A stretch of DNA of 64,000 bases. It comes from an uncultured Clostridia bacterium. Its GTDB lineage: Bacteria; Bacillota; Clostridia; Christensenellales; Pumilibacteraceae. Shown piece by piece: positions 1-64,000 of this stretch. The notes beneath the pieces are model-generated. The model was not told where the DNA came from, searched no databases, and saw nothing but the letters and a program-made list of their open reading frames with translations. How positions within the stretch are numbered: the first letter of the stretch is position 1; each line of letters starts with the position of its first letter. The position numbers were made by a program, and so were the translations under genes. The DNA lies in contig CANQFK010000003.1 of the NCBI GenBank assembly GCA_947598585.1, forward strand, positions 1-64,000, in the 5' to 3' direction.

Positions 1-560
1 CATCACCCGCTATGCGGGAGCTTCCCCCGATATTCAGAACTGTATTCTACCGAGGTTTGTTCACAGGGGAAGCCTTTCGAGCGGTCGAAAAATTTGTAAA
101 CGCTACCTTAGGTCAAAAGAAAGGCTTCCCCTTTTTACAAAAGGGGGAGCTCCGCCGTAGGCGGTGAGGAGGATTTATTATATAATAAAATACTCTCAAA
201 ATAATAAAATACTCTCATTGCGACGAACGCCACGGAGCGAAGCGATGACCCTCATCACCCGCTATGCGGGAGCTTCCCCCGATATTCAGAACTGTATTCT
301 ACCGAGGTTTGTTCACAGGGGAAGCCTTTTAAGCGGTCGAAAAATTTGTAAACGCTACCTTAGGTCAAAAGAAAGGCTTCCCCCGTTAGGCAGTTACGTT
401 TTCTACCGAGGTTTGTTCACAGGGGAAGCTTTTCGAGCGGTCGAAAAATTTGTAAACGTTATCTTAGGTCAAAAGAAAGGCTTCCCCTTTTTATAAAAGG
501 GGGAGCTCCGCCGTAGGCGGTGAGGAGGATTTATTATATAATAAAATATTCTCAAATCGC
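1..560. repeat. three imperfect copies of a palindromic interspersed repeat
   Basis: The block beginning at position 1 recurs from 253, and its core recurs at 401; cores start near 45, 297 and 401 with ttctaccgaggtttgttcac. Each core contains an inverted repeat, ggggaagcctttc at 66-78 against gaaaggcttcccc at 119-131 in copy one, so each can fold into a long hairpin. Copies one and three end in the same GC-rich tail with the small hairpin ccgccgtaggcgg followed by an AT-rich tract. Short open frames across it have no ribosome site and simply follow the repeat. I read it as a non-autonomous interspersed element (MITE/REPIN-like), possibly truncated by the window start. No transposase is nearby. 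Confidence 0.7.
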
Positions 561-1152
561 GTGAAAAATAATAAAGGTCTTGTCAACCGAGGAAGAGGCC
601 CTCCTAATGGGGCACAAAAAAATGCTTGCATTTTTGGGGAAGAGGGGCAACAAGCGAAAGGGACTCGTTTTTTGAGCATAGCGAGAAAAGCAGTCCCCAG
701 AGTGACCGTTGCGACGAGGTGATGAGGGTGAGCACTAATAATAAAAAGGCCTGTCATCGCCGAGGGGGGAGGCGTCCGAAAAGGGGTCCCCGAAAAATGC
801 TTGCATTTTTGGGGACCGAAAATCATTCTCCCGCCTACACGAAAATAAAAAACGCATATCAATCAATTCACCGTAAAAAAACGCATACTCTCTAAAAAAG
901 AAAATAATAAACTCTCTTAATTTTCACGTTATGGCGACAATGTGACCCAATTTTCGACGGATCGTATTTACGGAAGTTCGGTAAAAAAATATTTTTTTTG
1001 TCGAGCGTGACGGCGTGCGCCGATTGTCAACAAAAGAGAACTTTTTTACACTAAACGGTCACTGTATCGCCGTCCAAAAGTCAAAAAAACGGGCATAAAT
1101 CGGCTTTTTTATATAAAGTAAAAATTTACACAAAAATTTAACTCAATATTTA
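561..1152. repeat. gene-free stretch with two related palindromes
   Basis: No gene is supported here. An almost perfect palindrome at 785-817 pairs ggtcccc with ggggacc and aaaaatgc with gcattttt, with one bulged G and a two-base loop. Its core (aaaaatgcttgcattttt) recurs at 617-634. Around 700-735 a sequence resembling the inverse of 243-260 (gatgaccctcatcaccc) appears, so the region is a patchwork of interspersed repeats. From about 900 to 1150 the sequence becomes AT-rich and I see nothing recognisable before the promoter. Confidence 0.55.
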
Positions 1153-1182
1153 TTGACATAATGCATAGTTTTCTGCTATACT
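1153..1182 (+). promoter_or_regulatory. sigma-A promoter for the lipoprotein/opp cluster
   Basis: TTGACA at 1153-1158 and TATACT at 1177-1182 are separated by 18 bp, with an extended -10 TG at 1174-1175. It is the only good promoter before the lipoprotein gene at 1268, and no terminator separates that gene from oppA, so it may drive the whole cluster. Confidence 0.7.
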
Positions 1183-1229
1183 AAATGTACTTAATTTGTA
1201 GCTTTATGCTTATGATGGATAGGGCTATG

Positions 1230-1247
1230 CTTCGGGGGCTCCCGAAG
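1230..1247 (+). promoter_or_regulatory. leader stem-loop before the first ribosome site
   Basis: cttcggg and cccgaag form a perfect 7-bp stem with loop ggct. It lies about 10 nt upstream of the GGAG at 1257-1260 and has no T-run, so it is a leader hairpin and not a terminator. Its role is unknown; it could modulate translation or stability of the transcript from the promoter at 1153. Confidence 0.4.
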
Positions 1248-1267
1248 ACTAATGTTGGAGATCAGAA

Positions 1268-2761
1268 ATGAAGAAAGTAAAGTATCTTTTGTTTTTAATG
1301 CTGATAGCGGTATTGGCGGTAGGAGTGCTTGCGGGCTGCTCGGTAGATACGAGCACCGACCTTACGGGCACATTCAAAGTCGTATACTGCGGCAACGGCG
1401 GCGAACTCAACGCCAACCCCGAGCGAGTATTCATGATCCGCGAGGGATTGCACGCGTTCGACCCCGCCTCGGGCAAGCCTGTCAGCCAGGTCGTACGACC
1501 GGGATACAAGTTTGTAGGCTGGGCGAAAGGCAAACTCGATGAAAACGGCGATCCCGTTATTTTGGACGCGCCCATTACCGACGATCTCGACGGCGGCGTA
1601 TACAGGAACAAGTTCGGCGCCATAAGGGAATCCGCTGTGGAAACCGATCAAACGGGGACTGTCAAAAAAGGTTACTACGATTACGACAGAAATTCTTTGT
1701 GGAATTTCGATCGCGACCTGGTCACCGAAGATATATGCCTTGTAGCCGTGTGGGACGTGTACAGCAAGTTCCTCATCGCCGATAAGAATGAAAGCGGCGA
1801 ATGGGAATCGTACGACGACCTTTTGAGCAGCGACTTTACCATAGGTTCGGGCGCGATATACGAGAAGTACGAGGATCGTCTTTACGACGTTCAAAACCTC
1901 AGAGGTACTCGTATTTCGCAAGATGACGCTCTCGCAGCGTACGGTACGGAACGTCCCGATAATACCGTTCTCAAATTTTACAAGGATCCCGATTGCAGCG
2001 AGGAGCTTGTATTCCCGTTCAATATTACAAATAAGGTGACCGTCATTTACTACGAAGAGATAGACGGCGTGTTCGATCTGGTTACCGACGCAAGGACGTT
2101 CCAATCTTCTTATGCGATGGGCAACAATATTTATATGCAAAACGATATCGACATGAAAGATACCGTGTTGAATTTGGGCAATGTTACTTATTCGGGCGAG
2201 ATACGCGGCAACGGTCATTCGATAACCAATGTCAACACTGCCGTTACGCAGAACATAGCCGCTCCCGGCGAAAAGAACAGCTACGGCGGAATGTTCGGCA
2301 AACTCATCAATGCAAGGATAAGCGACCTTACGATCGATATCAAGACGAGTTTTACCATAGCTATCGATCCCAGCAATAGTTTTATGGGCGCTACCGCCAA
2401 CGATAAGGTATGCTACTTCGGCTTGGTCGCTTCGCTCATGGACGGCTGCATATTCAGAAATTTCAACGTCAATGTCGAATACGAATTGTTGCGTTCGCTG
2501 GTCGATGGCGAAGGCTCGTGGGTGACCGATCCCGAAACGGGCGACAGATATTACGATATCCCCAAGATCAAGAATAAGTTCGACGTTACCTTGGAACTTT
2601 CGATCTGGGCGCCCCAAACCGACAATACCAACCTCAACGTGTTCAACGACAATTGTTCGGTGACGTCCGAATGTGTCAAGGACGAGACCGAGATAACGGA
2701 AGATGAGGACGACTCTTCAAAAGATCAGCAAGATCAACAAGATCAAGGCAACAACGACTGA
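1268..2761 (+). CDS. surface lipoprotein with InlB-type repeat and beta-helix-like region
   Basis: A 497-residue exported lipoprotein of unknown function. The N-terminus is a lipoprotein signal peptide ending in the lipobox LAGC with Cys23 as the acylated residue. Residues about 35-85 resemble an InlB B-repeat/Flg_new module, including GYKFVGWAKG and a preceding CGNGGELNANPE stretch. Residues about 310-400 carry GLUG/pectin-lyase-like features (IRGNGHSITNVN, GGMFGKLINARISDL), suggesting a short right-handed beta-helix. The C-terminal 25 residues are Asp/Gln rich and probably disordered. GGAG at 1257-1260 supports the ATG. It lies 70 bp before oppA without a terminator, so it may be co-expressed with the peptide importer, but no role in transport can be read from the sequence. 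Confidence 0.8.
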   Translation: MKKVKYLLFLMLIAVLAVGVLAGCSVDTSTDLTGTFKVVYCGNGGELNANPERVFMIREGLHAFDPASGKPVSQVVRPGYKFVGWAKGKLDENGDPVILDAPITDDLDGGVYRNKFGAIRESAVETDQTGTVKKGYYDYDRNSLWNFDRDLVTEDICLVAVWDVYSKFLIADKNESGEWESYDDLLSSDFTIGSGAIYEKYEDRLYDVQNLRGTRISQDDALAAYGTERPDNTVLKFYKDPDCSEELVFPFNITNKVTVIYYEEIDGVFDLVTDARTFQSSYAMGNNIYMQNDIDMKDTVLNLGNVTYSGEIRGNGHSITNVNTAVTQNIAAPGEKNSYGGMFGKLINARISDLTIDIKTSFTIAIDPSNSFMGATANDKVCYFGLVASLMDGCIFRNFNVNVEYELLRSLVDGEGSWVTDPETGDRYYDIPKIKNKFDVTLELSIWAPQTDNTNLNVFNDNCSVTSECVKDETEITEDEDDSSKDQQDQQDQGNND

Positions 2762-2831
2762 ATTTCGTAAGATTTTCGTAAATTATTTATGGTAATATAA
2801 ATAAATATTATTATTAGGAGGACAAACCAAA

Positions 2832-5800
2832 ATGAAAAAATTTGCAAGAGTATTTTGCGTGATCATGTTGTCGGTCGTTTTGGGCGTATCGTGCTTTGCG
2901 TTGACCGCATGCCCCGATGAGACAAATCCCAATAAGCCGAAACAAGACCCGGTAGTATTCAGCATCGGACAGACCGATAACGTTTTCAACCCGTTCTTCC
3001 ATACGTCGGCTTATGACGTGGAAATAACAGGTCAGACGCAGATAGGTATGCTTTCTACCGATAAAAACGGTAATCCGATATGCGGACCCACCGAACCGAC
3101 CGTAGCGCAGAACTTCCTCAGGACCGTTTGGCTCGACGGCGTTTCGTACAGCACCGACGATCAGGCAGTTCAGAACGTGAATCCCGATCAATATACGGGA
3201 GATCAATATTACACGACTTATCAATTCCTTATCAAGAATAATATAAAATTCAGCGACGGTGAGGATCTTACGATTAAGGACGTAATATTCAATCTTTATA
3301 CATATCTCGATCCGTCTTATATCGGTTCGTCTACAATGTATTCTACGGCTATAAAAGGTATTCAGGACTATCGTTCTCAGATAAACAATGCGGACGCCAA
3401 TGCATACCAAGGTTTGCTCAACAGCTGGACCACGACCGCCAACCGCAGGATAAACAATATCCGCGGCGCGTATCCCATCGACAGCACAAAGGTAGAGCAA
3501 AACCGTAACGGCATGACCAACGATCAGAAAGAGGCTATCCTTAAAGACGTTGAAACGATAAGAAATATGTATTGGGACGAAGTAGTCGCAGACTACAACA
3601 ATTCTATTATCGGTCTTGACGGCTATATCGAGCAAAACGAAAAAGTCGATCCCGAAAACGATCCTATCGAACTCGGCTTTACCGAAGTTTGGGAAGTGTT
3701 CCTCTATGAAGAGGGCTTTATCAAGGCGGATATCGAACCCAGCACAGGTAAGATCAGACTTACCGAAACGCCGGGCGAGGGCAAAGACAAGTACGGCAAC
3801 GATCTCGGCGTAGGCGTTAAGAAGATAGACTACGGCGAGTACGGCAAGTATTGGCACGACAGAGATTCCCTTATAAAGTTTGTATTCAATGCAAAAATGG
3901 GTATCTATGACGAAAGCGACGCGTCGAAGAATCCTTACGGCAATCAATATTATGACGCGGCTAACTGCATCAAGGGCACGGACGGCAATCCCGACAGGCC
4001 GAAGGACGGATACGGCATAAATACCGATATCGAAACGGCAGGCAACGGTTCAGACACCGCAACGGGCAGCTCGCTCAAAAACGCTTCCAATTATAAAGAT
4101 CTTCTTTGGAATTCTCCCAGACTTCTTGCCAACATCTACTCCATACTTACCTATTATGCAACGGCTAACACCGCCCGCGATCAATTTATAGGCGAGGCTC
4201 GTACCGCATACTTCCAGGAGAAGGGCGGAATGGTAGTAGATACTATCCCCGGCGTAAAAGTGCTTAAACTTGAAAACGGCGACGAGTTCAAAGGCGAATT
4301 CGGCACCGATAAGATAACGGAAGATCAATATGTGCTTCAGATCGAAGTGGAAAAGGTAGACCCCATGGCAATATTCAACTTCGCGTTCACCGTAGCGCCC
4401 ATGCACTACTATTCCAATGCCGCTAACGACATAACCAAGAAGTACGGTGCGAGCGTGGACTATCGTTCTTTCCATTATCCCATCTATGACGGCGTTGTTA
4501 ACGACAGAGGATTCCTTACGGTAGGAGAACTTGTAAAAGAGGATCCCAACTACAACGCTTCGCATAATCATACGTTTACCGAGGGCGATACCGTTTCGGT
4601 AGGTCGTCCGTTCGCAGACCTCGAATATTTCACTCAGGTGCTCAAAGCAAGCAACGTGCTCTTTGTGCCCGTAGGTGCAGGTATGTATCAGGTCGCTGCC
4701 GTCAATCTCTTCGACGAATATTATAAACCCGAACAAAGACCTACTTTCCAAGACTTTTTCAGAAACAACATTGCTTACTATATACGCAATCCTTACTTCT
4801 ACACCACTTCCGGAGAGGGCAAACCCGAGTCCGAAAGTTCTATCACCAACTGCAAGATCCAGTGCATACGTTATCAGGTCGTATCCACTTCTCAGCTTCT
4901 TAACTCCATACTCCAAGGCACTATCGACTACGGCGATCCCACGGCAAGCACGGAGAATATGAAAATATTGAACTCTTCCGATACGGCTAAGAGCGGTATC
5001 AGATATTTGGAGCAGGATAACAACGGTTACGGCTATATCGGTATCAACCCGAGATTCGTTCCCGACCGTGCTATCAGACAGGCTATAATGCACGCTATGA
5101 ACCTTACCTATATTACCGACTACTATCAAAGCTATGCAAGCCTTATATACAGACCCGTATCCACCGTATCCTGGGCGTCTCCGCAAAATCCGGATAATCC
5201 GCACTATGGCGAAGCAAATACACCGTATTACAAGTTCGACCAGAACGGAACGACGATCGACGCCTTGGTAGCGCAAGCGGGATATCGCGGAACCAAGGGC
5301 TCGGCTTACAAAAAGACCACTAACACGGGTACGCACGAACTCAAATATACTTTCACCATCGCGGGCGCTTCTACCGATCACCCGGCATACAAGATGATGC
5401 AGGAAGCGGCTATATTGCTCAACCAGCACGGCTTCGAAGTTAAGGTAGTTACCGATAACCTTGCGCTCAGCAAACTTGCGGCAGGCGAGCTTGCGGTATG
5501 GGCGGCAGCTTGGGGCTCCGGTATCGACCCGGATATGTATCAGCTTTATCATAAGGATAGTACTTCCACCACGACGAGAAGCTGGGGCTATGCCGAGATA
5601 TTCGCAGATCCGACCACATATGCCGAAGAAAACGAAATAATAAACAAACTCAGCGATCTTATCGTACAGGGCAGAACGAAGTTCAGCCGTGAGGCTCGTT
5701 CCGAGATCTATTGGCAGGCTTACACGCAGGTAATGGAACTTGCAGTCGAACTTCCCACATATCAGAGAACAAATATTTACGCTTACAATGCAAATAAGAT

Positions 5801-5888
5801 AGACGGAGATACATTCCTTTCCGAGGACGAAACGTCTGCATACAGAGGTCCGTTGTCGAGATTCTGGGAAGTAGACTACAAGAAATAA
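2832..5888 (+). CDS. oppA: oversized oligopeptide ABC transporter substrate-binding lipoprotein
   Basis: Extracellular substrate-binding lipoprotein of a peptide ABC importer (SBP_bac_5 family). The signal peptide ends in LTAC, giving acyl-Cys at residue 27. The family signature around DRAIRQAIMHAMNLTYITDY (about residues 740-760) and the typical near-C-terminal pattern around GIDPDMYQLYH (about 897-907) support the family. At 1018 residues it is nearly twice the usual 520-600, with the extra length mainly in the first 600 residues, so large loops or an added domain are inserted. AGGAGG at 2817-2822 gives a strong ribosome site. A hairpin follows the gene, and the permease genes start 64 bp later. 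Peptide specificity cannot be read from the sequence. Confidence 0.93.
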   Translation: MKKFARVFCVIMLSVVLGVSCFALTACPDETNPNKPKQDPVVFSIGQTDNVFNPFFHTSAYDVEITGQTQIGMLSTDKNGNPICGPTEPTVAQNFLRTVWLDGVSYSTDDQAVQNVNPDQYTGDQYYTTYQFLIKNNIKFSDGEDLTIKDVIFNLYTYLDPSYIGSSTMYSTAIKGIQDYRSQINNADANAYQGLLNSWTTTANRRINNIRGAYPIDSTKVEQNRNGMTNDQKEAILKDVETIRNMYWDEVVADYNNSIIGLDGYIEQNEKVDPENDPIELGFTEVWEVFLYEEGFIKADIEPSTGKIRLTETPGEGKDKYGNDLGVGVKKIDYGEYGKYWHDRDSLIKFVFNAKMGIYDESDASKNPYGNQYYDAANCIKGTDGNPDRPKDGYGINTDIETAGNGSDTATGSSLKNASNYKDLLWNSPRLLANIYSILTYYATANTARDQFIGEARTAYFQEKGGMVVDTIPGVKVLKLENGDEFKGEFGTDKITEDQYVLQIEVEKVDPMAIFNFAFTVAPMHYYSNAANDITKKYGASVDYRSFHYPIYDGVVNDRGFLTVGELVKEDPNYNASHNHTFTEGDTVSVGRPFADLEYFTQVLKASNVLFVPVGAGMYQVAAVNLFDEYYKPEQRPTFQDFFRNNIAYYIRNPYFYTTSGEGKPESESSITNCKIQCIRYQVVSTSQLLNSILQGTIDYGDPTASTENMKILNSSDTAKSGIRYLEQDNNGYGYIGINPRFVPDRAIRQAIMHAMNLTYITDYYQSYASLIYRPVSTVSWASPQNPDNPHYGEANTPYYKFDQNGTTIDALVAQAGYRGTKGSAYKKTTNTGTHELKYTFTIAGASTDHPAYKMMQEAAILLNQHGFEVKVVTDNLALSKLAAGELAVWAAAWGSGIDPDMYQLYHKDSTSTTTRSWGYAEIFADPTTYAEENEIINKLSDLIVQGRTKFSREARSEIYWQAYTQVMELAVELPTYQRTNIYAYNANKIDGDTFLSEDETSAYRGPLSRFWEVDYKK

Positions 5889-5904
5889 TCTAATAAAAGA
5901 TAAT

Positions 5905-5940
5905 GTCTTGCTATGAGGATACGATCCCTCATAGCAAGAC
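5905..5940 (+). promoter_or_regulatory. perfect intercistronic stem-loop between oppA and oppB
   Basis: gtcttgctatgagg (5905-5918) is perfectly complementary to cctcatagcaagac (5927-5940), with an 8-nt loop. There is no following T-run; the next bases lead directly to the oppB start. It is therefore better read as a processing or mRNA-stabilising hairpin (or weak attenuator) that keeps the binding protein more abundant than the permease, as is common in binding-protein operons. Confidence 0.7.
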
Positions 5941-5952
5941 AGATGGAGAAAT

Positions 5953-7041
5953 ATGGTAAAATATATTATAAAAAGATTACTGTTGTCGATCCTTATCGTT
6001 ATCGGCGTGTCGCTTATAATCTATTTGCTAATTCGTATGATGCCCCTTAACTATTTCGACACAAAGTACGCCGCTCAGCTTGCCAACGGTACTATGACGC
6101 AAGCCGATGTTGATAACTTCAAAAGGCTGAGTCACGTTTTGGTCGAATATAATGTTTATGCCGATAGATACGGTTGGGGACATTACGCAACAAACGAATT
6201 GGCGGAAGCGGCTCTTACCGGCGGTCAGAAGACTATTTGTACCTTTTTGAGCTATGTCGAAGGCTATGCGAATTGGTTTTGGGAAGCGTTGCACGGTAAT
6301 CTCGGTAGTTCGTTTAAGTTCCAGGACACGGTTGTAAACGTCATCAAGGACAACATGTGGGTTTCGTTCGGTATCGCGATCGTCGCTACCGTACTTCAAT
6401 TCGCAATAGCGATCCCTCTCGGAGTGACCGCGGCAACACACCAATACAGCGCGTTCGACTATGTAGTTACCGTGCTTGTAATGATGGGTATTTCGCTCCC
6501 CACATTCTTCTTTGCGCTGTTGATGTTGAGCATATTCTCGCAACGACTCGGCTGGTTCCCGTTGAGCGGTATGAACAGCCCGGGCAAGATCTTCAATTCG
6601 GATTTCGAGATGGCGCTGGACACGCTGCACCACTTGGTACTGCCCGTTCTGACGCTCGTCATACTTTCGATAGGCGGTCTTATGCGTTATACCCGTACCA
6701 ACATGCTCGAAGTCCTCAATGCCGATTACATTCGTACCGCGCGCGCAAAGGGTTGCTCGGAAAGGACGGTAATCTATCGTCATGCGTTCCGTAACACTTT
6801 GATCCCCGTAGTCACCATGCTTGCGGGTATTCTTCCCGGTCTTTTCGGCGGCGCGATGATAACCGAACAGGTATTCGGACTTCCCGGCATAGGTAATAAG
6901 GCTTATCAGGCGCTTATCGAGGGCGATATCCCGTTCGTTATGGGATACAACGTGTTCCTCGCGATATTGAGCGTGTTCGGAACATTGCTTTCCGATCTTA
7001 TGTATGCGGTCGTAGATCCGCGTGTAAAGATCAACAAGTAA
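5953..7041 (+). CDS. oppB: oligopeptide ABC transporter permease OppB/DppB
   Basis: Inner-membrane permease subunit forming half of the translocation channel with OppC. The N-terminal helix (residues about 7-28), a long outside region of about 90 residues, and five further helices follow the OppB/DppB plan. The cytoplasmic EAA loop is clear (DYIRTARAKG, about 258-267), the site that docks on the ATPases. At 362 residues it is longer than the usual 305-340 because of the first extracytoplasmic loop (about 35-130). GGAGA precedes the ATG by about 7 nt. oppC starts 10 bp downstream. Confidence 0.93.
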   Translation: MVKYIIKRLLLSILIVIGVSLIIYLLIRMMPLNYFDTKYAAQLANGTMTQADVDNFKRLSHVLVEYNVYADRYGWGHYATNELAEAALTGGQKTICTFLSYVEGYANWFWEALHGNLGSSFKFQDTVVNVIKDNMWVSFGIAIVATVLQFAIAIPLGVTAATHQYSAFDYVVTVLVMMGISLPTFFFALLMLSIFSQRLGWFPLSGMNSPGKIFNSDFEMALDTLHHLVLPVLTLVILSIGGLMRYTRTNMLEVLNADYIRTARAKGCSERTVIYRHAFRNTLIPVVTMLAGILPGLFGGAMITEQVFGLPGIGNKAYQALIEGDIPFVMGYNVFLAILSVFGTLLSDLMYAVVDPRVKINK

Positions 7042-7051
7042 GGAGGATAGT

Positions 7052-8278
7052 ATGGAAGAAGAAAAAATATTAACCCCCGAACTTGCGGAGGAAAATTTGA
7101 AAAAGGAGGCTGCCGAAGAGGAATCTCTTGCGGACAGCGTAAGGATCATATCGCCCGGACGGTTGGTCATGAAAAGATTTTTCCGTTCGCGACTTTCAAT
7201 GGTGGGACTTGTAACTCTTATCGTTTTGTTCTTGTTTGCGTTCGTCGGTCCGTTGTTCTCTCCCTATGAGGAATCGGAAGCCGACTCCAAGGCCCCCGAC
7301 TTCATAAACGAAACATATGCGCCCGGTACGTCTGCCGAAATAGTCGACCCGAGCGACGTCTTTGAGGGCGGCGTCATCGGCGGCACGGTTTTGAGCGGCG
7401 TGACCTACAATAACTCAAACGGACACGGTTCCTATGTTAAAGACGGCAACACAGTATACTTCAAATTGGACGAAAACAGACTTGTGGTGACCGACGAAAA
7501 ATATTCGACGATCTATTACGATTACTTCGAATATTCCTGGAACCAACCGTCATTCAATAAGTACGGCGCGCCCGACTCCAAGCACTGGCTGGGCACCGAC
7601 GACCTCGGGCTTGATGTCTTCACTCGTCTTATGTACGGCGGACGCGTATCGCTTACCCTCGGTTTTGTAGTCGTTATCCTCGAAACGCTTTTGGGTATTT
7701 TGTTCGGCGGACTTGCAGGTTACTTCGGCAAATGGGTCGATCAGCTTATAATGCGTATAGTCGATATATTCGGCTGTATCCCCACGATGCCTTTGCTTTT
7801 GATTTTGAGCGAAATGCTTAACGGAGCAGGAGTGGTCGGTACCGCAAAACTATATTACATAATGGCTTTCCTTACTTTGCTCGGTTGGGCGGGTATAGCC
7901 AGAGTCGTTCGTGGACAGATTCTGTATCTGCGCGAGCAGGAATACATGATCGCCGCCGAGGCTTTGGGACTTAGCACGAGCCGAAAGATAATCAAACACC
8001 TTGTGCCCAACGTTATGCCTCAGCTTATAGTTCAGATGACGCTCGGACTCGGCTCCATCATTCTTACGGAGTCCACCCTCAGCTACTTGAACCTCGGTCT
8101 TGACAGAATGAACGCTACATGGGGTACCATGATAAGCGCGGCTCAGGATCCGTTGGTGCTCAGCAGCTATCCGTGGGTATGGATCCCCGCAGGCGTAATG
8201 ATAGTGTTGGCGGTCCTCGGTTTCAACTTCATAGGCGACGGCTTACGAGATGCGTTCGATCCCAAGGCAAGCAGATAG
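7052..8278 (+). CDS. oppC: oligopeptide ABC transporter permease OppC/DppC
   Basis: Second permease of the importer. The first ~40 residues are charged and cytoplasmic, followed by a helix at about 48-70, then an extracytoplasmic insert of roughly 105 residues rich in Asn, Gly and Asp before the conserved HWLGTDDLGLDVFTRL motif. The EAA loop is present (YMIAAEALGLS), followed by the usual C-terminal helices. At 408 residues it exceeds the usual 290-350, again because of an extra outside loop. AGGAGG at 7041-7046 precedes the ATG. The enlarged loops of OppA, OppB and OppC may have co-evolved; that is inference. Confidence 0.93.
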   Translation: MEEEKILTPELAEENLKKEAAEEESLADSVRIISPGRLVMKRFFRSRLSMVGLVTLIVLFLFAFVGPLFSPYEESEADSKAPDFINETYAPGTSAEIVDPSDVFEGGVIGGTVLSGVTYNNSNGHGSYVKDGNTVYFKLDENRLVVTDEKYSTIYYDYFEYSWNQPSFNKYGAPDSKHWLGTDDLGLDVFTRLMYGGRVSLTLGFVVVILETLLGILFGGLAGYFGKWVDQLIMRIVDIFGCIPTMPLLLILSEMLNGAGVVGTAKLYYIMAFLTLLGWAGIARVVRGQILYLREQEYMIAAEALGLSTSRKIIKHLVPNVMPQLIVQMTLGLGSIILTESTLSYLNLGLDRMNATWGTMISAAQDPLVLSSYPWVWIPAGVMIVLAVLGFNFIGDGLRDAFDPKASR

Positions 8279-8293
8279 GAGGAGTAATAGAAA

Positions 8294-10993
8294 ATGTTCA
8301 GAAATTTAAGAAACAGCCGTTTAGGCAAATATTATTCCTCGGTGCTGACTAAGTACGGCACGATAACTCCGTTCGTAATAGCGCTTGTCGCATTCTTTGT
8401 GATATTTTCGGCGGACAACTTCGGTATTCTCAGCCTTGTAAAACACTATTCTCAGCCGACGTTCGTCGTTAGCGTAGTCGTCCTTTCGATCTGCGCGGCG
8501 CTCGCTCTATACTATCTTGTCGGAAAACTTTCCAAACGCGAAGTGAATTCGGCTGACCTCATCATCTATGTTCTCGACGTGCTTGCCGTTCTCTTCCTTA
8601 TAGTAAAGATATTCGTTCCGACCACGAGCGCGTTTACGACTATTTATATTATCGGATTGGTCGTTGCGATCCTGTTGACCTTTTTGCGTGTGGCTATGGT
8701 TGCGCCCATTGCGCGCCCCATACTCAAAAACGCATCTGCCAACGCGACCGTAAAGACATATTTCACAGCTCTTATCGCGAAGTTCAACCCCATTCTTTTG
8801 GCGGTCGCTGGACTTGTCGTTTTCGGGCTCCTGCATGTTTATGCGGGCGTCGATATCGACGACAACGATACATGGGTATTCTGCTCGATGGCAGCCGTTG
8901 CCCTTATCGTAGCCTCGGTGCTCTTGAATTTGCCGCGCAGATTGGCAAACAAGAGAATGAACAGCGTTGACGCGATAATCGCATTTTCATGTGTTGCCGC
9001 GGTGCTCTATATCATTCCCATGATATTGGGCTTCTCGGTGCTCAAATTCGTGATCTGGCTTGTTGTTGCGGCTTTGCTCACCGTTTTCGAAACGTTGCTC
9101 ATAAAGAACACCGTTATCGAGCGTACAAACAAGGCGGCGGAACTTACGGGCAACAAAGGCTTTAAGATCTATTTCAGACAACTTTCCGCAAAATACAATC
9201 TCATTCTTGCAGGCATTGTCGCCGCTTTGGGATTTTTGGTAGTCTATGATCTGATCCCCATCGACGTATTCAGAGGCGTTCAGACCTGGGCTGTCGGCGG
9301 ATTATACATTATAATAGATTTGGTTATAATCGGTGTGTTCGCTGCTTTCTTGCTTTCGGCAAAGAGAAGCAGGATCGGATTCAGTGATTGCGCGCTCTTT
9401 GCGCTCGCTGTTTTCGGCGCTTTGATGCTCATTCCGACTATCCAATTCTTCTCGGGCGTATTGCTTGGCTGCTGGATATTGTTTGCCGCTTTGGTGGGCG
9501 TAACGTTGGCTTTGCGTATCCGCAACGTGGTCGAATACAAGGAGGCGACAGCCGAAGAATACAATCCGGCTCGTCTGTTCGCAAAGGACAATTGCCTTGC
9601 GGTCGCTTACGGCGTAAAGAATATGTTCGCGGGTCAAAAGGACGCTCACTACATCTCCAACAAGGAGAGCCGCAAGATCGCAAAGGAAAATATCCGTATC
9701 ATCAAGGAATACGAGAAAAACAAAAAGCGTAAGAACGTTCCCGAATCCGAGTACATTACTCATATGCGCGACGACAGAAATATCGTCGAATTCGAGAACT
9801 TGCATACCTATTTCTTCTCGGACGCAGGCGTTGTCAAGGCGGTAAACGGCGTTACTTTCGACATTCCGCAGGGCAGCACCGTGGGTGTTATCGGCGAGTC
9901 CGGTTGCGGTAAATCCGTAACTTCGCTTTCGCTCATGCAGCTTGTTCAAGCCCCCAAGGGTCAAGTGATAAAGGGCAGCGAGATCCGTTTCAAGTCCACT
10001 GTGTACAAAGAGGACGAGCACGGAAAACGTATCCCCATTTACGAAGTGCAACTCGACGAAAACGGCAACGAAATGCACGACGAACATGGCGATCCCATTT
10101 ATGTCACCGCTCCCAAGATGCGCAACGGCAAGCCCGTTCTCGGCAAGGACGGCAACCCCGTTCTCGAAAAGGTCCAAAAGAAAGACGCCAACGGTATCCT
10201 TCTTTTCGAAACGGAAGAAAAGGTCTACAATATTGCAAAGATGCCTACCGAAGTTATGCGTAACATTCGCGGTCGCGAAATAAGCATGATATTCCAGGAG
10301 CCTATGACAAGTCTTAACCCGATCTTCACCATAGGCAAACAGCTCGAAGAAGTCGTGTTCCTGCACATTCCGGGCGCTACAAAGGAGTCCGCAAAGTCGA
10401 GAACTTTCGATATGCTCAAACTTGTAGGTATCATTCCCGAAAACGTTTACAAGCGTTATCCGCACGAGTTGTCGGGCGGTATGCGTCAGAGAGTAATGAT
10501 AGCCATGTCGCTTCTTTGCAATCCCAAACTTATCATTGCCGACGAGCCGACTACCGCGCTTGACGTTACCATACAGGCACAGATCCTCGATCTTCTTCGC
10601 GATGTAAAGCAGAAGATCAACGGTTCTATCATGTTCATTACCCACGACCTCGGCGTTATTGCCGAAATGGCGGATTACGTCGTAGTCATGTATGCAGGTC
10701 GTATCATCGAAATGGGTACCGCCAAGGAGATATTCGACAATCCGCTCCATCCGTACACCATGGGTCTCCAAAAGAGCAAGCCCGCGGTCAACAAGAAGGT
10801 CGACAGATTGTACAGCATTCCCGGCAGCGTCCCCAACCCGATAGACATGCCCAACTACTGCTACTTCCGCGACAGGTGCAATAAGCGTTGTTCTATGTGC
10901 AACGGCGACTATCCCGAAATGATCCAAGTCAGTCCTACCCACAAGGTAGCTTGCCACTTGTACGAAAAGGAGAATCAAAACAATGGAAAATAA
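8294..10993 (+). CDS. oppD: OppD-type ATPase fused to a triplicated membrane domain
   Basis: Residues about 495-890 are a complete OppD ATPase: Walker A GESGCGKS (534-541), Q-loop FQEPMTSLNP (667-676), signature LSGGMRQR (726-733), Walker B LIIADEPTTALD (746-757), switch THD (783-785), and a C-terminal Cys-rich tail (Cys856, 862, 866, 869, 887), of the kind that can hold an iron-sulfur cluster in peptide ABC ATPases. Unusually, residues 1-410 are a hydrophobic multi-pass region built of three similar units starting near 12, 154 and 291; each opens with a YF/YY..L..K[YF] segment followed by four or five hydrophobic helices. A basic linker (410-495) joins the parts. A further ~80-residue hydrophilic insert (about 565-645) with DENGNE/KDGNP-like motifs sits between Walker A and the Q-loop. 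Usual OppD is 320-360 residues. GGAGGAG precedes the start. The reading frame is open throughout, so a sequencing fusion is unlikely. Confidence 0.92.
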   Translation: MFRNLRNSRLGKYYSSVLTKYGTITPFVIALVAFFVIFSADNFGILSLVKHYSQPTFVVSVVVLSICAALALYYLVGKLSKREVNSADLIIYVLDVLAVLFLIVKIFVPTTSAFTTIYIIGLVVAILLTFLRVAMVAPIARPILKNASANATVKTYFTALIAKFNPILLAVAGLVVFGLLHVYAGVDIDDNDTWVFCSMAAVALIVASVLLNLPRRLANKRMNSVDAIIAFSCVAAVLYIIPMILGFSVLKFVIWLVVAALLTVFETLLIKNTVIERTNKAAELTGNKGFKIYFRQLSAKYNLILAGIVAALGFLVVYDLIPIDVFRGVQTWAVGGLYIIIDLVIIGVFAAFLLSAKRSRIGFSDCALFALAVFGALMLIPTIQFFSGVLLGCWILFAALVGVTLALRIRNVVEYKEATAEEYNPARLFAKDNCLAVAYGVKNMFAGQKDAHYISNKESRKIAKENIRIIKEYEKNKKRKNVPESEYITHMRDDRNIVEFENLHTYFFSDAGVVKAVNGVTFDIPQGSTVGVIGESGCGKSVTSLSLMQLVQAPKGQVIKGSEIRFKSTVYKEDEHGKRIPIYEVQLDENGNEMHDEHGDPIYVTAPKMRNGKPVLGKDGNPVLEKVQKKDANGILLFETEEKVYNIAKMPTEVMRNIRGREISMIFQEPMTSLNPIFTIGKQLEEVVFLHIPGATKESAKSRTFDMLKLVGIIPENVYKRYPHELSGGMRQRVMIAMSLLCNPKLIIADEPTTALDVTIQAQILDLLRDVKQKINGSIMFITHDLGVIAEMADYVVVMYAGRIIEMGTAKEIFDNPLHPYTMGLQKSKPAVNKKVDRLYSIPGSVPNPIDMPNYCYFRDRCNKRCSMCNGDYPEMIQVSPTHKVACHLYEKENQNNGK

Positions 10994-11981
10994 TAATGTA
11001 GCGCAAAATGACATTATTCTCGATGTCAGACATCTTAAAAAATATTTCCCCGTTGCTAAAAACTTTTTCGGTAAGCCGACAAGATTCCTCAAAGCGGTAG
11101 ACGACGTTTCGTTCACCGTTACAAAGGGTAAGACGATCGGTATAGTAGGCGAGTCCGGTTGCGGAAAGACCACTATGGGACGTTGCATATTGCGCTTGCA
11201 TGAGATCACCGACGGCGACGTGATATTCAACGGAGTCAACGTAAAGGATCTTTCGCATGAACAGTTGCGCAAGATCAGACCTCAAATGCAGATGATATTC
11301 CAGGATCCGTATTCGTCGCTTTCGCCCCGTTTGCCCGTAGGCGAAATAATAGGCGAGGCTGTGCTTGCTCATAAACTTGTGGATCAAGCCGATTACAAGG
11401 ACTACATTCTCGACATAATGCAGAAGTGCGGACTTCAAACTCACTATTACGAGCGCTATCCGCATGAGTTTTCGGGCGGACAACGTCAACGTATCTGTAT
11501 CGCGAGAGCATTGGCGCTCAATCCCAAGTTGGTCATTTGCGACGAGCCCGTTTCCGCGCTCGACGTAAGTATTCAGGCTCAGATAATCAACCTTTTGGAA
11601 GATCTTCAAAAGAGTTTCGGACTTACCTATGTGTTCATTTCGCACGACTTGTCGGTCGTAGAACATATTTCCGACGAGATCGGCGTTATGTACCTCGGTA
11701 GCATGGTGGAAAGCGGTGACAAGAGCAAAGTTTATGCCAATCCGTTACACCCGTATACAAAGGCTTTGTTCTCGGCTGTTCCCGTGCCCGATCCCAATGT
11801 CAAGATGAACCGCGTCGTACTCAAAGGCGATATTCCCTCTCCGGCAAATCCGCCCAAGGGCTGCAAGTTCCATACAAGATGCAGTTATTGCATGGATATA
11901 TGCAAAAACGTTGCGCCCGTTTATAAGGAGTATGAGCCTAATCACTACTGCGCATGTCACTTGTACAGTCAAGATCAATAA
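10983..11981 (+). CDS. oppF: oligopeptide ABC transporter ATPase OppF
   Basis: Second ATPase of the importer, pairing with OppD under the permeases. All motifs are present in 332 residues: Walker A GESGCGKT, Q-loop FQDPYSSLSP, signature FSGGQRQR, Walker B LVICDEPVSALD and switch ISHDLS. The C-terminal oligo_HPY-type tail has cysteines in KGCKFHTRCSYCMDICK and HYCACH. The start overlaps the end of oppD by 11 nt, so translation is coupled; AAGGAG at 10967-10972 fits. Unlike its partner it has no extra membrane region. The gene closes the transporter cluster and is followed by a terminator. Confidence 0.95.
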   Translation: MENNNVAQNDIILDVRHLKKYFPVAKNFFGKPTRFLKAVDDVSFTVTKGKTIGIVGESGCGKTTMGRCILRLHEITDGDVIFNGVNVKDLSHEQLRKIRPQMQMIFQDPYSSLSPRLPVGEIIGEAVLAHKLVDQADYKDYILDIMQKCGLQTHYYERYPHEFSGGQRQRICIARALALNPKLVICDEPVSALDVSIQAQIINLLEDLQKSFGLTYVFISHDLSVVEHISDEIGVMYLGSMVESGDKSKVYANPLHPYTKALFSAVPVPDPNVKMNRVVLKGDIPSPANPPKGCKFHTRCSYCMDICKNVAPVYKEYEPNHYCACHLYSQDQ

Positions 11982-11992
11982 TTTTAAGTTTA

Positions 11993-12026
11993 ATATGTGG
12001 GCGGCGTAAAAACCGCCCATATTTTT
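11993..12026 (+). terminator. rho-independent terminator of the opp cluster
   Basis: atatgtgggcgg (11993-12004) pairs with ccgcccatat (12013-12022) with one G-U pair, followed by a T-run. It sits 11 bp after the oppF stop. Confidence 0.85.
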
Positions 12027-12036
12027 ACATGCGGGC

Positions 12037-12064
12037 TTGCATGGACCTATGATCCATTTATAAT
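12037..12064 (+). promoter_or_regulatory. probable promoter of the small membrane gene
   Basis: TTGCAT at 12037-12042 and TATAAT at 12059-12064 with a 16-bp spacer, just downstream of the opp terminator. Confidence 0.5.
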
Positions 12065-12107
12065 TATCTAAGCATAGTACATAATAGTTTATATAAAGGA
12101 CGGAATT

Positions 12108-12368
12108 ATGTGTTTCGGAAAAAAGAAAAAATACGATGACGACGACGGCAGGACCGTGGCAAATATGAACGTCGAGGGCATGCGTTGGTATGACCCCGCC
12201 AAGGAAGAAAAAGCGGAAAAGAAACGCAAGGTCAAAGAACTCAAAGTGTCGCGCAAAGAGCGACGCGCCATGATATGGGGAGCGTACCTGGCATACTTAC
12301 CCATGTTTTTGTGCATACTGCTGTCTTTTACTATCGTTATGCTTTTATTGTGGCTGTGGATGCGGTAA
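12108..12368 (+). CDS. small basic membrane protein, unknown function
   Basis: An 86-residue protein I do not recognise. Residues 1-50 are strongly charged (a Lys tract, four Asp, then Lys/Glu-rich helix-forming sequence), and residues about 54-85 are one long or two short hydrophobic helices. It has its own promoter candidate and an AAAGGA ribosome site at 12095-12100. The N-terminus should face the cytoplasm. It stands alone between the opp terminator and the asnS promoter. The ribosome site and codon use argue that it is real. Confidence 0.65.
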   Translation: MCFGKKKKYDDDDGRTVANMNVEGMRWYDPAKEEKAEKKRKVKELKVSRKERRAMIWGAYLAYLPMFLCILLSFTIVMLLLWLWMR

Positions 12369-12373
12369 ATTGT

Positions 12374-12402
12374 TTGACAAAACTCAAACGAAAATATATA
12401 AT
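12374..12402 (+). promoter_or_regulatory. consensus promoter of asnS
   Basis: TTGACA at 12374-12379, 17-bp spacer, TATAAT at 12397-12402: a perfect sigma-A consensus. The leader to asnS is only about 24 nt, too short for a T-box. Confidence 0.85.
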
Positions 12403-12432
12403 TAAGAAAAATAACTTGTCAAGGTTGAGATC

Positions 12433-13803
12433 ATGAAACACATCGACATCAAAAAAATATTCGACGGTTCGCTTGTCGGACAAAAGGTCACCGTTTGCGG
12501 CTGGGTCCGCACTTGTCGCGATTCCAAAAATATGGCTTTTTTGGAACTCAACGACGGGACTTCGCTCAAACATTTGCAGGTCGTCATCGACAAATCGGTG
12601 ATGAAAGGATATGAAAATTGCACCGCTCTCGGCAGCGCGGTCAAAGTAGAGGGCACGCTCGTAAAGGCTGTTTCTGGCAACGGAGTTGAGATCAACGCCG
12701 AAAATATCGCTTTGCTCGGCGAATGTCCGCCCGACTATCCCATGCAAAAAAAGAAGCACACTATGGAATATTTGCGCACCATTCCGCATTTGCGAGTTCG
12801 CACCAACACGTTCAATGCGATGCTCAGAGTACGCAGCGCGCTTTCCTATGCGATACACCGCTACTTTCAGCAAAACGGTTACGTTTACGTCCACACTCCG
12901 ATAATTACGGGCAGCGACTGCGAGGGCGCGGGCGAGATATTCAGAGTCACCACTCACGATTGGAACGACTCATACAAGACCCAAAAGGAGTATTACGACG
13001 CCGACTTCTTCGGACAAAAGGCGGGACTTACGGTTTCCGGGCAGCTCGAAGGTGAAATGGCTGCAATGGCAATGGGCAAGATTTACACTTTCGGACCGAC
13101 TTTCCGTGCCGAAAACAGCAATACGACCCGTCACGCAGCGGAATTTTGGCAGATCGAACCGGAAGTCGCATTTGCCGAACTTCCCGATATCATCGAGATC
13201 GCCGAGGAACTCATAAAGTATATAATAAACGCCGTTTTGACCGAATGCCCCGACGAGATCGCGTTCTTTGACGAACGTTTCGAAAAAGGGCTTACGCAAA
13301 AATTGAAAAATGTGGTGGAGAGCGAATTTAAGGTGCTCGACTATACCGAGGCTATCGATATACTCAAAAAATCGGGCAAGCAGTTCGTTTATCCCGTCGA
13401 GTGGGGCTGCGATCTTCAAACCGAACACGAGAGATATATCACCGAGGAAGTGTTCAACAAGCCCGTGTTCGTCATCAACTATCCCAAGGACATCAAGGCT
13501 TTTTATATGAAGCAGAACCCCGACGGCAAAACTGTCGCCGCGACCGATCTTCTTGTGCCGGGTATCGGCGAGATAATAGGTTGTAGCGAACGTGAAGTGG
13601 ACACGGAAAAACTTACCGCCGCCATGAAAGAGAGGCACATCAACGTGGACGAATATAAAAATTATATGGATCTGCGCAAGTTCGGCGCTTGCCCGCACAG
13701 CGGTTTCGGGCTCGGGCTCGAACGTATCCTCTTGTATGTAACGGGACTCGGAAATATCCGCGACGTTCAACTCTTCCCGCGCACGGTCGGCGACTTAAAG
13801 TAG
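12433..13803 (+). CDS. asnS: asparaginyl-tRNA synthetase
   Basis: Charges tRNA-Asn with asparagine in the cytoplasm. The N-terminal OB fold (residues about 1-110, GQKVTVCGWVRTCRDSKN) binds the anticodon. The class II catalytic core has motif 2 (FGPTFRAENSNTTRHAAEFW) and motif 3 (GFGLGLERILLYVTGLGNIR). The absence of the GAD insertion and the 456-residue length separate it from bacterial AspRS (about 590). It is a single-gene unit with its own promoter and terminator. The ATG is preceded by a modest AAGG/GAG ribosome site. Confidence 0.95.
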   Translation: MKHIDIKKIFDGSLVGQKVTVCGWVRTCRDSKNMAFLELNDGTSLKHLQVVIDKSVMKGYENCTALGSAVKVEGTLVKAVSGNGVEINAENIALLGECPPDYPMQKKKHTMEYLRTIPHLRVRTNTFNAMLRVRSALSYAIHRYFQQNGYVYVHTPIITGSDCEGAGEIFRVTTHDWNDSYKTQKEYYDADFFGQKAGLTVSGQLEGEMAAMAMGKIYTFGPTFRAENSNTTRHAAEFWQIEPEVAFAELPDIIEIAEELIKYIINAVLTECPDEIAFFDERFEKGLTQKLKNVVESEFKVLDYTEAIDILKKSGKQFVYPVEWGCDLQTEHERYITEEVFNKPVFVINYPKDIKAFYMKQNPDGKTVAATDLLVPGIGEIIGCSEREVDTEKLTAAMKERHINVDEYKNYMDLRKFGACPHSGFGLGLERILLYVTGLGNIRDVQLFPRTVGDLK

Positions 13804-13836
13804 ACGTATTATCCTGTCGATAAAATCGATCAACGT

Positions 13837-13870
13837 AAAAAAACCTTATGTTTATTCATAAGGTTTTTTA
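13837..13870 (+). terminator. asnS terminator
   Basis: aaaaaccttatg and cataaggtttttt form a hairpin with loop tttatt and a following T-run, 34 bp past the asnS stop. Confidence 0.85.
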
Positions 13871-13879
13871 TTGTAGTTA

Positions 13880-14016
13880 GTCCAAAGTTCTCCAACGAAA
13901 AGGTCAAAAGTTCTCCAATGGAAAGGTCCAAAGTTCTCCAACGAAAAGGTCCAAAGCTCTCCAACGAAAAGGTCCGAAGTTCTCCATCAAAAAGGTCCAA
14001 AGTTCTCCAACGAGCG
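13880..14016. repeat. 23-bp tandem array, six copies
   Basis: Six head-to-tail units of 23 bp start at 13880, 13903, 13926, 13949, 13972 and 13995; the unit begins gtccaaagttctccaacgaa and ends aag. The last copy is degenerate at its end. Units abut with no spacer. Copies differ by 0-5 bases. The array ends exactly where the -35 box of the ATPase gene at 14063 begins. 23 is not a multiple of three and no ribosome site is present, so it is not coding. Confidence 0.9.
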
Positions 14017-14045
14017 TTGACAAACTCATTTTTTTATGCTACAAT
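14017..14045 (+). promoter_or_regulatory. promoter abutting the 23-bp array
   Basis: TTGACA at 14017-14022, 17-bp spacer, TACAAT at 14040-14045 with extended TGc at 14037-14039. It drives the DUF4143 ATPase. The -35 box touches the last repeat, placing the array in the upstream-element position. Confidence 0.85.
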
Positions 14046-14062
14046 AAATCAAAGGAGATTTT

Positions 14063-15349
14063 ATGGCTTATTTAAAGAGAATTGTTGACGATGATCTACA
14101 ATTGAGATTGGATTCTGTCGGCGCCACCATAATCGTAGGTCCAAAATGGTGCGGCAAAACCACTACTGCCGAGCAAAAGGCAAGGAGTATTTTACGCTTA
14201 AATGATCCCGATATGCGTGAAGCATATATTGCAACGTCGCAAACAAAGCCGTCAAATTTGCTTAAAGGCGAAAATCCTCGTCTGATCGACGAATGGCAAG
14301 AAGCGCCTGAACTTTGGGATGCCGTCCGCACTTCCGTCGATCAACGCGGAGGGACCGGCTTGTATATCCTTACCGGTTCAACCACTATAAAAAAGGACAA
14401 TATTCATCATTCGGGGACGGGGCGTATTTCGCGTCTTAAAATGTATCCTATGAGTTTGTATGAATCTGGCGAATCGACCGGTTCGATCTCGCTCGCAGAT
14501 TTATTCAATAAGCCCGACTGTGACTTGGATGGGGCGCGATCGCAACTCGATGTGAACGATTTGATTTTTGCGGCTTGCCGAGGCGGTTGGCCTTCGTCCT
14601 TGGCTCTTCCGACGGATAAGGCAAAATTATTTATTTCAAAGGATTATGTAAACAATATTTGTGAGTCGGATATTTCTTCGATCGATAAAATCGAGCGTAG
14701 CCCCTCTAAAACAAGACTTTTACTTCGCTCTTATGCACGGAATATTTCCACCCTTGCTACAAATTCATCTCTTATAAACGATATAAATGCAAACGAAAAT
14801 ATGAGCGAATCGTCATTCTATGAGTATCTCGACGCATTAAAACGGCTTTACGTTATAGAAGACGTAGAAGCCTGGTGCCCGAATATTCGCTCTAAAACTT
14901 CGATGCGTTCATCTTACAAGCGCGAGTTTGTCGATCCGTCGATTGCCGTGGCTTCTCTCGGTTTGTCGCCAAAATATTTGGAAACGGACTTGAAGACCTT
15001 CGGCTTTATTTTCGAATGTCTTTGCATAAGAGATCTTAAAGTATATTCAAATAGATCGGGCGGCAAGGTATCCTATTATCGCGATAAATTCGGGCTTGAA
15101 GCGGATGCGGTTCTCCACCTTGACGATGGCAGATATGCGCTCATAGAAATCAAACTCGGCAGTAGAGAGATCGAGGAGGGAGCAAAACATCTGTGTGAAT
15201 TGAAAAAACTCATTCGAGAGCATAATGAGTCGAAACAACAAACCGAACTTCGCGAACCCGATTTGCTTATTGTTTTGACAGGCGGACCTATCGCATATAA
15301 ACGAGCCGATGGCGTGTTGGTTATACCTGTCGGTTGTTTGAAAGATTGA
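14063..15349 (+). CDS. AAA_14/DUF4143 ATPase with PD-(D/E)XK-like C-terminus
   Basis: 428-residue P-loop ATPase of the AAA_14-DUF4143 type, common in gut bacteria and archaea and of unknown biological role. Walker A is GPKWCGKT (26-33), Walker B-like LIDEWQ (74-79), and a sensor-like YILTGSTT near 101-108. The C-terminal DUF4143 region contains EADAV (Glu346, Asp348) followed by IEIK (Glu362, Lys364), the pattern of a PD-(D/E)XK nuclease fold; nuclease activity is inference. AAAGGAG precedes the ATG. The gene is monocistronic, lower in GC than its neighbours, and directly downstream of a tandem array, which suggests an accessory, perhaps transferred, locus. Two relatives lie at 61792 and 63431. 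Confidence 0.85.
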   Translation: MAYLKRIVDDDLQLRLDSVGATIIVGPKWCGKTTTAEQKARSILRLNDPDMREAYIATSQTKPSNLLKGENPRLIDEWQEAPELWDAVRTSVDQRGGTGLYILTGSTTIKKDNIHHSGTGRISRLKMYPMSLYESGESTGSISLADLFNKPDCDLDGARSQLDVNDLIFAACRGGWPSSLALPTDKAKLFISKDYVNNICESDISSIDKIERSPSKTRLLLRSYARNISTLATNSSLINDINANENMSESSFYEYLDALKRLYVIEDVEAWCPNIRSKTSMRSSYKREFVDPSIAVASLGLSPKYLETDLKTFGFIFECLCIRDLKVYSNRSGGKVSYYRDKFGLEADAVLHLDDGRYALIEIKLGSREIEEGAKHLCELKKLIREHNESKQQTELREPDLLIVLTGGPIAYKRADGVLVIPVGCLKD

Positions 15350-15434
15350 GAACCGCTAAAACTCACTTCCCGATTTTCTATTGTTGTTTGCCGAAGTGAA
15401 TAAGTCGTGATCCCGACTTTTTTGGTAAAAACAG

Positions 15435-15463
15435 TTGACTTTCGTGATAAAAAGGACTAATAT
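15435..15463 (+). promoter_or_regulatory. promoter of a gene-less transcription unit
   Basis: TTGACT at 15435-15440, 17-bp spacer, TAATAT at 15458-15463. The predicted start point near 15470 is the first base of a long inverted repeat, and no coding frame follows. Confidence 0.6.
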
Positions 15464-15469
15464 ATAAGT

Positions 15470-15626
15470 GCGATACATATTTATCTTATTATTACGCATA
15501 CTCTGTCGGTAGAGATGCATCTATTTCGCATTACATAAAATCGTAATAATAAGATAATGTAAATGTGTCGCAACAAGCGGAATTGAGTATTTTTACAATG
15601 TCGTTCCGTTTGGAGCGGCATTTTTG
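15470..15626 (+). ncRNA. candidate structured non-coding RNA
   Basis: The predicted 5' end (gcgatacat, 15470-15478) pairs with atgtgtcgc (15562-15570; one G-U pair). Inside, atcttattattacg (15483-15496) pairs perfectly with cgtaataataagat (15542-15555). The apical part holds a smaller hairpin (ctct/agag with loop gtcggt, extended by gcat/atgc). The unit ends in a terminator hairpin, atgtcgttcc (15598-15607) against ggagcggcat (15612-15621), followed by T5. A promoter, a rod-like fold and a terminator in about 157 nt without an open frame suggest a stable RNA. The long closed rod recalls 6S RNA architecture, but I cannot assign a family. Confidence 0.5.
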
Positions 15627-15645
15627 TATCCGAAAATCTTTATGA

Positions 15646-15735
15646 AAAGGAGAAAAGCTAAGCGACGACTATAATGCCGAATACAATTACTATTATTATA
15701 ACGACCAAGGCAAAATAGAAGTATGGGATAAATAA
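15646..15735 (+). pseudogene. possible C-terminal remnant of a lost gene
   Basis: A 29-codon open stretch ending in TAA at 15733-15735 reads as a plausible protein tail (Asp/Tyr/Asn rich, ending GKIEVWDK) but lacks a start codon: an in-frame TGA precedes it at 15643-15645. It could be the tail of a deleted gene. The evidence is weak. Confidence 0.2.
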
Positions 15736-15761
15736 AAAGGCAAAATACTTTAATAATAAAA

Positions 15762-15795
15762 GCACCGTCAAAGTCAAAAAACTTTCGGCGGTGCA
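15762..15795 (-). terminator. hairpin terminator, mainly for the minus-strand gene
   Basis: gcaccg with aaagt pairs with acttt and cggtgc across 15762-15795. Read on the minus strand it is followed by a T-rich tract (cttttattatt), so it should end the transcript of the gene at 15908-16216. On the plus strand it also has TTTT, so it may act in both directions. Confidence 0.6.
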
Positions 15796-15907
15796 TTTTG
15801 TTTATTATTGGGAATTGTTTAACGTAAACGACTTTATAAATCGTTGCTTTGCAGGACGCAAAGGCGAACAGACTGTTTTTATTTGTGCGTTTCGTTTGCT
15901 GCAAAAA

Positions 15908-16216
15908 TCAGTCCACGGGCAGATAAGCCTTGTAGATATATTTCTTTTCGCCGCCGTCATCGCGGCAATATTCGACAGTCAAATAGTCGAAGTGTACCCA
16001 TTCCACGAAATCATCGGAAGAGAACTTGGTTATATTGAAATTATTGAAGTTGTTTATATGAGATCGCAGCACGACGGGCGTGGGGATATCCATTTGTTCG
16101 CAAATCTCGGTGACGTATTTTGTAAATTGCGAGGGATCGTACTTACCCATGCCTTTATAAATATGGCTCATTTTGATCTTGTCGTTTTTTATGGTCTTAG
16201 CCCAAATTTTAAACAT
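15908..16216 (-). CDS. small conserved-looking protein, unknown function
   Basis: 102 residues, soluble, no signal peptide or helix-spanning segment, mixed charged and aromatic composition. I do not recognise a family. Support for a real gene is an upstream promoter on the minus strand (16259-16288), a GGAG ribosome site 9 nt before the ATG, and a terminator beyond the stop. A frame on the opposite strand (15791-16222) has no ribosome site and is rejected. The gene is divergent from greA. Confidence 0.7.
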   Translation of the reverse strand: MFKIWAKTIKNDKIKMSHIYKGMGKYDPSQFTKYVTEICEQMDIPTPVVLRSHINNFNNFNITKFSSDDFVEWVHFDYLTVEYCRDDGGEKKYIYKAYLPVD

Positions 16217-16258
16217 AATTAAGTTCTCCGTTGTTCATTTCTTCGGTCATGCTGCAAA

Positions 16259-16288
16259 ATTATAACATAAAATGATGCGCTTCGTCAA
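16259..16288 (-). promoter_or_regulatory. minus-strand promoter for the 102-residue gene
   Basis: Read on the minus strand: TTGACG (16283-16288), 18-bp spacer, TATAAT (16259-16264), with TGt immediately before the -10. Confidence 0.7.
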
Positions 16289-16336
16289 AAGAAATAAGGT
16301 TTATAAATGCTTTTGATGTTTCGGCATTGTTTGCGC

Positions 16337-16365
16337 TTGACTTTGGATCGGTTTTTGGTTATAAT
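16337..16365 (+). promoter_or_regulatory. promoter of the greA-lysS operon
   Basis: TTGACT at 16337-16342, 17-bp spacer, TATAAT at 16360-16365. It is divergent from the minus-strand promoter at 16259-16288. Confidence 0.8.
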
Positions 16366-16397
16366 TTATAAGACAGATAAAAAAGGAGCATATGGTT

Positions 16398-16856
16398 ATG
16401 GTTGAATTATTGACTTTGGAAGATATAAAAGAACTCGAAGCCGAACTCGAAGACCTCAAAGTTCGCGGAAGAGCCGAAATAGTGGAAAAGATAAGAGTTG
16501 CGCGCGAATTCGGCGACTTGTCCGAAAACGCCGAATACGATATCGCAAAAGACGAGCAGGCTAAACTCGAAGCGCGCATCGTCGAAATAGAAACAAAACT
16601 TCGCAACGCGCAGATATACGAAAAGACCAAGTCGGACAAGGTAGGGCTCGGCAACACCGTCAAGATCCTCGACCTCGACACAAACGAAGAACTCACTTAT
16701 GATATAGTAGGCTCGCACAAAGCCAATCCTATGGAAAATCGCATAAGCAACGAATCGCCCGTAGGCAAGGCTCTTCTCGGCAAAAAACGCGGCGACGAAG
16801 TGGAGGTAAAGGTCAAAGCGGGCGTTTTGAGGTTCCGCATACTCAAAATAAGCTAA
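16398..16856 (+). CDS. greA: transcription elongation factor GreA
   Basis: Rescues backtracked RNA polymerase by stimulating cleavage of the nascent RNA. The N-terminal coiled coil (residues about 10-75) includes the conserved tip sequence [15 protein letters not shown] with its acidic residues, and the C-terminal FKBP-like domain ends in the usual [18 protein letters not shown]. The length is 152 residues from the second ATG; I prefer this start because AGGAG at 16384-16388 is only 3 nt from the first ATG (16392) but 9 nt from 16398. First gene of an operon reaching at least to ricT. Confidence 0.95.
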
Positions 16857-16866
16857 GGAGGCTGTT

Positions 16867-18360
16867 ATGGAAAACAACGATCAAATCGAATTGAGCGAAC
16901 AGGAGCGACAAGACCTCTTGAAGGTCAGACGAGATAAACTCGACGATCTTATCGCTGCGGGAAAGAATCCCTACGAAATAACGAAATTCAACGTAAAGCA
17001 TACGTCGGAATACATTTTGAACAACGCGCAAAAGCTCGACGGCAAAAAGGTCGTCATAGCAGGGCGTCTTATCAGCAAGCGCGTAATGGGCAAGGCGAGC
17101 TTTGGTCACGTTCTCGATTCCAAAGGGCAGATCCAGATCTATGTCAAAATAGATTCGGTCGGCGCCGAAGCATATGACGATTGGAAGAAGTACGATATAG
17201 GCGATATAATGGGAATATCCGGCAAGGTTTTCATCACGCACAAGGGCGAAGTTTCCGTCGCTGCGGACAAGATAACTTTGCTCAGCAAGTCGCTTTTGCC
17301 TCTGCCCGAAAAGTGGCACGGGCTCAAAGATAATGATCTTCGCTATCGTCAGCGCTATGTCGACCTCATCGCCAACCCCACGGTAAAGGAAACGTTCGTA
17401 AAAAGATCCAAGATAATTTCGGCTATCCGCAGATATCTCGAAAAGAAAGGCTTTATCGAGGTGGAAACGCCCATTCTCAACACCATAGCGGGCGGAGCGA
17501 ATGCAAGGCCGTTTATCACTCATCACAACACTCTGGACATAACCATGTATTTGCGTATCGCGCCCGAGCTCTATCTCAAAAGATTGATCGTGGGCGGATT
17601 CGACAAGGTGTACGAACTCGGCAGATTGTTCCGCAACGAGGGTATGGACATCAAGCATAATCCCGAATTTACCACCATGGAACTCTATCAGGCTTACGCC
17701 GATCTCGACGATATGGCAAATCTGACCGAAGAACTTTTCGACGAGATCCGTAAATCGCTCGACCTCGGAGAAGTCATCACCTATCAGGGCACCGAGATAA
17801 ACCTCAAAACTCCGTGGCAGCGTTTGACCATGCTCGAAGCCATAAATAAGTATGTCGGCGTGGATTATACCCATATGAACGACGACGAAGCGGTCGCCGC
17901 GGCTGCAAAACTCGGCATAGAACTTGTCGAGGGCAAGCGCAATTGGGGCAATGCGGTCTATGAAACATTCGATCAATTCGTCGAGGAAAAACTCATTCAA
18001 CCCACGTTTATTTACGATTATCCCATCGAGGTAAGCCCGCTCGCAAAGCGCAAGGCGGACGATCCGAGATTGACTCAAAGGTTCGAATTCTTTATCTATG
18101 CGAGAGAGATGGGCAACGCGTTCGGCGAACTTAACGATCCCATCGATCAAAGAGCGAGATTCGAGGCTCAGGTCGCTTTGAGGAAGAAAGGCGACGACGA
18201 GGCTCAGATGATGGACGAGGACTACGTTACGGCCCTCGAATACGGCATGCCTCCGACGGGCGGCATAGGCATTGGGATAGACAGACTTGTCATTCTCTTT
18301 ACCGACAGCTTTTCGATAAGAGATGTTTTGCTGTTCCCCACGATGAAACCCAAAAAGTGA
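16867..18360 (+). CDS. lysS: lysyl-tRNA synthetase, class II
   Basis: Charges tRNA-Lys. The N-terminal OB fold (about 60-150) is followed by the class II core: motif 1 region ([20 protein letters not shown]), motif 2 ([18 protein letters not shown]) and motif 3 ([15 protein letters not shown]). 497 residues, normal for the family. AAGGAGG at 16855-16861 is an optimal ribosome site. It lies 10 bp after greA, a common arrangement in Bacillota, and its stop overlaps the GTG of the next gene. Confidence 0.96.
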
Positions 18361-19373
18361 ACCTCATAATATATCGGGGCATAAAGGATAGCACCTCGGG
18401 CACGACAAGCTGGCACACGCCCGGGCACAAGGGCACTCTCGACCCGCGCGACATAACCGAGATCGACGACTCGTTCCCCGGCGACGCGATAGAGAGGGCG
18501 GAGATAAATACCGCAAGTCTTATAGGCAGCAAGTATTGCAGATATCTTACGGGTGGCTCGTCCATGGGGATAAAAGCGGCAGTGCTTGCCGCGGGCGGCG
18601 ATATTCTGGTGGCGGGCAATTCGCACAGAGCGCTGTTCGAGGCGGCTGAACTTGCGAAAGTAAACGCGTTTACAATAGAAAACGAATATTGCGACGGTCT
18701 GCCTTTGCCGCTTTCGGCTGAGCAGATCGAGGACGGATTGAACAGATATCCGTCGGTAAAGGCGGTGTACGTCACTTCGCCCGACTATTACGGGCTGTGT
18801 GCCGTCGGCGATATCGCTTCCGTCACAAAAGGCAGGGCGTATCTCTTCTGCGACGGCGCGCACGGGGCTCATTTTCCTTTCAGACCCGATCTGTTCCCGA
18901 GGTCGTTTTCGACCTTTGCGGACGTGACCAATCTCAGCGCCCACAAGACGCTTCCCGCCTATACTCAGACCGCTTACCTCGCGGTAAACAACGACGAACT
19001 TATCGGCAAGATCGACAACGCTTTGAAGTTGCTCGGCACGACAAGTCCATCGTACGTTTTGCTCGGCGGGCTCGAATACGCCGCCGAATATACAAAAGAA
19101 AACGCTTTTTTGTACGATCGATTAAGGGATAGTGTTATTTCGCTGGGGAAAAGCGTGCCGCTATTGCATAACGATGATTTTACGAGGATAGTCGTCGACG
19201 CGAACAGGCTGGGCATGACGGGCAAAGATCTGTATTACCGATTGAAGCAAAGAGGCGTCATTGCCGAAAAATTCGACGACAGGTATGTGGTTTTTATCGT
19301 CACTCTGTGCGACAGTCCGCAAAAGACAGATAAATTAAAGGAAGAGATATGCGCGGTAAGTTTATCACAATAG
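18357..19373 (+). CDS. short Orn/Lys/Arg decarboxylase-family PLP protein (YaaO-like)
   Basis: 338 residues covering the PLP-binding major domain of the Orn/Lys/Arg decarboxylase family. The PLP lysine is in [11 protein letters not shown], with the preceding [10 protein letters not shown] Asp/His pattern and the N-terminal TPGHKG signature. The C-terminal domain of the ~480-residue YaaO/SpeA proteins is largely missing, so the substrate and even activity are uncertain. The start is GTG, overlapping the lysS TGA by 4 nt; no good ribosome site is present, so translation is probably coupled. Its position before tmk-holB-ricT matches yaaO in Bacillus. Confidence 0.85.
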
Positions 19374-19966
19374 AGGGCTGCGACGGTTGCGGCAAAAGCA
19401 CTCAGATAGAACTGCTGAAAAAGAGCCTCCTTGACAAAAAGGCGGACTTTGTTTTTACGCGCGAACCGGGCGGCACGGAAATATCCGAGCGAATAAGGGA
19501 CATTATCGGCGATCCGTCATATGCGGATATGGACATGTATACCGAATTATTGCTCTATGAGGCGGCAAGACGCCAGCATGCCGTTATGATCCAAAGACAA
19601 TTGGACGAGGGCAAACTCGTTTTTTGCGACAGATTCACTCATTCCACCGTCGCTTATCAAGGGTACGGTCGCGGATTGGATCTCGGCGTAATAGAGTATT
19701 GCAACGGGATCGCAATGGGCTCGCTAAATATAGACCTTACGCTGTTTGTCGATCTGCCCCCAAAGGAGGCGTTCGCGCGCAAGGGCGGCGCGGACAAGAC
19801 CGACAGGCTCGAATGTGAAGCCATGGATTTTTATAACAGAGTTTATAACGGTTACAAAGAAATGGCAAAGCGCGACGAAAAAATAGTGACAATAGACGGG
19901 CGCGGCAGTCGAAGAGAGGTCCTCGGCAGAATAATCGCCGCACTTACGCAAAGGGGAATATTATGA
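19349..19966 (+). CDS. tmk: thymidylate kinase
   Basis: Phosphorylates dTMP to dTDP for DNA synthesis. P-loop [10 protein letters not shown] (9-18), the substrate-binding FTREPGGTEISERIRD, and the DRF motif (FCDRFTHSTVAYQG) are present; 205 residues is normal. The P-loop has Cys where Ala or Ser is usual, a mild variation. It starts 25 nt inside the preceding gene and overlaps holB by 4 nt, so the block is tightly coupled. Confidence 0.95.
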   Translation: MRGKFITIEGCDGCGKSTQIELLKKSLLDKKADFVFTREPGGTEISERIRDIIGDPSYADMDMYTELLLYEAARRQHAVMIQRQLDEGKLVFCDRFTHSTVAYQGYGRGLDLGVIEYCNGIAMGSLNIDLTLFVDLPPKEAFARKGGADKTDRLECEAMDFYNRVYNGYKEMAKRDEKIVTIDGRGSRREVLGRIIAALTQRGIL

Positions 19967-20892
19967 CTCCCATGCAGGCGATAACGCACAACGCGGCATA
20001 TTCGACGCTGTCCTGCGAAGCGAAAAACGCCGTTCATTCGTATCTTATCGCGTCGGAAGATGTCCTTACGACGTCTTTGCTGGCGAAGGCATTCGTGAGT
20101 TTTGCGACGGGCGTGGATATCGATCGCGTCGACGACTTGAAAGACGTATACAATCTCCCGTTCGGGGACAAGGTGCTCATAACCGATGCGGATCATATAA
20201 CCGAAACCGCCTATATAATGCCGTCGCAACTGAATTGTAAATATTTTATAGTTCATAATTTCGAAACAGCCAACGAATCCGCGCAAAACAAATTGCTCAA
20301 AACGTTGGAAGAGCCGCCGCAGACGGCGATAATAATTCTGCTGTGTGCCAACGAATACGCCTTGCTGCCCACCGTGAGATCGCGTTGTCGGATCGTTCGC
20401 CCGAGCCTATTCGGAAACGACGTGCTTCGTAGCGTGCTCGAAACGGAATATCCGACGTGCGAAAACAAGTCGTTCGCCGTCGCCGCCGCGGGCGGGAGCC
20501 TTACAAAACTGTGCGAGGTCGCCGAAAACGGCACGCAGACGTTCGACATGGCGCTCAAATTGCTGATGTGTATGCGAAAAAGCAGCGAGATCCTGCCTTA
20601 TGCGACGCAACTCATCGCAAAAAAGGATCAACTCGGCGATATGCTCGACGCGTTCGAACTTATTATGAGAGATTGCATGGTCTATTCGTACAGACCCGAA
20701 CTCATAAGTCTAAAAGACAACGTTATGGATATAAGAGAACTTAGCAAAAGTTACGGCGCGAACGAGGCGTTGCGCGAATTCGATGTGATCTCTCGTGCGC
20801 GAAAGCGAATATCGATGGGCGGAAATGTAAACAGTATTGTTGACGAGTTGTTATTTTCATTATTGGAGGAAAAGGCAAAATGCCAAAAGTAG
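19963..20892 (+). CDS. holB: DNA polymerase III delta-prime subunit
   Basis: Clamp-loader stator subunit. The region NESAQNKLLKTLEEPPQTAI and the following SRCRIVRPS (SRC motif) are typical of delta-prime. No Walker A is visible in the first 100 residues, as expected for the non-ATPase delta-prime; the zinc-binding cysteines of many homologues are also not evident. 309 residues. The ATG overlaps the tmk stop (ATGA). Confidence 0.85.
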   Translation: MTPMQAITHNAAYSTLSCEAKNAVHSYLIASEDVLTTSLLAKAFVSFATGVDIDRVDDLKDVYNLPFGDKVLITDADHITETAYIMPSQLNCKYFIVHNFETANESAQNKLLKTLEEPPQTAIIILLCANEYALLPTVRSRCRIVRPSLFGNDVLRSVLETEYPTCENKSFAVAAAGGSLTKLCEVAENGTQTFDMALKLLMCMRKSSEILPYATQLIAKKDQLGDMLDAFELIMRDCMVYSYRPELISLKDNVMDIRELSKSYGANEALREFDVISRARKRISMGGNVNSIVDELLFSLLEEKAKCQK

Positions 20893-21731
20893 TAGGTGTA
20901 AGATTCAAAAAGACGCCCAAGGTATATTATTTCGGCGCGGAGAATTACGATTATGTTTTGGGCGGCGGCGTCATAGTGGAAACAGCCCGAGGGCTCGAAT
21001 ACGCGACGATCTCCATGCTTCCCGTCGAAGTCCCCGAAGATAAGATAGTCGGCACTTTGAAGCCCGTTGTCCGTATCGCCTCCGAAGAGGACAAAAATCG
21101 CTTTGAAAGGTTGGAAGCGAAACGGGACGAAACAATGAAGATCGCGTCCGAAAAGGTGATCAAAAGCGGGCTCGAAATGAAGCTCGTGGACGCAAAATAT
21201 ACCTTTGACGAGCAAAAACTAATATTGTACTTTACCGCCGAGGGGAGAGTGGACTTCCGCGAACTTGTTCGCGACCTCGCGTCGGTCTTTCATGTGCGTA
21301 TAGAACTGAGGCAGATCGGCTCGCGCGACGAATGTAAAATGATAGGCGGGCTGGGCGTGTGCGGCAGACCGTGTTGTTGCAGCGATCACAATCTCGATTA
21401 CCCGCGCGTGACCATAAAAATGGCGAAAAATCAAGGGCTCGCGCTCAACCCCGGCAAGATAAACGGACTTTGCGGCAACCTTATGTGCTGTCTTGAATAC
21501 GAAAACGAATATTATTCCGAGGTCAATAAACTCATGCCCAAGGTGGGTAGCGAAGTTGTGCTCCCCGACGGCACAAAGGGGAACGTGTCATCGCTCAATC
21601 AACTCAAAAAGACAGTGACTGTAAAGGTTCAGGGCAAAGACGACACATTTTCATTCTGCGAATATCCGCTCGATCAGATAAAATTCAAGGCAAAGAACGG
21701 CGCAAGCGACGATGACGCCAAGGAAGAATAA
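20880..21731 (+). CDS. ricT: PSP1-domain iron-sulfur protein RicT (YaaT)
   Basis: 283-residue PSP1 protein. In Bacillus subtilis RicT is part of the RicA-F-T complex that adjusts RNase Y-dependent mRNA processing. The conserved cysteine sets are present (GVCGRPCCCSDH and LCGNLMCCLEYE), consistent with iron-sulfur binding. It starts 13 nt before the holB stop, preceded by GGAGG at 20864-20868. The C-terminal 40 residues are charged. Position after holB matches Bacillus. Confidence 0.92.
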   Translation: MPKVVGVRFKKTPKVYYFGAENYDYVLGGGVIVETARGLEYATISMLPVEVPEDKIVGTLKPVVRIASEEDKNRFERLEAKRDETMKIASEKVIKSGLEMKLVDAKYTFDEQKLILYFTAEGRVDFRELVRDLASVFHVRIELRQIGSRDECKMIGGLGVCGRPCCCSDHNLDYPRVTIKMAKNQGLALNPGKINGLCGNLMCCLEYENEYYSEVNKLMPKVGSEVVLPDGTKGNVSSLNQLKKTVTVKVQGKDDTFSFCEYPLDQIKFKAKNGASDDDAKEE

Positions 21732-21733
21732 TT

Positions 21734-21925
21734 TTGAATAAGGTCTATTTTATAATAATTTGCATTTTGATAGCGTTGCCCGTGTTGATAGCGTCGGTGA
21801 CCATAATTTATACTTGCTTCAAGCTGGGAGATATGGCGGGATATATCGCGCTCGGAACATGTATAGTCGTCATATCGTGCGCGATATTTTTCGTTACCAA
21901 AAAGATAAGGGAATTATCCGAATAA
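21734..21925 (+). CDS. small two-helix membrane protein
   Basis: 63 residues starting at TTG, with AAGGA about 8 nt upstream. Two hydrophobic helices (about 4-27 and 34-54) and a short basic tail. No family recognised. It follows ricT by 2 nt and is probably the last gene of the greA operon; a weak AT-rich hairpin lies near 21930-21953. Confidence 0.6.
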   Translation: MNKVYFIIICILIALPVLIASVTIIYTCFKLGDMAGYIALGTCIVVISCAIFFVTKKIRELSE

Positions 21926-21960
21926 GCTCTAAAATCTCGCAAAAATTTTATCTAAAATCA

Positions 21961-21989
21961 TTTACAAATTTATTTTTGTGTGCTACAAT
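21961..21989 (+). promoter_or_regulatory. promoter of the ferredoxin gene
   Basis: TTTACA at 21961-21966, 17-bp spacer, TACAAT at 21984-21989 with extended TGc. A short hairpin (cacca/tggtg) follows at about 21997-22012 in the leader. Confidence 0.75.
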
Positions 21990-22038
21990 ATGTATACACC
22001 ATATTCGTGGTGATAATTTTATAAGGAGAAGAAGAGTT

Positions 22039-22209
22039 ATGCCGAGAGTTATCAGTGATGAATGTATTACCTGCGGGACCTGCGAGGCTCAATGCCCCGT
22101 CAGCGCAATAAGCATGGGTAGCGCACATTTCGAGGTCAATGTAAACGAATGCATCGACTGCGGCGCTTGCGAAGCAGCTTGCCCTGTCAGCGCAATAAAA
22201 GAGAAATAA
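22039..22209 (+). CDS. 2[4Fe-4S] ferredoxin
   Basis: 56-residue clostridial-type ferredoxin. Two CxxCxxCxxxCP motifs are complete: Cys9, 12, 15, 19 and Cys38, 41, 44, 48, each binding one [4Fe-4S] cluster. It is a low-potential electron carrier, fitting an anaerobe. AAGGAG lies 11 nt before the ATG. It is a single-gene unit with its own promoter and terminator. Confidence 0.95.
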
Positions 22210-22220
22210 TTATTTCGGAC

Positions 22221-22258
22221 GTAAAGGGGAGTTTCGTAAAGAAGCTCCCTTTTACTTT
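22221..22258 (+). terminator. ferredoxin terminator
   Basis: gtaaaggggagtttc (22221-22235) pairs with gaagctcccttttac (22241-22255) with one mismatch, followed by TTT. Confidence 0.75.
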
Positions 22259-22279
22259 GCGATAAATATATATCCGCTA

Positions 22280-22308
22280 TTGACAAAGCGCCGTTTTTTT
22301 GGTAAAAT
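22280..22308 (+). promoter_or_regulatory. promoter of the rplI cluster
   Basis: TTGACA at 22280-22285, 17-bp spacer, TAAAAT at 22303-22308. Confidence 0.8.
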
Positions 22309-22333
22309 ATATAAAAATTCGGGAGCGATCGAT

Positions 22334-22777
22334 ATGAAAGTAATACTTATAAAAGATGTAAAGGCTCAGGGCAAAAAAGGCGACGTTATAAATGTCAGCG
22401 ACGGCTATGCGCGCAACTATTTGTTCAAGAACGATCTTGCCATAGAGGCGACGAGCGTAAATCTCAACAGCCTGAAAATAAGCAAGGAGGCAGCCGATCA
22501 CCGCAAGTCGGTGGAAAAGGCGGAGGCGGAAGAACTTGCCAAAAAGATAAACGGCATGACGGTCACGATAGGAATGAAGGTTTCCGAAACGGGCAAAATA
22601 TTCGGGGCGCTCAATACTCAGGCGATCGCCGACGCGCTCGAAAAGGAGGGCATATCATTGGACAAAAAGAAGATAGTTTTGCCCGAACCGATAAAGACGA
22701 TAGGTTTGCATACGGTCACGATAAAGCCGTACGCCGAAGTTTCGGCTAAACTCAAAGTACAGGTAGTGGGCGAATAG
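22334..22777 (+). CDS. rplI: 50S ribosomal protein L9
   Basis: 147 residues. The N-terminal rRNA-binding domain has the signature [18 protein letters not shown], followed by the long connecting helix (about 40-75) and the C-terminal domain. I start at ATG 22334, not at an in-frame ATG at 22280, because 22280 overlaps the promoter and GGGAG at 22321-22325 serves 22334. The usual partners dnaB and rpsR are absent; here it leads patatin, MBL and NUDIX genes. Confidence 0.95.
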
Positions 22778-22778
22778 T

Positions 22779-23594
22779 ATGGGGTTATTCGGATTTAAGG
22801 GCAAAAACGAACGAAAAAAGCAAAAGAGCAAACCCAAGATCGCACTTTGCCTCGGAGGGGGCGGAGCGCGCGGATTTGCTCATTTGGGCGCCATAAAGGT
22901 CTTCGAAGAAGAAGGCTTCGATTTCGATATGTGCGTCGGGACCAGCGTAGGCAGTCTTGTGGGCGCGTTCTATTGCGCAGGGCTGTCGGCGGATCAGATG
23001 ATCGACTATGCAAAGGATATCGACATAAAGGACGTCAAAACGGGCAAGCTGTTTTTCCCGTCCGACACGACCGCGATAGGCGAACTTTTTACGCGTCGCA
23101 TGGGCAATATGCATATAGAGGACCTCGTCAAGCCCTTTTATTGCGTTGCCGTCGATCTCGTTTCGGGCAAGGAGTACATCTTCGATAAGGGCAGCGTGAG
23201 CCAAGCGGTAAGTTCGTCATGCGCCGTTCCGCTCGTGTTCAAGCCCGTGGTAGTAGGCGACAAGCACCTTGTGGACGGCGGCGTACTCAACAATATCCCC
23301 GCGTCCGTCTGCCGTATGTTCGGCGCGGACTATGTGGTGACGGTGGACGTGAATCCCACGCGCGGGCAGGGCAGCAACGAACTCGGCATGATAGACGTCA
23401 TAAAGGCGACGTTCAATATTATGTCCGCGCACACTTCCGTGGAGGGATTGCGGCTTTCGGACGTGATCATCGCGCCCAATCTTTACGAATTTTCGGCGAC
23501 GAGAAAGGACGGTTACGAAAAAATGATAGAACTCGGCTACAATGCCGCAAAGGAAAAAGTCGGCGAAATAAAGGAACTGTTCGAAAATAGATGA
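22779..23594 (+). CDS. patatin-like phospholipase (RssA/YchK-type)
   Basis: 271-residue lipid acyl hydrolase. Oxyanion motif GGGGAR (26-31), nucleophile elbow GTSVG with Ser56, and DGG with Asp166 form the Ser-Asp dyad. The first 20 residues are strongly basic, which could favour membrane contact; there is no signal peptide. The ATG lies one base after the rplI stop. Natural lipid substrate unknown. Confidence 0.88.
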   Translation: MGLFGFKGKNERKKQKSKPKIALCLGGGGARGFAHLGAIKVFEEEGFDFDMCVGTSVGSLVGAFYCAGLSADQMIDYAKDIDIKDVKTGKLFFPSDTTAIGELFTRRMGNMHIEDLVKPFYCVAVDLVSGKEYIFDKGSVSQAVSSSCAVPLVFKPVVVGDKHLVDGGVLNNIPASVCRMFGADYVVTVDVNPTRGQGSNELGMIDVIKATFNIMSAHTSVEGLRLSDVIIAPNLYEFSATRKDGYEKMIELGYNAAKEKVGEIKELFENR

Positions 23595-24790
23595 AAAGAG
23601 TTTTCATATCCCTTTTGTGTTGTACAATGGCGGTGTGCGTTTTTGCCCCGCCTGTTTGCGTTACCTATGCCGATGAGGACGGGCTTACCATTCATTTTAT
23701 CGACGTGGGGCAGGGCGATTCGTGCATAGTCGAATTGCCGGGCGACAAGACTATGCTCATAGACGCGGGCGAAAACAAAACTTCCGTTTACGAAAAGATA
23801 GACGGATACATAACCGAAAACATAAAGAATGACGACGGCGAAACGATCGCCTTTTTCGATTACGTCATTATGACTCATTCGGACTCCGATCATATAGGCA
23901 GCATGGACGAAATATTGGAAAAGTACCACGCAAAGACCGTGTATCGTCCCAATCAAATGTGCACATACAGGGATTGCGTCGACCATGCGTTCGGTGGGAA
24001 TGTCGATCGCGATCGATTCTGGGGCGACGACGTTACGGGCAAAAGCACGCTCGCATATCATACCGCGCTCGAAGCGGCGTACGAAAATGCGGACGAGGTC
24101 ATAGTCACCAACCCATACGACGCCACTCAGAACCATATAGAGGTCGGCGGTTGCGAAATAGACTTTTATTCGCCGCTTTCCCCGTCGTATTCGGACAATA
24201 ACAACTATTCGCCCATAATGATAATAGAGTATATGGGCGTAAATATAGTGCTTACGGGCGACGCGGAGAGCAAAAACGAGAGCGAATTTGTCAAGGCGGT
24301 CAATTCGGGCGTAGACGAGCGATACGGCAAACTCGCGGATCTGTCGGCGGACGTGATAAAACTCGGACATCACGGCAGCGGCACGAGCAGCAGCGAGGAC
24401 TTTTTGAATATCGTCACCAAGGAGCGCGATCGGGACGACGCGTTCGTTGTTATAAGTTGCGGCAACGGCAACAAGTACGGGCATCCGCACAAGCAGGTGC
24501 TGGAAAGGTTGGATAAACTCGGCTTTAAGGACGATCGGATTTTAAGGACCGATCAAAAGGGCGACATAGTCATATCGGTAAAAGAGATCGACGGACAATA
24601 TGCCGCCGTATACGGCGACCTCAAAGGCGCTACGGATAAAGAAAATACTTTATCGAGGCTCATTGGCGCGTTTAACGAAATGAATGTTTACGCAAAAGCC
24701 GTGCTCATTGCGATAGCGATCGTAATAGCCGTCACCGTCGCGGTCATGCTCGCAAGGTCGAGAAAAAATAAGAGAGGGCGTAAGAGATGA
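23591..24790 (+). CDS. secreted, membrane-anchored MBL-fold hydrolase (ComEC C-domain-like)
   Basis: 399 residues. An N-terminal signal peptide (about 1-27) precedes a metallo-beta-lactamase domain of ComEC/Rec2 type: FIDVGQGDS, the metal motif THSDSDHIG (95-103), a later TGDAES and LGHHGSGTSSS. A C-terminal helix (about 367-388) followed by a basic tail anchors it with the catalytic domain outside. Free-standing homologues are suspected nucleases or phosphodiesterases. The 4-nt overlaps on both sides show coupling. Confidence 0.88.
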   Translation: MKRVFISLLCCTMAVCVFAPPVCVTYADEDGLTIHFIDVGQGDSCIVELPGDKTMLIDAGENKTSVYEKIDGYITENIKNDDGETIAFFDYVIMTHSDSDHIGSMDEILEKYHAKTVYRPNQMCTYRDCVDHAFGGNVDRDRFWGDDVTGKSTLAYHTALEAAYENADEVIVTNPYDATQNHIEVGGCEIDFYSPLSPSYSDNNNYSPIMIIEYMGVNIVLTGDAESKNESEFVKAVNSGVDERYGKLADLSADVIKLGHHGSGTSSSEDFLNIVTKERDRDDAFVVISCGNGNKYGHPHKQVLERLDKLGFKDDRILRTDQKGDIVISVKEIDGQYAAVYGDLKGATDKENTLSRLIGAFNEMNVYAKAVLIAIAIVIAVTVAVMLARSRKNKRGRKR

Positions 24791-25353
24791 TATCCGAAGA
24801 GGAATTTTTGGCAAATTACGACCCGTCCGTATATAAGCACCCGTCGGTGGCGGTGGATTGCGTCGTATTCAAGGGGGACGAGATATTGCTCGTAAGGCGA
24901 GGCGGGCACCCTTTTATGGGCAGGCTCGCGTTGCCCGGCGGCTTTATCGAGGAGGGCGAGAGCGCCGAACGCGCCGTAAGGAGAGAACTTATGGAGGAAA
25001 CGGGCTTAAAGGTGCGCCTTCTCAGCCAATTCGGCTTTGCTTCGACGCCGAAACGCGATCCGAGGGATTGGAACATAAGCCTCGTCTTTACGGCGGAGTG
25101 GACGGACGGACAGCCTCGTGGCGGAGATGACGCCGCTCATGCCGAATTTTACAAAGTCGAATTAGAGGGCAATCAACTGTTCGTGGACGACGAAAGGATA
25201 GTCCTCGATATATCGCTCAACGATTGCGGCGAACTCGATTTCGACGAAACCGCGATAGTAAAAGACCCGATTTTGGCGTTCGATCATGCGAAAATCATCG
25301 CCGCCGTGCTTATAAAGCAAGCTAAATGCAAAAAATACAATAAAAACATTTGA
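24787..25353 (+). CDS. NUDIX hydrolase
   Basis: 188 residues with an intact Nudix box beginning GGFIEEGESAERAVRRELME and ending EETGL (about 51-73). The N-terminal extension and overall length resemble ADP-ribose or nucleotide-sugar pyrophosphatases, but the substrate cannot be fixed. It overlaps the MBL gene (ATGA) and ends 78 bp before the next gene. Confidence 0.88.
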   Translation: MISEEEFLANYDPSVYKHPSVAVDCVVFKGDEILLVRRGGHPFMGRLALPGGFIEEGESAERAVRRELMEETGLKVRLLSQFGFASTPKRDPRDWNISLVFTAEWTDGQPRGGDDAAHAEFYKVELEGNQLFVDDERIVLDISLNDCGELDFDETAIVKDPILAFDHAKIIAAVLIKQAKCKKYNKNI

Positions 25354-25431
25354 TTTTTCGGTTTTTTTGTGATATGATTATCCATATCGCTATAAAAATA
25401 ATTCAAAAGGAAGGTTAATTTAAAAACTTAT

Positions 25432-26751
25432 ATGGACCCTGCCAGTCGGTATTCATCGTTAATTTCTGCAACAGGCAACAACAATTACATCTGGATAATT
25501 TTCGTGCTCGTATTTTTGCTTATTTTTTCCGCTTACTTTTCGGCGACCGAAACGGCTTATACGTCGTGCAACAGGATAAGGCTGAAAAGTATGGAAAACA
25601 ACGATCCCAAAAATGCGAAAAAGGCGCAAAAAGTTCTTAAAAAACTCGATAATTACGACAGAGTGCTTTCGACGGTGCTCGTCGGCAACAATATAGTAAA
25701 TATAGCCGCCTCTTCGCTTGCGACCGTGCTGTTCGTGCGAATGCTCGTAGGCAAGGAAGATCTGGCGCCGGTCGTTTCCACCATAGTTTTGACCGTTATA
25801 GTTCTAATTTTCGGAGAGGTCATGCCCAAGACGTTCGCAAAAGACCACCCCGAGGTTTTCGCTATGGCGTTTCTTCCCGTGACCACGTTTTTCGAGGTGA
25901 TCTTCTTCCCGATAACCTGGGTCCTTTCGCTTATCAAAAAGATATTCAAGTCCAAAAAAGAGGCGTCCGTCACCGAGGACGAACTTATCACCATTGTCGA
26001 AGAAGCCGAAAACGAGGGCGAGATAGACAGGCACGAATCCGAACTCATTCGTTCGGCGATAGAGTTCGACGATGTGGACGTCTATGACGTCATGATCCCG
26101 AGAGTGAACGTCGAAGCGGTCCCCGACGACGCGAGCATGGACGCGATCGCGCAAATATTTCAGGACAAGGGCTATTCCCGTTTGCCCGTATATCACGAAA
26201 CGATAGACTCCGTTATAGGCATAATCCACATAAAGGACTTTTACGAACTTTATAAGGACAACAAGACGGACATTCGCCCGATAATCCAAAGCAGCATATG
26301 CGTGACGCGCAACATGAAGATAAGCGCGGCGCTTAGAGTTCTGCAAAAAGCCAAGATACACCTTGCCGTGGTCGTGGACGAGTTCGGAGGCACCGAGGGC
26401 ATAGTTACGCTCGAAGACATAATCGAGGAACTTGTGGGCGAGATATACGACGAACACGACGAAGTGGAAGTGCTCATAAAGCAGCAGAGCGACGGCTCGT
26501 ATATCGTCAACGGCGCGGAAAATCTTGCCGACCTGTTTGAAATGCTCGGCAAAAACGTAGATACGGGCGAGGAGTTCGAATCGACTTCGGTGGGCGGCTT
26601 TGTGACCGAACAGCTCAAACGAATACCCAACCAGGGCGAAGAGTTCATGTACGAAAATCTCAAATTCACCATAATGAAAGCGGACACGAGAAAGGTGCTC
26701 GAAGTGAAGGTCGAGGTAGTGGAGCCGTCCGAGGTCCAATCGGAAGAATAA
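25432..26751 (+). CDS. DUF21/CBS/CorC_HlyC membrane protein (magnesium exporter-like)
   Basis: 439 residues of the CNNM/MpfA/CorC family. The N-terminal DUF21 region has three or four helices (about 20-165, with FSATETAYTS and FGEVMPKTFA), then a CBS pair (about 210-345, MIPRVNVEAV and VVVDEFGGTEGIVT) and a C-terminal CorC_HlyC domain (about 355-430). Known members export Mg2+ or handle divalent ions. AAGGAAGG lies about 15 nt before the ATG, which is long. The leader is too short for an M-box riboswitch. Confidence 0.88.
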   Translation: MDPASRYSSLISATGNNNYIWIIFVLVFLLIFSAYFSATETAYTSCNRIRLKSMENNDPKNAKKAQKVLKKLDNYDRVLSTVLVGNNIVNIAASSLATVLFVRMLVGKEDLAPVVSTIVLTVIVLIFGEVMPKTFAKDHPEVFAMAFLPVTTFFEVIFFPITWVLSLIKKIFKSKKEASVTEDELITIVEEAENEGEIDRHESELIRSAIEFDDVDVYDVMIPRVNVEAVPDDASMDAIAQIFQDKGYSRLPVYHETIDSVIGIIHIKDFYELYKDNKTDIRPIIQSSICVTRNMKISAALRVLQKAKIHLAVVVDEFGGTEGIVTLEDIIEELVGEIYDEHDEVEVLIKQQSDGSYIVNGAENLADLFEMLGKNVDTGEEFESTSVGGFVTEQLKRIPNQGEEFMYENLKFTIMKADTRKVLEVKVEVVEPSEVQSEE

Positions 26752-26788
26752 TTTTTTTGATTTTTTTAAAAAAAGCGGTAAAAAACAC

Positions 26789-26817
26789 TTGACAAATCGA
26801 ATTTTTGGGTATATAAT
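26789..26817 (+). promoter_or_regulatory. consensus promoter with no downstream gene
   Basis: TTGACA at 26789-26794, 17-bp spacer, TATAAT at 26812-26817: a perfect consensus. The only gene beyond it lies on the opposite strand, so the product should be an RNA ending at the terminator near 26913. Confidence 0.8.
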
Positions 26818-26823
26818 AAGTAC

Positions 26824-26913
26824 ATAAAACTTAGAAATGTTTTAGCTCATCATTTTCCCCCTTATCATAGACGAAACGACATGCGAATTTTTTGTGTGAC
26901 GTTTCGTTTTTTT
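26824..26913 (+). ncRNA. candidate small regulatory RNA with C-rich loop
   Basis: About 90 nt from the predicted start point. A short 5' hairpin (aaaac/gtttt) is followed by an unpaired stretch containing ttttcccccttatc (26853-26866), which could pair with AAGGGGG-type ribosome sites. The unit ends in a terminator: acgaaacg (26871-26878) with cgtttcgt (26900-26907), extended by aca/tgt, followed by seven T. C-rich unpaired seeds of this kind are typical of Bacillota sRNAs that block translation. No family assigned. The remaining gene-free bases to 26977 hold only low-complexity T-rich sequence. Confidence 0.55.
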
Positions 26914-26977
26914 ATGGGGTTTTTTATTCGCTTTTATGCGGGGAGCGGTCGCTCTGCCGTTTTTTTGTTTTAAAGGC

Positions 26978-27006
26978 AAAAAAAGACCGATGAAGATATG
27001 TCGGTC
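26978..27006 (-). terminator. terminator of the PRC-barrel gene
   Basis: On the minus strand, gaccga and tcggtc (27001-27006 and 26985-26990) form a stem followed by seven T (26978-26984). Confidence 0.75.
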
Positions 27007-27058
27007 GATATAAATTGCCGAGGCGTTTGATAACGCGCCGAGGAGTTTTTTGCTTATA

Positions 27059-27715
27059 TCAAAGAGCGTTTAGCGCGAGAATGACGAGTTTTCCCTCGTG
27101 TTTTGCCGTTTCTATTATCGAGTCGGTCACTTTTTCTCCTTCGCGCGCTATAATCTTGCCGTCTAAGGCGAGAATGGTGCGTTGCAGCTTTTTGCCGAGC
27201 AAAAAGTCGTATGACGGAGCAAAACCCGTGCGTTTGGGCAGGCGGATCTCCTGTTTGCGCACGCCGCGCTCCTTTTTGACGGAAACGGGTCGCAATTTTA
27301 TCGGTTTTTCGCCGCATGCAAAGACAAGCACCGATCCCGCCGAAATCAGGTCGGAAGCGGGGAACGTTTTTTCTCCCACCGCGAATGAGTCCACTTTTGT
27401 CCCGTCCATGATTATATCCGAGATCGCGCCGAGCGATCGTCCGTTTTGATCGAAGGCATAGCTGTTTATGGGATTGACGAGCCCGTCGGCGTTTTCCGCC
27501 AGCCCGTCGGCGTTTTTTACCACGACGGCGTCGCTGTCGAAATTCATCAATTTGCTCAGCGGCAAAAATCTCAGATCGTCGTCTTTGTTATACAGCATGA
27601 CGAAAGTTCCTTTCGCCATTTTTTCGTCGAAACATATGTTAGAGATCGTTCCGAGGATCTGCGCTTCGCTCAAAGCAAGAATAGGTTTACCCAACAAGTC
27701 GCTGACTTTATACAT
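27059..27715 (-). CDS. PRC-barrel domain protein
   Basis: 218 residues with two PRC-barrel-like halves: residues about 1-75 (MYKVSDLLGKPILAL, GTISNICFDE) and about 80-135 (GRSLGAISDIIMDG). PRC barrels bind partner proteins or RNA; no specific role is assignable. A near-duplicate NADGL appears twice around 68-80. The C-terminal 70 residues are basic and unassigned. GGGAG precedes the ATG on the minus strand. No clear promoter was found in the 74 bp to the window's plus-strand promoter at 27789. Confidence 0.75.
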   Translation of the reverse strand: MYKVSDLLGKPILALSEAQILGTISNICFDEKMAKGTFVMLYNKDDDLRFLPLSKLMNFDSDAVVVKNADGLAENADGLVNPINSYAFDQNGRSLGAISDIIMDGTKVDSFAVGEKTFPASDLISAGSVLVFACGEKPIKLRPVSVKKERGVRKQEIRLPKRTGFAPSYDFLLGKKLQRTILALDGKIIAREGEKVTDSIIETAKHEGKLVILALNAL

Positions 27716-27788
27716 AAATAGCTCCCGAGAAAAAAGTATTACAATTTATTTTACCGTAAAAACCGCGCAATTATTACTATAATTTAGA

Positions 27789-27817
27789 TTGACTTTTTGC
27801 CGATAATGGGATAAAAT
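27789..27817 (+). promoter_or_regulatory. promoter of the DUF1858-pth-mfd operon
   Basis: TTGACT at 27789-27794, 17-bp spacer, TAAAAT at 27812-27817. Confidence 0.75.
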
Positions 27818-27842
27818 ATAAACAAACAGGAGGATATATATC

Positions 27843-28037
27843 ATGGTCAATAAAAATATGACGATTTATGAGGTTTTGCAACTTAAACCGGGCTGCGAGG
27901 ATATCTTTTACAGCTTCGGAATGCATTGCCTCGGTTGCCCCGTTTCGCGCGGAGAATCTGTCGAAGCGGCTGCATCGGCGCACGGCATCGATGTGGACGC
28001 GCTCATAAAGGCGCTCAACGAATTCGAGGCAAAATAA
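27843..28037 (+). CDS. DUF1858 redox-disulfide domain protein
   Basis: 64 residues forming a single DUF1858 (hybrid-cluster-associated disulfide) domain with the CLGC pair at Cys29 and Cys32. Such proteins are common in strict anaerobes and are thought to carry a redox-active disulfide. AGGAGG at 27829-27834 is a strong ribosome site. First gene before pth and mfd. Confidence 0.88.
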   Translation: MVNKNMTIYEVLQLKPGCEDIFYSFGMHCLGCPVSRGESVEAAASAHGIDVDALIKALNEFEAK

Positions 28038-28038
28038 A

Positions 28039-28569
28039 TTGAAACTTGTTGTCGGACTTGGCAACTACGGATCCCAATATGCCCATACTCATCACAATAT
28101 GGGCTTTTTGGTTGTTGAATGTCTGGCGTCGAGGCTAAACGTAAAGTTCAAGACGCGCGAATGCGAAAGCCTTGTCGCAAAGGCTTATGTAAACGGCGAA
28201 ACGGTCGTTCTTGCTCAGCCTCAGACGTACATGAATTTGTCGGGAGTGGCGGTCAAACAGCTACTGCGCAAATACAAATGCGACAGCAAGGACCTCATCG
28301 TCGCATACGACGACATAGACTTGCCGCGATACGACATTCGCGTCAGGCAAAAGGGTAGCGCAGGCACGCACAACGGCATGCGCAACATAATCGAAAATAT
28401 CGCCACCGAGGACTTCCCGCGAGTGAGAGTGGGGATAGGCAAACCGCCGCTCGGCATGCCCCTTGTGGATTTTGTGCTGTGCGAAGTGCCCAAAGCCGAC
28501 AGGGAGCAAATGGCTCGAACCATAGAAAAAGCAGCGGATGAGATCGAAAAGCTGTTATGTTTGACGTAA
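28039..28569 (+). CDS. pth: peptidyl-tRNA hydrolase
   Basis: Releases peptides from tRNAs dropped by ribosomes. 176 residues with the family signatures: VVGLGNYGSQYAHTHHNMGF (catalytic His near 20), QPQTYMNLSG, AYDDIDLP and GSAGTHNGMRNI. The start is TTG, one base after the preceding stop, with GAGG about 9 nt upstream. It overlaps mfd by 13 nt. Confidence 0.94.
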   Translation: MKLVVGLGNYGSQYAHTHHNMGFLVVECLASRLNVKFKTRECESLVAKAYVNGETVVLAQPQTYMNLSGVAVKQLLRKYKCDSKDLIVAYDDIDLPRYDIRVRQKGSAGTHNGMRNIIENIATEDFPRVRVGIGKPPLGMPLVDFVLCEVPKADREQMARTIEKAADEIEKLLCLT

Positions 28570-31500
28570 AAGAATTTCTAAAAGGCGGAAAAGCCGCCGA
28601 AATAATCGACGCTTTATCGGACGGAAAGAATGTTTCCGTCCTTTCGGCGCAATTCGGGCAAAAAACCGCTATCGCTTGTTTGTTGCCCGAATTTGTTTAC
28701 GTTTGTCCCGACTATGTTACGGCAAAGCAGGCATACGATCAGATCTCCTGTATGCGCGAGGCGGTGTATTTGCCCGCGTCGCCCGACGTGCTTACTTATG
28801 CGCGCATAAGATCGGGCGACGGAAACGCCGAACGAATAAAGGCGCTGTACAAGATATCGTCGGGCAAAGTCAAAGTCATAGTTACCCATGTGGAAGCCAT
28901 GATGCAGCTTTTCCCTCGGCCCGAGGCGTTCAAAGAGCTCGGCTTTACGCTCAAAAAGGGCGACGAAATAGATTTTACTTCTCTTCCCGCCAAGCTGATA
29001 AAGGCGGGATACAGACGAGTCACCCATGTGGACGGACAGGGACAATTTGCCGTGCGCGGCGATATTCTCGACGTTTCGCCCGTCATCTATGATTTCGGCG
29101 TGCGCGTGGAATTTTTCGGCGACGAAGTGGACGAGATAAAGAGTTTTGATTACTATTCGCAACTTTCGATAGGCAGTTTGAACGAAGTCGACATATGCCC
29201 CAATACTTTTATCACGACGGGCGACGCCGATCTCGGTCTTATAAAGGGCAACGCAAGCGATATAATAGGCGATCTGCGGCTCAAACTCGAAAACGGGAAC
29301 GGCGATCCGTCCCTTTCGTTCATCATGCCGCTTTTGCCGCATTCGGTATTCAAAGATTTCGTAAAGAGCAAGTATATAGTTTACGAGGACGCAAAACAGG
29401 TGAGCGACAGCGCCGCCATGTACCTTCGCGAATATGAGTCGCGTCTTAAAAATCTCATCTTGCAGGGCGCGCCGTTTGTGGAGGGGCAGTTGAGCAACGA
29501 CCTTTCGTACGACGGAGTCAAACTTGCCTTTCAGAACATAAGCAACGCAAACAGGCTGTTTTCGCCCGATAAAGTCGTTACTCTCGGCACGTTTACCCCC
29601 TTGACGTACAGGAGAAATTTCGACGCGCTCGCTACGGATATCAAGAATTGGGGGGCGTCGGGCTATACCGTGGCGGTATGTTGCGGCGACGAAAGAATAA
29701 AAAACAACCTGTATGATCTGCTTTTCGAAAAGGAAGCCGTGTTTTCGGATATGTATCTTTTGACCGAAAAGCTGGAAACGGGATTTGTATTTCACGATTC
29801 CCGACTTGTGGTCATAGGCACATATGACATGGTGAGCAAAAAGACGGGCGCCAAGAGGATAAGCAGGAGCAAACGCGATGTGTTCACCATTCCTCAGGCG
29901 GGCGAATACGTCGTTCACAACGTGCACGGCATAGGAATAATGGAATCCGTGTCCAGAATGACCATGGGCGGTTGCACGAGGGACTATGTAATAATCCGCT
30001 ATCGCGACGGCGACAAGCTGTACGTTCCCGTCGAAAACATGGATTGCCTCAGCAAGTATGTGGCGGGCGGCGAGGACCCCAAACTCAACAAGATAGGCGG
30101 AGCGGATTTCGCGCGAATAAAGGAAAAGGTGAGATCTTCGGTAAAGGAGATGGCTTTTTCGCTTTTGCAACTCTATGCCGAGAGGGCGGAAGCAAAAGGA
30201 TACGTCTATTCTTCGGACAACAAGATGCTCGAAGAATTCGACGCGGCGTTTCCGTACGTTCCGACCGAGGACCAGATCACTTCCGAAAGGGAGTGTATCG
30301 ACGACCTTACGCATGGCAAGATAATGGACAGATTGCTTTGCGGCGACGTCGGATACGGAAAGACCGAGGTGGCGTTGCGCGTTGCGTACAAGGTGATAAG
30401 CGAGGGCAAGCAAGTCGCTTTCATCTCTCCGACGACCATTCTCGCCAAGCAGCACTTCAAGACGGCGACCGAACGAATGTCGCCTTTCGGCGTGAATTTG
30501 TGTTCGCTCACGAGGCTGGACGACGCGCAAAGCATAAAAAAGAGCCTTGAAGGTCTTAAAAGCGGAAAGATCGACCTTGCCGTCGGCACGCACAGATTGC
30601 TCAGTTCTGACGTTAAATTCAAAGATCTCGGCTTGCTCATTCTCGACGAGGAGCAGCGTTTCGGCGTTGCGGACAAGGAAAAACTTAAACTTATAAAGAA
30701 AAACGTAAACGTGCTCACGCTTTCGGCGACGCCCATTCCGCGCACCTTGCATATGTCGATGACGGGCATAAGGGACATGAGCGTTCTTACCATGCCTCCG
30801 TCCGAACGTATCCCCGTTCAGACTTACGTTTCGGAATATTCGGACAGCCTTGTTTACGACGCGGTCATGAGAGAGGTCGGCAGGGGCGGACAGGTGTTCA
30901 TAGTCTACAACAGAGTGGAGAGCATAGCCTCGTTCGCCGAAAAAATGCAGGCTTTGCTCGGCGATATAAGGATCTCGGTGGGACACGGACAAATGAAAGA
31001 GGACGCGCTCGAAAAGACTATCGACGACTTTGTGGCGGGCAAGAGCGACGTTCTTATCGCAAGCACCATTATCGAAAACGGAATAGACATGCCGCGCGCC
31101 AACACCATGATAGTCATAGATTCGGACAGATTGGGACTGTCGCAACTCTATCAATTGAGGGGCAGGATAGGCAGGAGCAACAGGCTGGCGTATGTCTTTT
31201 TTACATACTCGGACAAGCTGCTCAGCGAAACGGCGTACAAAAGGTTGGAAGCGATCACGCAGTTCACCGAATTCGGTTCGGGCTTCAAGATCGCCATGCG
31301 CGACCTCGAAATACGCGGTGCGGGCAATATCCTCGGCAAGGCTCAGCACGGCCATCTCGAAAAGGTCGGTTACGACATGTATTGCAAGATATTAAAGGAA
31401 GCGGTCGAGGAACTCAAAGGCAATCGCACGTCGGAAACGAACGAAGTCAAAGTTTCCATAGACTTCGAAGCCTATGTCCCCGACGGCTATATCACGGACG

Positions 31501-31871
31501 AAGAACGCAGGATAGATCTGTATTCGAGGATTTCCACCATATCATCGATGGACGAGGTGCGCAAACTTCATTCCGAACTTTGCGACGTTTACGGCGAAGT
31601 GCCCAAGCCGCTCAAAGACCTCATAGCCGTTGCGCTCGTCAAGAATCTCGGAGCGAAGATAGGGGCTACGAAAGTGATGTTCAAAAAAGTCGAGGCGGAA
31701 GTTTATTTCGACAAAATAAAGGATATAAATAAAAATGTGTACGACAAAGCGACCTCTTTGGGGTGCGTGATAAACACTTCTCCGCCTTATATAGGCTTTA
31801 TAGGAGTGGGTGCGCAAAAAAAATTGTTAAATTTTTTGATAAATTGCCCGACTATGCCCTTAAACCCTTGA
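28557..31871 (+). CDS. mfd: transcription-repair coupling factor Mfd
   Basis: 1104-residue DNA translocase that removes stalled RNA polymerase and recruits UvrA. It shows the UvrB-like N-terminal region, the RNA polymerase-interacting domain (about 450-520, GEYVVHNVHGIGIMESVSRM), the RecG-like motor with LCGDVGYGKTEVA, LILDEEQRFG and SATPIPRTLHMSM, and the TRCF C-terminal domain. Length is normal. pth-mfd adjacency is classic for Bacillota. It starts inside the end of pth. Confidence 0.96.
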   Translation: MFDVKEFLKGGKAAEIIDALSDGKNVSVLSAQFGQKTAIACLLPEFVYVCPDYVTAKQAYDQISCMREAVYLPASPDVLTYARIRSGDGNAERIKALYKISSGKVKVIVTHVEAMMQLFPRPEAFKELGFTLKKGDEIDFTSLPAKLIKAGYRRVTHVDGQGQFAVRGDILDVSPVIYDFGVRVEFFGDEVDEIKSFDYYSQLSIGSLNEVDICPNTFITTGDADLGLIKGNASDIIGDLRLKLENGNGDPSLSFIMPLLPHSVFKDFVKSKYIVYEDAKQVSDSAAMYLREYESRLKNLILQGAPFVEGQLSNDLSYDGVKLAFQNISNANRLFSPDKVVTLGTFTPLTYRRNFDALATDIKNWGASGYTVAVCCGDERIKNNLYDLLFEKEAVFSDMYLLTEKLETGFVFHDSRLVVIGTYDMVSKKTGAKRISRSKRDVFTIPQAGEYVVHNVHGIGIMESVSRMTMGGCTRDYVIIRYRDGDKLYVPVENMDCLSKYVAGGEDPKLNKIGGADFARIKEKVRSSVKEMAFSLLQLYAERAEAKGYVYSSDNKMLEEFDAAFPYVPTEDQITSERECIDDLTHGKIMDRLLCGDVGYGKTEVALRVAYKVISEGKQVAFISPTTILAKQHFKTATERMSPFGVNLCSLTRLDDAQSIKKSLEGLKSGKIDLAVGTHRLLSSDVKFKDLGLLILDEEQRFGVADKEKLKLIKKNVNVLTLSATPIPRTLHMSMTGIRDMSVLTMPPSERIPVQTYVSEYSDSLVYDAVMREVGRGGQVFIVYNRVESIASFAEKMQALLGDIRISVGHGQMKEDALEKTIDDFVAGKSDVLIASTIIENGIDMPRANTMIVIDSDRLGLSQLYQLRGRIGRSNRLAYVFFTYSDKLLSETAYKRLEAITQFTEFGSGFKIAMRDLEIRGAGNILGKAQHGHLEKVGYDMYCKILKEAVEELKGNRTSETNEVKVSIDFEAYVPDGYITDEERRIDLYSRISTISSMDEVRKLHSELCDVYGEVPKPLKDLIAVALVKNLGAKIGATKVMFKKVEAEVYFDKIKDINKNVYDKATSLGCVINTSPPYIGFIGVGAQKKLLNFLINCPTMPLNP

Positions 31872-31896
31872 TTTTTTTTTTGAATTACAGTATAAT
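31868..31896 (+). promoter_or_regulatory. promoter of the PrsA-like gene
   Basis: TTGATT at 31868-31873 (overlapping the mfd stop), 17-bp spacer, TATAAT at 31891-31896. Confidence 0.7.
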
Positions 31897-31944
31897 AATC
31901 AGTACTTGTAAGTATATAGCTTAATAAATGGACAAGAGGAAAAA

Positions 31945-33726
31945 ATGAAAAAATTAGCATGTTTGGTCATTTGCTTGATGCTTTCGGTCATGACGCTATG
32001 CGCATGCGACAGCACATACGAAAACAGTTTTATCAAGCATAATTACGAAAGGGATTACAGACAGGTCATCGTGACGATAGATCCCATTACCGAGAAGAAC
32101 GTAAGAGTCGAGGACAATAAAGAAATAGATTTTACTACCGAGGGCAGCAAGATCTATAAATATCAACTCGTCAATTTCATCAATAACTATGCCAATGCCT
32201 ATGTAAACACATACGGTTGGTCTTACGATCAGGTGGTGGATTACGGCGTCGAGCAGCTTATTCTCAACGAGCTTGTACTGATGACCGCGGATATCATGTT
32301 CGAGACCCGCGAAATTTTCTGGACGCAGGAAGACATAGACGAAGTTCAACATTCGGTATATTCTTCGATAGAAAACTATTATAACGATATTTACAACGAA
32401 GTGCTTGACGATATGGGGTACGATCCTGTTGTGGTGCCCGACAGCGAATCCGACAGTTCCGAAACGACCTATCCCGTAAGAGAGGAGCAAACCGAGGAAA
32501 CGAAACGTCTGGAAACTCCCGAAAGCGAACGCATTTACGGCAAAAACGCAAAACACGACGATTGGTATTTCGAGAGCAAATGGTATATCGAAGATGAGGA
32601 TAACAAAAATTCTCTTCCCGGCAATTACGGCGACGAAGTTGCGAGAGCAGCCGCAAGAGAGGCGGTAAGACGTCTTGTCACCATGTTCTCCGAAAACGCG
32701 GAAAATATCATCGGACTCACCGATGAGGAAAAGGCGCAGATAGACGAGGACATCGAGGACCTCAAAGCCACTATCGACGAGGACGGCGCTGATTATGCGT
32801 ATATGCAACTCGGCAAAACGCTTCTCATCAAAAAACTCATAGGCGACGGTATTATTTCCTCTCAGAAGATGACCATTCTCGAAGATATAATCGAAGAGCG
32901 CGTCACCGTTTCCGACGAGGAAATAGTCGAAAAGTATAACAAAATGCTCGCCGAGCAGATGACAAACTATTCCGACGCCGCTCAATACGATTCCGCCGTC
33001 ACGGGCGACGATATGGTGCTCTACCATGCCAACGATAACTATATTTTCGTAAAACACATTCTCATTCCGTTCTCCGACGCGCAAAAGGAATATCTCACTT
33101 CTTACAAGGAGATAAGCACCGAGGAAGAATATATCGCCGAGCGCAATCGCGAGGTGAACAATATCGTGGCATACGCCCACGTCAACGGCGAGGACGACAA
33201 AACCCGTCCCCTTACCGTGGATCAGATATGGAGCAAGGTCAAGGCGGAAATGGCGCGTGCGAGCGCGAGCGCGTACGACGCGGAAAGAAAATTCGACGAC
33301 CTTATCTATACTTACAACACCGACCCGGGGATCTTCGACAACGCGACGGGCTACGCAGTCAAATACAAGCTCGACGAGGGCGAGGACGAAACGTATATGA
33401 CCGAATTTGCGCAGACGGCGAGAGCGTTCAGAGATGAGGGCTACAAGGTGGGCGACATTTACAACGAGTATGTCGTGACCGACTACGGCGTTCACATCAT
33501 GTACTTTGCGGGCGAACATCACAGCGGCGAAAAACTCAATCTCAATTCGTACACCACGCCGGGCAGATACACCTTGGTAAAAGACGTGATAAAGGACGAA
33601 CTTCTCCAAACGAAGGCGAACAACGAGTTCAACGTTTGGAGCGATGAAAGGATACAGTATTATCGCTATGTATTGAAGATAGCGAAAACTCATGAGAAAG
33701 CATACAAGGATCTTTACGAAGACTGA
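31945..33726 (+). CDS. PrsA/SurA-like foldase lipoprotein with parvulin domain
   Basis: 593-residue lipoprotein (signal peptide, lipobox LCAC, Cys21). Residues about 365-535 look like a parvulin PPIase domain: VKHILIPFSDAQ, then GIFDNATGYAVKY, and TDYGVHIMYFAGE near its end. An acidic Asp/Glu/Ser insert lies around 155-200. It should sit outside the membrane and help secreted proteins fold, useful next to the many lipoproteins here. It is about twice the length of Bacillus PrsA. AAGAGGA precedes the ATG. Confidence 0.78.
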   Translation: MKKLACLVICLMLSVMTLCACDSTYENSFIKHNYERDYRQVIVTIDPITEKNVRVEDNKEIDFTTEGSKIYKYQLVNFINNYANAYVNTYGWSYDQVVDYGVEQLILNELVLMTADIMFETREIFWTQEDIDEVQHSVYSSIENYYNDIYNEVLDDMGYDPVVVPDSESDSSETTYPVREEQTEETKRLETPESERIYGKNAKHDDWYFESKWYIEDEDNKNSLPGNYGDEVARAAAREAVRRLVTMFSENAENIIGLTDEEKAQIDEDIEDLKATIDEDGADYAYMQLGKTLLIKKLIGDGIISSQKMTILEDIIEERVTVSDEEIVEKYNKMLAEQMTNYSDAAQYDSAVTGDDMVLYHANDNYIFVKHILIPFSDAQKEYLTSYKEISTEEEYIAERNREVNNIVAYAHVNGEDDKTRPLTVDQIWSKVKAEMARASASAYDAERKFDDLIYTYNTDPGIFDNATGYAVKYKLDEGEDETYMTEFAQTARAFRDEGYKVGDIYNEYVVTDYGVHIMYFAGEHHSGEKLNLNSYTTPGRYTLVKDVIKDELLQTKANNEFNVWSDERIQYYRYVLKIAKTHEKAYKDLYED

Positions 33727-33744
33727 TTAGCGAATAAAATAAAT

Positions 33745-33774
33745 AAAATGCACCTTTACGAGGGTGCATTTTTT
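33745..33774 (+). terminator. terminator of the PrsA-like gene
   Basis: aaaatgcacc (33745-33754) pairs with ggtgcatttt (33763-33772), followed by more T. Confidence 0.85.
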
Positions 33775-33808
33775 GTATGGTTTTTTGCTACGAAATGCGA
33801 TCTTTCGC

Positions 33809-33837
33809 TTGACAATATACCCCATGGGGTATATAAT
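33809..33837 (+). promoter_or_regulatory. copper operon promoter with embedded CsoR operator
   Basis: TTGACA at 33809-33814, 17-bp spacer, TATAAT at 33832-33837. The spacer and the start of the -10 form a perfect 20-bp palindrome, atataccccatggggtatat (33815-33834), with the CCCC-N2-GGGG core of a CsoR-type site. Bound repressor would block both boxes. The -10 ends 6 nt before the csoR ATG, so the transcript should begin at the start codon. Confidence 0.85.
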
Positions 33838-33843
33838 AATATT

Positions 33844-34146
33844 ATGGAGAATGAAACGAAGCATTGCGGTTGCAGAAAGACCATAAGGTCGGATAAGGAA
33901 AAAAAGACGATAAAAAACAGGCTCAACAGGATAGCGGGGCAGATAAACGGCATAAGCAACATGATAGACGAGGACAAATATTGCGACGACGTGCTTATCC
34001 AGCTTTCCGCCGTAAACAAGGCGATAAAGAGCCTTGCCAATCATATAGTGGAGCGACATATGCAAACTTGCGTTGTGCGTGATATTAAAGAGGGCAAAAC
34101 GGAAATAATAACCGAAGTGGTAAATTTATTCAAGAGGTTCCAATAA
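33844..34146 (+). CDS. csoR: copper-sensing repressor CsoR
   Basis: 100-residue DUF156/CsoR-family repressor. The Cu(I) ligands are in the expected spacing: Cys47, His72 and Cys76 (25 and 4 apart, as in the Mycobacterium protein). An N-terminal CGC (8-10) is extra. I choose ATG 33844 because an upstream in-frame ATG at 33748 lies inside the preceding terminator. There is no ribosome site upstream; the -10 box predicts a leaderless mRNA. Autoregulation through the palindrome is expected. Its last base is the first base of the copA ATG. Confidence 0.92.
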   Translation: MENETKHCGCRKTIRSDKEKKTIKNRLNRIAGQINGISNMIDEDKYCDDVLIQLSAVNKAIKSLANHIVERHMQTCVVRDIKEGKTEIITEVVNLFKRFQ

Positions 34147-36347
34147 TGAAGATCACACTCGGGGTGGAAGGAATGAGTTGCGCCGCGTGTTCGAGCGGGC
34201 TCGAAAAGCACCTTAACGCCAAGGAAGGCGTCATTTCGGCAAGCGTAAACCTCGTAATGGCGAACGCCACCGTGGAGTACGACGAAAAGGTGCTCACTCA
34301 GTCGAAAATAGAGGGATTTATAAAGGAAGCGGGCTTCAAAAGCACGGGGCTTTTCGTGTTGAAAGACGAAAACAAACAGCACAGGACCCAAAAAATATTG
34401 CTTATAGCGTACGGCGCGCTCACCGTCGTGTTGCTTTATCTTACCATGGGCACCATGATAGGTCTGCCCGTGCCGAAATTTATCGATATGCACGTCAACG
34501 CGGTCGCCTATACCGCGGTGCTGTTCGCTATCACCTTAGCGTATCTGGTTTACGGATCGAGAATATTCCTTAACGGCATAAAGACGCTGTTTCACAGGGC
34601 GCCCAACATGGATACACTGGTGACAATGGGCGTTCTGAGCAGCTTCGGTTACAGCGTGTACGTCATGATCATGATCTTTACGGGACATCATATGTATGTC
34701 GACAGCTTGTATTTCGAATCGTGTTGCGTGATAATCTATTTTATACGTCTTGGCCGCTTTATCGACAGGGCGAGCAAAAATAAGACCAAGCAGGCGATAA
34801 AGGACCTTGTGCAGATCACGCCGAGTAAGGCGGTAGTTCGCAGGGACGGGGCGGAAAAGGAAGTCACCATCGACGAAGTGGTCAAAGGTGATATTGTGGT
34901 TTGTCGCCCGGGCGAAAAGATCGCCGTAGACGGGACGATCGTCAGCGGCAGCGCGCACCTCGACGAGTCGTTTATTTCGGGCGAAAGCAAGCCCGCATCA
35001 AAAAAAGAGGGCGACGTCGTGATCGCTGGCAGCATAAATTACGACGGATATATAGAATATTCCGCCGAACGCATAGGCAGAGATTCGACCATAAGCGAGA
35101 TAGTCCACCTTGTGGTCGAAGCCACAAACACAAAAATGCCGATAGCCAAGATCGCCGACAGGGTGAGCGGGATCTTCGTGCCCGTGGTCATGGGTATAGC
35201 CGTCCTTGCGCTCATCGTTTCGGCGTTTTTCGTGCCCATAGGCGAAGCGATAACGACGTTCGTCACCGTGCTTGTGGTGGCGTGTCCGTGTTCGTTGGGG
35301 CTTGCCACGCCGCTTGCCATAGTGGTCAGCGAGGGCAAATGCGCCCAAAGGGGCATACTCGTAAAAAAGAGCGAAACGTTGGAGATCGCGTCCAAGGCGA
35401 ACGCCGTCGTATTCGACAAGACGGGAACGCTCACTTACGGCAAGTTGAAGATATCCGGATTTTTCTGTTACGACGAGCCTATGAGGGAAGCAATAGTCGA
35501 TTGCGCCGTTAGCCTCGAAAGCATGTCCTCTCACCCCATTTCGGCGGCTTTTGATGCCTTGGGTGCGAAAAAATACGAAGTCGAGGACTTCCGCAACATG
35601 GGTGGATACGGCATTTCTGGCAGGGTAGACGGGCGAAACGTGATGATGGGCAACGCGAAAATGCTCGATCGTTTCTGCATAGACAATGTCCATTCGGACG
35701 ACGAAAACGCCCTTGCGCAAAAGGGCAACAGCATAGTTTATGTGGTGATCGACGGCGAGGTCAAGGGACTGTTCGGCGTGAACGACCTCATAAAGGACAA
35801 CGCCAAGGAGGCGATAAAGCGGATCAAAGGCAGCGGACGGGAAGTGATAATGCTCACGGGCGATAACCAAGCTACCGCAGAGATGATCGCCAAGGAATTG
35901 GGCATCGATCGCGTCGTGGCAAACGTGTTGCCGAGCGAAAAGGCGGATCTTGTCAAAGGACTCAAACGAGAGGGCAAGACGGTCATCATGTGCGGCGACG
36001 GAATAAACGACAGCCCCGCGCTCGCAAGCGCGGATATAGGCGTGAGCGTGCATAACGGCACCGATATAGCCATGAATTCGTCCGACGTTATTCTTATGCG
36101 CGACGATCTTAACAGGATAGTCGATCTGCTCAAAGTGGGCAAAAGAACGGTCGCAAACATAAAACAGAATCTTTTTTGGGCGTTCTTTTATAACTGCCTT
36201 ATGATCCCGATCGCGCTCGGAGCGCTCAAATGGGCGGGCGTAGTCATAAACCCGATGATAGCGGGACTTGCAATGGTACTCAGCAGCCTTACCGTAATAT
36301 TCAACGCGTTAAGGCTCAGACTGATAAAATTCGATAAAGGAGAGTAA
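34146..36347 (+). CDS. copA: copper-exporting P1B-type ATPase
   Basis: 733 residues. One N-terminal HMA domain with the MSCAAC metal site (Cys12, Cys15), then the P-type core: CPC motif in VACPCSLGLATP, phosphorylation site DKTGT, SSHP in the N-domain and GDGINDSPAL. The CPC motif together with the CsoR operator and CopZ point to Cu(I). Exports copper across the cytoplasmic membrane. Many homologues have two HMA domains; this one has one plus a free CopZ. It overlaps csoR by one base. Confidence 0.95.
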   Translation: MKITLGVEGMSCAACSSGLEKHLNAKEGVISASVNLVMANATVEYDEKVLTQSKIEGFIKEAGFKSTGLFVLKDENKQHRTQKILLIAYGALTVVLLYLTMGTMIGLPVPKFIDMHVNAVAYTAVLFAITLAYLVYGSRIFLNGIKTLFHRAPNMDTLVTMGVLSSFGYSVYVMIMIFTGHHMYVDSLYFESCCVIIYFIRLGRFIDRASKNKTKQAIKDLVQITPSKAVVRRDGAEKEVTIDEVVKGDIVVCRPGEKIAVDGTIVSGSAHLDESFISGESKPASKKEGDVVIAGSINYDGYIEYSAERIGRDSTISEIVHLVVEATNTKMPIAKIADRVSGIFVPVVMGIAVLALIVSAFFVPIGEAITTFVTVLVVACPCSLGLATPLAIVVSEGKCAQRGILVKKSETLEIASKANAVVFDKTGTLTYGKLKISGFFCYDEPMREAIVDCAVSLESMSSHPISAAFDALGAKKYEVEDFRNMGGYGISGRVDGRNVMMGNAKMLDRFCIDNVHSDDENALAQKGNSIVYVVIDGEVKGLFGVNDLIKDNAKEAIKRIKGSGREVIMLTGDNQATAEMIAKELGIDRVVANVLPSEKADLVKGLKREGKTVIMCGDGINDSPALASADIGVSVHNGTDIAMNSSDVILMRDDLNRIVDLLKVGKRTVANIKQNLFWAFFYNCLMIPIALGALKWAGVVINPMIAGLAMVLSSLTVIFNALRLRLIKFDKGE

Positions 36348-36351
36348 AATC

Positions 36352-36570
36352 ATGTTCGGTAAAAAGATCAGAACGGAGATCAAAGTGGAAGGTATGCACT
36401 GCAATCATTGCGCAGGCAAAGTGGAAGCCGCCATAAAGGCGCTCGACGGCGTAAAGTCCGTCAAAGTGGACCTCGACTCCAAGTCGGCGGAGATCGTTTC
36501 GTCCGCGGAACTCGACAGAGCCGTTCTCGCAAAGGCGATAAGCGACGCGGGCTTTACCATGGCGGAATAA
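36352..36570 (+). CDS. copZ: copper chaperone CopZ
   Basis: 72-residue HMA protein with MHCNHC (Cys17, Cys20) and the ferredoxin-like alternation of strands and helices. It would pass Cu(I) to CopA and CsoR. It starts 4 bp after copA, preceded by AAGGAGAG, and ends the operon. Confidence 0.93.
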   Translation: MFGKKIRTEIKVEGMHCNHCAGKVEAAIKALDGVKSVKVDLDSKSAEIVSSAELDRAVLAKAISDAGFTMAE

Positions 36571-36639
36571 CAAGCGGTACGGCGTATTTATGCGTTTCCA
36601 TGGCGAAAATATGCTTTGAATGTTGTCACAATATATCAC

Positions 36640-36668
36640 TTGACAAAGACAGGGAAATGTTGTATATT
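36640..36668 (+). promoter_or_regulatory. promoter of a leaderless hydrolase-like gene
   Basis: TTGACA at 36640-36645, 17-bp spacer, TATATT at 36663-36668. The -10 ends 7 nt before ATG 36676. Confidence 0.75.
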
Positions 36669-36675
36669 TATAACC

Positions 36676-38202
36676 ATGGAACTTATGACCCCCCAAATCT
36701 TATGGAAAGACTTCGACACCAAGGCGTCTTTTGACGAAACGGTGCTGAGGTATACGTTTGACGAGGGGCGAAAAATCAAAGAATTTTATTTCAGCGGGCT
36801 CAGGACAAAGGACGGCGTTGTCAGGATCTTCGCGCGTTACTATCACAAGGGCGACGATCTCCCGACGATAGTCTATTTCGGCGAGCCAAACGAGGAACTC
36901 GTCATTCCCGCCGAATGTGGCTACAACTATCTTGTTGCCGATTACTCGGGCGTCAAGGAGGGCAAAAACAGGGGAACGGTGTATCCGTATTCCCTTTTTG
37001 ACGCGCAGTCGGACGAGGCGTATCGCACTATCGGTCCCAGAGAGTCGAGGTGGTACGCGTGGGCTTCGGTCGCGATGTATACCGCTTTGTACGCGCAACA
37101 GTGTTGCGGAAACGGCAAAGTGGGCGTTGTGGGCGTAGGTCAGGGCGGAAGTTTGGTGTGGAAATTATCGGCTTGCGTCGGAGTGGACGCGGGCGTTACT
37201 TTGTATTCCACGGGATACGAGCCCGATATAGACGACCTCAATTACAGGGCTTGCCTCGATAACAGGTCGTACGCGCCTTTGCTCAGATTTCCCGTAATGG
37301 AGATCGTTTCCAGCAACGAACAGGACGGCTCCATAGACTTTATGAGCGAGATCTTTTCCGCCATAAAACGCACGGATTGCCGTTTTTATATCAACGAACG
37401 CTCGGATCACGTTGTCGGCGAGGCGGGCAGACGCAACGTCGAACTTTGGCTCGGGCACTACCTCGAAGGCAAAGGTCGGATCCCCGACAGTCCAACGCTG
37501 AGATGTTACGAAAGCGGCGGAAAACTCTATTATGAGGTCAAATACAACGGCGAACCGCAGGAGATAAACTTCCTTGCGAGCGTGGGCAATATTCACGGCG
37601 CGGTGCGCAATTGGTCCAACGCCAAACTTATAAAACTCGAAGAGGGGTACCTTACCACTATCGACGTGATAGACGCAAACGCGCCCGTCAACGTCTTTGT
37701 GAGCGTGGCGGAATTCGGTTACAAAGTGTCCTCGATAATTTCGTCGCGTATCCCCGCCAAAATGGGCATAGCGTCAAGACCCGCCAAGCGAAACAGGCTC
37801 GTTTACGACGGCGACATGGGCATCGACGATTGGACGCTCATCAGCAGCGAAAAGCCGTCTATGAAAAACGGTCCGTTCGGGATAAGCGGCGTGCAAGCCA
37901 ATCAACCGCTCATTACGTTCAAACTTGCGGACATAAGGTTCCGCGGGGTGGAGGGCGGCATATTGCAAGTAATGTTCTGTACGATGGAAACGCAGACGAT
38001 AGAATTTGTCATAACCGACGCGCAAAAGAGGCGGTTCGTCGCCAATGTCGAAGCCAACAACAGGCAGGGCTGGATAACCAAAAATTTTGCGGTCGAGGAC
38101 TTCAAACTTCAAAACGAATCGATCCAATGGTCCGACGTGGTCACTTTCGAGGTGGTCCCCTCGTGCGGCGTCGCGTTGGTGTCCTCGTTGCTTTGGGTGT
38201 AG
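36676..38202 (+). CDS. alpha/beta-hydrolase-fold protein lacking the nucleophile (AXE1/DLH-like)
   Basis: 508 residues. The first ~290 resemble an acetyl-xylan-esterase/dienelactone-hydrolase fold: a YHKGDDLPTIVYFGE strand-turn, an elbow VVGVGQGG (151-158), and a later NERSDHVVG region where the catalytic His is expected. In active relatives the elbow is G-x-S-Q-G-G; here Gly155 replaces the Ser, so catalysis by the normal route is unlikely. The C-terminal ~210 residues look beta-rich and may be a carbohydrate- or protein-binding module. No signal peptide. I prefer ATG 36676 (next 36685); no ribosome site is present and the -10 lies 7 nt upstream, so the mRNA is probably leaderless. Confidence 0.7.
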   Translation: MELMTPQILWKDFDTKASFDETVLRYTFDEGRKIKEFYFSGLRTKDGVVRIFARYYHKGDDLPTIVYFGEPNEELVIPAECGYNYLVADYSGVKEGKNRGTVYPYSLFDAQSDEAYRTIGPRESRWYAWASVAMYTALYAQQCCGNGKVGVVGVGQGGSLVWKLSACVGVDAGVTLYSTGYEPDIDDLNYRACLDNRSYAPLLRFPVMEIVSSNEQDGSIDFMSEIFSAIKRTDCRFYINERSDHVVGEAGRRNVELWLGHYLEGKGRIPDSPTLRCYESGGKLYYEVKYNGEPQEINFLASVGNIHGAVRNWSNAKLIKLEEGYLTTIDVIDANAPVNVFVSVAEFGYKVSSIISSRIPAKMGIASRPAKRNRLVYDGDMGIDDWTLISSEKPSMKNGPFGISGVQANQPLITFKLADIRFRGVEGGILQVMFCTMETQTIEFVITDAQKRRFVANVEANNRQGWITKNFAVEDFKLQNESIQWSDVVTFEVVPSCGVALVSSLLWV

Positions 38203-38209
38203 TTTGGAT

Positions 38210-38875
38210 ATGAAAAATAGGCTTGATCTGGAACTGTATCCGCAAAAGCGAAACGTGTTTTCCGACGTATGTACGATCATTCTTTTTGTTATATTGATGA
38301 TCGTGATAGTCGTAACTCAGACGTTTTCGCTTTCGAGCGTTTCGGGCAGCAGTATGCTCGACACGATAGAAAACGGCGACTATGTGGTGTGCGTAAACCC
38401 CGACGATCTCAATTACAGGGATATTGTTATAGCGGATACGGGCGATGGCAAATATATAATAAAGCGCGTGATAGGTCTGCCCGGCGACAAGATCCTGTTC
38501 AAAGCCGACGGTCGCGAAGTCATGCTTTGGATAGATTCGGGCGCGGGATTCGTTCTCATAGACGAAAGCGAGTATATCCGCAACGGTCGCATGTCGCTGT
38601 ACGGTTTTTCTTCCGGCAGGTACGGTAGCGTATACGACGAGGGAGAAAGTGAAAATATCGACGACTTTGTCATATCATTAAGCGAGGACGAGTACTTTCT
38701 TATGGGCGACAATCGCGACGCGTCCACCGATTCGAGGGTGTACGGACCTTTTAAAAAATCGGAGATAAAAAGCAAGGTAAAGAAAATAATAAACAAGGAA
38801 AACGATGAGGGGTTGCACAATTTTATAGGATTTTTGTATGGGTTGCTGTCCGGCGGCAGTACTACCGAAAAATAA
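38210..38875 (+). CDS. lepB: signal peptidase I
   Basis: 221 residues. One N-terminal membrane helix (about 18-38), then the catalytic Ser48 in SGSSM and the general base Lys85 in IIKRVIGLPGD, with the MGDNRDASTDSR box. The family proline after the active site (SMxPT) is replaced by LDT, a mild deviation. Cleaves signal peptides outside the membrane; relevant to the several exported proteins here. ATG 38210 is chosen over an upstream frame extension into the preceding gene because the protein begins with the usual short cytoplasmic segment. It starts 7 bp after the hydrolase-like gene. Confidence 0.9.
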   Translation: MKNRLDLELYPQKRNVFSDVCTIILFVILMIVIVVTQTFSLSSVSGSSMLDTIENGDYVVCVNPDDLNYRDIVIADTGDGKYIIKRVIGLPGDKILFKADGREVMLWIDSGAGFVLIDESEYIRNGRMSLYGFSSGRYGSVYDEGESENIDDFVISLSEDEYFLMGDNRDASTDSRVYGPFKKSEIKSKVKKIINKENDEGLHNFIGFLYGLLSGGSTTEK

Positions 38876-38893
38876 TGATCACGGAGAGAGAAT

Positions 38894-39745
38894 ATGGTAA
38901 AAATTTCGACAGATTCGACGGCTGATCTCGAACAGCTGTTCAAGGAACGCGACATTCATGTCATGCCGCTCAGAATAACGTTGGACGGCAATGACTATCT
39001 CGACGGCGTCGATATAGACGCGCAGAAGATATTCGAATGTTACGAAAGCAAGCACATTTTGCCCAAGACGGCGGCGCGCAGTTTTGAAGATTACGAGGAA
39101 CTTTTCCGCGAATTGACTTCGGACGGCAGCGAAGTCATACACTTCGTCATTTCGAGCGAAATGTCCGTTTCGTACAGCAACGCAGTGACCGCGGCGCGTA
39201 GGGTCGGCAAGGTGTTCGTGATAGATTCCAGAACGCTTTCGACGGGCATAGGCTTGCTCGTGTTGAAGGCTTGCGACTATCGCGACAAGGGCTGGGACGC
39301 GCAGAAGATAAACGACAAGATCCTCGAACTCGTGCCATATGTGCAGGCGTCGTTCGTCGTGGACACAATGGAATATCTGTATAAGGGCGGCAGATGCAGC
39401 GGTGTGGAGAAGTTCTTGGCGGGCGCGTTTTCCATAAAACCCATGATCATGCTCAAAGACGGAAAAATGGTCGTGGGACAAAAATATGTGGGCAAACTCG
39501 GCAAATGCGTAGAGAAATATGTGGCTGCCATTTTGAAAGAGTTCGATACTCCCGATACGACGCGCATATTCATCACTCACACATATGCCGACGATGATAT
39601 CGTAAACAGAGTGCGCGAGCAGATAAAGGAACTCAGACCGCAATTCCAAACAATTATAGAAACTCACGCGGGTTGCACGGTGACTTCGCATTGCGGCAAG
39701 GGAACGCTCGGAATACTTTACATCAATAAGCCCGACAATGAATGA
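38894..39745 (+). CDS. DegV-family fatty-acid-binding protein (FakB-like)
   Basis: 283 residues, cytoplasmic. The N-terminal VKISTDSTADL and the later VDTMEYLYKGGRCSG and ISTIKPM-like segment (FSIKPMIMLKDG) are typical of DegV/FakB, which bind fatty acids and present them to FakA kinase. The usual TSQPS ligand motif is here KTAARSF, a deviation that may alter ligand. GGAGAG precedes the ATG. No fakA is in the window. Confidence 0.9.
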   Translation: MVKISTDSTADLEQLFKERDIHVMPLRITLDGNDYLDGVDIDAQKIFECYESKHILPKTAARSFEDYEELFRELTSDGSEVIHFVISSEMSVSYSNAVTAARRVGKVFVIDSRTLSTGIGLLVLKACDYRDKGWDAQKINDKILELVPYVQASFVVDTMEYLYKGGRCSGVEKFLAGAFSIKPMIMLKDGKMVVGQKYVGKLGKCVEKYVAAILKEFDTPDTTRIFITHTYADDDIVNRVREQIKELRPQFQTIIETHAGCTVTSHCGKGTLGILYINKPDNE

Positions 39746-39748
39746 TCG

Positions 39749-40942
39749 ATGAAGAGAGAGAGGAAGACAGACTACAAAAAGAGAACGTTTGTTATGCTGA
39801 TCGCCGCGGGGGTGCTTGCGGCGATTTTGGCATTTTTGCTTATTCTGCGAACGAGCAGTACCGTGTCCGAATGGATGGCGTCCCACTTTTCGCGGGGTTG
39901 GGTGACGTTTTTCAGTAAGGTAACGAGCGTTTTTCCGTTTTCTCTTTACGAAACATTGTTGTATGTCGCGATAATAGGCTGTATCGCGCTTATAACCGTC
40001 GCTATCGTGTTCTTTTGCAAAAAGGCGCCGCTACGAGCGACGACATATCTTATCGTCATTTTGCTTGCGGGGCTGGGATTCGGCAATGTATACACCTTGA
40101 CCGCGGGCTTTTCGTATTACAGAGAAACGCCGCAATTGCCGTATTACGAGGCGGAATATCTTACCGACGACCAAAAGGAAGAATTGGTCTTTTTGGCGAA
40201 GTTCATGATGGACGACTTCAACGACATCGCCCGCACTATCGAACGCGACGAAGAGGGGAGAGTGAAAGGCATGCCGATAGATAAGCTGTCCGCGCTGCTC
40301 GTCGAGGAGTACAAGCGCCTCGACGTGTTCGATTACTATTCGACATTTACTCCGCGCGCCAAAAAGATAACGAGCAAGAGGATAATGAGCCATATGCATA
40401 TCACGGGCGTGTTTTTCGCTCCGTTCGGCGAAGCAAACGTCAATCCGCTCACTCCGCCGTCCAATCTGCCCGTCACGGTCGCGCACGAACTTGCTCATTC
40501 GAAAGGCGCGATGCGCGAAAGCGACGCGAATCTCGTCGCTTATTATATTACGATCACCAGCGACAACGAGTACCTTCGTTACAGCGGCTATTTGGCTTGC
40601 TATAAATATCTTATGGATATGATTCTGTATTTCGACGCGTCCGAATACGAGAAAGTGTTCGATTTTGACGGCTCTATCATAAAAGAATCCGTCCTCAATG
40701 ACGCTTTCTGGAATAAGTACGATCTTTTGGATAAGATAACGGAAGCGTTCAACGATCTTTATCTCAAATTGCAGGGGCAAAAGGAAGGCACGGGTTCTTA
40801 TGTCGAGCCCACGCTCCCGCCCGATACGGTGCAAACTCCCGATCCCGGCGGTGACGGCACTCTGATCGAAAGGCGTTATAACCTCAATACAGTTCAGAAG
40901 ATGATTTTAAAGGCGCTCGATGACAGGGCAAACGACCGATAG
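39749..40942 (+). CDS. DUF3810 membrane metallopeptidase-like protein
   Basis: 397 residues with three N-terminal helices (about 14-34, 66-90, 98-115) and an extracytoplasmic or cytoplasmic zincin-like domain. HELAH (246-250) is a HExxH motif and Glu257 in the following MRESDANL is a candidate third ligand, as in gluzincins. A Pro/Thr-rich linker (about 350-370) precedes a basic C-terminus. Family DUF3810; substrate unknown. Follows degV by 3 bp with a GAAGAGAGAG purine tract near the start. Confidence 0.82.
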   Translation: MKRERKTDYKKRTFVMLIAAGVLAAILAFLLILRTSSTVSEWMASHFSRGWVTFFSKVTSVFPFSLYETLLYVAIIGCIALITVAIVFFCKKAPLRATTYLIVILLAGLGFGNVYTLTAGFSYYRETPQLPYYEAEYLTDDQKEELVFLAKFMMDDFNDIARTIERDEEGRVKGMPIDKLSALLVEEYKRLDVFDYYSTFTPRAKKITSKRIMSHMHITGVFFAPFGEANVNPLTPPSNLPVTVAHELAHSKGAMRESDANLVAYYITITSDNEYLRYSGYLACYKYLMDMILYFDASEYEKVFDFDGSIIKESVLNDAFWNKYDLLDKITEAFNDLYLKLQGQKEGTGSYVEPTLPPDTVQTPDPGGDGTLIERRYNLNTVQKMILKALDDRANDR

Positions 40943-41019
40943 ACTTTTCATTTTGCTTAAAATAAAGAGCTTTTTATGTTGAAACACAAGAAAAACACCA
41001 TGCAAATGCTTAATTTTGC

Positions 41020-41049
41020 TTGATATGTAGTTTGGAATTGTGATATACT
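41020..41049 (+). promoter_or_regulatory. promoter of ftsH
   Basis: TTGATA at 41020-41025, 18-bp spacer, TATACT at 41044-41049 with extended TGa. Confidence 0.65.
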
Positions 41050-41073
41050 ATATAGGACTTTCGGAGGAATAAA

Positions 41074-43002
41074 TTGAAAAGCGATAAAAAGGGTTTATGG
41101 ATATTGCTTGCGATAGTGGCGGTCGCATTGATAGTGATCGTCGTTTATATGGTATTTTTCACCAAACCTAAGCAGGAAAAGAAAGATTACAGCGAGTTAA
41201 AGCAATATATTCGGGAAGAAAGAGTGGACGGGATCTCCGTCGAAAACGACAAGGCTTCGTTTACATTGAAAAACGACAAGACGAGTTATTACACTTATAT
41301 CCCCGAACGCGAATTGCTCGACGAATTCATTCAGAATTTGCGCGACGAGTATATTGCCGCGGGCGAAACCGAAAAAGCGCTGGCTCTCGACAATATAAAA
41401 ATCAGCTACAACAACCGCTATACCGCAAATATCTGGAATTATATCACGCCCGTTCTTACGATAGTTTTTATGATCGTGCTGGGCATAATAGTTTATCGGT
41501 CGATAAACAACACCAATAAGCAGGTCGTGGATTTCAGCAAGAGCGGCGCCGAGGAACAGAAAGTAAAAGTAAGGTTCGGCGACGTTGCGGGCGCGGAAGA
41601 GGAAAAGGAAGAACTCAAAGAGATAGTGGAGTTCCTCAAAGAGCCCAAAAAGTTCACCGACGTGGGCGCAAGGATCCCGAGAGGCGTTTTGCTCGTGGGT
41701 CCTCCCGGAACGGGCAAGACCTTGTTCGCAAAGGCGGTCGCGGGAGAGGCGAACGTTCCGTTCTTCTCCATTTCCGGTTCGGACTTCGTGGAAATGTACG
41801 TCGGCGTAGGCGCGAGCAGAGTGAGAGATCTTTTTGCCACCGCAAAGCGCAGCAAACCGTGTATAATCTTTATCGATGAGATAGACGCGGTGGGACGTCA
41901 GCGCGGAGCGGGACTCGGCGGCGGACACGACGAAAGAGAGCAAACGCTCAACCAATTGCTCGTTCAGATGGACGGATTCGAAACAAGCGAAGAGATAATC
42001 GTTATGGCGGCGACCAACCGCGCGGATATCCTCGATCCCGCCTTGCTCAGACCGGGCAGATTCGACAGGCAAATAGCCGTTCATATGCCCGACGTGAGAG
42101 GAAGAGAGGAGATATTCAAGGTACACGCGCGCAACAAGCCGCTTGCCGAAGATGTGGACTTCAAGGTCCTCGCAAGGGCGACGAGCGGATTTTCGGGCGC
42201 GGATATAGCCAATCTTTTGAACGAGTCGGCTATACTGTGCGCGAGATCGGGCAGAAAAAAGATCACCATGGAGGACGTATACGAGGGGATCGACAAGGTG
42301 ATAATGGGTCCGCAAAAGAAGTCGCGTATAGTCACCGAAGTGGATAAACGCATCACGGCTTATCACGAATCGGGACACGCGCTCGTGGCAATGTGCCTCA
42401 AAGATTGCGATCCCGTGCACGAGATAACCATAATCCCGAGGGGACAGGCGGGCGGTTATACCATGCTTCGTCCCGACAACGACAACTCATATGTCCCGCT
42501 CGGCAAACTCAAAGCCGATCTTGCCATGACAATGGGCGGTCGTGCGGCAGAGGAACTCATAATAAAGGATTATACGACGGGAGCCAGCGCGGATATACGA
42601 CAGGCGTCGAGCACCGCGCGCAAAATGGTCACCGAATGGGGCATGAGCGCTCTCGGTCCCATATATTACGGGACGGATCACGAGATATTCCTCGGCAGGG
42701 ATTACGGCGCCAGCCACGCTTATTCGGAGGATATGGCAGCCAAGATAGATTCCGAGGTGAACCGTCTTGTCGAAGAGGCGCACAAAAAAGCTACCGAGAT
42801 CATTTCGAGCAATTTGGATAAGATGGATACGATGGTGCGAGTGCTTATCGAATGCGAAACCATTTACGCCGAAGAAGTGGAAATGATCATGAACGGCGCG
42901 TCCGCTACGGAAGTGAAACAGGCTTTGGAAAAGCGGTATGCCGATAAAAATACAAATAACGACTTGACTACCAAGTCGGCAGGAGAAGATCAAAATGAGT
43001 AA
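41074..43002 (+). CDS. ftsH: ATP-dependent zinc metalloprotease FtsH
   Basis: 642-residue membrane-bound AAA+ protease for quality control. Two N-terminal helices (about 8-28 and 123-141) flank an outside domain; Walker A GPPGTGKT (209-216), Walker [12 protein letters not shown], the SRH region ([10 protein letters not shown]), and the zinc motif HESGH near residue 430. The start is TTG with GGAGGA 7 nt upstream; no nearby ATG fits. Its stop overlaps the next gene. Confidence 0.96.
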
Positions 43003-43663
43003 GATGAAAAAGATCATATGGATACCTATTGCCGTTGTGGCTGTAATAGCCGTTGCGGTTTTGACGCTCAGCCTGATAAAGGTCAATCCCATCGAGGATT
43101 ATTTCGGCGCTTGCTCTCGTGCGCGCGCCGAACTCTGGATGGACGGAAGTCAATATCCCGGCAAAGTGGACGACGGTATAGACCTTACCGAAAAGACCGT
43201 AAAGGACGGTCTGAACTCCTCGGGATTCAGCGTAATGCAAGCTATTCTCGAAGGAAAATTCTCGTATAAACCGAGTATTTCCGTCAAAAGGAACGCCGAC
43301 GGCGAAAAAGAGCCCGTCACCGTTACTTCTTCCGCAATAAGATCTTATGTGCAGGACGAGGGCGGCTATATGATAAAACTCTTTTACGACGACACACAGA
43401 CCATCAAGGTGGACGGAAAGTCGATAGAATACGACCAGATGATCTTGCTTATCAACGAAAGCAACGGCGAAGTAAGGGATATGATATGTATTCCCTATTG
43501 CTACGATTGCGCCAACAACGCATCTTTCGATAAGGATTACGAGCGTGACGAAAACGGCAATATCATCGGACATATCGGACATGACTATTACGAAGCCTAC
43601 GCTTTGACGGTAAAGATGAACACTTCGAGATTTATGAACTTGTTGAAAGCATATTTGGGCTGA
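42995..43663 (+). CDS. membrane-anchored protein, unknown function
   Basis: 222 residues: a short basic start, one helix (about 7-27), then an external domain with an unusual CIPYCYDCANN segment (three Cys) around 170. No family recognised. It overlaps ftsH by 8 nt (AGGAGA upstream inside ftsH), so it is co-translated with FtsH and could be a partner or adaptor; that is inference from position only. Confidence 0.75.
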   Translation: MSKMKKIIWIPIAVVAVIAVAVLTLSLIKVNPIEDYFGACSRARAELWMDGSQYPGKVDDGIDLTEKTVKDGLNSSGFSVMQAILEGKFSYKPSISVKRNADGEKEPVTVTSSAIRSYVQDEGGYMIKLFYDDTQTIKVDGKSIEYDQMILLINESNGEVRDMICIPYCYDCANNASFDKDYERDENGNIIGHIGHDYYEAYALTVKMNTSRFMNLLKAYLG

Positions 43664-43677
43664 AAAGGATATTTTAT

Positions 43678-43705
43678 AAAGAGCGGGAGCAGCCGCTCTT
43701 TTTTT
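43678..43705 (+). terminator. terminator of the ftsH operon
   Basis: gagcgg (43681-43686) pairs with ccgctc (43693-43698), with three A before and seven T after. It ends only 6 bp before the next ATG. Confidence 0.8.
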
Positions 43706-43711
43706 ACGCTT

Positions 43712-45004
43712 ATGTGGTTGGTTCTGACAATAGGAATAGTCGTATGCGTCGGCATAATGGTCAGCGTCTTGCTTGTCCCCGAGATAAGGATAGGCAAGGT
43801 CAGGTTGGCGCCGTATTGGGTGATAGCCATTATAGGCGCGATCGCCATGGTCGCATGCGGAGGGATAAGTTTTCCCGCGCTTATAAGCCGTTTTACCGAA
43901 GATACGGCGGTAAATCCGTTAAAGATCCTCGGCGTGTTTTTCGGAATGACCGTGCTTTCGGTCTTTTTGGACGAAGCGGGTTTTTTCGCTTTTCTTGCGT
44001 CCGTGGCTCTTAACAAGGCTAAGAACGATCAACGCAAACTTTTTGCCGTGTTCTATTTTACCGTCGCCATACTCACCGTATTTACTTCCAACGATATTAT
44101 AATACTTACTTTTACGCCCTTTATACTGTACTTTTGCCGAAACGCGGGCATAGATTGCAAGCCTTATCTTATTGCCGAATTTGCCGCGGCGAACACATTC
44201 AGTATGTTCCTTATAATAGGCAATCCGACAAATATCTACCTTGCCGCGGGACAGGATTTTATACATTATGCGTCGATCATGGCGTTGCCCGCGCTGCTCA
44301 CGGGACTTGTGTGCTTTTTCCTTATAAAGCGAATGTTCAAAAAAAGCCTCTCGGAACCGATAGGAGAGGGCGGAAAGATCGTGCCGATAAAGGATAAGCC
44401 GCTCGCGTTCACCGCGCTTGCGTTGCTTGCGACCTGCACGGTCATGCTCGCTATATCGGGGTATATAGGGCTGGAAATGTGGTATATCGCGTTGAGCGGC
44501 GGGCTGGCGATAGTGATATTCGCTTGCATTTACGGCGCGGCAACGAAAAGAATGATATTTGCCATACGCGGACTGAGGCGGATCCCGTGGCAGATAGCGC
44601 CCTTTTTGCTTTCTATGTTCACGATCGTGGCGGCGCTCGGAGAAGCGGGCATTACGGATTCGATCGCGTCCTTCCTTAACGCGGGCGATCTGTCCGTCAT
44701 CATCTATCTTGTCGCGTCGGTGATCGGAGCGAATTTGCTCAACAATATCCCCATGAGCGTGCTGTTCGGAGCGGTGCTTACGGGCGGGAGCGAGGGCGCA
44801 CTCTATGCGACGATAATAGGCAGCAACGTCGGAGCCTTGCTCACTACGGTCGGCGCCCTTGCAGGCATAATGTGGAGCAAAATGCTCAAACGCGAAAATG
44901 TAAAGTACGGCTTTAAGGAGTTCGTAAAGTACGGAGCGGTCATAGTGGCGGCGGCTTTGCCCGCGGCGGCGCTCGGACTGTACGTTTCGCTGTGGATATT
45001 CTGA
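43712..45004 (+). CDS. ArsB/NhaD-type anion or ion permease
   Basis: 430 residues with about 11-12 helices of the ion-transporter superfamily. Two inverted halves carry related signatures: TSNDIIILTFTPF with IGNPTNI, and LLNNIPMSVLFGAV with IGSNVGALL. The family contains arsenite, sodium/proton and dicarboxylate transporters; the substrate is unresolved, and no ars genes are near. The ATG follows the previous terminator by 6 bp with no ribosome site; the real start could be a later Met (residue 16, ATG 43757). Confidence 0.85.
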   Translation: MWLVLTIGIVVCVGIMVSVLLVPEIRIGKVRLAPYWVIAIIGAIAMVACGGISFPALISRFTEDTAVNPLKILGVFFGMTVLSVFLDEAGFFAFLASVALNKAKNDQRKLFAVFYFTVAILTVFTSNDIIILTFTPFILYFCRNAGIDCKPYLIAEFAAANTFSMFLIIGNPTNIYLAAGQDFIHYASIMALPALLTGLVCFFLIKRMFKKSLSEPIGEGGKIVPIKDKPLAFTALALLATCTVMLAISGYIGLEMWYIALSGGLAIVIFACIYGAATKRMIFAIRGLRRIPWQIAPFLLSMFTIVAALGEAGITDSIASFLNAGDLSVIIYLVASVIGANLLNNIPMSVLFGAVLTGGSEGALYATIIGSNVGALLTTVGALAGIMWSKMLKRENVKYGFKEFVKYGAVIVAAALPAAALGLYVSLWIF

Positions 45005-45092
45005 GTTTTTATTTGCGCAAATGTGCATACATATGCCACGGCGCCTGCAAATGAAGAAAAATAAACCGAGATCATTTCATAAGAGGATAATT

Positions 45093-46106
45093 ATGTTCGA
45101 TACGATAATGCTTTTTATATTCGGGCTCGTACTTCTTATCAAGGGAGGCGATTGGTTCGTGGACAGCGCGAGCGGAATCGCGCGCAGATTTCATGTGCCC
45201 GAGCTGCTTATAGGCGCGACGATCGTTGCGATAGGCACCACCTTGCCCGAGGTTATGGTTTCCGCCGAGTCCGCCGTTTTGGGACACGGCGACGTGGCTT
45301 ACGGGAACGCGATAGGTTCTATCATATGCAATACGGCGCTCATCGCGGCAATGACGATAGCGGTAAGGTCGCAGCAGGTCGATCGCAAAACGTTCACCTT
45401 GCCCGTGATATTTTTCTTTGCGGCGGCTCTCGTCTATATGATAGCGGCGTATATCATGGGCAAATTCACACTTGCGATAGGGATCATCTTGCTTGCGATA
45501 TTCGTTGTTTATATGGCGTTGACCATTGTCAACGCGCTGAGGATAGGCAAAAAGGAAAGGGCGGAACTTTCGGTCAAACAGGCGGATATAGGCGCGGATA
45601 CGGAGGGACAGGCACAAGAACAAAGCGGTAAATTCGCAGTTGCAAAGGATATCGTCATGCTCATTGTGGGAGCGGCGGTCATCGCGCTCGGTTCGAGATT
45701 GCTCGTAAACAACGGCGTAAAGATCGCCGAATGGCTCAAAGTGCCCGAAGCGGTCATCGCGCTCACCTTTATAGCGATAGGCACGTCGCTGCCCGAACTT
45801 GTAACGGCTATAACCTCGCTCATAAAGGGACACGGAGCGCTTTCGCTCGGCAACATCATAGGCGCGAACCTTTTCAATCTCGTGCTGGTCAGCGGCATAT
45901 CCATAACGCTTTCGCCGTTTACGATCCCCGTGGGCAATACCGTTTTCGGCATAAATTCCACACTCATTATCGATCTGCCCGTAATGCTGTTCGTAATGCT
46001 GTTTTTGACGTTGCCCGCCATTATCCGAGGCAAACTTTCCCGTTTGCAAGGTTTTGCTTTGCTCGGGATATATGCGGCGTTTTTCGCGATACAGTTTATA
46101 ATTTAG
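45093..46106 (+). CDS. calcium/sodium antiporter, CaCA family (YrbG-like)
   Basis: 337 residues, about ten helices in two halves, each with the alpha-repeat: GATIVAIGTTLPEVMVS and ALTFIAIGTSLPELVTA, the ion-binding regions. A hydrophilic loop (about 150-185) separates the halves. I use ATG 45093 because AGAGGA lies 8 nt upstream; an in-frame ATG at 45021 would add a basic 24-residue leader with no ribosome site. 88 bp after the preceding permease. Confidence 0.9.
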   Translation: MFDTIMLFIFGLVLLIKGGDWFVDSASGIARRFHVPELLIGATIVAIGTTLPEVMVSAESAVLGHGDVAYGNAIGSIICNTALIAAMTIAVRSQQVDRKTFTLPVIFFFAAALVYMIAAYIMGKFTLAIGIILLAIFVVYMALTIVNALRIGKKERAELSVKQADIGADTEGQAQEQSGKFAVAKDIVMLIVGAAVIALGSRLLVNNGVKIAEWLKVPEAVIALTFIAIGTSLPELVTAITSLIKGHGALSLGNIIGANLFNLVLVSGISITLSPFTIPVGNTVFGINSTLIIDLPVMLFVMLFLTLPAIIRGKLSRLQGFALLGIYAAFFAIQFII

Positions 46107-46156
46107 TTAAAAAAAAGAGCATAAGGCGCACTCTTTAAGGCAAAAAATAAAACGAT

Positions 46157-46189
46157 AAAACTCTCGGATAGATATGTTCCGAGAGTTTT
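46157..46189. terminator. bidirectional hairpin after the antiporter
   Basis: aaaactctcgga (46157-46168) is perfectly complementary to tccgagagtttt (46178-46189). Short T-runs on both strands are inside the stem, so termination may be weak. A smaller stem (aaagag/ctcttt) lies at about 46115-46136. Confidence 0.55.
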
Positions 46190-46290
46190 GCCATAAGACG
46201 CCGAGTAGTACGGTTTTCTCTCGGGGAAACGTCGCTTTTTATAAAAAAGACAAAAGCCGCCGATTTTCGACAAAAAACAGGTTTATTTTG

Positions 46291-46319
46291 TTGTAAAATT
46301 TTGCAATATGTGATATAAT
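46291..46319 (+). promoter_or_regulatory. promoter of the SNF2-htpG-pyrR unit
   Basis: TTGTAA at 46291-46296, 17-bp spacer, TATAAT at 46314-46319 with extended TGa. Confidence 0.65.
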
Positions 46320-46343
46320 ATTCTTTCACCAAAAGGAGAAACT

Positions 46344-49300
46344 ATGCCCGATTTCGAGTCTTTATACAACGAGAGCCAAGCAAACGCGTTCACATCGGCG
46401 AAAAAAAGATTTTATGACAACAAGGTAAGCAATATCGCCGAAAGCGAAGTGAACGGAAAGACGGTGATCTCCGCCGTTGTCCACGGCCATAGGGACTATA
46501 ACACCAGGATCGTTTTCGACGAGCAGGGTGGGCTTTACGATTATTCTTGCGATTGCGCGGGCTTTAACATGAGCGACGGTCCGTGCAAGCACATTATCGC
46601 GACCGCATTGACATACGAAGAAAAAAATCCTCAAAAGGAGAAAGAGGCGGCGACGAAAAAATACGTTTCGGACGGTTGCGTTTCGGGACTTATTACGTCT
46701 TATTCGAAACTCAGACGCGCCCGAACCTTGCGCGAAGAAATGCCCGTCGTTCTCAGACCCATTCTCGGGCTCAGAGGGGACGATTCGCTTTATTTGCGCT
46801 TCACCATAGGACAAAAACGCATGTACAAGCTGAAAGACTTGAACGAGTTTTGCGCTATGGTAAACGGAATGCAGTTCCACCGATACGGCGCGGCGCTCGC
46901 GTTTGAACATTCCAAGGACAACTTCGACGAAAAGAGCAGATCGCTCGTTTCCTTTTTGACGCGCACTTGTCGCGAAAAGGATGAGGACGAAAAGGACAGG
47001 ATAACGCTTACCGCGTCCGATTTCGACGACTTTATCGATTCCTACGACGGGCTGGTGGAGATCGAAGAGGGAGAGGCGAGCGAGGGTATGCGACAGATAA
47101 TCGCCATGCCCGATATGCTCAGACCGAAAATATTCGTTTCTTCGACGGAGGGCGGCTTTAATGTAAGTTCCAACCTCGACACGTTCAAACTTTTGAGGGG
47201 AAAAAGATACGATTATATGATGACGTCGGGCAGGATATACAGAGTGACCGACGATTTTGTGGAACTGTCATACAGATTTTTGAGCCTGCTCAATTCCAGA
47301 GAGAGGATATTCGTCAGCGAGAGCGATATAGGCAGATTTTACAGCAATGTGCTTAGCGAAGCCGAAAAATATCTGGATATCGAAAGCGATACCGACCTCG
47401 GCGCGTTCATGATCCCGCCGTTAAAGGCGTCGCTATATCTCGATCGCGAAGGCGGCGTGATAAAAGGACGTCTGATATGTTTTTACGGCGAAGACGAAAC
47501 GGATATTTTCGAGGAGCCGTTCGGCGACCGCGATTACGAAACCGAAGACGCGCTCAAAGATTGCCTCAAAAAATATTTTCCGTACTATCCGCATTTGGTG
47601 CTCGATAACGACGACGCCGTTTTCAACCTGCTCACCGAGGGCGTGCGCATGTTGAGAAGATTTTGCGCCGTCTATATGACCGCCGAGATGAATAAGATCG
47701 CCATAAGAAAACCGCCGGGAGTAAAGGTCGGAGTCAAACTCAGCGGCGACCTTATCGACATAGACATAAGCGACGACGAATACACGCGTGAAGAACTTTT
47801 GAAGATAATAAACGCGTCGCAGACCAAAAAATATATAAGGCTCGGCGACAACTTTATAGATACGGACGATCCGGGGCTGAGGGCGTTGTCCGAGGTGATA
47901 GGACTCGAATCTTCGCTATCGTTGCCGTCGTATTATGCGCCCCATGTAGCCATGCAATTAAAGGAATATTACGATGTGAGCGCCGCCGATTGCGAAAAAC
48001 TCATAGATTTCAAAAACACTTCCGTTGATCCGCCGCCCGAACTCAAAGACGTTTTGCGTCCGTACCAGAAGATAGGTCTGAATTGGCTCGCCGCTTTGAA
48101 AAACAACGGCTTCGGTGGTATTCTCGCCGACGATATGGGGCTCGGAAAGAGCGTTCAGATCATTTCGCTCGTTTTGACCTACGGCCTCAAAACCATGATC
48201 GTATGTCCCACCACGCTCATACTCAATTGGAAGAGCGAATTTAAAAAATTCACGCCCGAACTCAAAGTTTTGTGCGTCATGGGCAGTCAGGAGGAGCGGG
48301 TAAAGCTGCTCGAAAGCGCGTCCGAATACGACGTGATGATCACCTCATACGAACTCATAAGGCGGGACATAGACCTTTACAATATAGAGTTCGACCTCGT
48401 CGTTATCGACGAAGCGCAGTTCATAAAGAACCCCGAAACGAAAAATTCCAAAGCGGTGAAGCGTTTGAAGAGCAAACATCGTTTCGCTCTTACGGGCACG
48501 CCCATAGAGAACAGCTTGTCCGAACTTTGGTCCATATTCGACTTTCTTATGCCCGGATATCTGTTTTCCTATGCCAAATTCAAGGAGAAATTCGAGATAA
48601 AGATAGTGAACGGCGATACGGCTGTCGCAGAGGAATTGCGCAAACTTGTCATGCCGTTCATACTCAGACGACTCAAAGCGGATGTGCTTACCGAACTCCC
48701 CGTCAAGATCGAAACGGATATGGTAATGCCTCTCGAAAACGAGCAAGCCGAATGTTACAAGGCGCACCTCGCGCTCATACGCAAGAGCCTTATTGCCGAT
48801 CCCAACATAAATAAGATAACGGTTTTGTCCATGATATCCAAGTTGAGGCGGATATGCTGCGATCCGTCGTTGGAAGTTGCGGGCTACAAAGGAAATTCCG
48901 CAAAACTCGAAGCATGTATGCAATTGGTCGATTCCGCGATAAAGGGCAAGCACAAGATACTCATATTTTCGCAGTACACGTCTATGCTCGATATAATAAG
49001 ATCCGAACTGTTGAGCCGCGGGATAACCAATTATATGCTAACGGGCGAAACGCCCAAGACCGAACGCATGAGGTTTGTAAACCGTTTCAATAAGGACGAT
49101 ACGCAGGTCTTTTTGATTTCGCTCAGGGCGGGCGGAACGGGGCTCAATCTTATAGGCGCGGACGTGGTCATACACTATGATCCGTGGTGGAATTTATCGG
49201 TAATGAACCAGGCGACCGATCGCGCGCACCGCATAGGTCAGCAAAAGTCGGTACACGTCTATTCGTTGCTTTTGGAGGGGACGTTGGAACAGAAGATCGT

Positions 49301-49385
49301 CGAACTTCAAAAGCGCAAAGCGAAACTGTCGGGACTTATCGAGGACAATCTGGAATTAAACGAGCTTTTATCGCTTATTCAATGA
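46344..49385 (+). CDS. SNF2-family helicase with SWIM zinc finger
   Basis: 1013 residues. A SWIM finger lies at about 67-92 (CDCAGF then CKH), followed by ~450 residues of bacterial SNF2 N-terminal region and a SNF2 motor: DDMGLGKSVQ, VVIDEAQFIKNP (DEAQ box), LTGTPIENSLSELW, and the C-terminal helicase half ending ATDRAHRIGQ. A dsDNA translocase likely to remodel nucleoprotein, perhaps RNA polymerase (compare RapA). AAGGAG precedes the ATG. Followed by htpG after 19 bp without a terminator. Confidence 0.93.
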   Translation: MPDFESLYNESQANAFTSAKKRFYDNKVSNIAESEVNGKTVISAVVHGHRDYNTRIVFDEQGGLYDYSCDCAGFNMSDGPCKHIIATALTYEEKNPQKEKEAATKKYVSDGCVSGLITSYSKLRRARTLREEMPVVLRPILGLRGDDSLYLRFTIGQKRMYKLKDLNEFCAMVNGMQFHRYGAALAFEHSKDNFDEKSRSLVSFLTRTCREKDEDEKDRITLTASDFDDFIDSYDGLVEIEEGEASEGMRQIIAMPDMLRPKIFVSSTEGGFNVSSNLDTFKLLRGKRYDYMMTSGRIYRVTDDFVELSYRFLSLLNSRERIFVSESDIGRFYSNVLSEAEKYLDIESDTDLGAFMIPPLKASLYLDREGGVIKGRLICFYGEDETDIFEEPFGDRDYETEDALKDCLKKYFPYYPHLVLDNDDAVFNLLTEGVRMLRRFCAVYMTAEMNKIAIRKPPGVKVGVKLSGDLIDIDISDDEYTREELLKIINASQTKKYIRLGDNFIDTDDPGLRALSEVIGLESSLSLPSYYAPHVAMQLKEYYDVSAADCEKLIDFKNTSVDPPPELKDVLRPYQKIGLNWLAALKNNGFGGILADDMGLGKSVQIISLVLTYGLKTMIVCPTTLILNWKSEFKKFTPELKVLCVMGSQEERVKLLESASEYDVMITSYELIRRDIDLYNIEFDLVVIDEAQFIKNPETKNSKAVKRLKSKHRFALTGTPIENSLSELWSIFDFLMPGYLFSYAKFKEKFEIKIVNGDTAVAEELRKLVMPFILRRLKADVLTELPVKIETDMVMPLENEQAECYKAHLALIRKSLIADPNINKITVLSMISKLRRICCDPSLEVAGYKGNSAKLEACMQLVDSAIKGKHKILIFSQYTSMLDIIRSELLSRGITNYMLTGETPKTERMRFVNRFNKDDTQVFLISLRAGGTGLNLIGADVVIHYDPWWNLSVMNQATDRAHRIGQQKSVHVYSLLLEGTLEQKIVELQKRKAKLSGLIEDNLELNELLSLIQ

Positions 49386-49404
49386 TAAACAAGGAGATAA
49401 ATAT

Positions 49405-51228
49405 ATGAAAAAATTCAAAGCCGAATCTCAAAGACTTTTGGAGCTTATGATAAACTCCATTTACACCAACAAAGAGATCTTTTTGAGAGAACTCATATCC
49501 AACGCGAGCGACGCGCTCGACAAGTTGCACTTTATTTCGCTTACCGATAGCGGTGCGGCTCGGGATTTCGAGATAAAGATCGAGTTGGACGAAAAGGCGC
49601 GCACCATAGCCGTCATCGATAACGGCATAGGTATGGACGCAAAAGAACTCGAAGAGAATTTAGGCACCATCGCAAACAGCGGCACCTTCAAGTTCAAAGC
49701 CGAAAACAAGACGGACGAAGAACTTATAGGTCAGTTCGGCGTCGGCTTTTACGCTTCGTTTATGGTCGCGGACAAAGTCGAGGTTGTAAGCAAAAAATAC
49801 GGCTCTATCGAGGCATGGAAGTGGGAGAGCAGCGGTTCGGACGGTTATAACATCTCTCCGTCCGAGCGCGAGGAATGCGGCACGACGGTGCTGTTGCACC
49901 TCAAACCCGACACAGAGGACGATCATACCGACGAATACCTCTCCGAATGGCGCATAAGCGAGTTGGTGAAAAAATATTCGGATTACATTCGCTATCCCAT
50001 AACCATGGTCTGCACTTCCGAACGCAAAAAGGAGGGTACGGAGGAATATGAGGAGATAAAGGAAAAAAGAACTCTCAACAGCCGTCTGCCCATTTGGAAA
50101 CGCAACAAAAACGAGATAAAAAAAGAGGACTATCTGGCTTTTTATCGCGGAAAATACTTCGATATGACCGATCCGCTTTACTACTTTTCCGCGTCGACGG
50201 AGGGCGCGCTCACATATAACGCGTTGATCTATGTGCCCGGCAAAGCGCCGTACGATTACTATACCGCCGACTATAAGCGCGGCTTGTCGCTGTATGCCAA
50301 CGGCGTGCTCATCATGGAAAAATGCGAAGATCTTTTGCCCGACTACTTCGGATTTTTGCGAGGCGTAGTGGACAGCGCCGATCTTTCGCTGAATATCTCG
50401 CGCGAAATGCTGCAAAAGGACAGACAGCTGAAAGCGCTTGCCGCAGGCATAAACAAGCGCGTGATCTCCGAATTTACAAAACTCATGACTTCCGATCGCG
50501 AAACGTACGAAAAACTTTTCAACGAATACGGCGCAAGCATAAAGTTCGGCGTGTACGAGAGTTTTGGCGCAAAGAAAGACGAATTGAAAGATATCATTCT
50601 GTTCCGCTCATCTGCGGGCGAAAAGCTGACTTCTCTCAAAGAGTACGTTTCGCGCATGAAAGAGGATCAAAAGGAGATCTTTTATGCGTCGGGAAGAACG
50701 GTAGAGGCGATAGAGCGCATGCCTCAGGTGGAGGGCGCGAAAGCCAAGGGATTGGAAGTATTGTATCTTACCGATCAGATAGACGAGTTCGTCATGAAAG
50801 TTCTCGGCGAATACGACGGCAAAAAGATATCGCCCGTCGCGGTCGCGTCCGAAGAAGTCAAGAACGACGACTATAAAGATATGCTCGCGTTTATGACCGA
50901 AACGCTCGACGGAAAGGTCAAAGATGTGCGCCTCAACGCCGACATAGGCGGATATCCGTCATGTCTTACCACGGAGGGCGAACTTTCGCTCGAAATGGAG
51001 CGCATTTTGAACTCCATGCCCGCAAACAAGGGGATAAAGGCGACCCGTATCCTCGAAATAAATCCCGATCATGCGCTTATAAAAAAGGCAAAGGAACTTT
51101 TCGTATCCGACAAGGACGCGCTCAAAGATCTTACCGAGATCTTGCACGGAGAGGCGCTTTTGCTTGCCGGCCTGGAACTCGGCGACAGCGCGGACTTTGT
51201 TCTCAAATTGAACGAACTTTTGAAGTGA
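49405..51228 (+). CDS. htpG: Hsp90-family chaperone HtpG
   Basis: 607 residues. The GHKL ATP site is intact: LRELISNASDALDKL, VIDNGIGMDAKELEENLGTI, GQFGVGFYA. Middle and C-terminal domains follow; the C-terminal dimerisation part is short, as in Bacillota. AAGGAG precedes the ATG by 7 nt. It probably shares a transcript with the SNF2 gene and pyrR. Confidence 0.95.
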   Translation: MKKFKAESQRLLELMINSIYTNKEIFLRELISNASDALDKLHFISLTDSGAARDFEIKIELDEKARTIAVIDNGIGMDAKELEENLGTIANSGTFKFKAENKTDEELIGQFGVGFYASFMVADKVEVVSKKYGSIEAWKWESSGSDGYNISPSEREECGTTVLLHLKPDTEDDHTDEYLSEWRISELVKKYSDYIRYPITMVCTSERKKEGTEEYEEIKEKRTLNSRLPIWKRNKNEIKKEDYLAFYRGKYFDMTDPLYYFSASTEGALTYNALIYVPGKAPYDYYTADYKRGLSLYANGVLIMEKCEDLLPDYFGFLRGVVDSADLSLNISREMLQKDRQLKALAAGINKRVISEFTKLMTSDRETYEKLFNEYGASIKFGVYESFGAKKDELKDIILFRSSAGEKLTSLKEYVSRMKEDQKEIFYASGRTVEAIERMPQVEGAKAKGLEVLYLTDQIDEFVMKVLGEYDGKKISPVAVASEEVKNDDYKDMLAFMTETLDGKVKDVRLNADIGGYPSCLTTEGELSLEMERILNSMPANKGIKATRILEINPDHALIKKAKELFVSDKDALKDLTEILHGEALLLAGLELGDSADFVLKLNELLK

Positions 51229-51242
51229 GGAGGACTTAAAAT

Positions 51243-51779
51243 ATGGAATTAAAGGCAAATTTGCTCGATGAGGGCGGCGTATTGAGGGCGCTCACGCGCA
51301 TTTCGCACGAGATCATCGAACACAACAAGGGAGTGGACGACGTAGTGCTTATGGGCATAAAGAGCAGAGGGATCCCTCTTGCGGAAAACATAAGGGACGT
51401 GATATTCAAGGCGACCGACATCAAATTGCCCGTCGGCAAACTCGATATAAGTCTGTATCGCGACGATCTTTCGGCAAAGAGCGAGGACCCGATCGTAAAA
51501 AGTCGCAGCGTGGATATAGACGTTACCAACAAAAAGGTGGTGCTTGTGGACGACGTTCTGTTTACGGGGCGTACCGTAAGAGCGGCTATCGAAGCGATAT
51601 TGAAGCGTGGCAGAGCCGCGTCTATACAGCTTGCGGTGCTTATCGATCGCGGTCATCGCGAACTTCCCATAAGACCCGACTATGTGGGCAAGAACGTTCC
51701 CACGTCAAAAAACGAGGTCGTATCGGTGAACATTCCGCCCTTTGACGATCACATAGGCGTGGACATTTACGAACTTTAA
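51243..51779 (+). CDS. pyrR: PyrR bifunctional regulator / uracil phosphoribosyltransferase
   Basis: 178 residues with the PRPP loop [20 protein letters not shown] and the PyrR-specific N- and C-termini ([34 protein letters not shown]). PyrR binds pyr mRNA to promote attenuation when UMP is high and has weak UPRT activity. No pyr genes or PyrR-binding leader are in the window, so its targets are elsewhere. GAGGAGGA lies 7 nt before the ATG. Confidence 0.94.
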
Positions 51780-51794
51780 CGCAATATAAAAGGC

Positions 51795-51832
51795 AAGGAG
51801 CGGAGCGCTTGGACGTCCCGTTCCTTTTTTTT
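51795..51832 (+). terminator. terminator after pyrR
   Basis: aaggagcgg (51795-51803) pairs with ccgttcctt (51818-51826) with one G-U pair, followed by a T8 run. Confidence 0.8.
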
Positions 51833-51857
51833 GCGCGTGCCTTAAATAACAAAAGCT

Positions 51858-51900
51858 CGACAAAAACTGTCATATAATTTGTCGCCGCACGTTATATAAT
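51858..51900 (+). promoter_or_regulatory. promoter region with inverted repeat before the dehydrogenase-like gene
   Basis: cgacaaa (51858-51864) and tttgtcg (51878-51884) form an inverted repeat around one TATAAT (51873-51878). A second TATAAT lies at 51895-51900, ending 6 nt before ATG 51907. No good -35 box fits either, so the promoter assignment is tentative and may need an activator binding the repeat. Confidence 0.4.
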
Positions 51901-51906
51901 GCGGAT

Positions 51907-53151
51907 ATGATAAATATTTGTTCCTCGCCGTACAATAAGCTATTCGGCGCGCATAGGTGCGATTGCGGCAAAACGCACGAATTTACCGTAAAAAGCCTGC
52001 TGTCCCACGGCGCGTTCGACGCCGCTGTTTCGTTTTTGTCCGATATCGTGCCTCAGATGAGTCGCGTGGCGCTCTTTTATGATGACGAACCGCTCATGCA
52101 ACGGGTAAACGCCGCGATAAAAAGGGCCTATCGCACCGTATGTGTCAAGGCGGATAACGACAAGAGATCGCTCGACATTCTTGCTTTGCCAGAAGATTGC
52201 AAGTTGATAGTCGCGACGGGCTCGGCGGACGTAATAAACGGAGCGAAATATAAAGCGTATGTTTGCGATCTGCCTGTTGTGGTCGCGTCAAAACCCGAAT
52301 TTTGCGCTCTTACGCCCTTTTGCGTTATCGACGACGGAGGGCTGCTTGCCACATACAAGGTGGCAAAACCGATAGGCTATATTTTCGACCTCGATCATAG
52401 ACTTAGCGACGACGACAAAGCCGAACTGTTCGGAATGATAGCAGCGCGACTGAATACGTCGTTCGAATATTACGCGTCCTCTCTTTTGAATTCGGTCGAT
52501 TATTGCCCGTTTATCTCGGGGGCGCTTTCGGATATAGCCGCAAAGACTATCCTCGGAGTAAACGAACTCGACAGAACGTCGCCCGCGCTTGGCGACATAC
52601 TTCTCGGTTCGGCGCTCAAAATTTGCTTGCTCGCCTCGCTTGGCTCGTTCGAGCGCGGGGGCGAAGTGCAGTGCGGCTTGACGTATTCCGTTATAAGCGG
52701 GAGCGAATATTCGCAAGGCGAACTTCAATTCGTGTTCGCCTCGGTGCTTTCGTCGCTGTTCAAAAGTCATATACTTGCCCGAACCGACTTTGTTCCGCCG
52801 CCCGACAACAATTACAGGCTCGAACAGATCTCGGAACTATTGGGAGTGGGAGAATACAGGCTCGCTTCGTATATAACTCCGCAACTCAGCGGCAAAGAGG
52901 CGGCTATCGCCGAATATAAGATAAGGGAATATTCCTCCGACCTTCTCGAAAAACTCGATAAAAATATAAATTTGTTCCGACCCGCGTTCAGAATGTTCAA
53001 GCGACTTCACTCCGACGACGGCTATTCGCTCGAAGAACTGTGCAACACCGATATACCGCTCAGTATTTCGCTTGCGCCCGACATAATAAAGGGGGACGGA
53101 ATGCTGACGACGCTCAAACGTTTGGGCGATTTGGACAGATACATATTGTAA
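51907..53151 (+). CDS. degenerate glycerol-1-phosphate dehydrogenase-like protein (EgsA/AraM fold)
   Basis: 414 residues resembling the sn-glycerol-1-phosphate dehydrogenase/iron-alcohol-dehydrogenase fold: an N-terminal CDCGKTH and a nucleotide-loop-like ATGSADVINGAKYKAY followed by LPVVVASKPE. The usual metal site appears lost: the SGxEH and HGE histidine positions read SGSEYSQGE (Tyr and Gln), and the preceding Asp is not evident. It may be a non-catalytic relative. No ribosome site precedes the ATG. I am moderately sure of the fold and less of the relationship. Confidence 0.6.
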   Translation: MINICSSPYNKLFGAHRCDCGKTHEFTVKSLLSHGAFDAAVSFLSDIVPQMSRVALFYDDEPLMQRVNAAIKRAYRTVCVKADNDKRSLDILALPEDCKLIVATGSADVINGAKYKAYVCDLPVVVASKPEFCALTPFCVIDDGGLLATYKVAKPIGYIFDLDHRLSDDDKAELFGMIAARLNTSFEYYASSLLNSVDYCPFISGALSDIAAKTILGVNELDRTSPALGDILLGSALKICLLASLGSFERGGEVQCGLTYSVISGSEYSQGELQFVFASVLSSLFKSHILARTDFVPPPDNNYRLEQISELLGVGEYRLASYITPQLSGKEAAIAEYKIREYSSDLLEKLDKNINLFRPAFRMFKRLHSDDGYSLEELCNTDIPLSISLAPDIIKGDGMLTTLKRLGDLDRYIL

Positions 53152-53197
53152 AATAAAAAACGTAGCGCATTATCAGGCGCGATCGGAAAAGTCGCAA

Positions 53198-53223
53198 AAA
53201 GGCACATTGATAGATGTGCCTTT
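53198..53223 (-). terminator. terminator of the AlbA_2 gene
   Basis: aaaggcacat and atgtgccttt form a hairpin; on the minus strand it is followed by T5. It may also stop plus-strand readthrough. Confidence 0.7.
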
Positions 53224-53244
53224 CCGTATTTTGCAATTGTTCTT

Positions 53245-54984
53245 TTATGATTTCAACCTATAACGGCGATTGCGGTTACTTCCCTCCGCGACGATAATGT
53301 CGTCCGCGATCATTTCTGAAAGGATCACTTTCACGCGGGACAGCGTAACTTCCAACAGCTTTGAGATCTCCGAACTCTTTGCGTCGGCATGGTCTGTCAG
53401 ATAGCGAATGATCCGATTTTTTTGTATGCTTGTTTTTATTGTATCCGCGTTATCGCTACTTTTTATCGCCACTTTTTTATCGCCGCTTTTTGCCGTTTTA
53501 TCGCCACTTTTTATCGCCGCTTTTTGCCGTTTTATCGCCACTTTTTTATCGTCGCTTTTTGTTGCTGCTTTGTCGTTTTTTGCAGTGTTATCGTCGTTAT
53601 TTACTACTGTTTTGTCGCTTTTTGTCGCGTTATCGCCACTTTTTATCGCCACTTTTTGCCGCGTTATCGCCACTTTTTTATCGCCACTTTTTGCCGTTTT
53701 ATCGCCACTTTTTATCGCCGCTTTTTGCCGTTTTATCGCCACTTTTTTATCGTCGCTTTTCGCCGTTTTTTCGGTGGAGAGCGTCAGCGTCGTGCGTTCG
53801 GGTTCGAATTGTTCCGAAAGTGTGGGAGTGGGCAGTTTTAATTTATGCCATGTCGCATATATGCTCGGAATACCGCTGCCCGCCCGTTCTCCGATGCTGA
53901 TGAGGTTGAATATCTTGATAAGATTGGCGTTTCTCGGATCGGAAACGCCGCCGCTCTTTGCCTCTTCGATGTCGAGGCGGAAGTTCCCGGGATTGGAAAA
54001 GGTGATCTTCGTTTTCGACTTTACGATAACGATGCCCTGTCGTCCGTAATAATCTGCGTTGACAAGGCAGTTGGCAAGTGCTTCGCGGAGCGCGATATGG
54101 ACGAGTGTGTCGTCGTCGCGCGTGCCGTTTTCGATCTGAAATGGGATCTTGACATCCTGAGTGAGTTTGTTATAGACGCGGAAATAGAAATCGAACAAGT
54201 TCCCGCTCCAATCGCCCGAACTTGAAACGATGCGATCGGTCCAGCGGGTGTTTTCGTCGAATTCTTCCCGATAGTCGAGAAAATAGTTCGGAAATTCTTT
54301 TACGATCTCATATTCGAAGCCGAACATCAAAAGTCCCGCCGTGGTGGGGTGGAGATGTCCGTCGGAGCCTCTGCCGACAGCGCCGATCTTATACAGAAAG
54401 TCCTCGTCGTCGAGTTCTTCCCAAACATGCCCGGGGCGAGAACTTGCCATACGGTTGCGATATTTACGAACGCTTTCGGGATCGAACACTTCGGTGGACG
54501 CGTTTTCGAGCAAGCGCATATCCTGCGATTGCTCCGCGGCATCGCGCAGCATGCTTTGCACCTCTTCTTTGGTGCATTTGTAATCGCCCTCACCGTTTCT
54601 GCGGTAAGTGCCGCTCAATGGATTGCCGCCTATGTAAACGGGCTTATCGTATCGGCGTGCGCGTGGAACTGTGATCACGATGATTTGTTTTCCGTTTACT
54701 GTTTCTACGGCGACATTGCGGTTCGTCAGAATGTTGACGTTTACTTTGTTTTGATTATTGATCGTGTCCCAAAATTCCCTTATGAGTTTGTCGGGATCGG
54801 GCAGATCGACGGCGTGAAGGGACTTGTCGGCGTGTTCTTCGACGCCGAGCAAAATGATCCCGCCCATGGTGTTGGCAAATGCGGAGTAAGTTTCCCAAAC
54901 GCTATGCGGAAATCCACCGAGCGCCTTCTTCGCTTCAATACGGTTATTTTCCCGATATTTTTCCAGATTTGCAAGGTCGATCAT
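53245..54984 (-). CDS. AlbA_2 / GHKL-type ATP-binding regulator with coding repeats
   Basis: 579 residues. AlbA_2 (Schlafen-like) domain at about 10-130 (NRIEAKKALGG, NTMGGIILLGVEE, TYRRNGEGD); a GHKL-type ATPase at about 290-390 (ALREALANCLVNADYYG, IFNLISIGERAGSGIP); and a C-terminal winged helix (about 525-579, SSEISKLLEVTLSRVKVILSEM). Between them, residues about 409-506 are low-complexity Lys/Ser/Gly/Asp repeats such as KKVAIKRQKAAIKSGDKTA. Such proteins are abundant in gut bacteria and presumed DNA-binding regulators. GGGAG precedes the ATG on the minus strand. Monocistronic with its own promoter and terminator. Confidence 0.85.
   Translation of the reverse strand: MIDLANLEKYRENNRIEAKKALGGFPHSVWETYSAFANTMGGIILLGVEEHADKSLHAVDLPDPDKLIREFWDTINNQNKVNVNILTNRNVAVETVNGKQIIVITVPRARRYDKPVYIGGNPLSGTYRRNGEGDYKCTKEEVQSMLRDAAEQSQDMRLLENASTEVFDPESVRKYRNRMASSRPGHVWEELDDEDFLYKIGAVGRGSDGHLHPTTAGLLMFGFEYEIVKEFPNYFLDYREEFDENTRWTDRIVSSSGDWSGNLFDFYFRVYNKLTQDVKIPFQIENGTRDDDTLVHIALREALANCLVNADYYGRQGIVIVKSKTKITFSNPGNFRLDIEEAKSGGVSDPRNANLIKIFNLISIGERAGSGIPSIYATWHKLKLPTPTLSEQFEPERTTLTLSTEKTAKSDDKKVAIKRQKAAIKSGDKTAKSGDKKVAITRQKVAIKSGDNATKSDKTVVNNDDNTAKNDKAATKSDDKKVAIKRQKAAIKSGDKTAKSGDKKVAIKSSDNADTIKTSIQKNRIIRYLTDHADAKSSEISKLLEVTLSRVKVILSEMIADDIIVAEGSNRNRRYRLKS
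53467..53760 (-). repeat. tandem/nested DNA repeats inside the AlbA_2 gene
   Basis: A ~94-bp segment at 53467-53560 recurs at 53668-53760 with about one change, and both are made of shorter units around ttttatcgccactttt and gccgctttttgccg. The units keep the frame, so copy number changes would alter linker length. Phe-rich frames on the plus strand are its shadow. Confidence 0.85.
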
Positions 54985-55013
54985 ATGCGCTCCCGAAATT
55001 CTTATTATATTAA

Positions 55014-55042
55014 ATTATATCAAAATCGTCGGCATTTGTCAA
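55014..55042 (-). promoter_or_regulatory. minus-strand promoter of the AlbA_2 gene
   Basis: On the minus strand: TTGACA (55037-55042), 17-bp spacer, TATAAT (55014-55019) with extended TGa. Confidence 0.8.
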
Positions 55043-55125
55043 TGGGGACTAAGAGGCGTTTTTTTTAAACTATGCAAAAAAATTTGTCGGTCATTGCGAT
55101 GAATATGATAAAATGGGCTCGGTTG

Positions 55126-55154
55126 TTGACATTTTTTTTATAATATGCTATTCT
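55126..55154 (+). promoter_or_regulatory. promoter of leaderless rsmA
   Basis: TTGACA at 55126-55131, 17-bp spacer, TATTCT at 55149-55154 with extended TGc. The -10 ends 7 nt before ATG 55162. Confidence 0.75.
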
Positions 55155-55161
55155 TAATGCC

Positions 55162-56007
55162 ATGTATATATCCGAAATATTGAGCAAGAATAAGTTTGTG
55201 CCCAAGAAGAAATACGGGCAGAATTTCATCACCGACAACGCTCTTCTCGATTCGATCGTCGATGACGCGTCGATAACGGGCGACGACTGCGTGGTGGAAG
55301 TAGGCGCGGGCGCGGGCACGCTCACGAGCGCGCTTGCGGCAAAGGCGAAAAGGGTGGTCGCTTTCGAGATAGACGAAACGCTCGGACCCGTTCTCTGCCG
55401 TACTGTCGGGGAGCGCAAGAACGTCGAAGTCGTCTTTCGCGACATACTCAAAGTTAAGCCTGCCGAACTTGCGGATATAACGGGCGGACCGTTTAAGGTG
55501 GTGGCTAATTTGCCGTACTATATCACCTCTCCCGTGTTGTTTTACTTTTTGGAGAACGAATTTCCGCTCATATCGCTTACGGTCATGGTGCAACGCGAAG
55601 TCGCGCTCCGCATGGTCGCACAGCCCGATACGCCCGATTACGGAGCGCTTTCGCTTGCGGTCGCGAGCAGAGCGGACGCGGAGATAACGAGGAGCGTGAG
55701 CAGAAAGCTGTTCTATCCTCAGCCGAATGTGGACAGCGCGGTGGTAAAACTCACGATGAACGAGGGGATAAAGAACAGAGAGGCGTTCGATAAACTCGTG
55801 CGTTGCGCCTTTTCATGCAGGCGCAAGACGTTTGTAAACAACCTTATGCAGTCGTTCGGACTGTCACGGTCGGCGGCGGAAAAGTTTGTGACCGACGCGG
55901 GACTGGACGCGAAGATAAGGGGAGAGGCCCTCGGCTTGGAACAATTTATCGAACTTGCCGAAAGATTTTCCATTTCGGCAAAAGCGGAAACAAAAATAGA
56001 AAATTAG
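55162..56007 (+). CDS. rsmA: 16S rRNA dimethyladenosine transferase (KsgA)
   Basis: 281 residues; dimethylates two adenines near the 3' end of 16S rRNA. SAM-binding motif I VEVGAGAGTLTSAL, acidic loop AFEIDETLGP and motif IV NLPYYITSPVLFYF are intact. The N-terminal KKKYGQNFITD is typical. No ribosome site exists upstream; the promoter predicts transcription starting at or one base before the ATG. The gene stands alone between the AlbA_2 gene and pckA. Confidence 0.95.
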   Translation: MYISEILSKNKFVPKKKYGQNFITDNALLDSIVDDASITGDDCVVEVGAGAGTLTSALAAKAKRVVAFEIDETLGPVLCRTVGERKNVEVVFRDILKVKPAELADITGGPFKVVANLPYYITSPVLFYFLENEFPLISLTVMVQREVALRMVAQPDTPDYGALSLAVASRADAEITRSVSRKLFYPQPNVDSAVVKLTMNEGIKNREAFDKLVRCAFSCRRKTFVNNLMQSFGLSRSAAEKFVTDAGLDAKIRGEALGLEQFIELAERFSISAKAETKIEN

Positions 56008-56031
56008 GACCTTATATCTTCCGCAAAAGCG

Positions 56032-56060
56032 TTGCATTTAACAAAAATTAGGAGTATAAT
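56032..56060 (+). promoter_or_regulatory. promoter of pckA
   Basis: TTGCAT at 56032-56037, 17-bp spacer, TATAAT at 56055-56060. Confidence 0.75.
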
Positions 56061-56082
56061 ATTAAGCGGAATGGAGGAAATT

Positions 56083-57672
56083 ATGGATCTACTTACTAAA
56101 TACAACATCAAAAACGTTAAAAATGTCTATCGAAATCTTTGCCCTGCGACGCTTGTCGAACATGCGCTCAAAACCGAGCCTTGCAAACTTATGTGTAACG
56201 GCGCTTTGCTCGTCGAAACGGGCAAATATACGGGTCGTTCGCCCAAGGACAGGTTCATAGTGGACGAGGCGGGCGTATCCGATAAGATAGCCTGGGGCAA
56301 AGAAAACGTGAAAATAAGCGAAAGCTCTTTCGATATCGTCTATAAAAAGATAAGCGAATATCTCAGCGATCGCGAACGCGTTTATGTTTTCGACGGCTTT
56401 GCGGGCGCGGACGAAAAATATTCGCTCCCGATAAGAGTGATAAACGAGTACGCATCGCAGAATTTGTTTATGCACAATATGCTCATTCGCCCCACAAAGG
56501 AGCAACTGAAAAACTTCGACGAGAAATTCACCGTCATTTGCGCGCCCGGGCTCAAACTCGATCCCAAGGAATGCGGCACCAACAGCGAGGCGGCGATAAT
56601 AATAAGTTTCAATCATAAACTCGTGCTTATCGCAGGCTCCAAATATTCGGGCGAAATGAAGAAGTCCGTTTTCAGCGTAATGAACTACATTTTGCCGCTT
56701 TCGGGCGTGCTCGGAATGCATTGCTCGGCAAATATGGCGCTCGACGGCAGCGGAGATACGGCGCTCTTTTTCGGACTTTCGGGAACGGGCAAGACGACTT
56801 TGTCGGCGGATCCCAACCGCGGCCTTATAGGCGACGACGAACACGGCTGGTCGGATAACGGCATATTCAACATAGAGGGCGGTTGCTATGCCAAGTGTAT
56901 CAACCTTTCAAAAGAGGGCGAGCCCGAGATATATAATGCGATCAGGCACGGCAGCGTTGTCGAAAACGTCGTTGTAAACGACGAAACGAGAGAGCCCGAC
57001 TATACCGACAAGACGCTCACCGAAAATACGAGAGTTTCGTATCCTATCGATTTTATACCCAATAAAGTCGTTCCCGGCAAGGGAAAACATCCCCGCACCA
57101 TAGTATTTCTCAGCGCGGACGCGTTCGGCGTTCTTCCCCCGGTAGCCAAACTCACCAAGGAACAGGCCATGTACTACTTCGTATCTGGATACACCTCCAA
57201 GGTTGCGGGTACCGAACGCGGAATAGTGGATCCCGTGTGCACGTTCTCGACGTGTTTCGGTTCTCCGTTCCTGCCGCTCGGATCCGAAGTCTATGCGAGC
57301 ATGCTCGGCAAAAAGATAGAGCAGTTCGGCACCGACGTTTATCTTATAAATACGGGCTGGACGGGCGGTCAATACGGAGTAGGCAGCCGTATGAGCCTTA
57401 AAGCGACCCGCGCGATAGTTACGGCGGCGGTAAGCGGCGACCTTGCGAAGTCGGAATACGAAAAGGAGCCGTTCTTCGGGCTCAACATTCCCAAATCGTG
57501 CAAGGACGTGGATCCCGCTATCTTGAATCCGCGCAACGCCTGGAAAGACAAGGCGGAGTACGATAAGACCGCCAACAAACTTGCGGGGCTCTTTAACGAG
57601 AACTTCAAAAAATATCACGATATGCCGAAGGAGATCGTTGAGGCAGGTCCCAAAGGCAACAAACGCGATTAG
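56083..57672 (+). CDS. pckA: phosphoenolpyruvate carboxykinase (ATP)
   Basis: 529 residues. Interconverts oxaloacetate and PEP with ATP/ADP; in anaerobes often run towards oxaloacetate. The kinase-1a P-loop GLSGTGKTTLSADPNR and the metal-binding LIGDDEHGW are intact, as is the GRSPKDRF substrate loop. ATG 56083 is used since GGAGGA lies 4-5 nt upstream; an in-frame ATG at 56032 overlaps the promoter. Single-gene unit. Confidence 0.96.
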   Translation: MDLLTKYNIKNVKNVYRNLCPATLVEHALKTEPCKLMCNGALLVETGKYTGRSPKDRFIVDEAGVSDKIAWGKENVKISESSFDIVYKKISEYLSDRERVYVFDGFAGADEKYSLPIRVINEYASQNLFMHNMLIRPTKEQLKNFDEKFTVICAPGLKLDPKECGTNSEAAIIISFNHKLVLIAGSKYSGEMKKSVFSVMNYILPLSGVLGMHCSANMALDGSGDTALFFGLSGTGKTTLSADPNRGLIGDDEHGWSDNGIFNIEGGCYAKCINLSKEGEPEIYNAIRHGSVVENVVVNDETREPDYTDKTLTENTRVSYPIDFIPNKVVPGKGKHPRTIVFLSADAFGVLPPVAKLTKEQAMYYFVSGYTSKVAGTERGIVDPVCTFSTCFGSPFLPLGSEVYASMLGKKIEQFGTDVYLINTGWTGGQYGVGSRMSLKATRAIVTAAVSGDLAKSEYEKEPFFGLNIPKSCKDVDPAILNPRNAWKDKAEYDKTANKLAGLFNENFKKYHDMPKEIVEAGPKGNKRD

Positions 57673-57767
57673 TGCGCGATTTGACAATAAACAACCCGTT
57701 TCGCAAGCGGCGATCGTATAGCGATATGAGATCGATATAAAAAATTTAAATTTCGTCGTAAAAACAG

Positions 57768-57796
57768 TTTACAAGACAGCCTAAAATGAATATAAT
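57768..57796 (+). promoter_or_regulatory. promoter of the acidic zinc-ribbon gene
   Basis: TTTACA at 57768-57773, 17-bp spacer, TATAAT at 57791-57796. Confidence 0.75.
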
Positions 57797-57826
57797 ATGG
57801 ACACTTAGTATTAACGGAGATCATGT

Positions 57827-58336
57827 ATGAACAACGAAAAGAAGCCTATTTACAAATTATGCCCGAGGTGTGAACTCAATTATATCAAAGCCGACGAGGA
57901 GATCTGCGACGTTTGCAAGGTGGAAATGGGACTTTTGGAAAAATCTTTTCTTATTCAGGAAGAGGAACTCGAAGCCGAAAGCGGTAAACTTTGCCCCATT
58001 TGTCATGTGAACTACATCGGCGAAGACGAGGATATTTGTTTCGTTTGCCAAAAGGAAAAGGAGGCGAACGAGCAAAGAGAGGCGGAAACGGAGGAGGACA
58101 ATTGGAATTATTCCGAGGAGGAGGAAGAACTTCCGCCCGAGGATATGGAGATCTCGCTCGAACTCACCGCCGAAGAGGAAGAAGAGGAAGAGGAGCCTTT
58201 CGACGACAACGAGTATAAGGAAGTGGACGACTTCAATTACGACGTCGATCCCAACGACTTCGAAGAAGATGACGAGGACGAAGACGACGAAGATGATGAT
58301 GACTTCGACGACGACTTCGAAGACGACGACAAATAA
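57827..58336 (+). CDS. duplicated zinc-ribbon protein with polyacidic tail
   Basis: 169 residues. Two similar zinc ribbons with identical spacing, C-x2-C-x11-C-x2-C: Cys12, 15, 27, 30 and Cys56, 59, 71, 74. From about residue 85 the protein is almost wholly acidic, ending in a run of Asp and Glu. The acidic tail resembles those of nucleic-acid mimics or the delta subunit of RNA polymerase; function unknown. GGAGA precedes the ATG. Own promoter and terminator. Confidence 0.8.
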   Translation: MNNEKKPIYKLCPRCELNYIKADEEICDVCKVEMGLLEKSFLIQEEELEAESGKLCPICHVNYIGEDEDICFVCQKEKEANEQREAETEEDNWNYSEEEEELPPEDMEISLELTAEEEEEEEEPFDDNEYKEVDDFNYDVDPNDFEEDDEDEDDEDDDDFDDDFEDDDK

Positions 58337-58344
58337 AGGACGCA

Positions 58345-58378
58345 AGCTCAGCCGAACTCGAATTCGGTTGGGCTTTTT
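58345..58378 (+). terminator. terminator of the zinc-ribbon gene
   Basis: agctcagccgaa (58345-58356) pairs with ttcggttgggct (58363-58374) with two G-U pairs, then T5. Confidence 0.8.
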
Positions 58379-58392
58379 AAAACAAACCGCTC

Positions 58393-58776
58393 ATGATAGA
58401 TTTTGAAAAGAAAAACGTAAACCCATATGGCAAAAAGACGGGCGATTGCGTCGTTCGCGCTCTGTCGCTCGCACTGTCGCGCGACTATTACGACGTATAT
58501 AGGGAACTTTTCGATATATCGCTCGCCACGGGCTATATCGTAAACGATAAGCATGTAGAGGAGAAGTTTATGGCTCGCCACGGCTTTATCAAGCACAAGC
58601 AGCCGAAAAAACCGAACGGCAAAAAGTACCTTATCGCCGAAATAGACAAATTGTGTAAGGAAAAAGTCATAGTGATAAGTTGCGCTCATCATCTTACGGC
58701 GGTGATAAACGGCACGCTCATAGACAGCTGGGATTGCCGCGGCAAATGTATATCCAATTATTATACGTTGGAGTAA
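58393..58776 (+). CDS. small cysteine-peptidase-fold protein
   Basis: 127 residues, similar in pattern to small papain/C39-like proteins seen in phages and gut Bacillota. Candidate triad: Cys19 in TGDCVVRAL, His100 in AHHLTAVI and Asp111 or Asp114 in IDSWDC. No signal peptide or Gly-Gly-transporter neighbour, so a bacteriocin maturase is unlikely. It has no ribosome site and starts 14 bp after a terminator; the promoter is unclear. Possibly a phage remnant gene. Confidence 0.65.
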   Translation: MIDFEKKNVNPYGKKTGDCVVRALSLALSRDYYDVYRELFDISLATGYIVNDKHVEEKFMARHGFIKHKQPKKPNGKKYLIAEIDKLCKEKVIVISCAHHLTAVINGTLIDSWDCRGKCISNYYTLE

Positions 58777-58807
58777 ATATTTATAGACCGATATATTGTG
58801 AAAACAG

Positions 58808-58836
58808 TTGCTTTTTGACATATATAATGCTATAAT
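58808..58836 (+). promoter_or_regulatory. promoter of the MATE gene
   Basis: TTGCTT at 58808-58813, 17-bp spacer, TATAAT at 58831-58836 with extended TGc. A second TATAAT at 58823-58828 overlaps. Confidence 0.65.
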
Positions 58837-58855
58837 CTTCAAAGAGATGTAGTTT

Positions 58856-60226
58856 ATGGCTAAAAGTTTTGAAATGAATATGAGCGAGGGATCGCTCCTG
58901 AAAAAAATAATATTGTACTCGTTGCCGCTCATAGCAACCAACGTTTTGCAATTGTTGTTTAATGCTGCGGACGTAGCCGTCCTCGGCAATTTTATTCATG
59001 ACGAAACGCTCGCCGAAGCGGCTGTGGCGGCAGTAGGCTCTACGACCGCGCTTATCAACCTTATCGTGGGACTTTTTGTCGGACTGTCGGTAGGAGCGAA
59101 CGTTCTCATAGCGCGTTACGCGGGCAAGGGCGACGACGAATCGGCGAAAAAGGTCGTGGGAATGTCCATGCTCGTCAGCGTTATTCTCGGTGTCGTGCTG
59201 TTGTTTGTCGGCTACTTCGGATCGCGCACTTTCCTCGAATGGATGCAATGCGACGAAGAAGTTATCGACATGGCGGCGAAATACCTTCGCATATACTTTA
59301 TAGGCATGCCCATAATGATGCTGTATAACTTTGCGGCGTCGATATTGAGGGCGGTGGGCGACACGTTGCGCCCGCTGATATTCCTCATCGTGGGCGGGCT
59401 CGTCAACCTCGGATTGAATATATTGTTCGTGGTGGCGTTCAAAAAGGACGTAGAGGGCGTTGCCATAGCGACGGTCACCTCGCAGGCGATATCGGCTATA
59501 TGCTGCGTGATAACTCTATTAAAGAGCAAGGGCTATTGCCACCTTGATGTTAAGCACATAAAATTCTATAAGCGTGAACTTTTGGAGATGATAAAGATAG
59601 GCTTGCCTGCGGGACTTCAAGGTTGCGTATTTTCCGTTTCCAACGTCTTGATACAATCCACCATAAACGGTTACGGCAAGATAATCATGGCGGGCAATAC
59701 CGTTGCAAGCCAGATAGAGGGATTTATATACAATGCGTGCTATTCCGTTTCGCTCACCGCGCTTGCGTTCGTCAGTCAGAATTACGGCGCGAAGAAGCCC
59801 GAACGCATACGCCTTGTGGTAAAGGAATCCATAGGCGTGGTCGCCGTGCTCGGCATTGTGCTAAGCGGCGCTGTGCTATTATTGTCGTCGCCGCTATGCA
59901 AGATATTCAACGACGGAGAGGAAGTCATCAAGGTCGCGACGAACAGGCTCTATCTGGTAGGCAGCACATATGTTATATGCGGGATAATGGACGTGCTCAG
60001 CAACGTTATGCGCGGGCTCGGACGATCCACGACGGCAATGATAGTCAGTCTTTCGGGCAGCTGTCTGTTCAGAATATTGTGGATAAAAACTTTTTACCTG
60101 TTAAATCCGTCGCTCACTATGCTTTATGTAGTGTATCCCATAAGCTGGATATTGACGGTGGGGATTTTCGTGGCGCTGTACTTCCCGACAATGAAAAAGG
60201 TCCAACGCAAATTGCTTTCGGAATAA
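58856..60226 (+). CDS. MATE-family efflux transporter
   Basis: 456 residues with about 12 helices in two halves, the MATE plan; typical features include an early LPLIATNVLQLLFNAADVAVLG, a mid-protein GLPAGLQGCVFSVSN and IMDVLSNVMRGLGRST. Exports drugs or metabolites using Na+ or H+; substrate unknown. The ribosome site is weak (GAGATG); later ATGs at residues 7 and 9 are alternatives. Confidence 0.92.
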   Translation: MAKSFEMNMSEGSLLKKIILYSLPLIATNVLQLLFNAADVAVLGNFIHDETLAEAAVAAVGSTTALINLIVGLFVGLSVGANVLIARYAGKGDDESAKKVVGMSMLVSVILGVVLLFVGYFGSRTFLEWMQCDEEVIDMAAKYLRIYFIGMPIMMLYNFAASILRAVGDTLRPLIFLIVGGLVNLGLNILFVVAFKKDVEGVAIATVTSQAISAICCVITLLKSKGYCHLDVKHIKFYKRELLEMIKIGLPAGLQGCVFSVSNVLIQSTINGYGKIIMAGNTVASQIEGFIYNACYSVSLTALAFVSQNYGAKKPERIRLVVKESIGVVAVLGIVLSGAVLLLSSPLCKIFNDGEEVIKVATNRLYLVGSTYVICGIMDVLSNVMRGLGRSTTAMIVSLSGSCLFRILWIKTFYLLNPSLTMLYVVYPISWILTVGIFVALYFPTMKKVQRKLLSE

Positions 60227-60230
60227 ATGG

Positions 60231-60255
60231 AACCGCCGCTAAAAGGCGGTTTTTG
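60231..60255 (+). terminator. terminator of the MATE gene
   Basis: aaccgcc (60231-60237) pairs with ggcggtt (60245-60251), followed by T-run. Confidence 0.85.
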
Positions 60256-60357
60256 CTATATGGGGTGCGAAATTTGTCAATTTGCAGATAACTTTCCCTG
60301 CATATGGGCAATATAAACGAAGCGGATATCGATAGGAAAATTGCAGGAGGGAAATCG

Positions 60358-60903
60358 ATGAATATGAGGATCAAAATGCTGATCATTGCATGCGGCGCGG
60401 CATTTATCGCCGTGTTTTTCTGTTTTCTCGACGTTCCTGTTTGGCGATTTACCATTGTTATGGCTGCCGCGACGACGGCTTATCATCTTGCGGTCAGACT
60501 TGCGGTGGGCTTTTTCGTCTTTAAATCGATAAAGATAAAAAACTGCGAAAACGGCTGGTTCAGACAAAAGAAGTGGGAACGCACTTTATACCGATTGATA
60601 AAGGTGCACAGTTGGAAAGACGATTTTCCGTCATATGCTCCCGAAAAGTTCGATCCGAAAAACGGGATAGACGATGCCATAAACGCCACCTGTCAAGCCG
60701 AGATCGCGCATTTTGTACTTATTTTTCTCTCTTTCGTGCCGCTTTTGATTTCGTTTTCGATAGGTTGCACTGTGTTCGATATAATCGTTTTCGCCGCCAC
60801 GGGGCTGATCGCGAGCGCGGTGGATCTGTTGTTTTTGATAGTTCAGCGATATAACCGCCCGAGGCTCATCTCGGTGCGCGGTACCCACCTCAAAATGGCT
60901 TAA
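60358..60903 (+). CDS. small membrane protein resembling CrtO-type acyltransferases
   Basis: 181 residues, four helices (about 5-25, 28-52, 115-138, 142-168). The segment FRQKKWERTLYRLIKVHSWK followed by CQAEIAHFV resembles the CrtO/glycosyl-diaponeurosporenoate acyltransferase-like family, but no carotenoid genes are near, so the name should be taken as fold similarity only. GCAGGAGG at 60343-60350 fixes the ATG at 60358 over an in-frame ATG at 60304. Confidence 0.6.
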   Translation: MNMRIKMLIIACGAAFIAVFFCFLDVPVWRFTIVMAAATTAYHLAVRLAVGFFVFKSIKIKNCENGWFRQKKWERTLYRLIKVHSWKDDFPSYAPEKFDPKNGIDDAINATCQAEIAHFVLIFLSFVPLLISFSIGCTVFDIIVFAATGLIASAVDLLFLIVQRYNRPRLISVRGTHLKMA

Positions 60904-60920
60904 AACGCGACATGTATATA

Positions 60921-60952
60921 AAAAAACTTCCTCCCAAGCGTGAGAGAAAGTT
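60921..60952 (-). terminator. terminator of the cyclophilin gene
   Basis: On the minus strand aactttctc pairs with gaggaagtt (one G-U pair), followed by a T-run at 60919-60926. Confidence 0.65.
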
Positions 60953-60989
60953 CATTTGCGTGTTGTTAGGACCGTCTTAAATAAGAAAT

Positions 60990-61499
60990 TCAGTCCTCGA
61001 TGTAGATCGAGTCGATCACTACGGGTTCGACGGGCACGTCGTCGTGATACATCCACCTGCCCGTGGGCACGTTGCTTATCGCGATCGCATTGTCGAGCGA
61101 TTGCCTGTCGCGAACTCTGCCGAATGCGGCGTATTGACCGTCGAGATAGGTGCAATCGGCTACGCAGATAAAGAATTGGCTGGACGCGCTGTCCTTTACG
61201 TTAGTGCGCGCCATGGAAACGACGCCTGCAACGTGACTTATGTCGTTGTTCACGCCGTTCGCCAAAAATTCGCCCTTGATAGTGGGAGCGGACTTTTGTT
61301 CGAGTCCGTCTTTCATTTCGAAGCCGCCGCCCTGGATCATAAATCCGGGAATGACTCTGTGAAAGCAAAGCCCGTTGTAGAAGTTCTCGTTTACGAGTTT
61401 AAGAAAGTTTTCGACCGTGATCGGCGCGACTTCGGGAAAAAGTTCGAGCCTTATGATCTTTCCGTCGGTGAATTTGATTGCCACATTTACTGTTCTCAT
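60990..61499 (-). CDS. ppiB: peptidyl-prolyl cis-trans isomerase, cyclophilin type
   Basis: 169 residues, cytoplasmic (no signal peptide). FHRVIPGFMIQGGG contains the catalytic Arg, and SASSQFFI and AAFGRV complete the active site. The C-terminal ~25 residues (GRWMYHDDVPVEPVV) are typical of Bacillota members. AAGGAG lies 7 nt before the ATG on the minus strand. Confidence 0.93.
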   Translation of the reverse strand: MRTVNVAIKFTDGKIIRLELFPEVAPITVENFLKLVNENFYNGLCFHRVIPGFMIQGGGFEMKDGLEQKSAPTIKGEFLANGVNNDISHVAGVVSMARTNVKDSASSQFFICVADCTYLDGQYAAFGRVRDRQSLDNAIAISNVPTGRWMYHDDVPVEPVVIDSIYIED

Positions 61500-61518
61500 A
61501 AAAAATCTCCTTGACCAA

Positions 61519-61547
61519 AGTGTAGCATTTTATTTGCATAATGTCAA
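61519..61547 (-). promoter_or_regulatory. minus-strand promoter of ppiB
   Basis: On the minus strand: TTGACA (61542-61547), 17-bp spacer, TACACT (61519-61524) with extended TGc. Confidence 0.8.
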
Positions 61548-61576
61548 ACGATAGGCGCGCATTGCTCGATTTTCGG

Positions 61577-61605
61577 TTGACAAACTCATTCGGATAGATT
61601 ATAAT
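61577..61605 (+). promoter_or_regulatory. promoter of the tRNA-Arg gene
   Basis: TTGACA at 61577-61582, 17-bp spacer, TATAAT at 61600-61605: consensus, ending 18 nt before the mature 5' end. Confidence 0.85.
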
Positions 61606-61623
61606 ATATCGGTAAAAATAATT

Positions 61624-61698
61624 GCACCCATAGTTTAATGGATAGAGCATAGGTCTTCGGAACCTATTGTGAGGGTTCGAATCCTTCTGGGTGCGCCA
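61624..61698 (+). tRNA. tRNA-Arg (anticodon TCG)
   Basis: Cloverleaf folds cleanly: acceptor gcaccca with tgggtgc, D-arm gttt...gagc, anticodon stem taggt/accta with loop cttcgga (anticodon tcg at loop positions 34-36), T-arm gaggg/ccttc with loop ttcgaat. CCA is encoded (61696-61698). It reads CGA codons. Next to a DUF4143 ATPase, it could mark an integration hotspot, but no att duplication was seen. Confidence 0.93.
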
Positions 61699-61729
61699 CT
61701 ATCGTAGACAAAAAAATGTTCTACAAAAC

Positions 61730-61760
61730 AAAGGGCTTGAATGAGAATTTCAAGCCCTTT
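61730..61760. terminator. bidirectional terminator between tRNA-Arg and the ATPase
   Basis: aaagggcttgaa (61730-61741) is perfectly complementary to ttcaagcccttt (61749-61760). T-runs are short on both strands; it probably serves the tRNA and the minus-strand ATPase. Confidence 0.65.
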
Positions 61761-61791
61761 ATACATATTGTGTAAGTTTTTTGCCGATGGA

Positions 61792-63135
61792 TCAAAGCAA
61801 TGACGCCATATAGAGCGGAAGATGCAAAATATCATCTTTGATCAGCAGATCTTTGCCGTAAAGAATTATAGGTTCGGCGCAACGACTATGAAACTTTTTT
61901 GTAAACTTATCAAGCGATGAGTGCTGTTTGTACGAAGAAGATTTTACTTCCACAGGTTGAATTTTTTTGCCCTTTGTAAGTAAAAAGTCTATTTCCATAT
62001 GGTTTTGTCGGTTTTCATTGTCGCATCGAGAATAAAAATAAAGTTTGTGTCCCGACGCGCGGAACGCCTGCGCCACGATATTTTCCGTCAACATTCCTTC
62101 GTTTATTTCGAGTTTATCAAAGAGGATCGCGCGATATAGCTCGTTTTCGGTAAAGGCGCCGTCCTCAAATGCCAAAGTTACAAGCAGTCCCGTATCGCCC
62201 AAATAGCATTTTTGCGTATTATGCTCGGCGCTGAGCGCTAATCCTACATTGGGATCGCTTGTATTAAAGCAGGAATTGACAATAAGAGCCTCGTTGAGCC
62301 AAACGAAAGAGTCCTCATAGCCTCTCATCCGAGCGGTTTTCTTGATCGATGATAGGTTATACTTCTTTTCCTTTCGGCTTAACTGAGCGGGGATATTATC
62401 GAATAAAGCATAGACTTTATCTTCATAGCCTTCGGCAAATTTTGCAACGTCGCTTCGATACAGATCGAGGATACGCCGTTTTGCCTTATCCGAGTCTTCG
62501 AAATTCTTTTTGGGCAGGTATGCAAGAACAGATTGCGGCATTCCGCCCACGAGCATATATTGACGAAAATCGTTCATCGCTTTTCTATGCAGAGCCGCCC
62601 CGAGCGGAACTCTTTTTTCAAAGCAAGCGCGTATAAGCGGCATAGTTGCTTCGTCGCCTAACGCCCAAAGAAATTCTTCAAAATCGAGCGGGAACATTTG
62701 GATATGCTCCTCTTCGGACGGGATAACTATATCTTGTATATTTTTCTTTAAGCGGATCAATGAGCCCGTTTCGATATAGTCGTATCTTCCATCCGCCACA
62801 AGATATTTGATGAGTTGCCTCGCAATGGGGAATTGCTGCACCTCGTCGAACGCGATCAACGACTTTCTGCGGTGCAAAGTTACGGAGTAATAAGCGGAAA
62901 GTTTTTGAAAAAATAGGTCGAGATCGCTACTGTCATAACGAAAAAGGTCTTTTATGTCTTGCGAAACATTGGCAAAATCGATGATTATATGGCTTTCGTA
63001 TTCTTTTTGGGCGAATTGCTCTACGATATAACTCTTTCCGACGCGCCTTGCGCCGTCGATCATAAGAGCCGTTTTGCCATTGCTTTCGTTTTTCCATTTA
63101 AGCAGTGATCGATAAATTTTGCGATTCAGAAACAT
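61792..63135 (-). CDS. AAA_14/DUF4143 ATPase, second copy
   Basis: 447 residues. Walker A GARRVGKS (28-35), Walker B-like LIAFDEVQQFP, sensor-like YIETGSLI, and a PMSF/PLDFEEFL-type segment. The C-terminal DUF4143 part has MEIDFLL and VEVKSS, the PD-(D/E)XK-like pair. It differs clearly in sequence from the copy at 14063 but has the same plan. GAGGTG lies before the ATG on the minus strand. Divergent from a third ATPase at 63431 across a tandem array. Confidence 0.85.
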   Translation of the reverse strand: MFLNRKIYRSLLKWKNESNGKTALMIDGARRVGKSYIVEQFAQKEYESHIIIDFANVSQDIKDLFRYDSSDLDLFFQKLSAYYSVTLHRRKSLIAFDEVQQFPIARQLIKYLVADGRYDYIETGSLIRLKKNIQDIVIPSEEEHIQMFPLDFEEFLWALGDEATMPLIRACFEKRVPLGAALHRKAMNDFRQYMLVGGMPQSVLAYLPKKNFEDSDKAKRRILDLYRSDVAKFAEGYEDKVYALFDNIPAQLSRKEKKYNLSSIKKTARMRGYEDSFVWLNEALIVNSCFNTSDPNVGLALSAEHNTQKCYLGDTGLLVTLAFEDGAFTENELYRAILFDKLEINEGMLTENIVAQAFRASGHKLYFYSRCDNENRQNHMEIDFLLTKGKKIQPVEVKSSSYKQHSSLDKFTKKFHSRCAEPIILYGKDLLIKDDILHLPLYMASLL

Positions 63136-63161
63136 CTTTGCACCTCATGTCCTTTTTGGAT

Positions 63162-63190
63162 ATTATAGCACACTACGCACGAAAAAGCAA
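63162..63190 (-). promoter_or_regulatory. minus-strand promoter whose -35 lies in the 33-bp array
   Basis: On the minus strand: TTGCTT (63185-63190), 17-bp spacer, TATAAT (63162-63167) with extended TGc. The -35 hexamer is part of the first repeat unit; the same hexamer (aagcaa on the plus strand) occurs in three of the four copies. Confidence 0.75.
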
Positions 63191-63308
63191 GAATAAAACC
63201 ACGGTTTTTGCACGAAAAAGCAAGAATAAAATCGGCGATTCCGCACGAAAAAGCAAAAATAAATCTGCGGTTTTCGCACGAAAAAGCAAGAATAGAGTAA
63301 GGTCTTTT
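63177..63308. repeat. 33-bp tandem array, four copies
   Basis: Four abutting 33-bp units start at 63177, 63210, 63243 and 63276. Each begins gcacgaaaaagcaagaataa (one copy has gcaaaaataa), then a more variable 13-bp half. Because 33 is a multiple of three, both strands have open frames across it, but neither has a ribosome site. The array lies between two divergent DUF4143 ATPase genes. It shares only a cGAAAArG core with the 23-bp array at 13880. Confidence 0.9.
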
Positions 63309-63340
63309 GCCGGAAGACAAGCAAAACAAAAAAATGAAAT

Positions 63341-63379
63341 TGAAAACTTTTGGCAAAATCGGAGAAAGTTTTCATTTTT
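63341..63379 (+). terminator. terminator-like hairpin in the array region
   Basis: tgaaaacttt (63341-63350) is perfectly complementary to aaagttttca (63365-63374), followed by T5. No gene precedes it on this strand; it may insulate the next promoter. Confidence 0.5.
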
Positions 63380-63382
63380 ATA

Positions 63383-63411
63383 TTGACATTATCGGCGATC
63401 TCTGCTATATT
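63383..63411 (+). promoter_or_regulatory. promoter of the third ATPase
   Basis: TTGACA at 63383-63388, 17-bp spacer, TATATT at 63406-63411 with extended TGc. Confidence 0.8.
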
Positions 63412-63430
63412 ATTGGGTAAGGAGAATTTT

Positions 63431-64000
63431 ATGGGACTTATTGAACGTAACGATTATGTGCAATGGCTGAACAGTTATAGAGATAAGCAAGTCATCAAAG
63501 TCGTAACGGGGCTTCGCCGCGTCGGCAAATCCAAAATTTTCGAACTGTATATCGAAGAATTGAAAAGATCGGGCGTAAAAGCAAATCAAATCATTCTTAT
63601 CAACTTTGAAGAAATGGAAAATGCGCCTTATAGGGAAAAGAATGCCCTTTATCAATACATTATTTCAAAAGTGCGACCCGGAAAAATGCTTTATGTTTTT
63701 CTCGATGAGATACAGGTCGTGCCCCAATTTGAAGAAGTAGTGGACAGTTTATTTGTAAAGCCGAATATAGATGTTTATATTACGGGCTCCAATGCAAAAT
63801 TCCTTTCGTCCGAAATCGCCACCGTGCTTACGGGGCGATATGTGGAAATCAACGTTTTGCCGCTATCCTTCAAGGAATATTACGAATATTACGGATCTTC
63901 GGGTAAAGATAAGCGTGCATTATTTATGGACTACATCACCTATGGTTCGATGCCCGGTGCGACGATGTTCGATCCAGGCTCCGCCGAGCAGCGCGAATAT
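63431..64000 (+). CDS. AAA_14/DUF4143 ATPase, third copy, cut by window end
   Basis: The first 190 residues are visible. Walker A GLRRVGKS (27-34), Walker B-like VFLDEIQVVPQFEE, sensor YITGSNA and NVLPLSFKEYYEYY are typical of AAA_14. AAGGAG at 63419-63424 lies 6 nt before the ATG. The C-terminal part, expected to hold DUF4143, is beyond the window. Closer to the common AAA_14 consensus than the copies at 14063 and 61792. Confidence 0.88.
   Translation, partial: MGLIERNDYVQWLNSYRDKQVIKVVTGLRRVGKSKIFELYIEELKRSGVKANQIILINFEEMENAPYREKNALYQYIISKVRPGKMLYVFLDEIQVVPQFEEVVDSLFVKPNIDVYITGSNAKFLSSEIATVLTGRYVEINVLPLSFKEYYEYYGSSGKDKRALFMDYITYGSMPGATMFDPGSAEQREY

Follow-up and report, generated by a model that had tools for sequence, protein, structure and literature searches.

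The element at positions 15435-15626 of the window, by which we denote the whole 64,000-nucleotide stretch of contig CANQFK010000003.1 that was analysed, is probably an orphaned copy of a cis-acting, promoter-locked leader RNA that attenuates transcription. In its intact form such a unit would comprise a promoter, an RNA that begins with its closing stem P1, and a terminator, with the regulated gene normally following about 25 nt later. Sequence comparison of the family members supports the boundaries of the unit, its stems, the terminator, the complementarity between two strands termed b and c and the place before genes; less strongly it supports the complementarity between c and the 5' arm of the terminator, termed d. 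That the RNA switches between two states, in which direction it does so and that a signal acts on its rod-like part is what we infer.

All parts of the element lie on the plus strand. The promoter (15435-15463) consists of a -35 box TTGACT (15435-15440) and a -10 box TAATAT (15458-15463) that are separated by 17 nt and provide 9 of 12 matches. The predicted transcription start at about 15470 coincides with the beginning of the 5' strand of P1, GCGATACAT (15470-15478). This strand pairs with ATGTGTCGC (15563-15571), next to which the conserved linker AACAA (15572-15576) is found. P1 encloses P2, a perfect stem of 16 bp (15481-15496 with 15542-15557, as read from the sequence), followed by the apical hairpin P3. 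The 5' arm of P3 is strand a (15497-15504), while strand b (15508-15529) comprises its 3' arm and the loop after it. Strand c (15577-15596) can form 19 pairs with b, or its start can instead pair with the 5' arm of the terminator, giving a candidate antiterminator (15575-15583 with 15603-15611). The intrinsic terminator (15597-15626) has a stem of 11 pairs (15597-15607/15612-15622) and a T tail. For the RNA from 15468 to 15626 a folding energy of -49.9 kcal/mol was obtained versus -30.5 kcal/mol (sd 3.7) for shuffled sequences (z = -5.25), with none of 200 shuffles folding as well. A pattern describing the ends of P1 matched once in the window and never in 100 shuffles. The first-pass annotation had described a promoter, a rod with closed ends and a terminator at this site, all of which are present, the last with its first base at 15597 rather than 15598. 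It also had the first bases of the RNA paired, though with 15562-15570, one base off the actual partner, and it gave the perfect inner stem 14 bp instead of 16. Just 3' of the preceding ATPase-like gene (14063-15349) we noticed a small terminator-like hairpin (15402-15425), which would shield the leader from upstream transcription.

A DNA search returned a second copy on contig C10 of the same genome (86% identical) and more copies in congeners. From eleven sequences we built a covariance model, R1, which had matches in 32 of 74 genomes of the taxonomic family (E up to 0.1) and in 81 of 396 genomes of the order (E up to 0.001). A broader model, R2, was derived from 109 aligned matches. At E up to 1e-4 it had matches in 93 of 391 genomes of a class-wide sample; in a phylum-wide sample of 299 genomes it matched only that of the window. 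The counts from the sampled searches are lower bounds, since 7 to 9 candidates were scored per genome under stricter filters. When up to 150 candidates were scored in seven genomes chosen for their high scores in the class-wide R2 search, 26, 11, 10, 7, 7, 14 and 2 matches were found (E up to 0.001). The genome of the window holds three clear copies, one weak match and one opposite-strand echo. A pattern scan of named genomes provided at least 118 stretches. Among the matches listed (80 titles), 76 were Clostridia or families and genera within that class, three bore unspecific names (two 'uncultured bacterium', one Bacillota) and one was a Gallionellaceae contig, evidently a chance match; 78 of the 80 titles were marked as MAG, while the other two, those of L194 and L227, probably stand for cultured isolates from the mouse gut. 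Viral contigs contained 26 pattern stretches, at least two of them chance matches (L291, L297). BLAST searches against phage records with two family members led to 2 unannotated records for one and to none for the other, and a search of one member against plasmids found none. Two other RNAs were seen beside members of the family: an RT-18 RNA (RF03021; L305:6223-6300, minus strand), which shares a viral contig with a family leader, and a Gut-1 RNA (RF01706, 58.7 bits; L340:1196-1272) about 230 nt upstream of one.

For the comparisons below, 6 of 270 matches were dropped because P1 had been located poorly, the start was misplaced or the match lay at a contig end, and the remaining 264 were grouped into 194 clusters. 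Removal of the chance pattern matches L175, L291 and L297 left 191 representatives for the duplex and promoter tests, of which the duplex test parsed 162. For counting the positions of open reading frames (ORFs), these three were kept and 4 contig-end clusters were removed, leaving 190. Opposite-strand echoes of palindromic members were retained (L192 among the 194; L264 and L267 among the 270; L219 and L091 in the alignment A2).

The stems of the RNA are conserved as stems. In A2, which holds 109 sequences that were aligned to the model and therefore leans toward its structure, 93.1% of the 4258 pair cells contained standard pairs, compared to 65.1% in shuffles. Stem covariation amounted to 0.665 versus 0.191 after shuffling, and to at most 0.112 when the partners were slid against each other. 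Within the same alignment, cells were paired to 98.5% in P1, to 80.3% and 96.1% in two P2 helices, to 81.6% and 78.4% in the P3 helices and to 98.8% in the outer terminator helix, in which all 8 pairs had changed on both sides. P2 differs between copies, with compensatory changes. The third pair of P1 was GC in 64, CG in 20, UA in 9 and AU in 6 cases, such that it was paired in all 99 representatives of this count, which had been found by similarity or by R1. Sequence conservation is seen in most of P1, in the A-rich junction adjoining its inner end and in the linker ARCAA after it; in the apical part complementarity is retained more than sequence.

The early reading of the site had proposed to look for compensatory changes at the same locus in relatives. 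Such changes are found across the family. We located greA in 7 of 8 genomes, the window's own among them, and the element was absent upstream of it in all six congeners with a greA match. Conservation is therefore seen across copies and not by synteny, and the unit probably arrived together with its gene. A repeat at the DNA level, or a transposable element, with inverted repeats that merely resemble an RNA would also be multi-copy, carry long inverted repeats and be missing at the same place in six congeners. Against it stand the compensatory changes in the stems, the promoter and terminator at fixed places and the similarity of close copies, which extends into the leader-gene junction, so that we consider such an origin very improbable. 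An integron attC site, a retron RNA and a transposon end were set aside from the sequence because of the promoter, the terminator and the compensatory changes.

The promoter-like sequence of the window would by itself be unremarkable, with 9 such sites in a 3-kb region compared to 6.8 (sd 2.4) after shuffling. What lends it weight is the family, where the same distance between promoter and RNA recurs: the -10 box ends exactly 5 nt before the first position of the RNA in 172 of the 191 cluster representatives and five or six nt before it in 183, while shuffled upstream sequences provided a flat distribution of distances. A -35 box with at least 4 of 6 matches accompanied 154 of these 183. With the -10 spacing fixed in this way, the predicted start falls on the first base pair of P1. 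Several genomes contain tandems of two or three units, and each of the nine later units that we looked at had its own promoter, which is unusual for tandem riboswitches. In the tandem loci L131, L132, L133, L137 and L114 (genomes G257, G420 and G324), located before a lipoprotein or zinc-ribbon gene, a TACCACAT-type unit comes first and a TGCGAC-type unit lies beside the gene; L137 consists of three units.

Two features of an attenuator are seen in the family. First, an intrinsic terminator is conserved in the leader. Second, the leader is placed directly before a ribosome-binding site and a gene on the same strand: an ORF of at least 50 aa preceded by a Shine-Dalgarno (SD) sequence starts within 120 nt of the terminator in 156 of the 190 representatives, at a median distance of 24.5 nt, while 34 have no such ORF within this range. 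This arrangement is lost in the window copy. In a subgroup (L078, L089, L103, L142, L077 and L136) the ATG follows the T run of the terminator after a few bases, such that the ribosome-binding site may lie within the terminator stem. By a simple N-terminal rule 73 of the 156 downstream proteins were lipoprotein-like, as were 69 of 616 controls, which were ORFs of the fetched loci with a length of at least 150 aa. A Pfam scan of 108 downstream proteins (107 chosen from 181 downstream ORFs and the one of L024, all truncated at 350 aa) found 32 with LRR_5 (BspA type) and 7 with Flg_new domains, as well as a few zinc ribbons, SHOCT and HTH domains and one SLOG family protein. The downstream genes are diverse, with a leaning to the cell surface.

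These neighbours bear on the idea of a stand-alone small RNA that acts in trans from its own promoter and terminator, its neighbouring genes being incidental. Such an RNA would agree with the complete promoter-RNA-terminator units, the pairing of the 5' end from about the first nucleotide, the existence of gene-less copies such as that of the window and the promoters within tandems. However, it would leave the SD-preceded ORFs within 120 nt and their enrichment for one kind of protein as coincidences, and the c-d complementarity would have no role in a pure small RNA. We therefore regard a stand-alone small RNA as unlikely.

The rod with closed ends that starts at its promoter had also been compared with the architecture of 6S RNA. 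This likeness did not survive comparison with the Rfam model: 6S RNA (RF00013) shares the rod-like fold and its own promoter and terminator with the family, which has no match to the model, and the region 15350-15800 yielded no 6S match at E up to 5. The single RF00013 match of the genome lies elsewhere (C10:42692-42895; 48.5 bits at a cut-off of 46.4). Up to 26 matches per genome and a leader position, mostly before genes, likewise argue against a 6S RNA or a 6S-like decoy of RNA polymerase, to which we assign practically no likelihood. Between the 6S RNA of the genome and the second leader copy (C10:46750) lie about 4 kb.

The copy in the window appears to have lost its gene. The first-pass annotation saw a unit without a gene, which is true of this copy but looks secondary. 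On the 3' side of the terminator, 28 of 29 nt match the leader-gene junction of the copy on C10 (L024) as far as the ribosome-binding site. This part includes a ribosome-binding-site-like AAGGAG (15647-15652), which we take as a remnant of the lost gene. Past this junction the sequence jumps to 26 codons plus stop (15655-15735), which align with the last part of the gene that follows leader L027 and encodes a lipoprotein with repeats that by eye look BspA-like. Upstream in the frame of this remnant of an LRR-repeat lipoprotein gene there is a stop (15643-15645) and no start codon. On this alignment the window copy is an orphan leader whose gene was deleted except for its last 26 codons. After the remnant a hairpin GCACCG...CGGTGC with a T-rich flank (15764-15798) was read from the sequence, which is perhaps the lost gene's own terminator. 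Further on, the minus strand carries a 102-aa ORF (15908-16216); in the six congeners with a fetched greA locus, ORFs resembling it lie next to greA.

To characterise the proposed exchange of strands we compared the predicted duplexes of cognate partners with those of partners permuted among the representatives. In the window the b-c duplex comprises 19 pairs at -20.8 kcal/mol. With the P2 arms removed, the 162 parsed of 191 representatives had a mean b-c energy of -17.8 kcal/mol, compared to -11.25 kcal/mol (sd 0.26) for permuted partners and -12.3 kcal/mol for the best of 10,000 permutations, which ran across clades and ignored relatedness. For 84 of the 162 the cognate was within the best 5%, where 8 were expected. 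This test replaced an earlier one that included the P2 arms and gave a weaker result (-18.85 versus -13.81, cognate first in 10 of 194). The b-c columns of A2, an alignment that was not fitted to b-c, provide modest support, with a covariation of 0.193 (0.144 shuffled, at most 0.089 slid) and 70.6% paired cells compared to 65.9% in shuffles. For c-d, i.e. the start of c with the terminator 5' arm d, the energies were -14.1 versus -9.5 (sd 0.20) for permuted partners, and 76 of the 162 were within the best 5%. The window's own c-d pairing is modest (-10.8, with 17% of foreign partners as good). The column test for c-d was weak: covariation reached 0.245 compared to 0.177 in shuffles, 58.5% of the cells were paired, partners slid by +2 and +3 paired in 59.6% and 61.3% of a smaller number of cells, and pairs altered in both partners were not enriched, as 379 of 500 shuffles reached the observed value. 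Of 151 strong cases, 93% had at least 60% of the P3 3' arm within b, such that P3 and b-c largely exclude each other. The median b-c duplex had 17 pairs and -17.75 kcal/mol, the P3 region -7.3 kcal/mol. A test of the pseudoknot geometry did not favour it: rods were not longer where the connecting lengths were larger (Spearman -0.27).

A leader with an always-active terminator, in which b-c merely ensures termination and constitutively damps expression without any switching, would fit to a b-c duplex that is far stronger than P3, to the well-folding terminator and to the weak c-d column test. It would, however, render P3, the c-d complementarity and the conserved sequence of P1 and linker needless, and we give this explanation a rather low probability.

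We prefer an attenuator with two exclusive states. In the on state strand a would hold b in the hairpin P3, leaving c free to capture the terminator 5' arm as an antiterminator. In the off state c would take b from a, forming about 17-19 bp, such that the terminator forms and transcription stops, in the window near 15626. Given the far greater strength of b-c compared to P3, the default state is probably off. The gene would then be switched on when a putative signal, such as a ligand, a protein or the timing of folding, acts on the P1-P2-P3 rod; candidate triggers are a metabolite, a protein or co-transcriptional folding by itself. With its gene gone, the window copy would produce only a transcript of about 157 nt that ends at the terminator.

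Riboswitches that terminate transcription and have a pseudoknotted expression platform include those for preQ1, ZTP and fluoride. The family resembles them in the 5' leader, in a candidate antiterminator that would exclude the terminator, and in an apical loop that can pair with a strand 3' of the closing stem. It differs from them in a much longer exclusive strand (about 17-19 bp), in an RNA that starts at P1 itself, in the diversity of its downstream genes and in having no Rfam match. The c-di-GMP riboswitches are many-copy regulators of surface proteins in Clostridia, and they resemble the family in the many copies per genome and the surface proteins among the downstream genes. Their model had no match over a leader in the loci searched, and one sub-threshold match elsewhere on L324.

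No family motif had been recognised from the letters, in agreement with Rfam 15, in which none of 4227 families matched over the leader at gathering score in the window or in sets of 20 and 19 loci. Searches by E-value (up to 5 for the window stretch, plus sets of 9 and 9 loci) likewise gave no leader match that reached the cut-off; weak matches over the stretch (mir-312, MIR4371, BTnc231 and others) were far below it and were taken as chance. In the mostly open-access literature searched, including passages of PMC8632094, PMC6429828, PMC8040213 and PMC11109978, no description of this RNA was found. An earlier anonymous listing is possible, e.g. among the 3161 candidates that PMC8040213 reports in its tables. 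By its description in PMC6429828, the SLH motif candidate is similar in being a candidate leader of surface-protein genes with Clostridia among its hosts.

More speculatively, the units may constitute a promoter-locked class of RNA switches through which gut Clostridia place a large regulon of surface proteins under one common signal; terminated leaders and orphans might in addition act in trans on sister leaders by intermolecular b-c pairing. Such action would be possible because sister copies can share b and c, as the window and C10 copies do. If the reading as an attenuation leader is right, a family of leader RNAs that is missing from Rfam would be present in about a quarter of the sampled Clostridia genomes, with up to 26 matches per genome, and it would allow a three-way exchange of strands, coupled to a transcription start at a fixed place, to be studied by comparison. 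Surface lipoproteins and BspA-type repeat proteins would be abundant in the regulon defined by the ligand or partner of this family, and the bacteria concerned are known mostly from assembled metagenomes.
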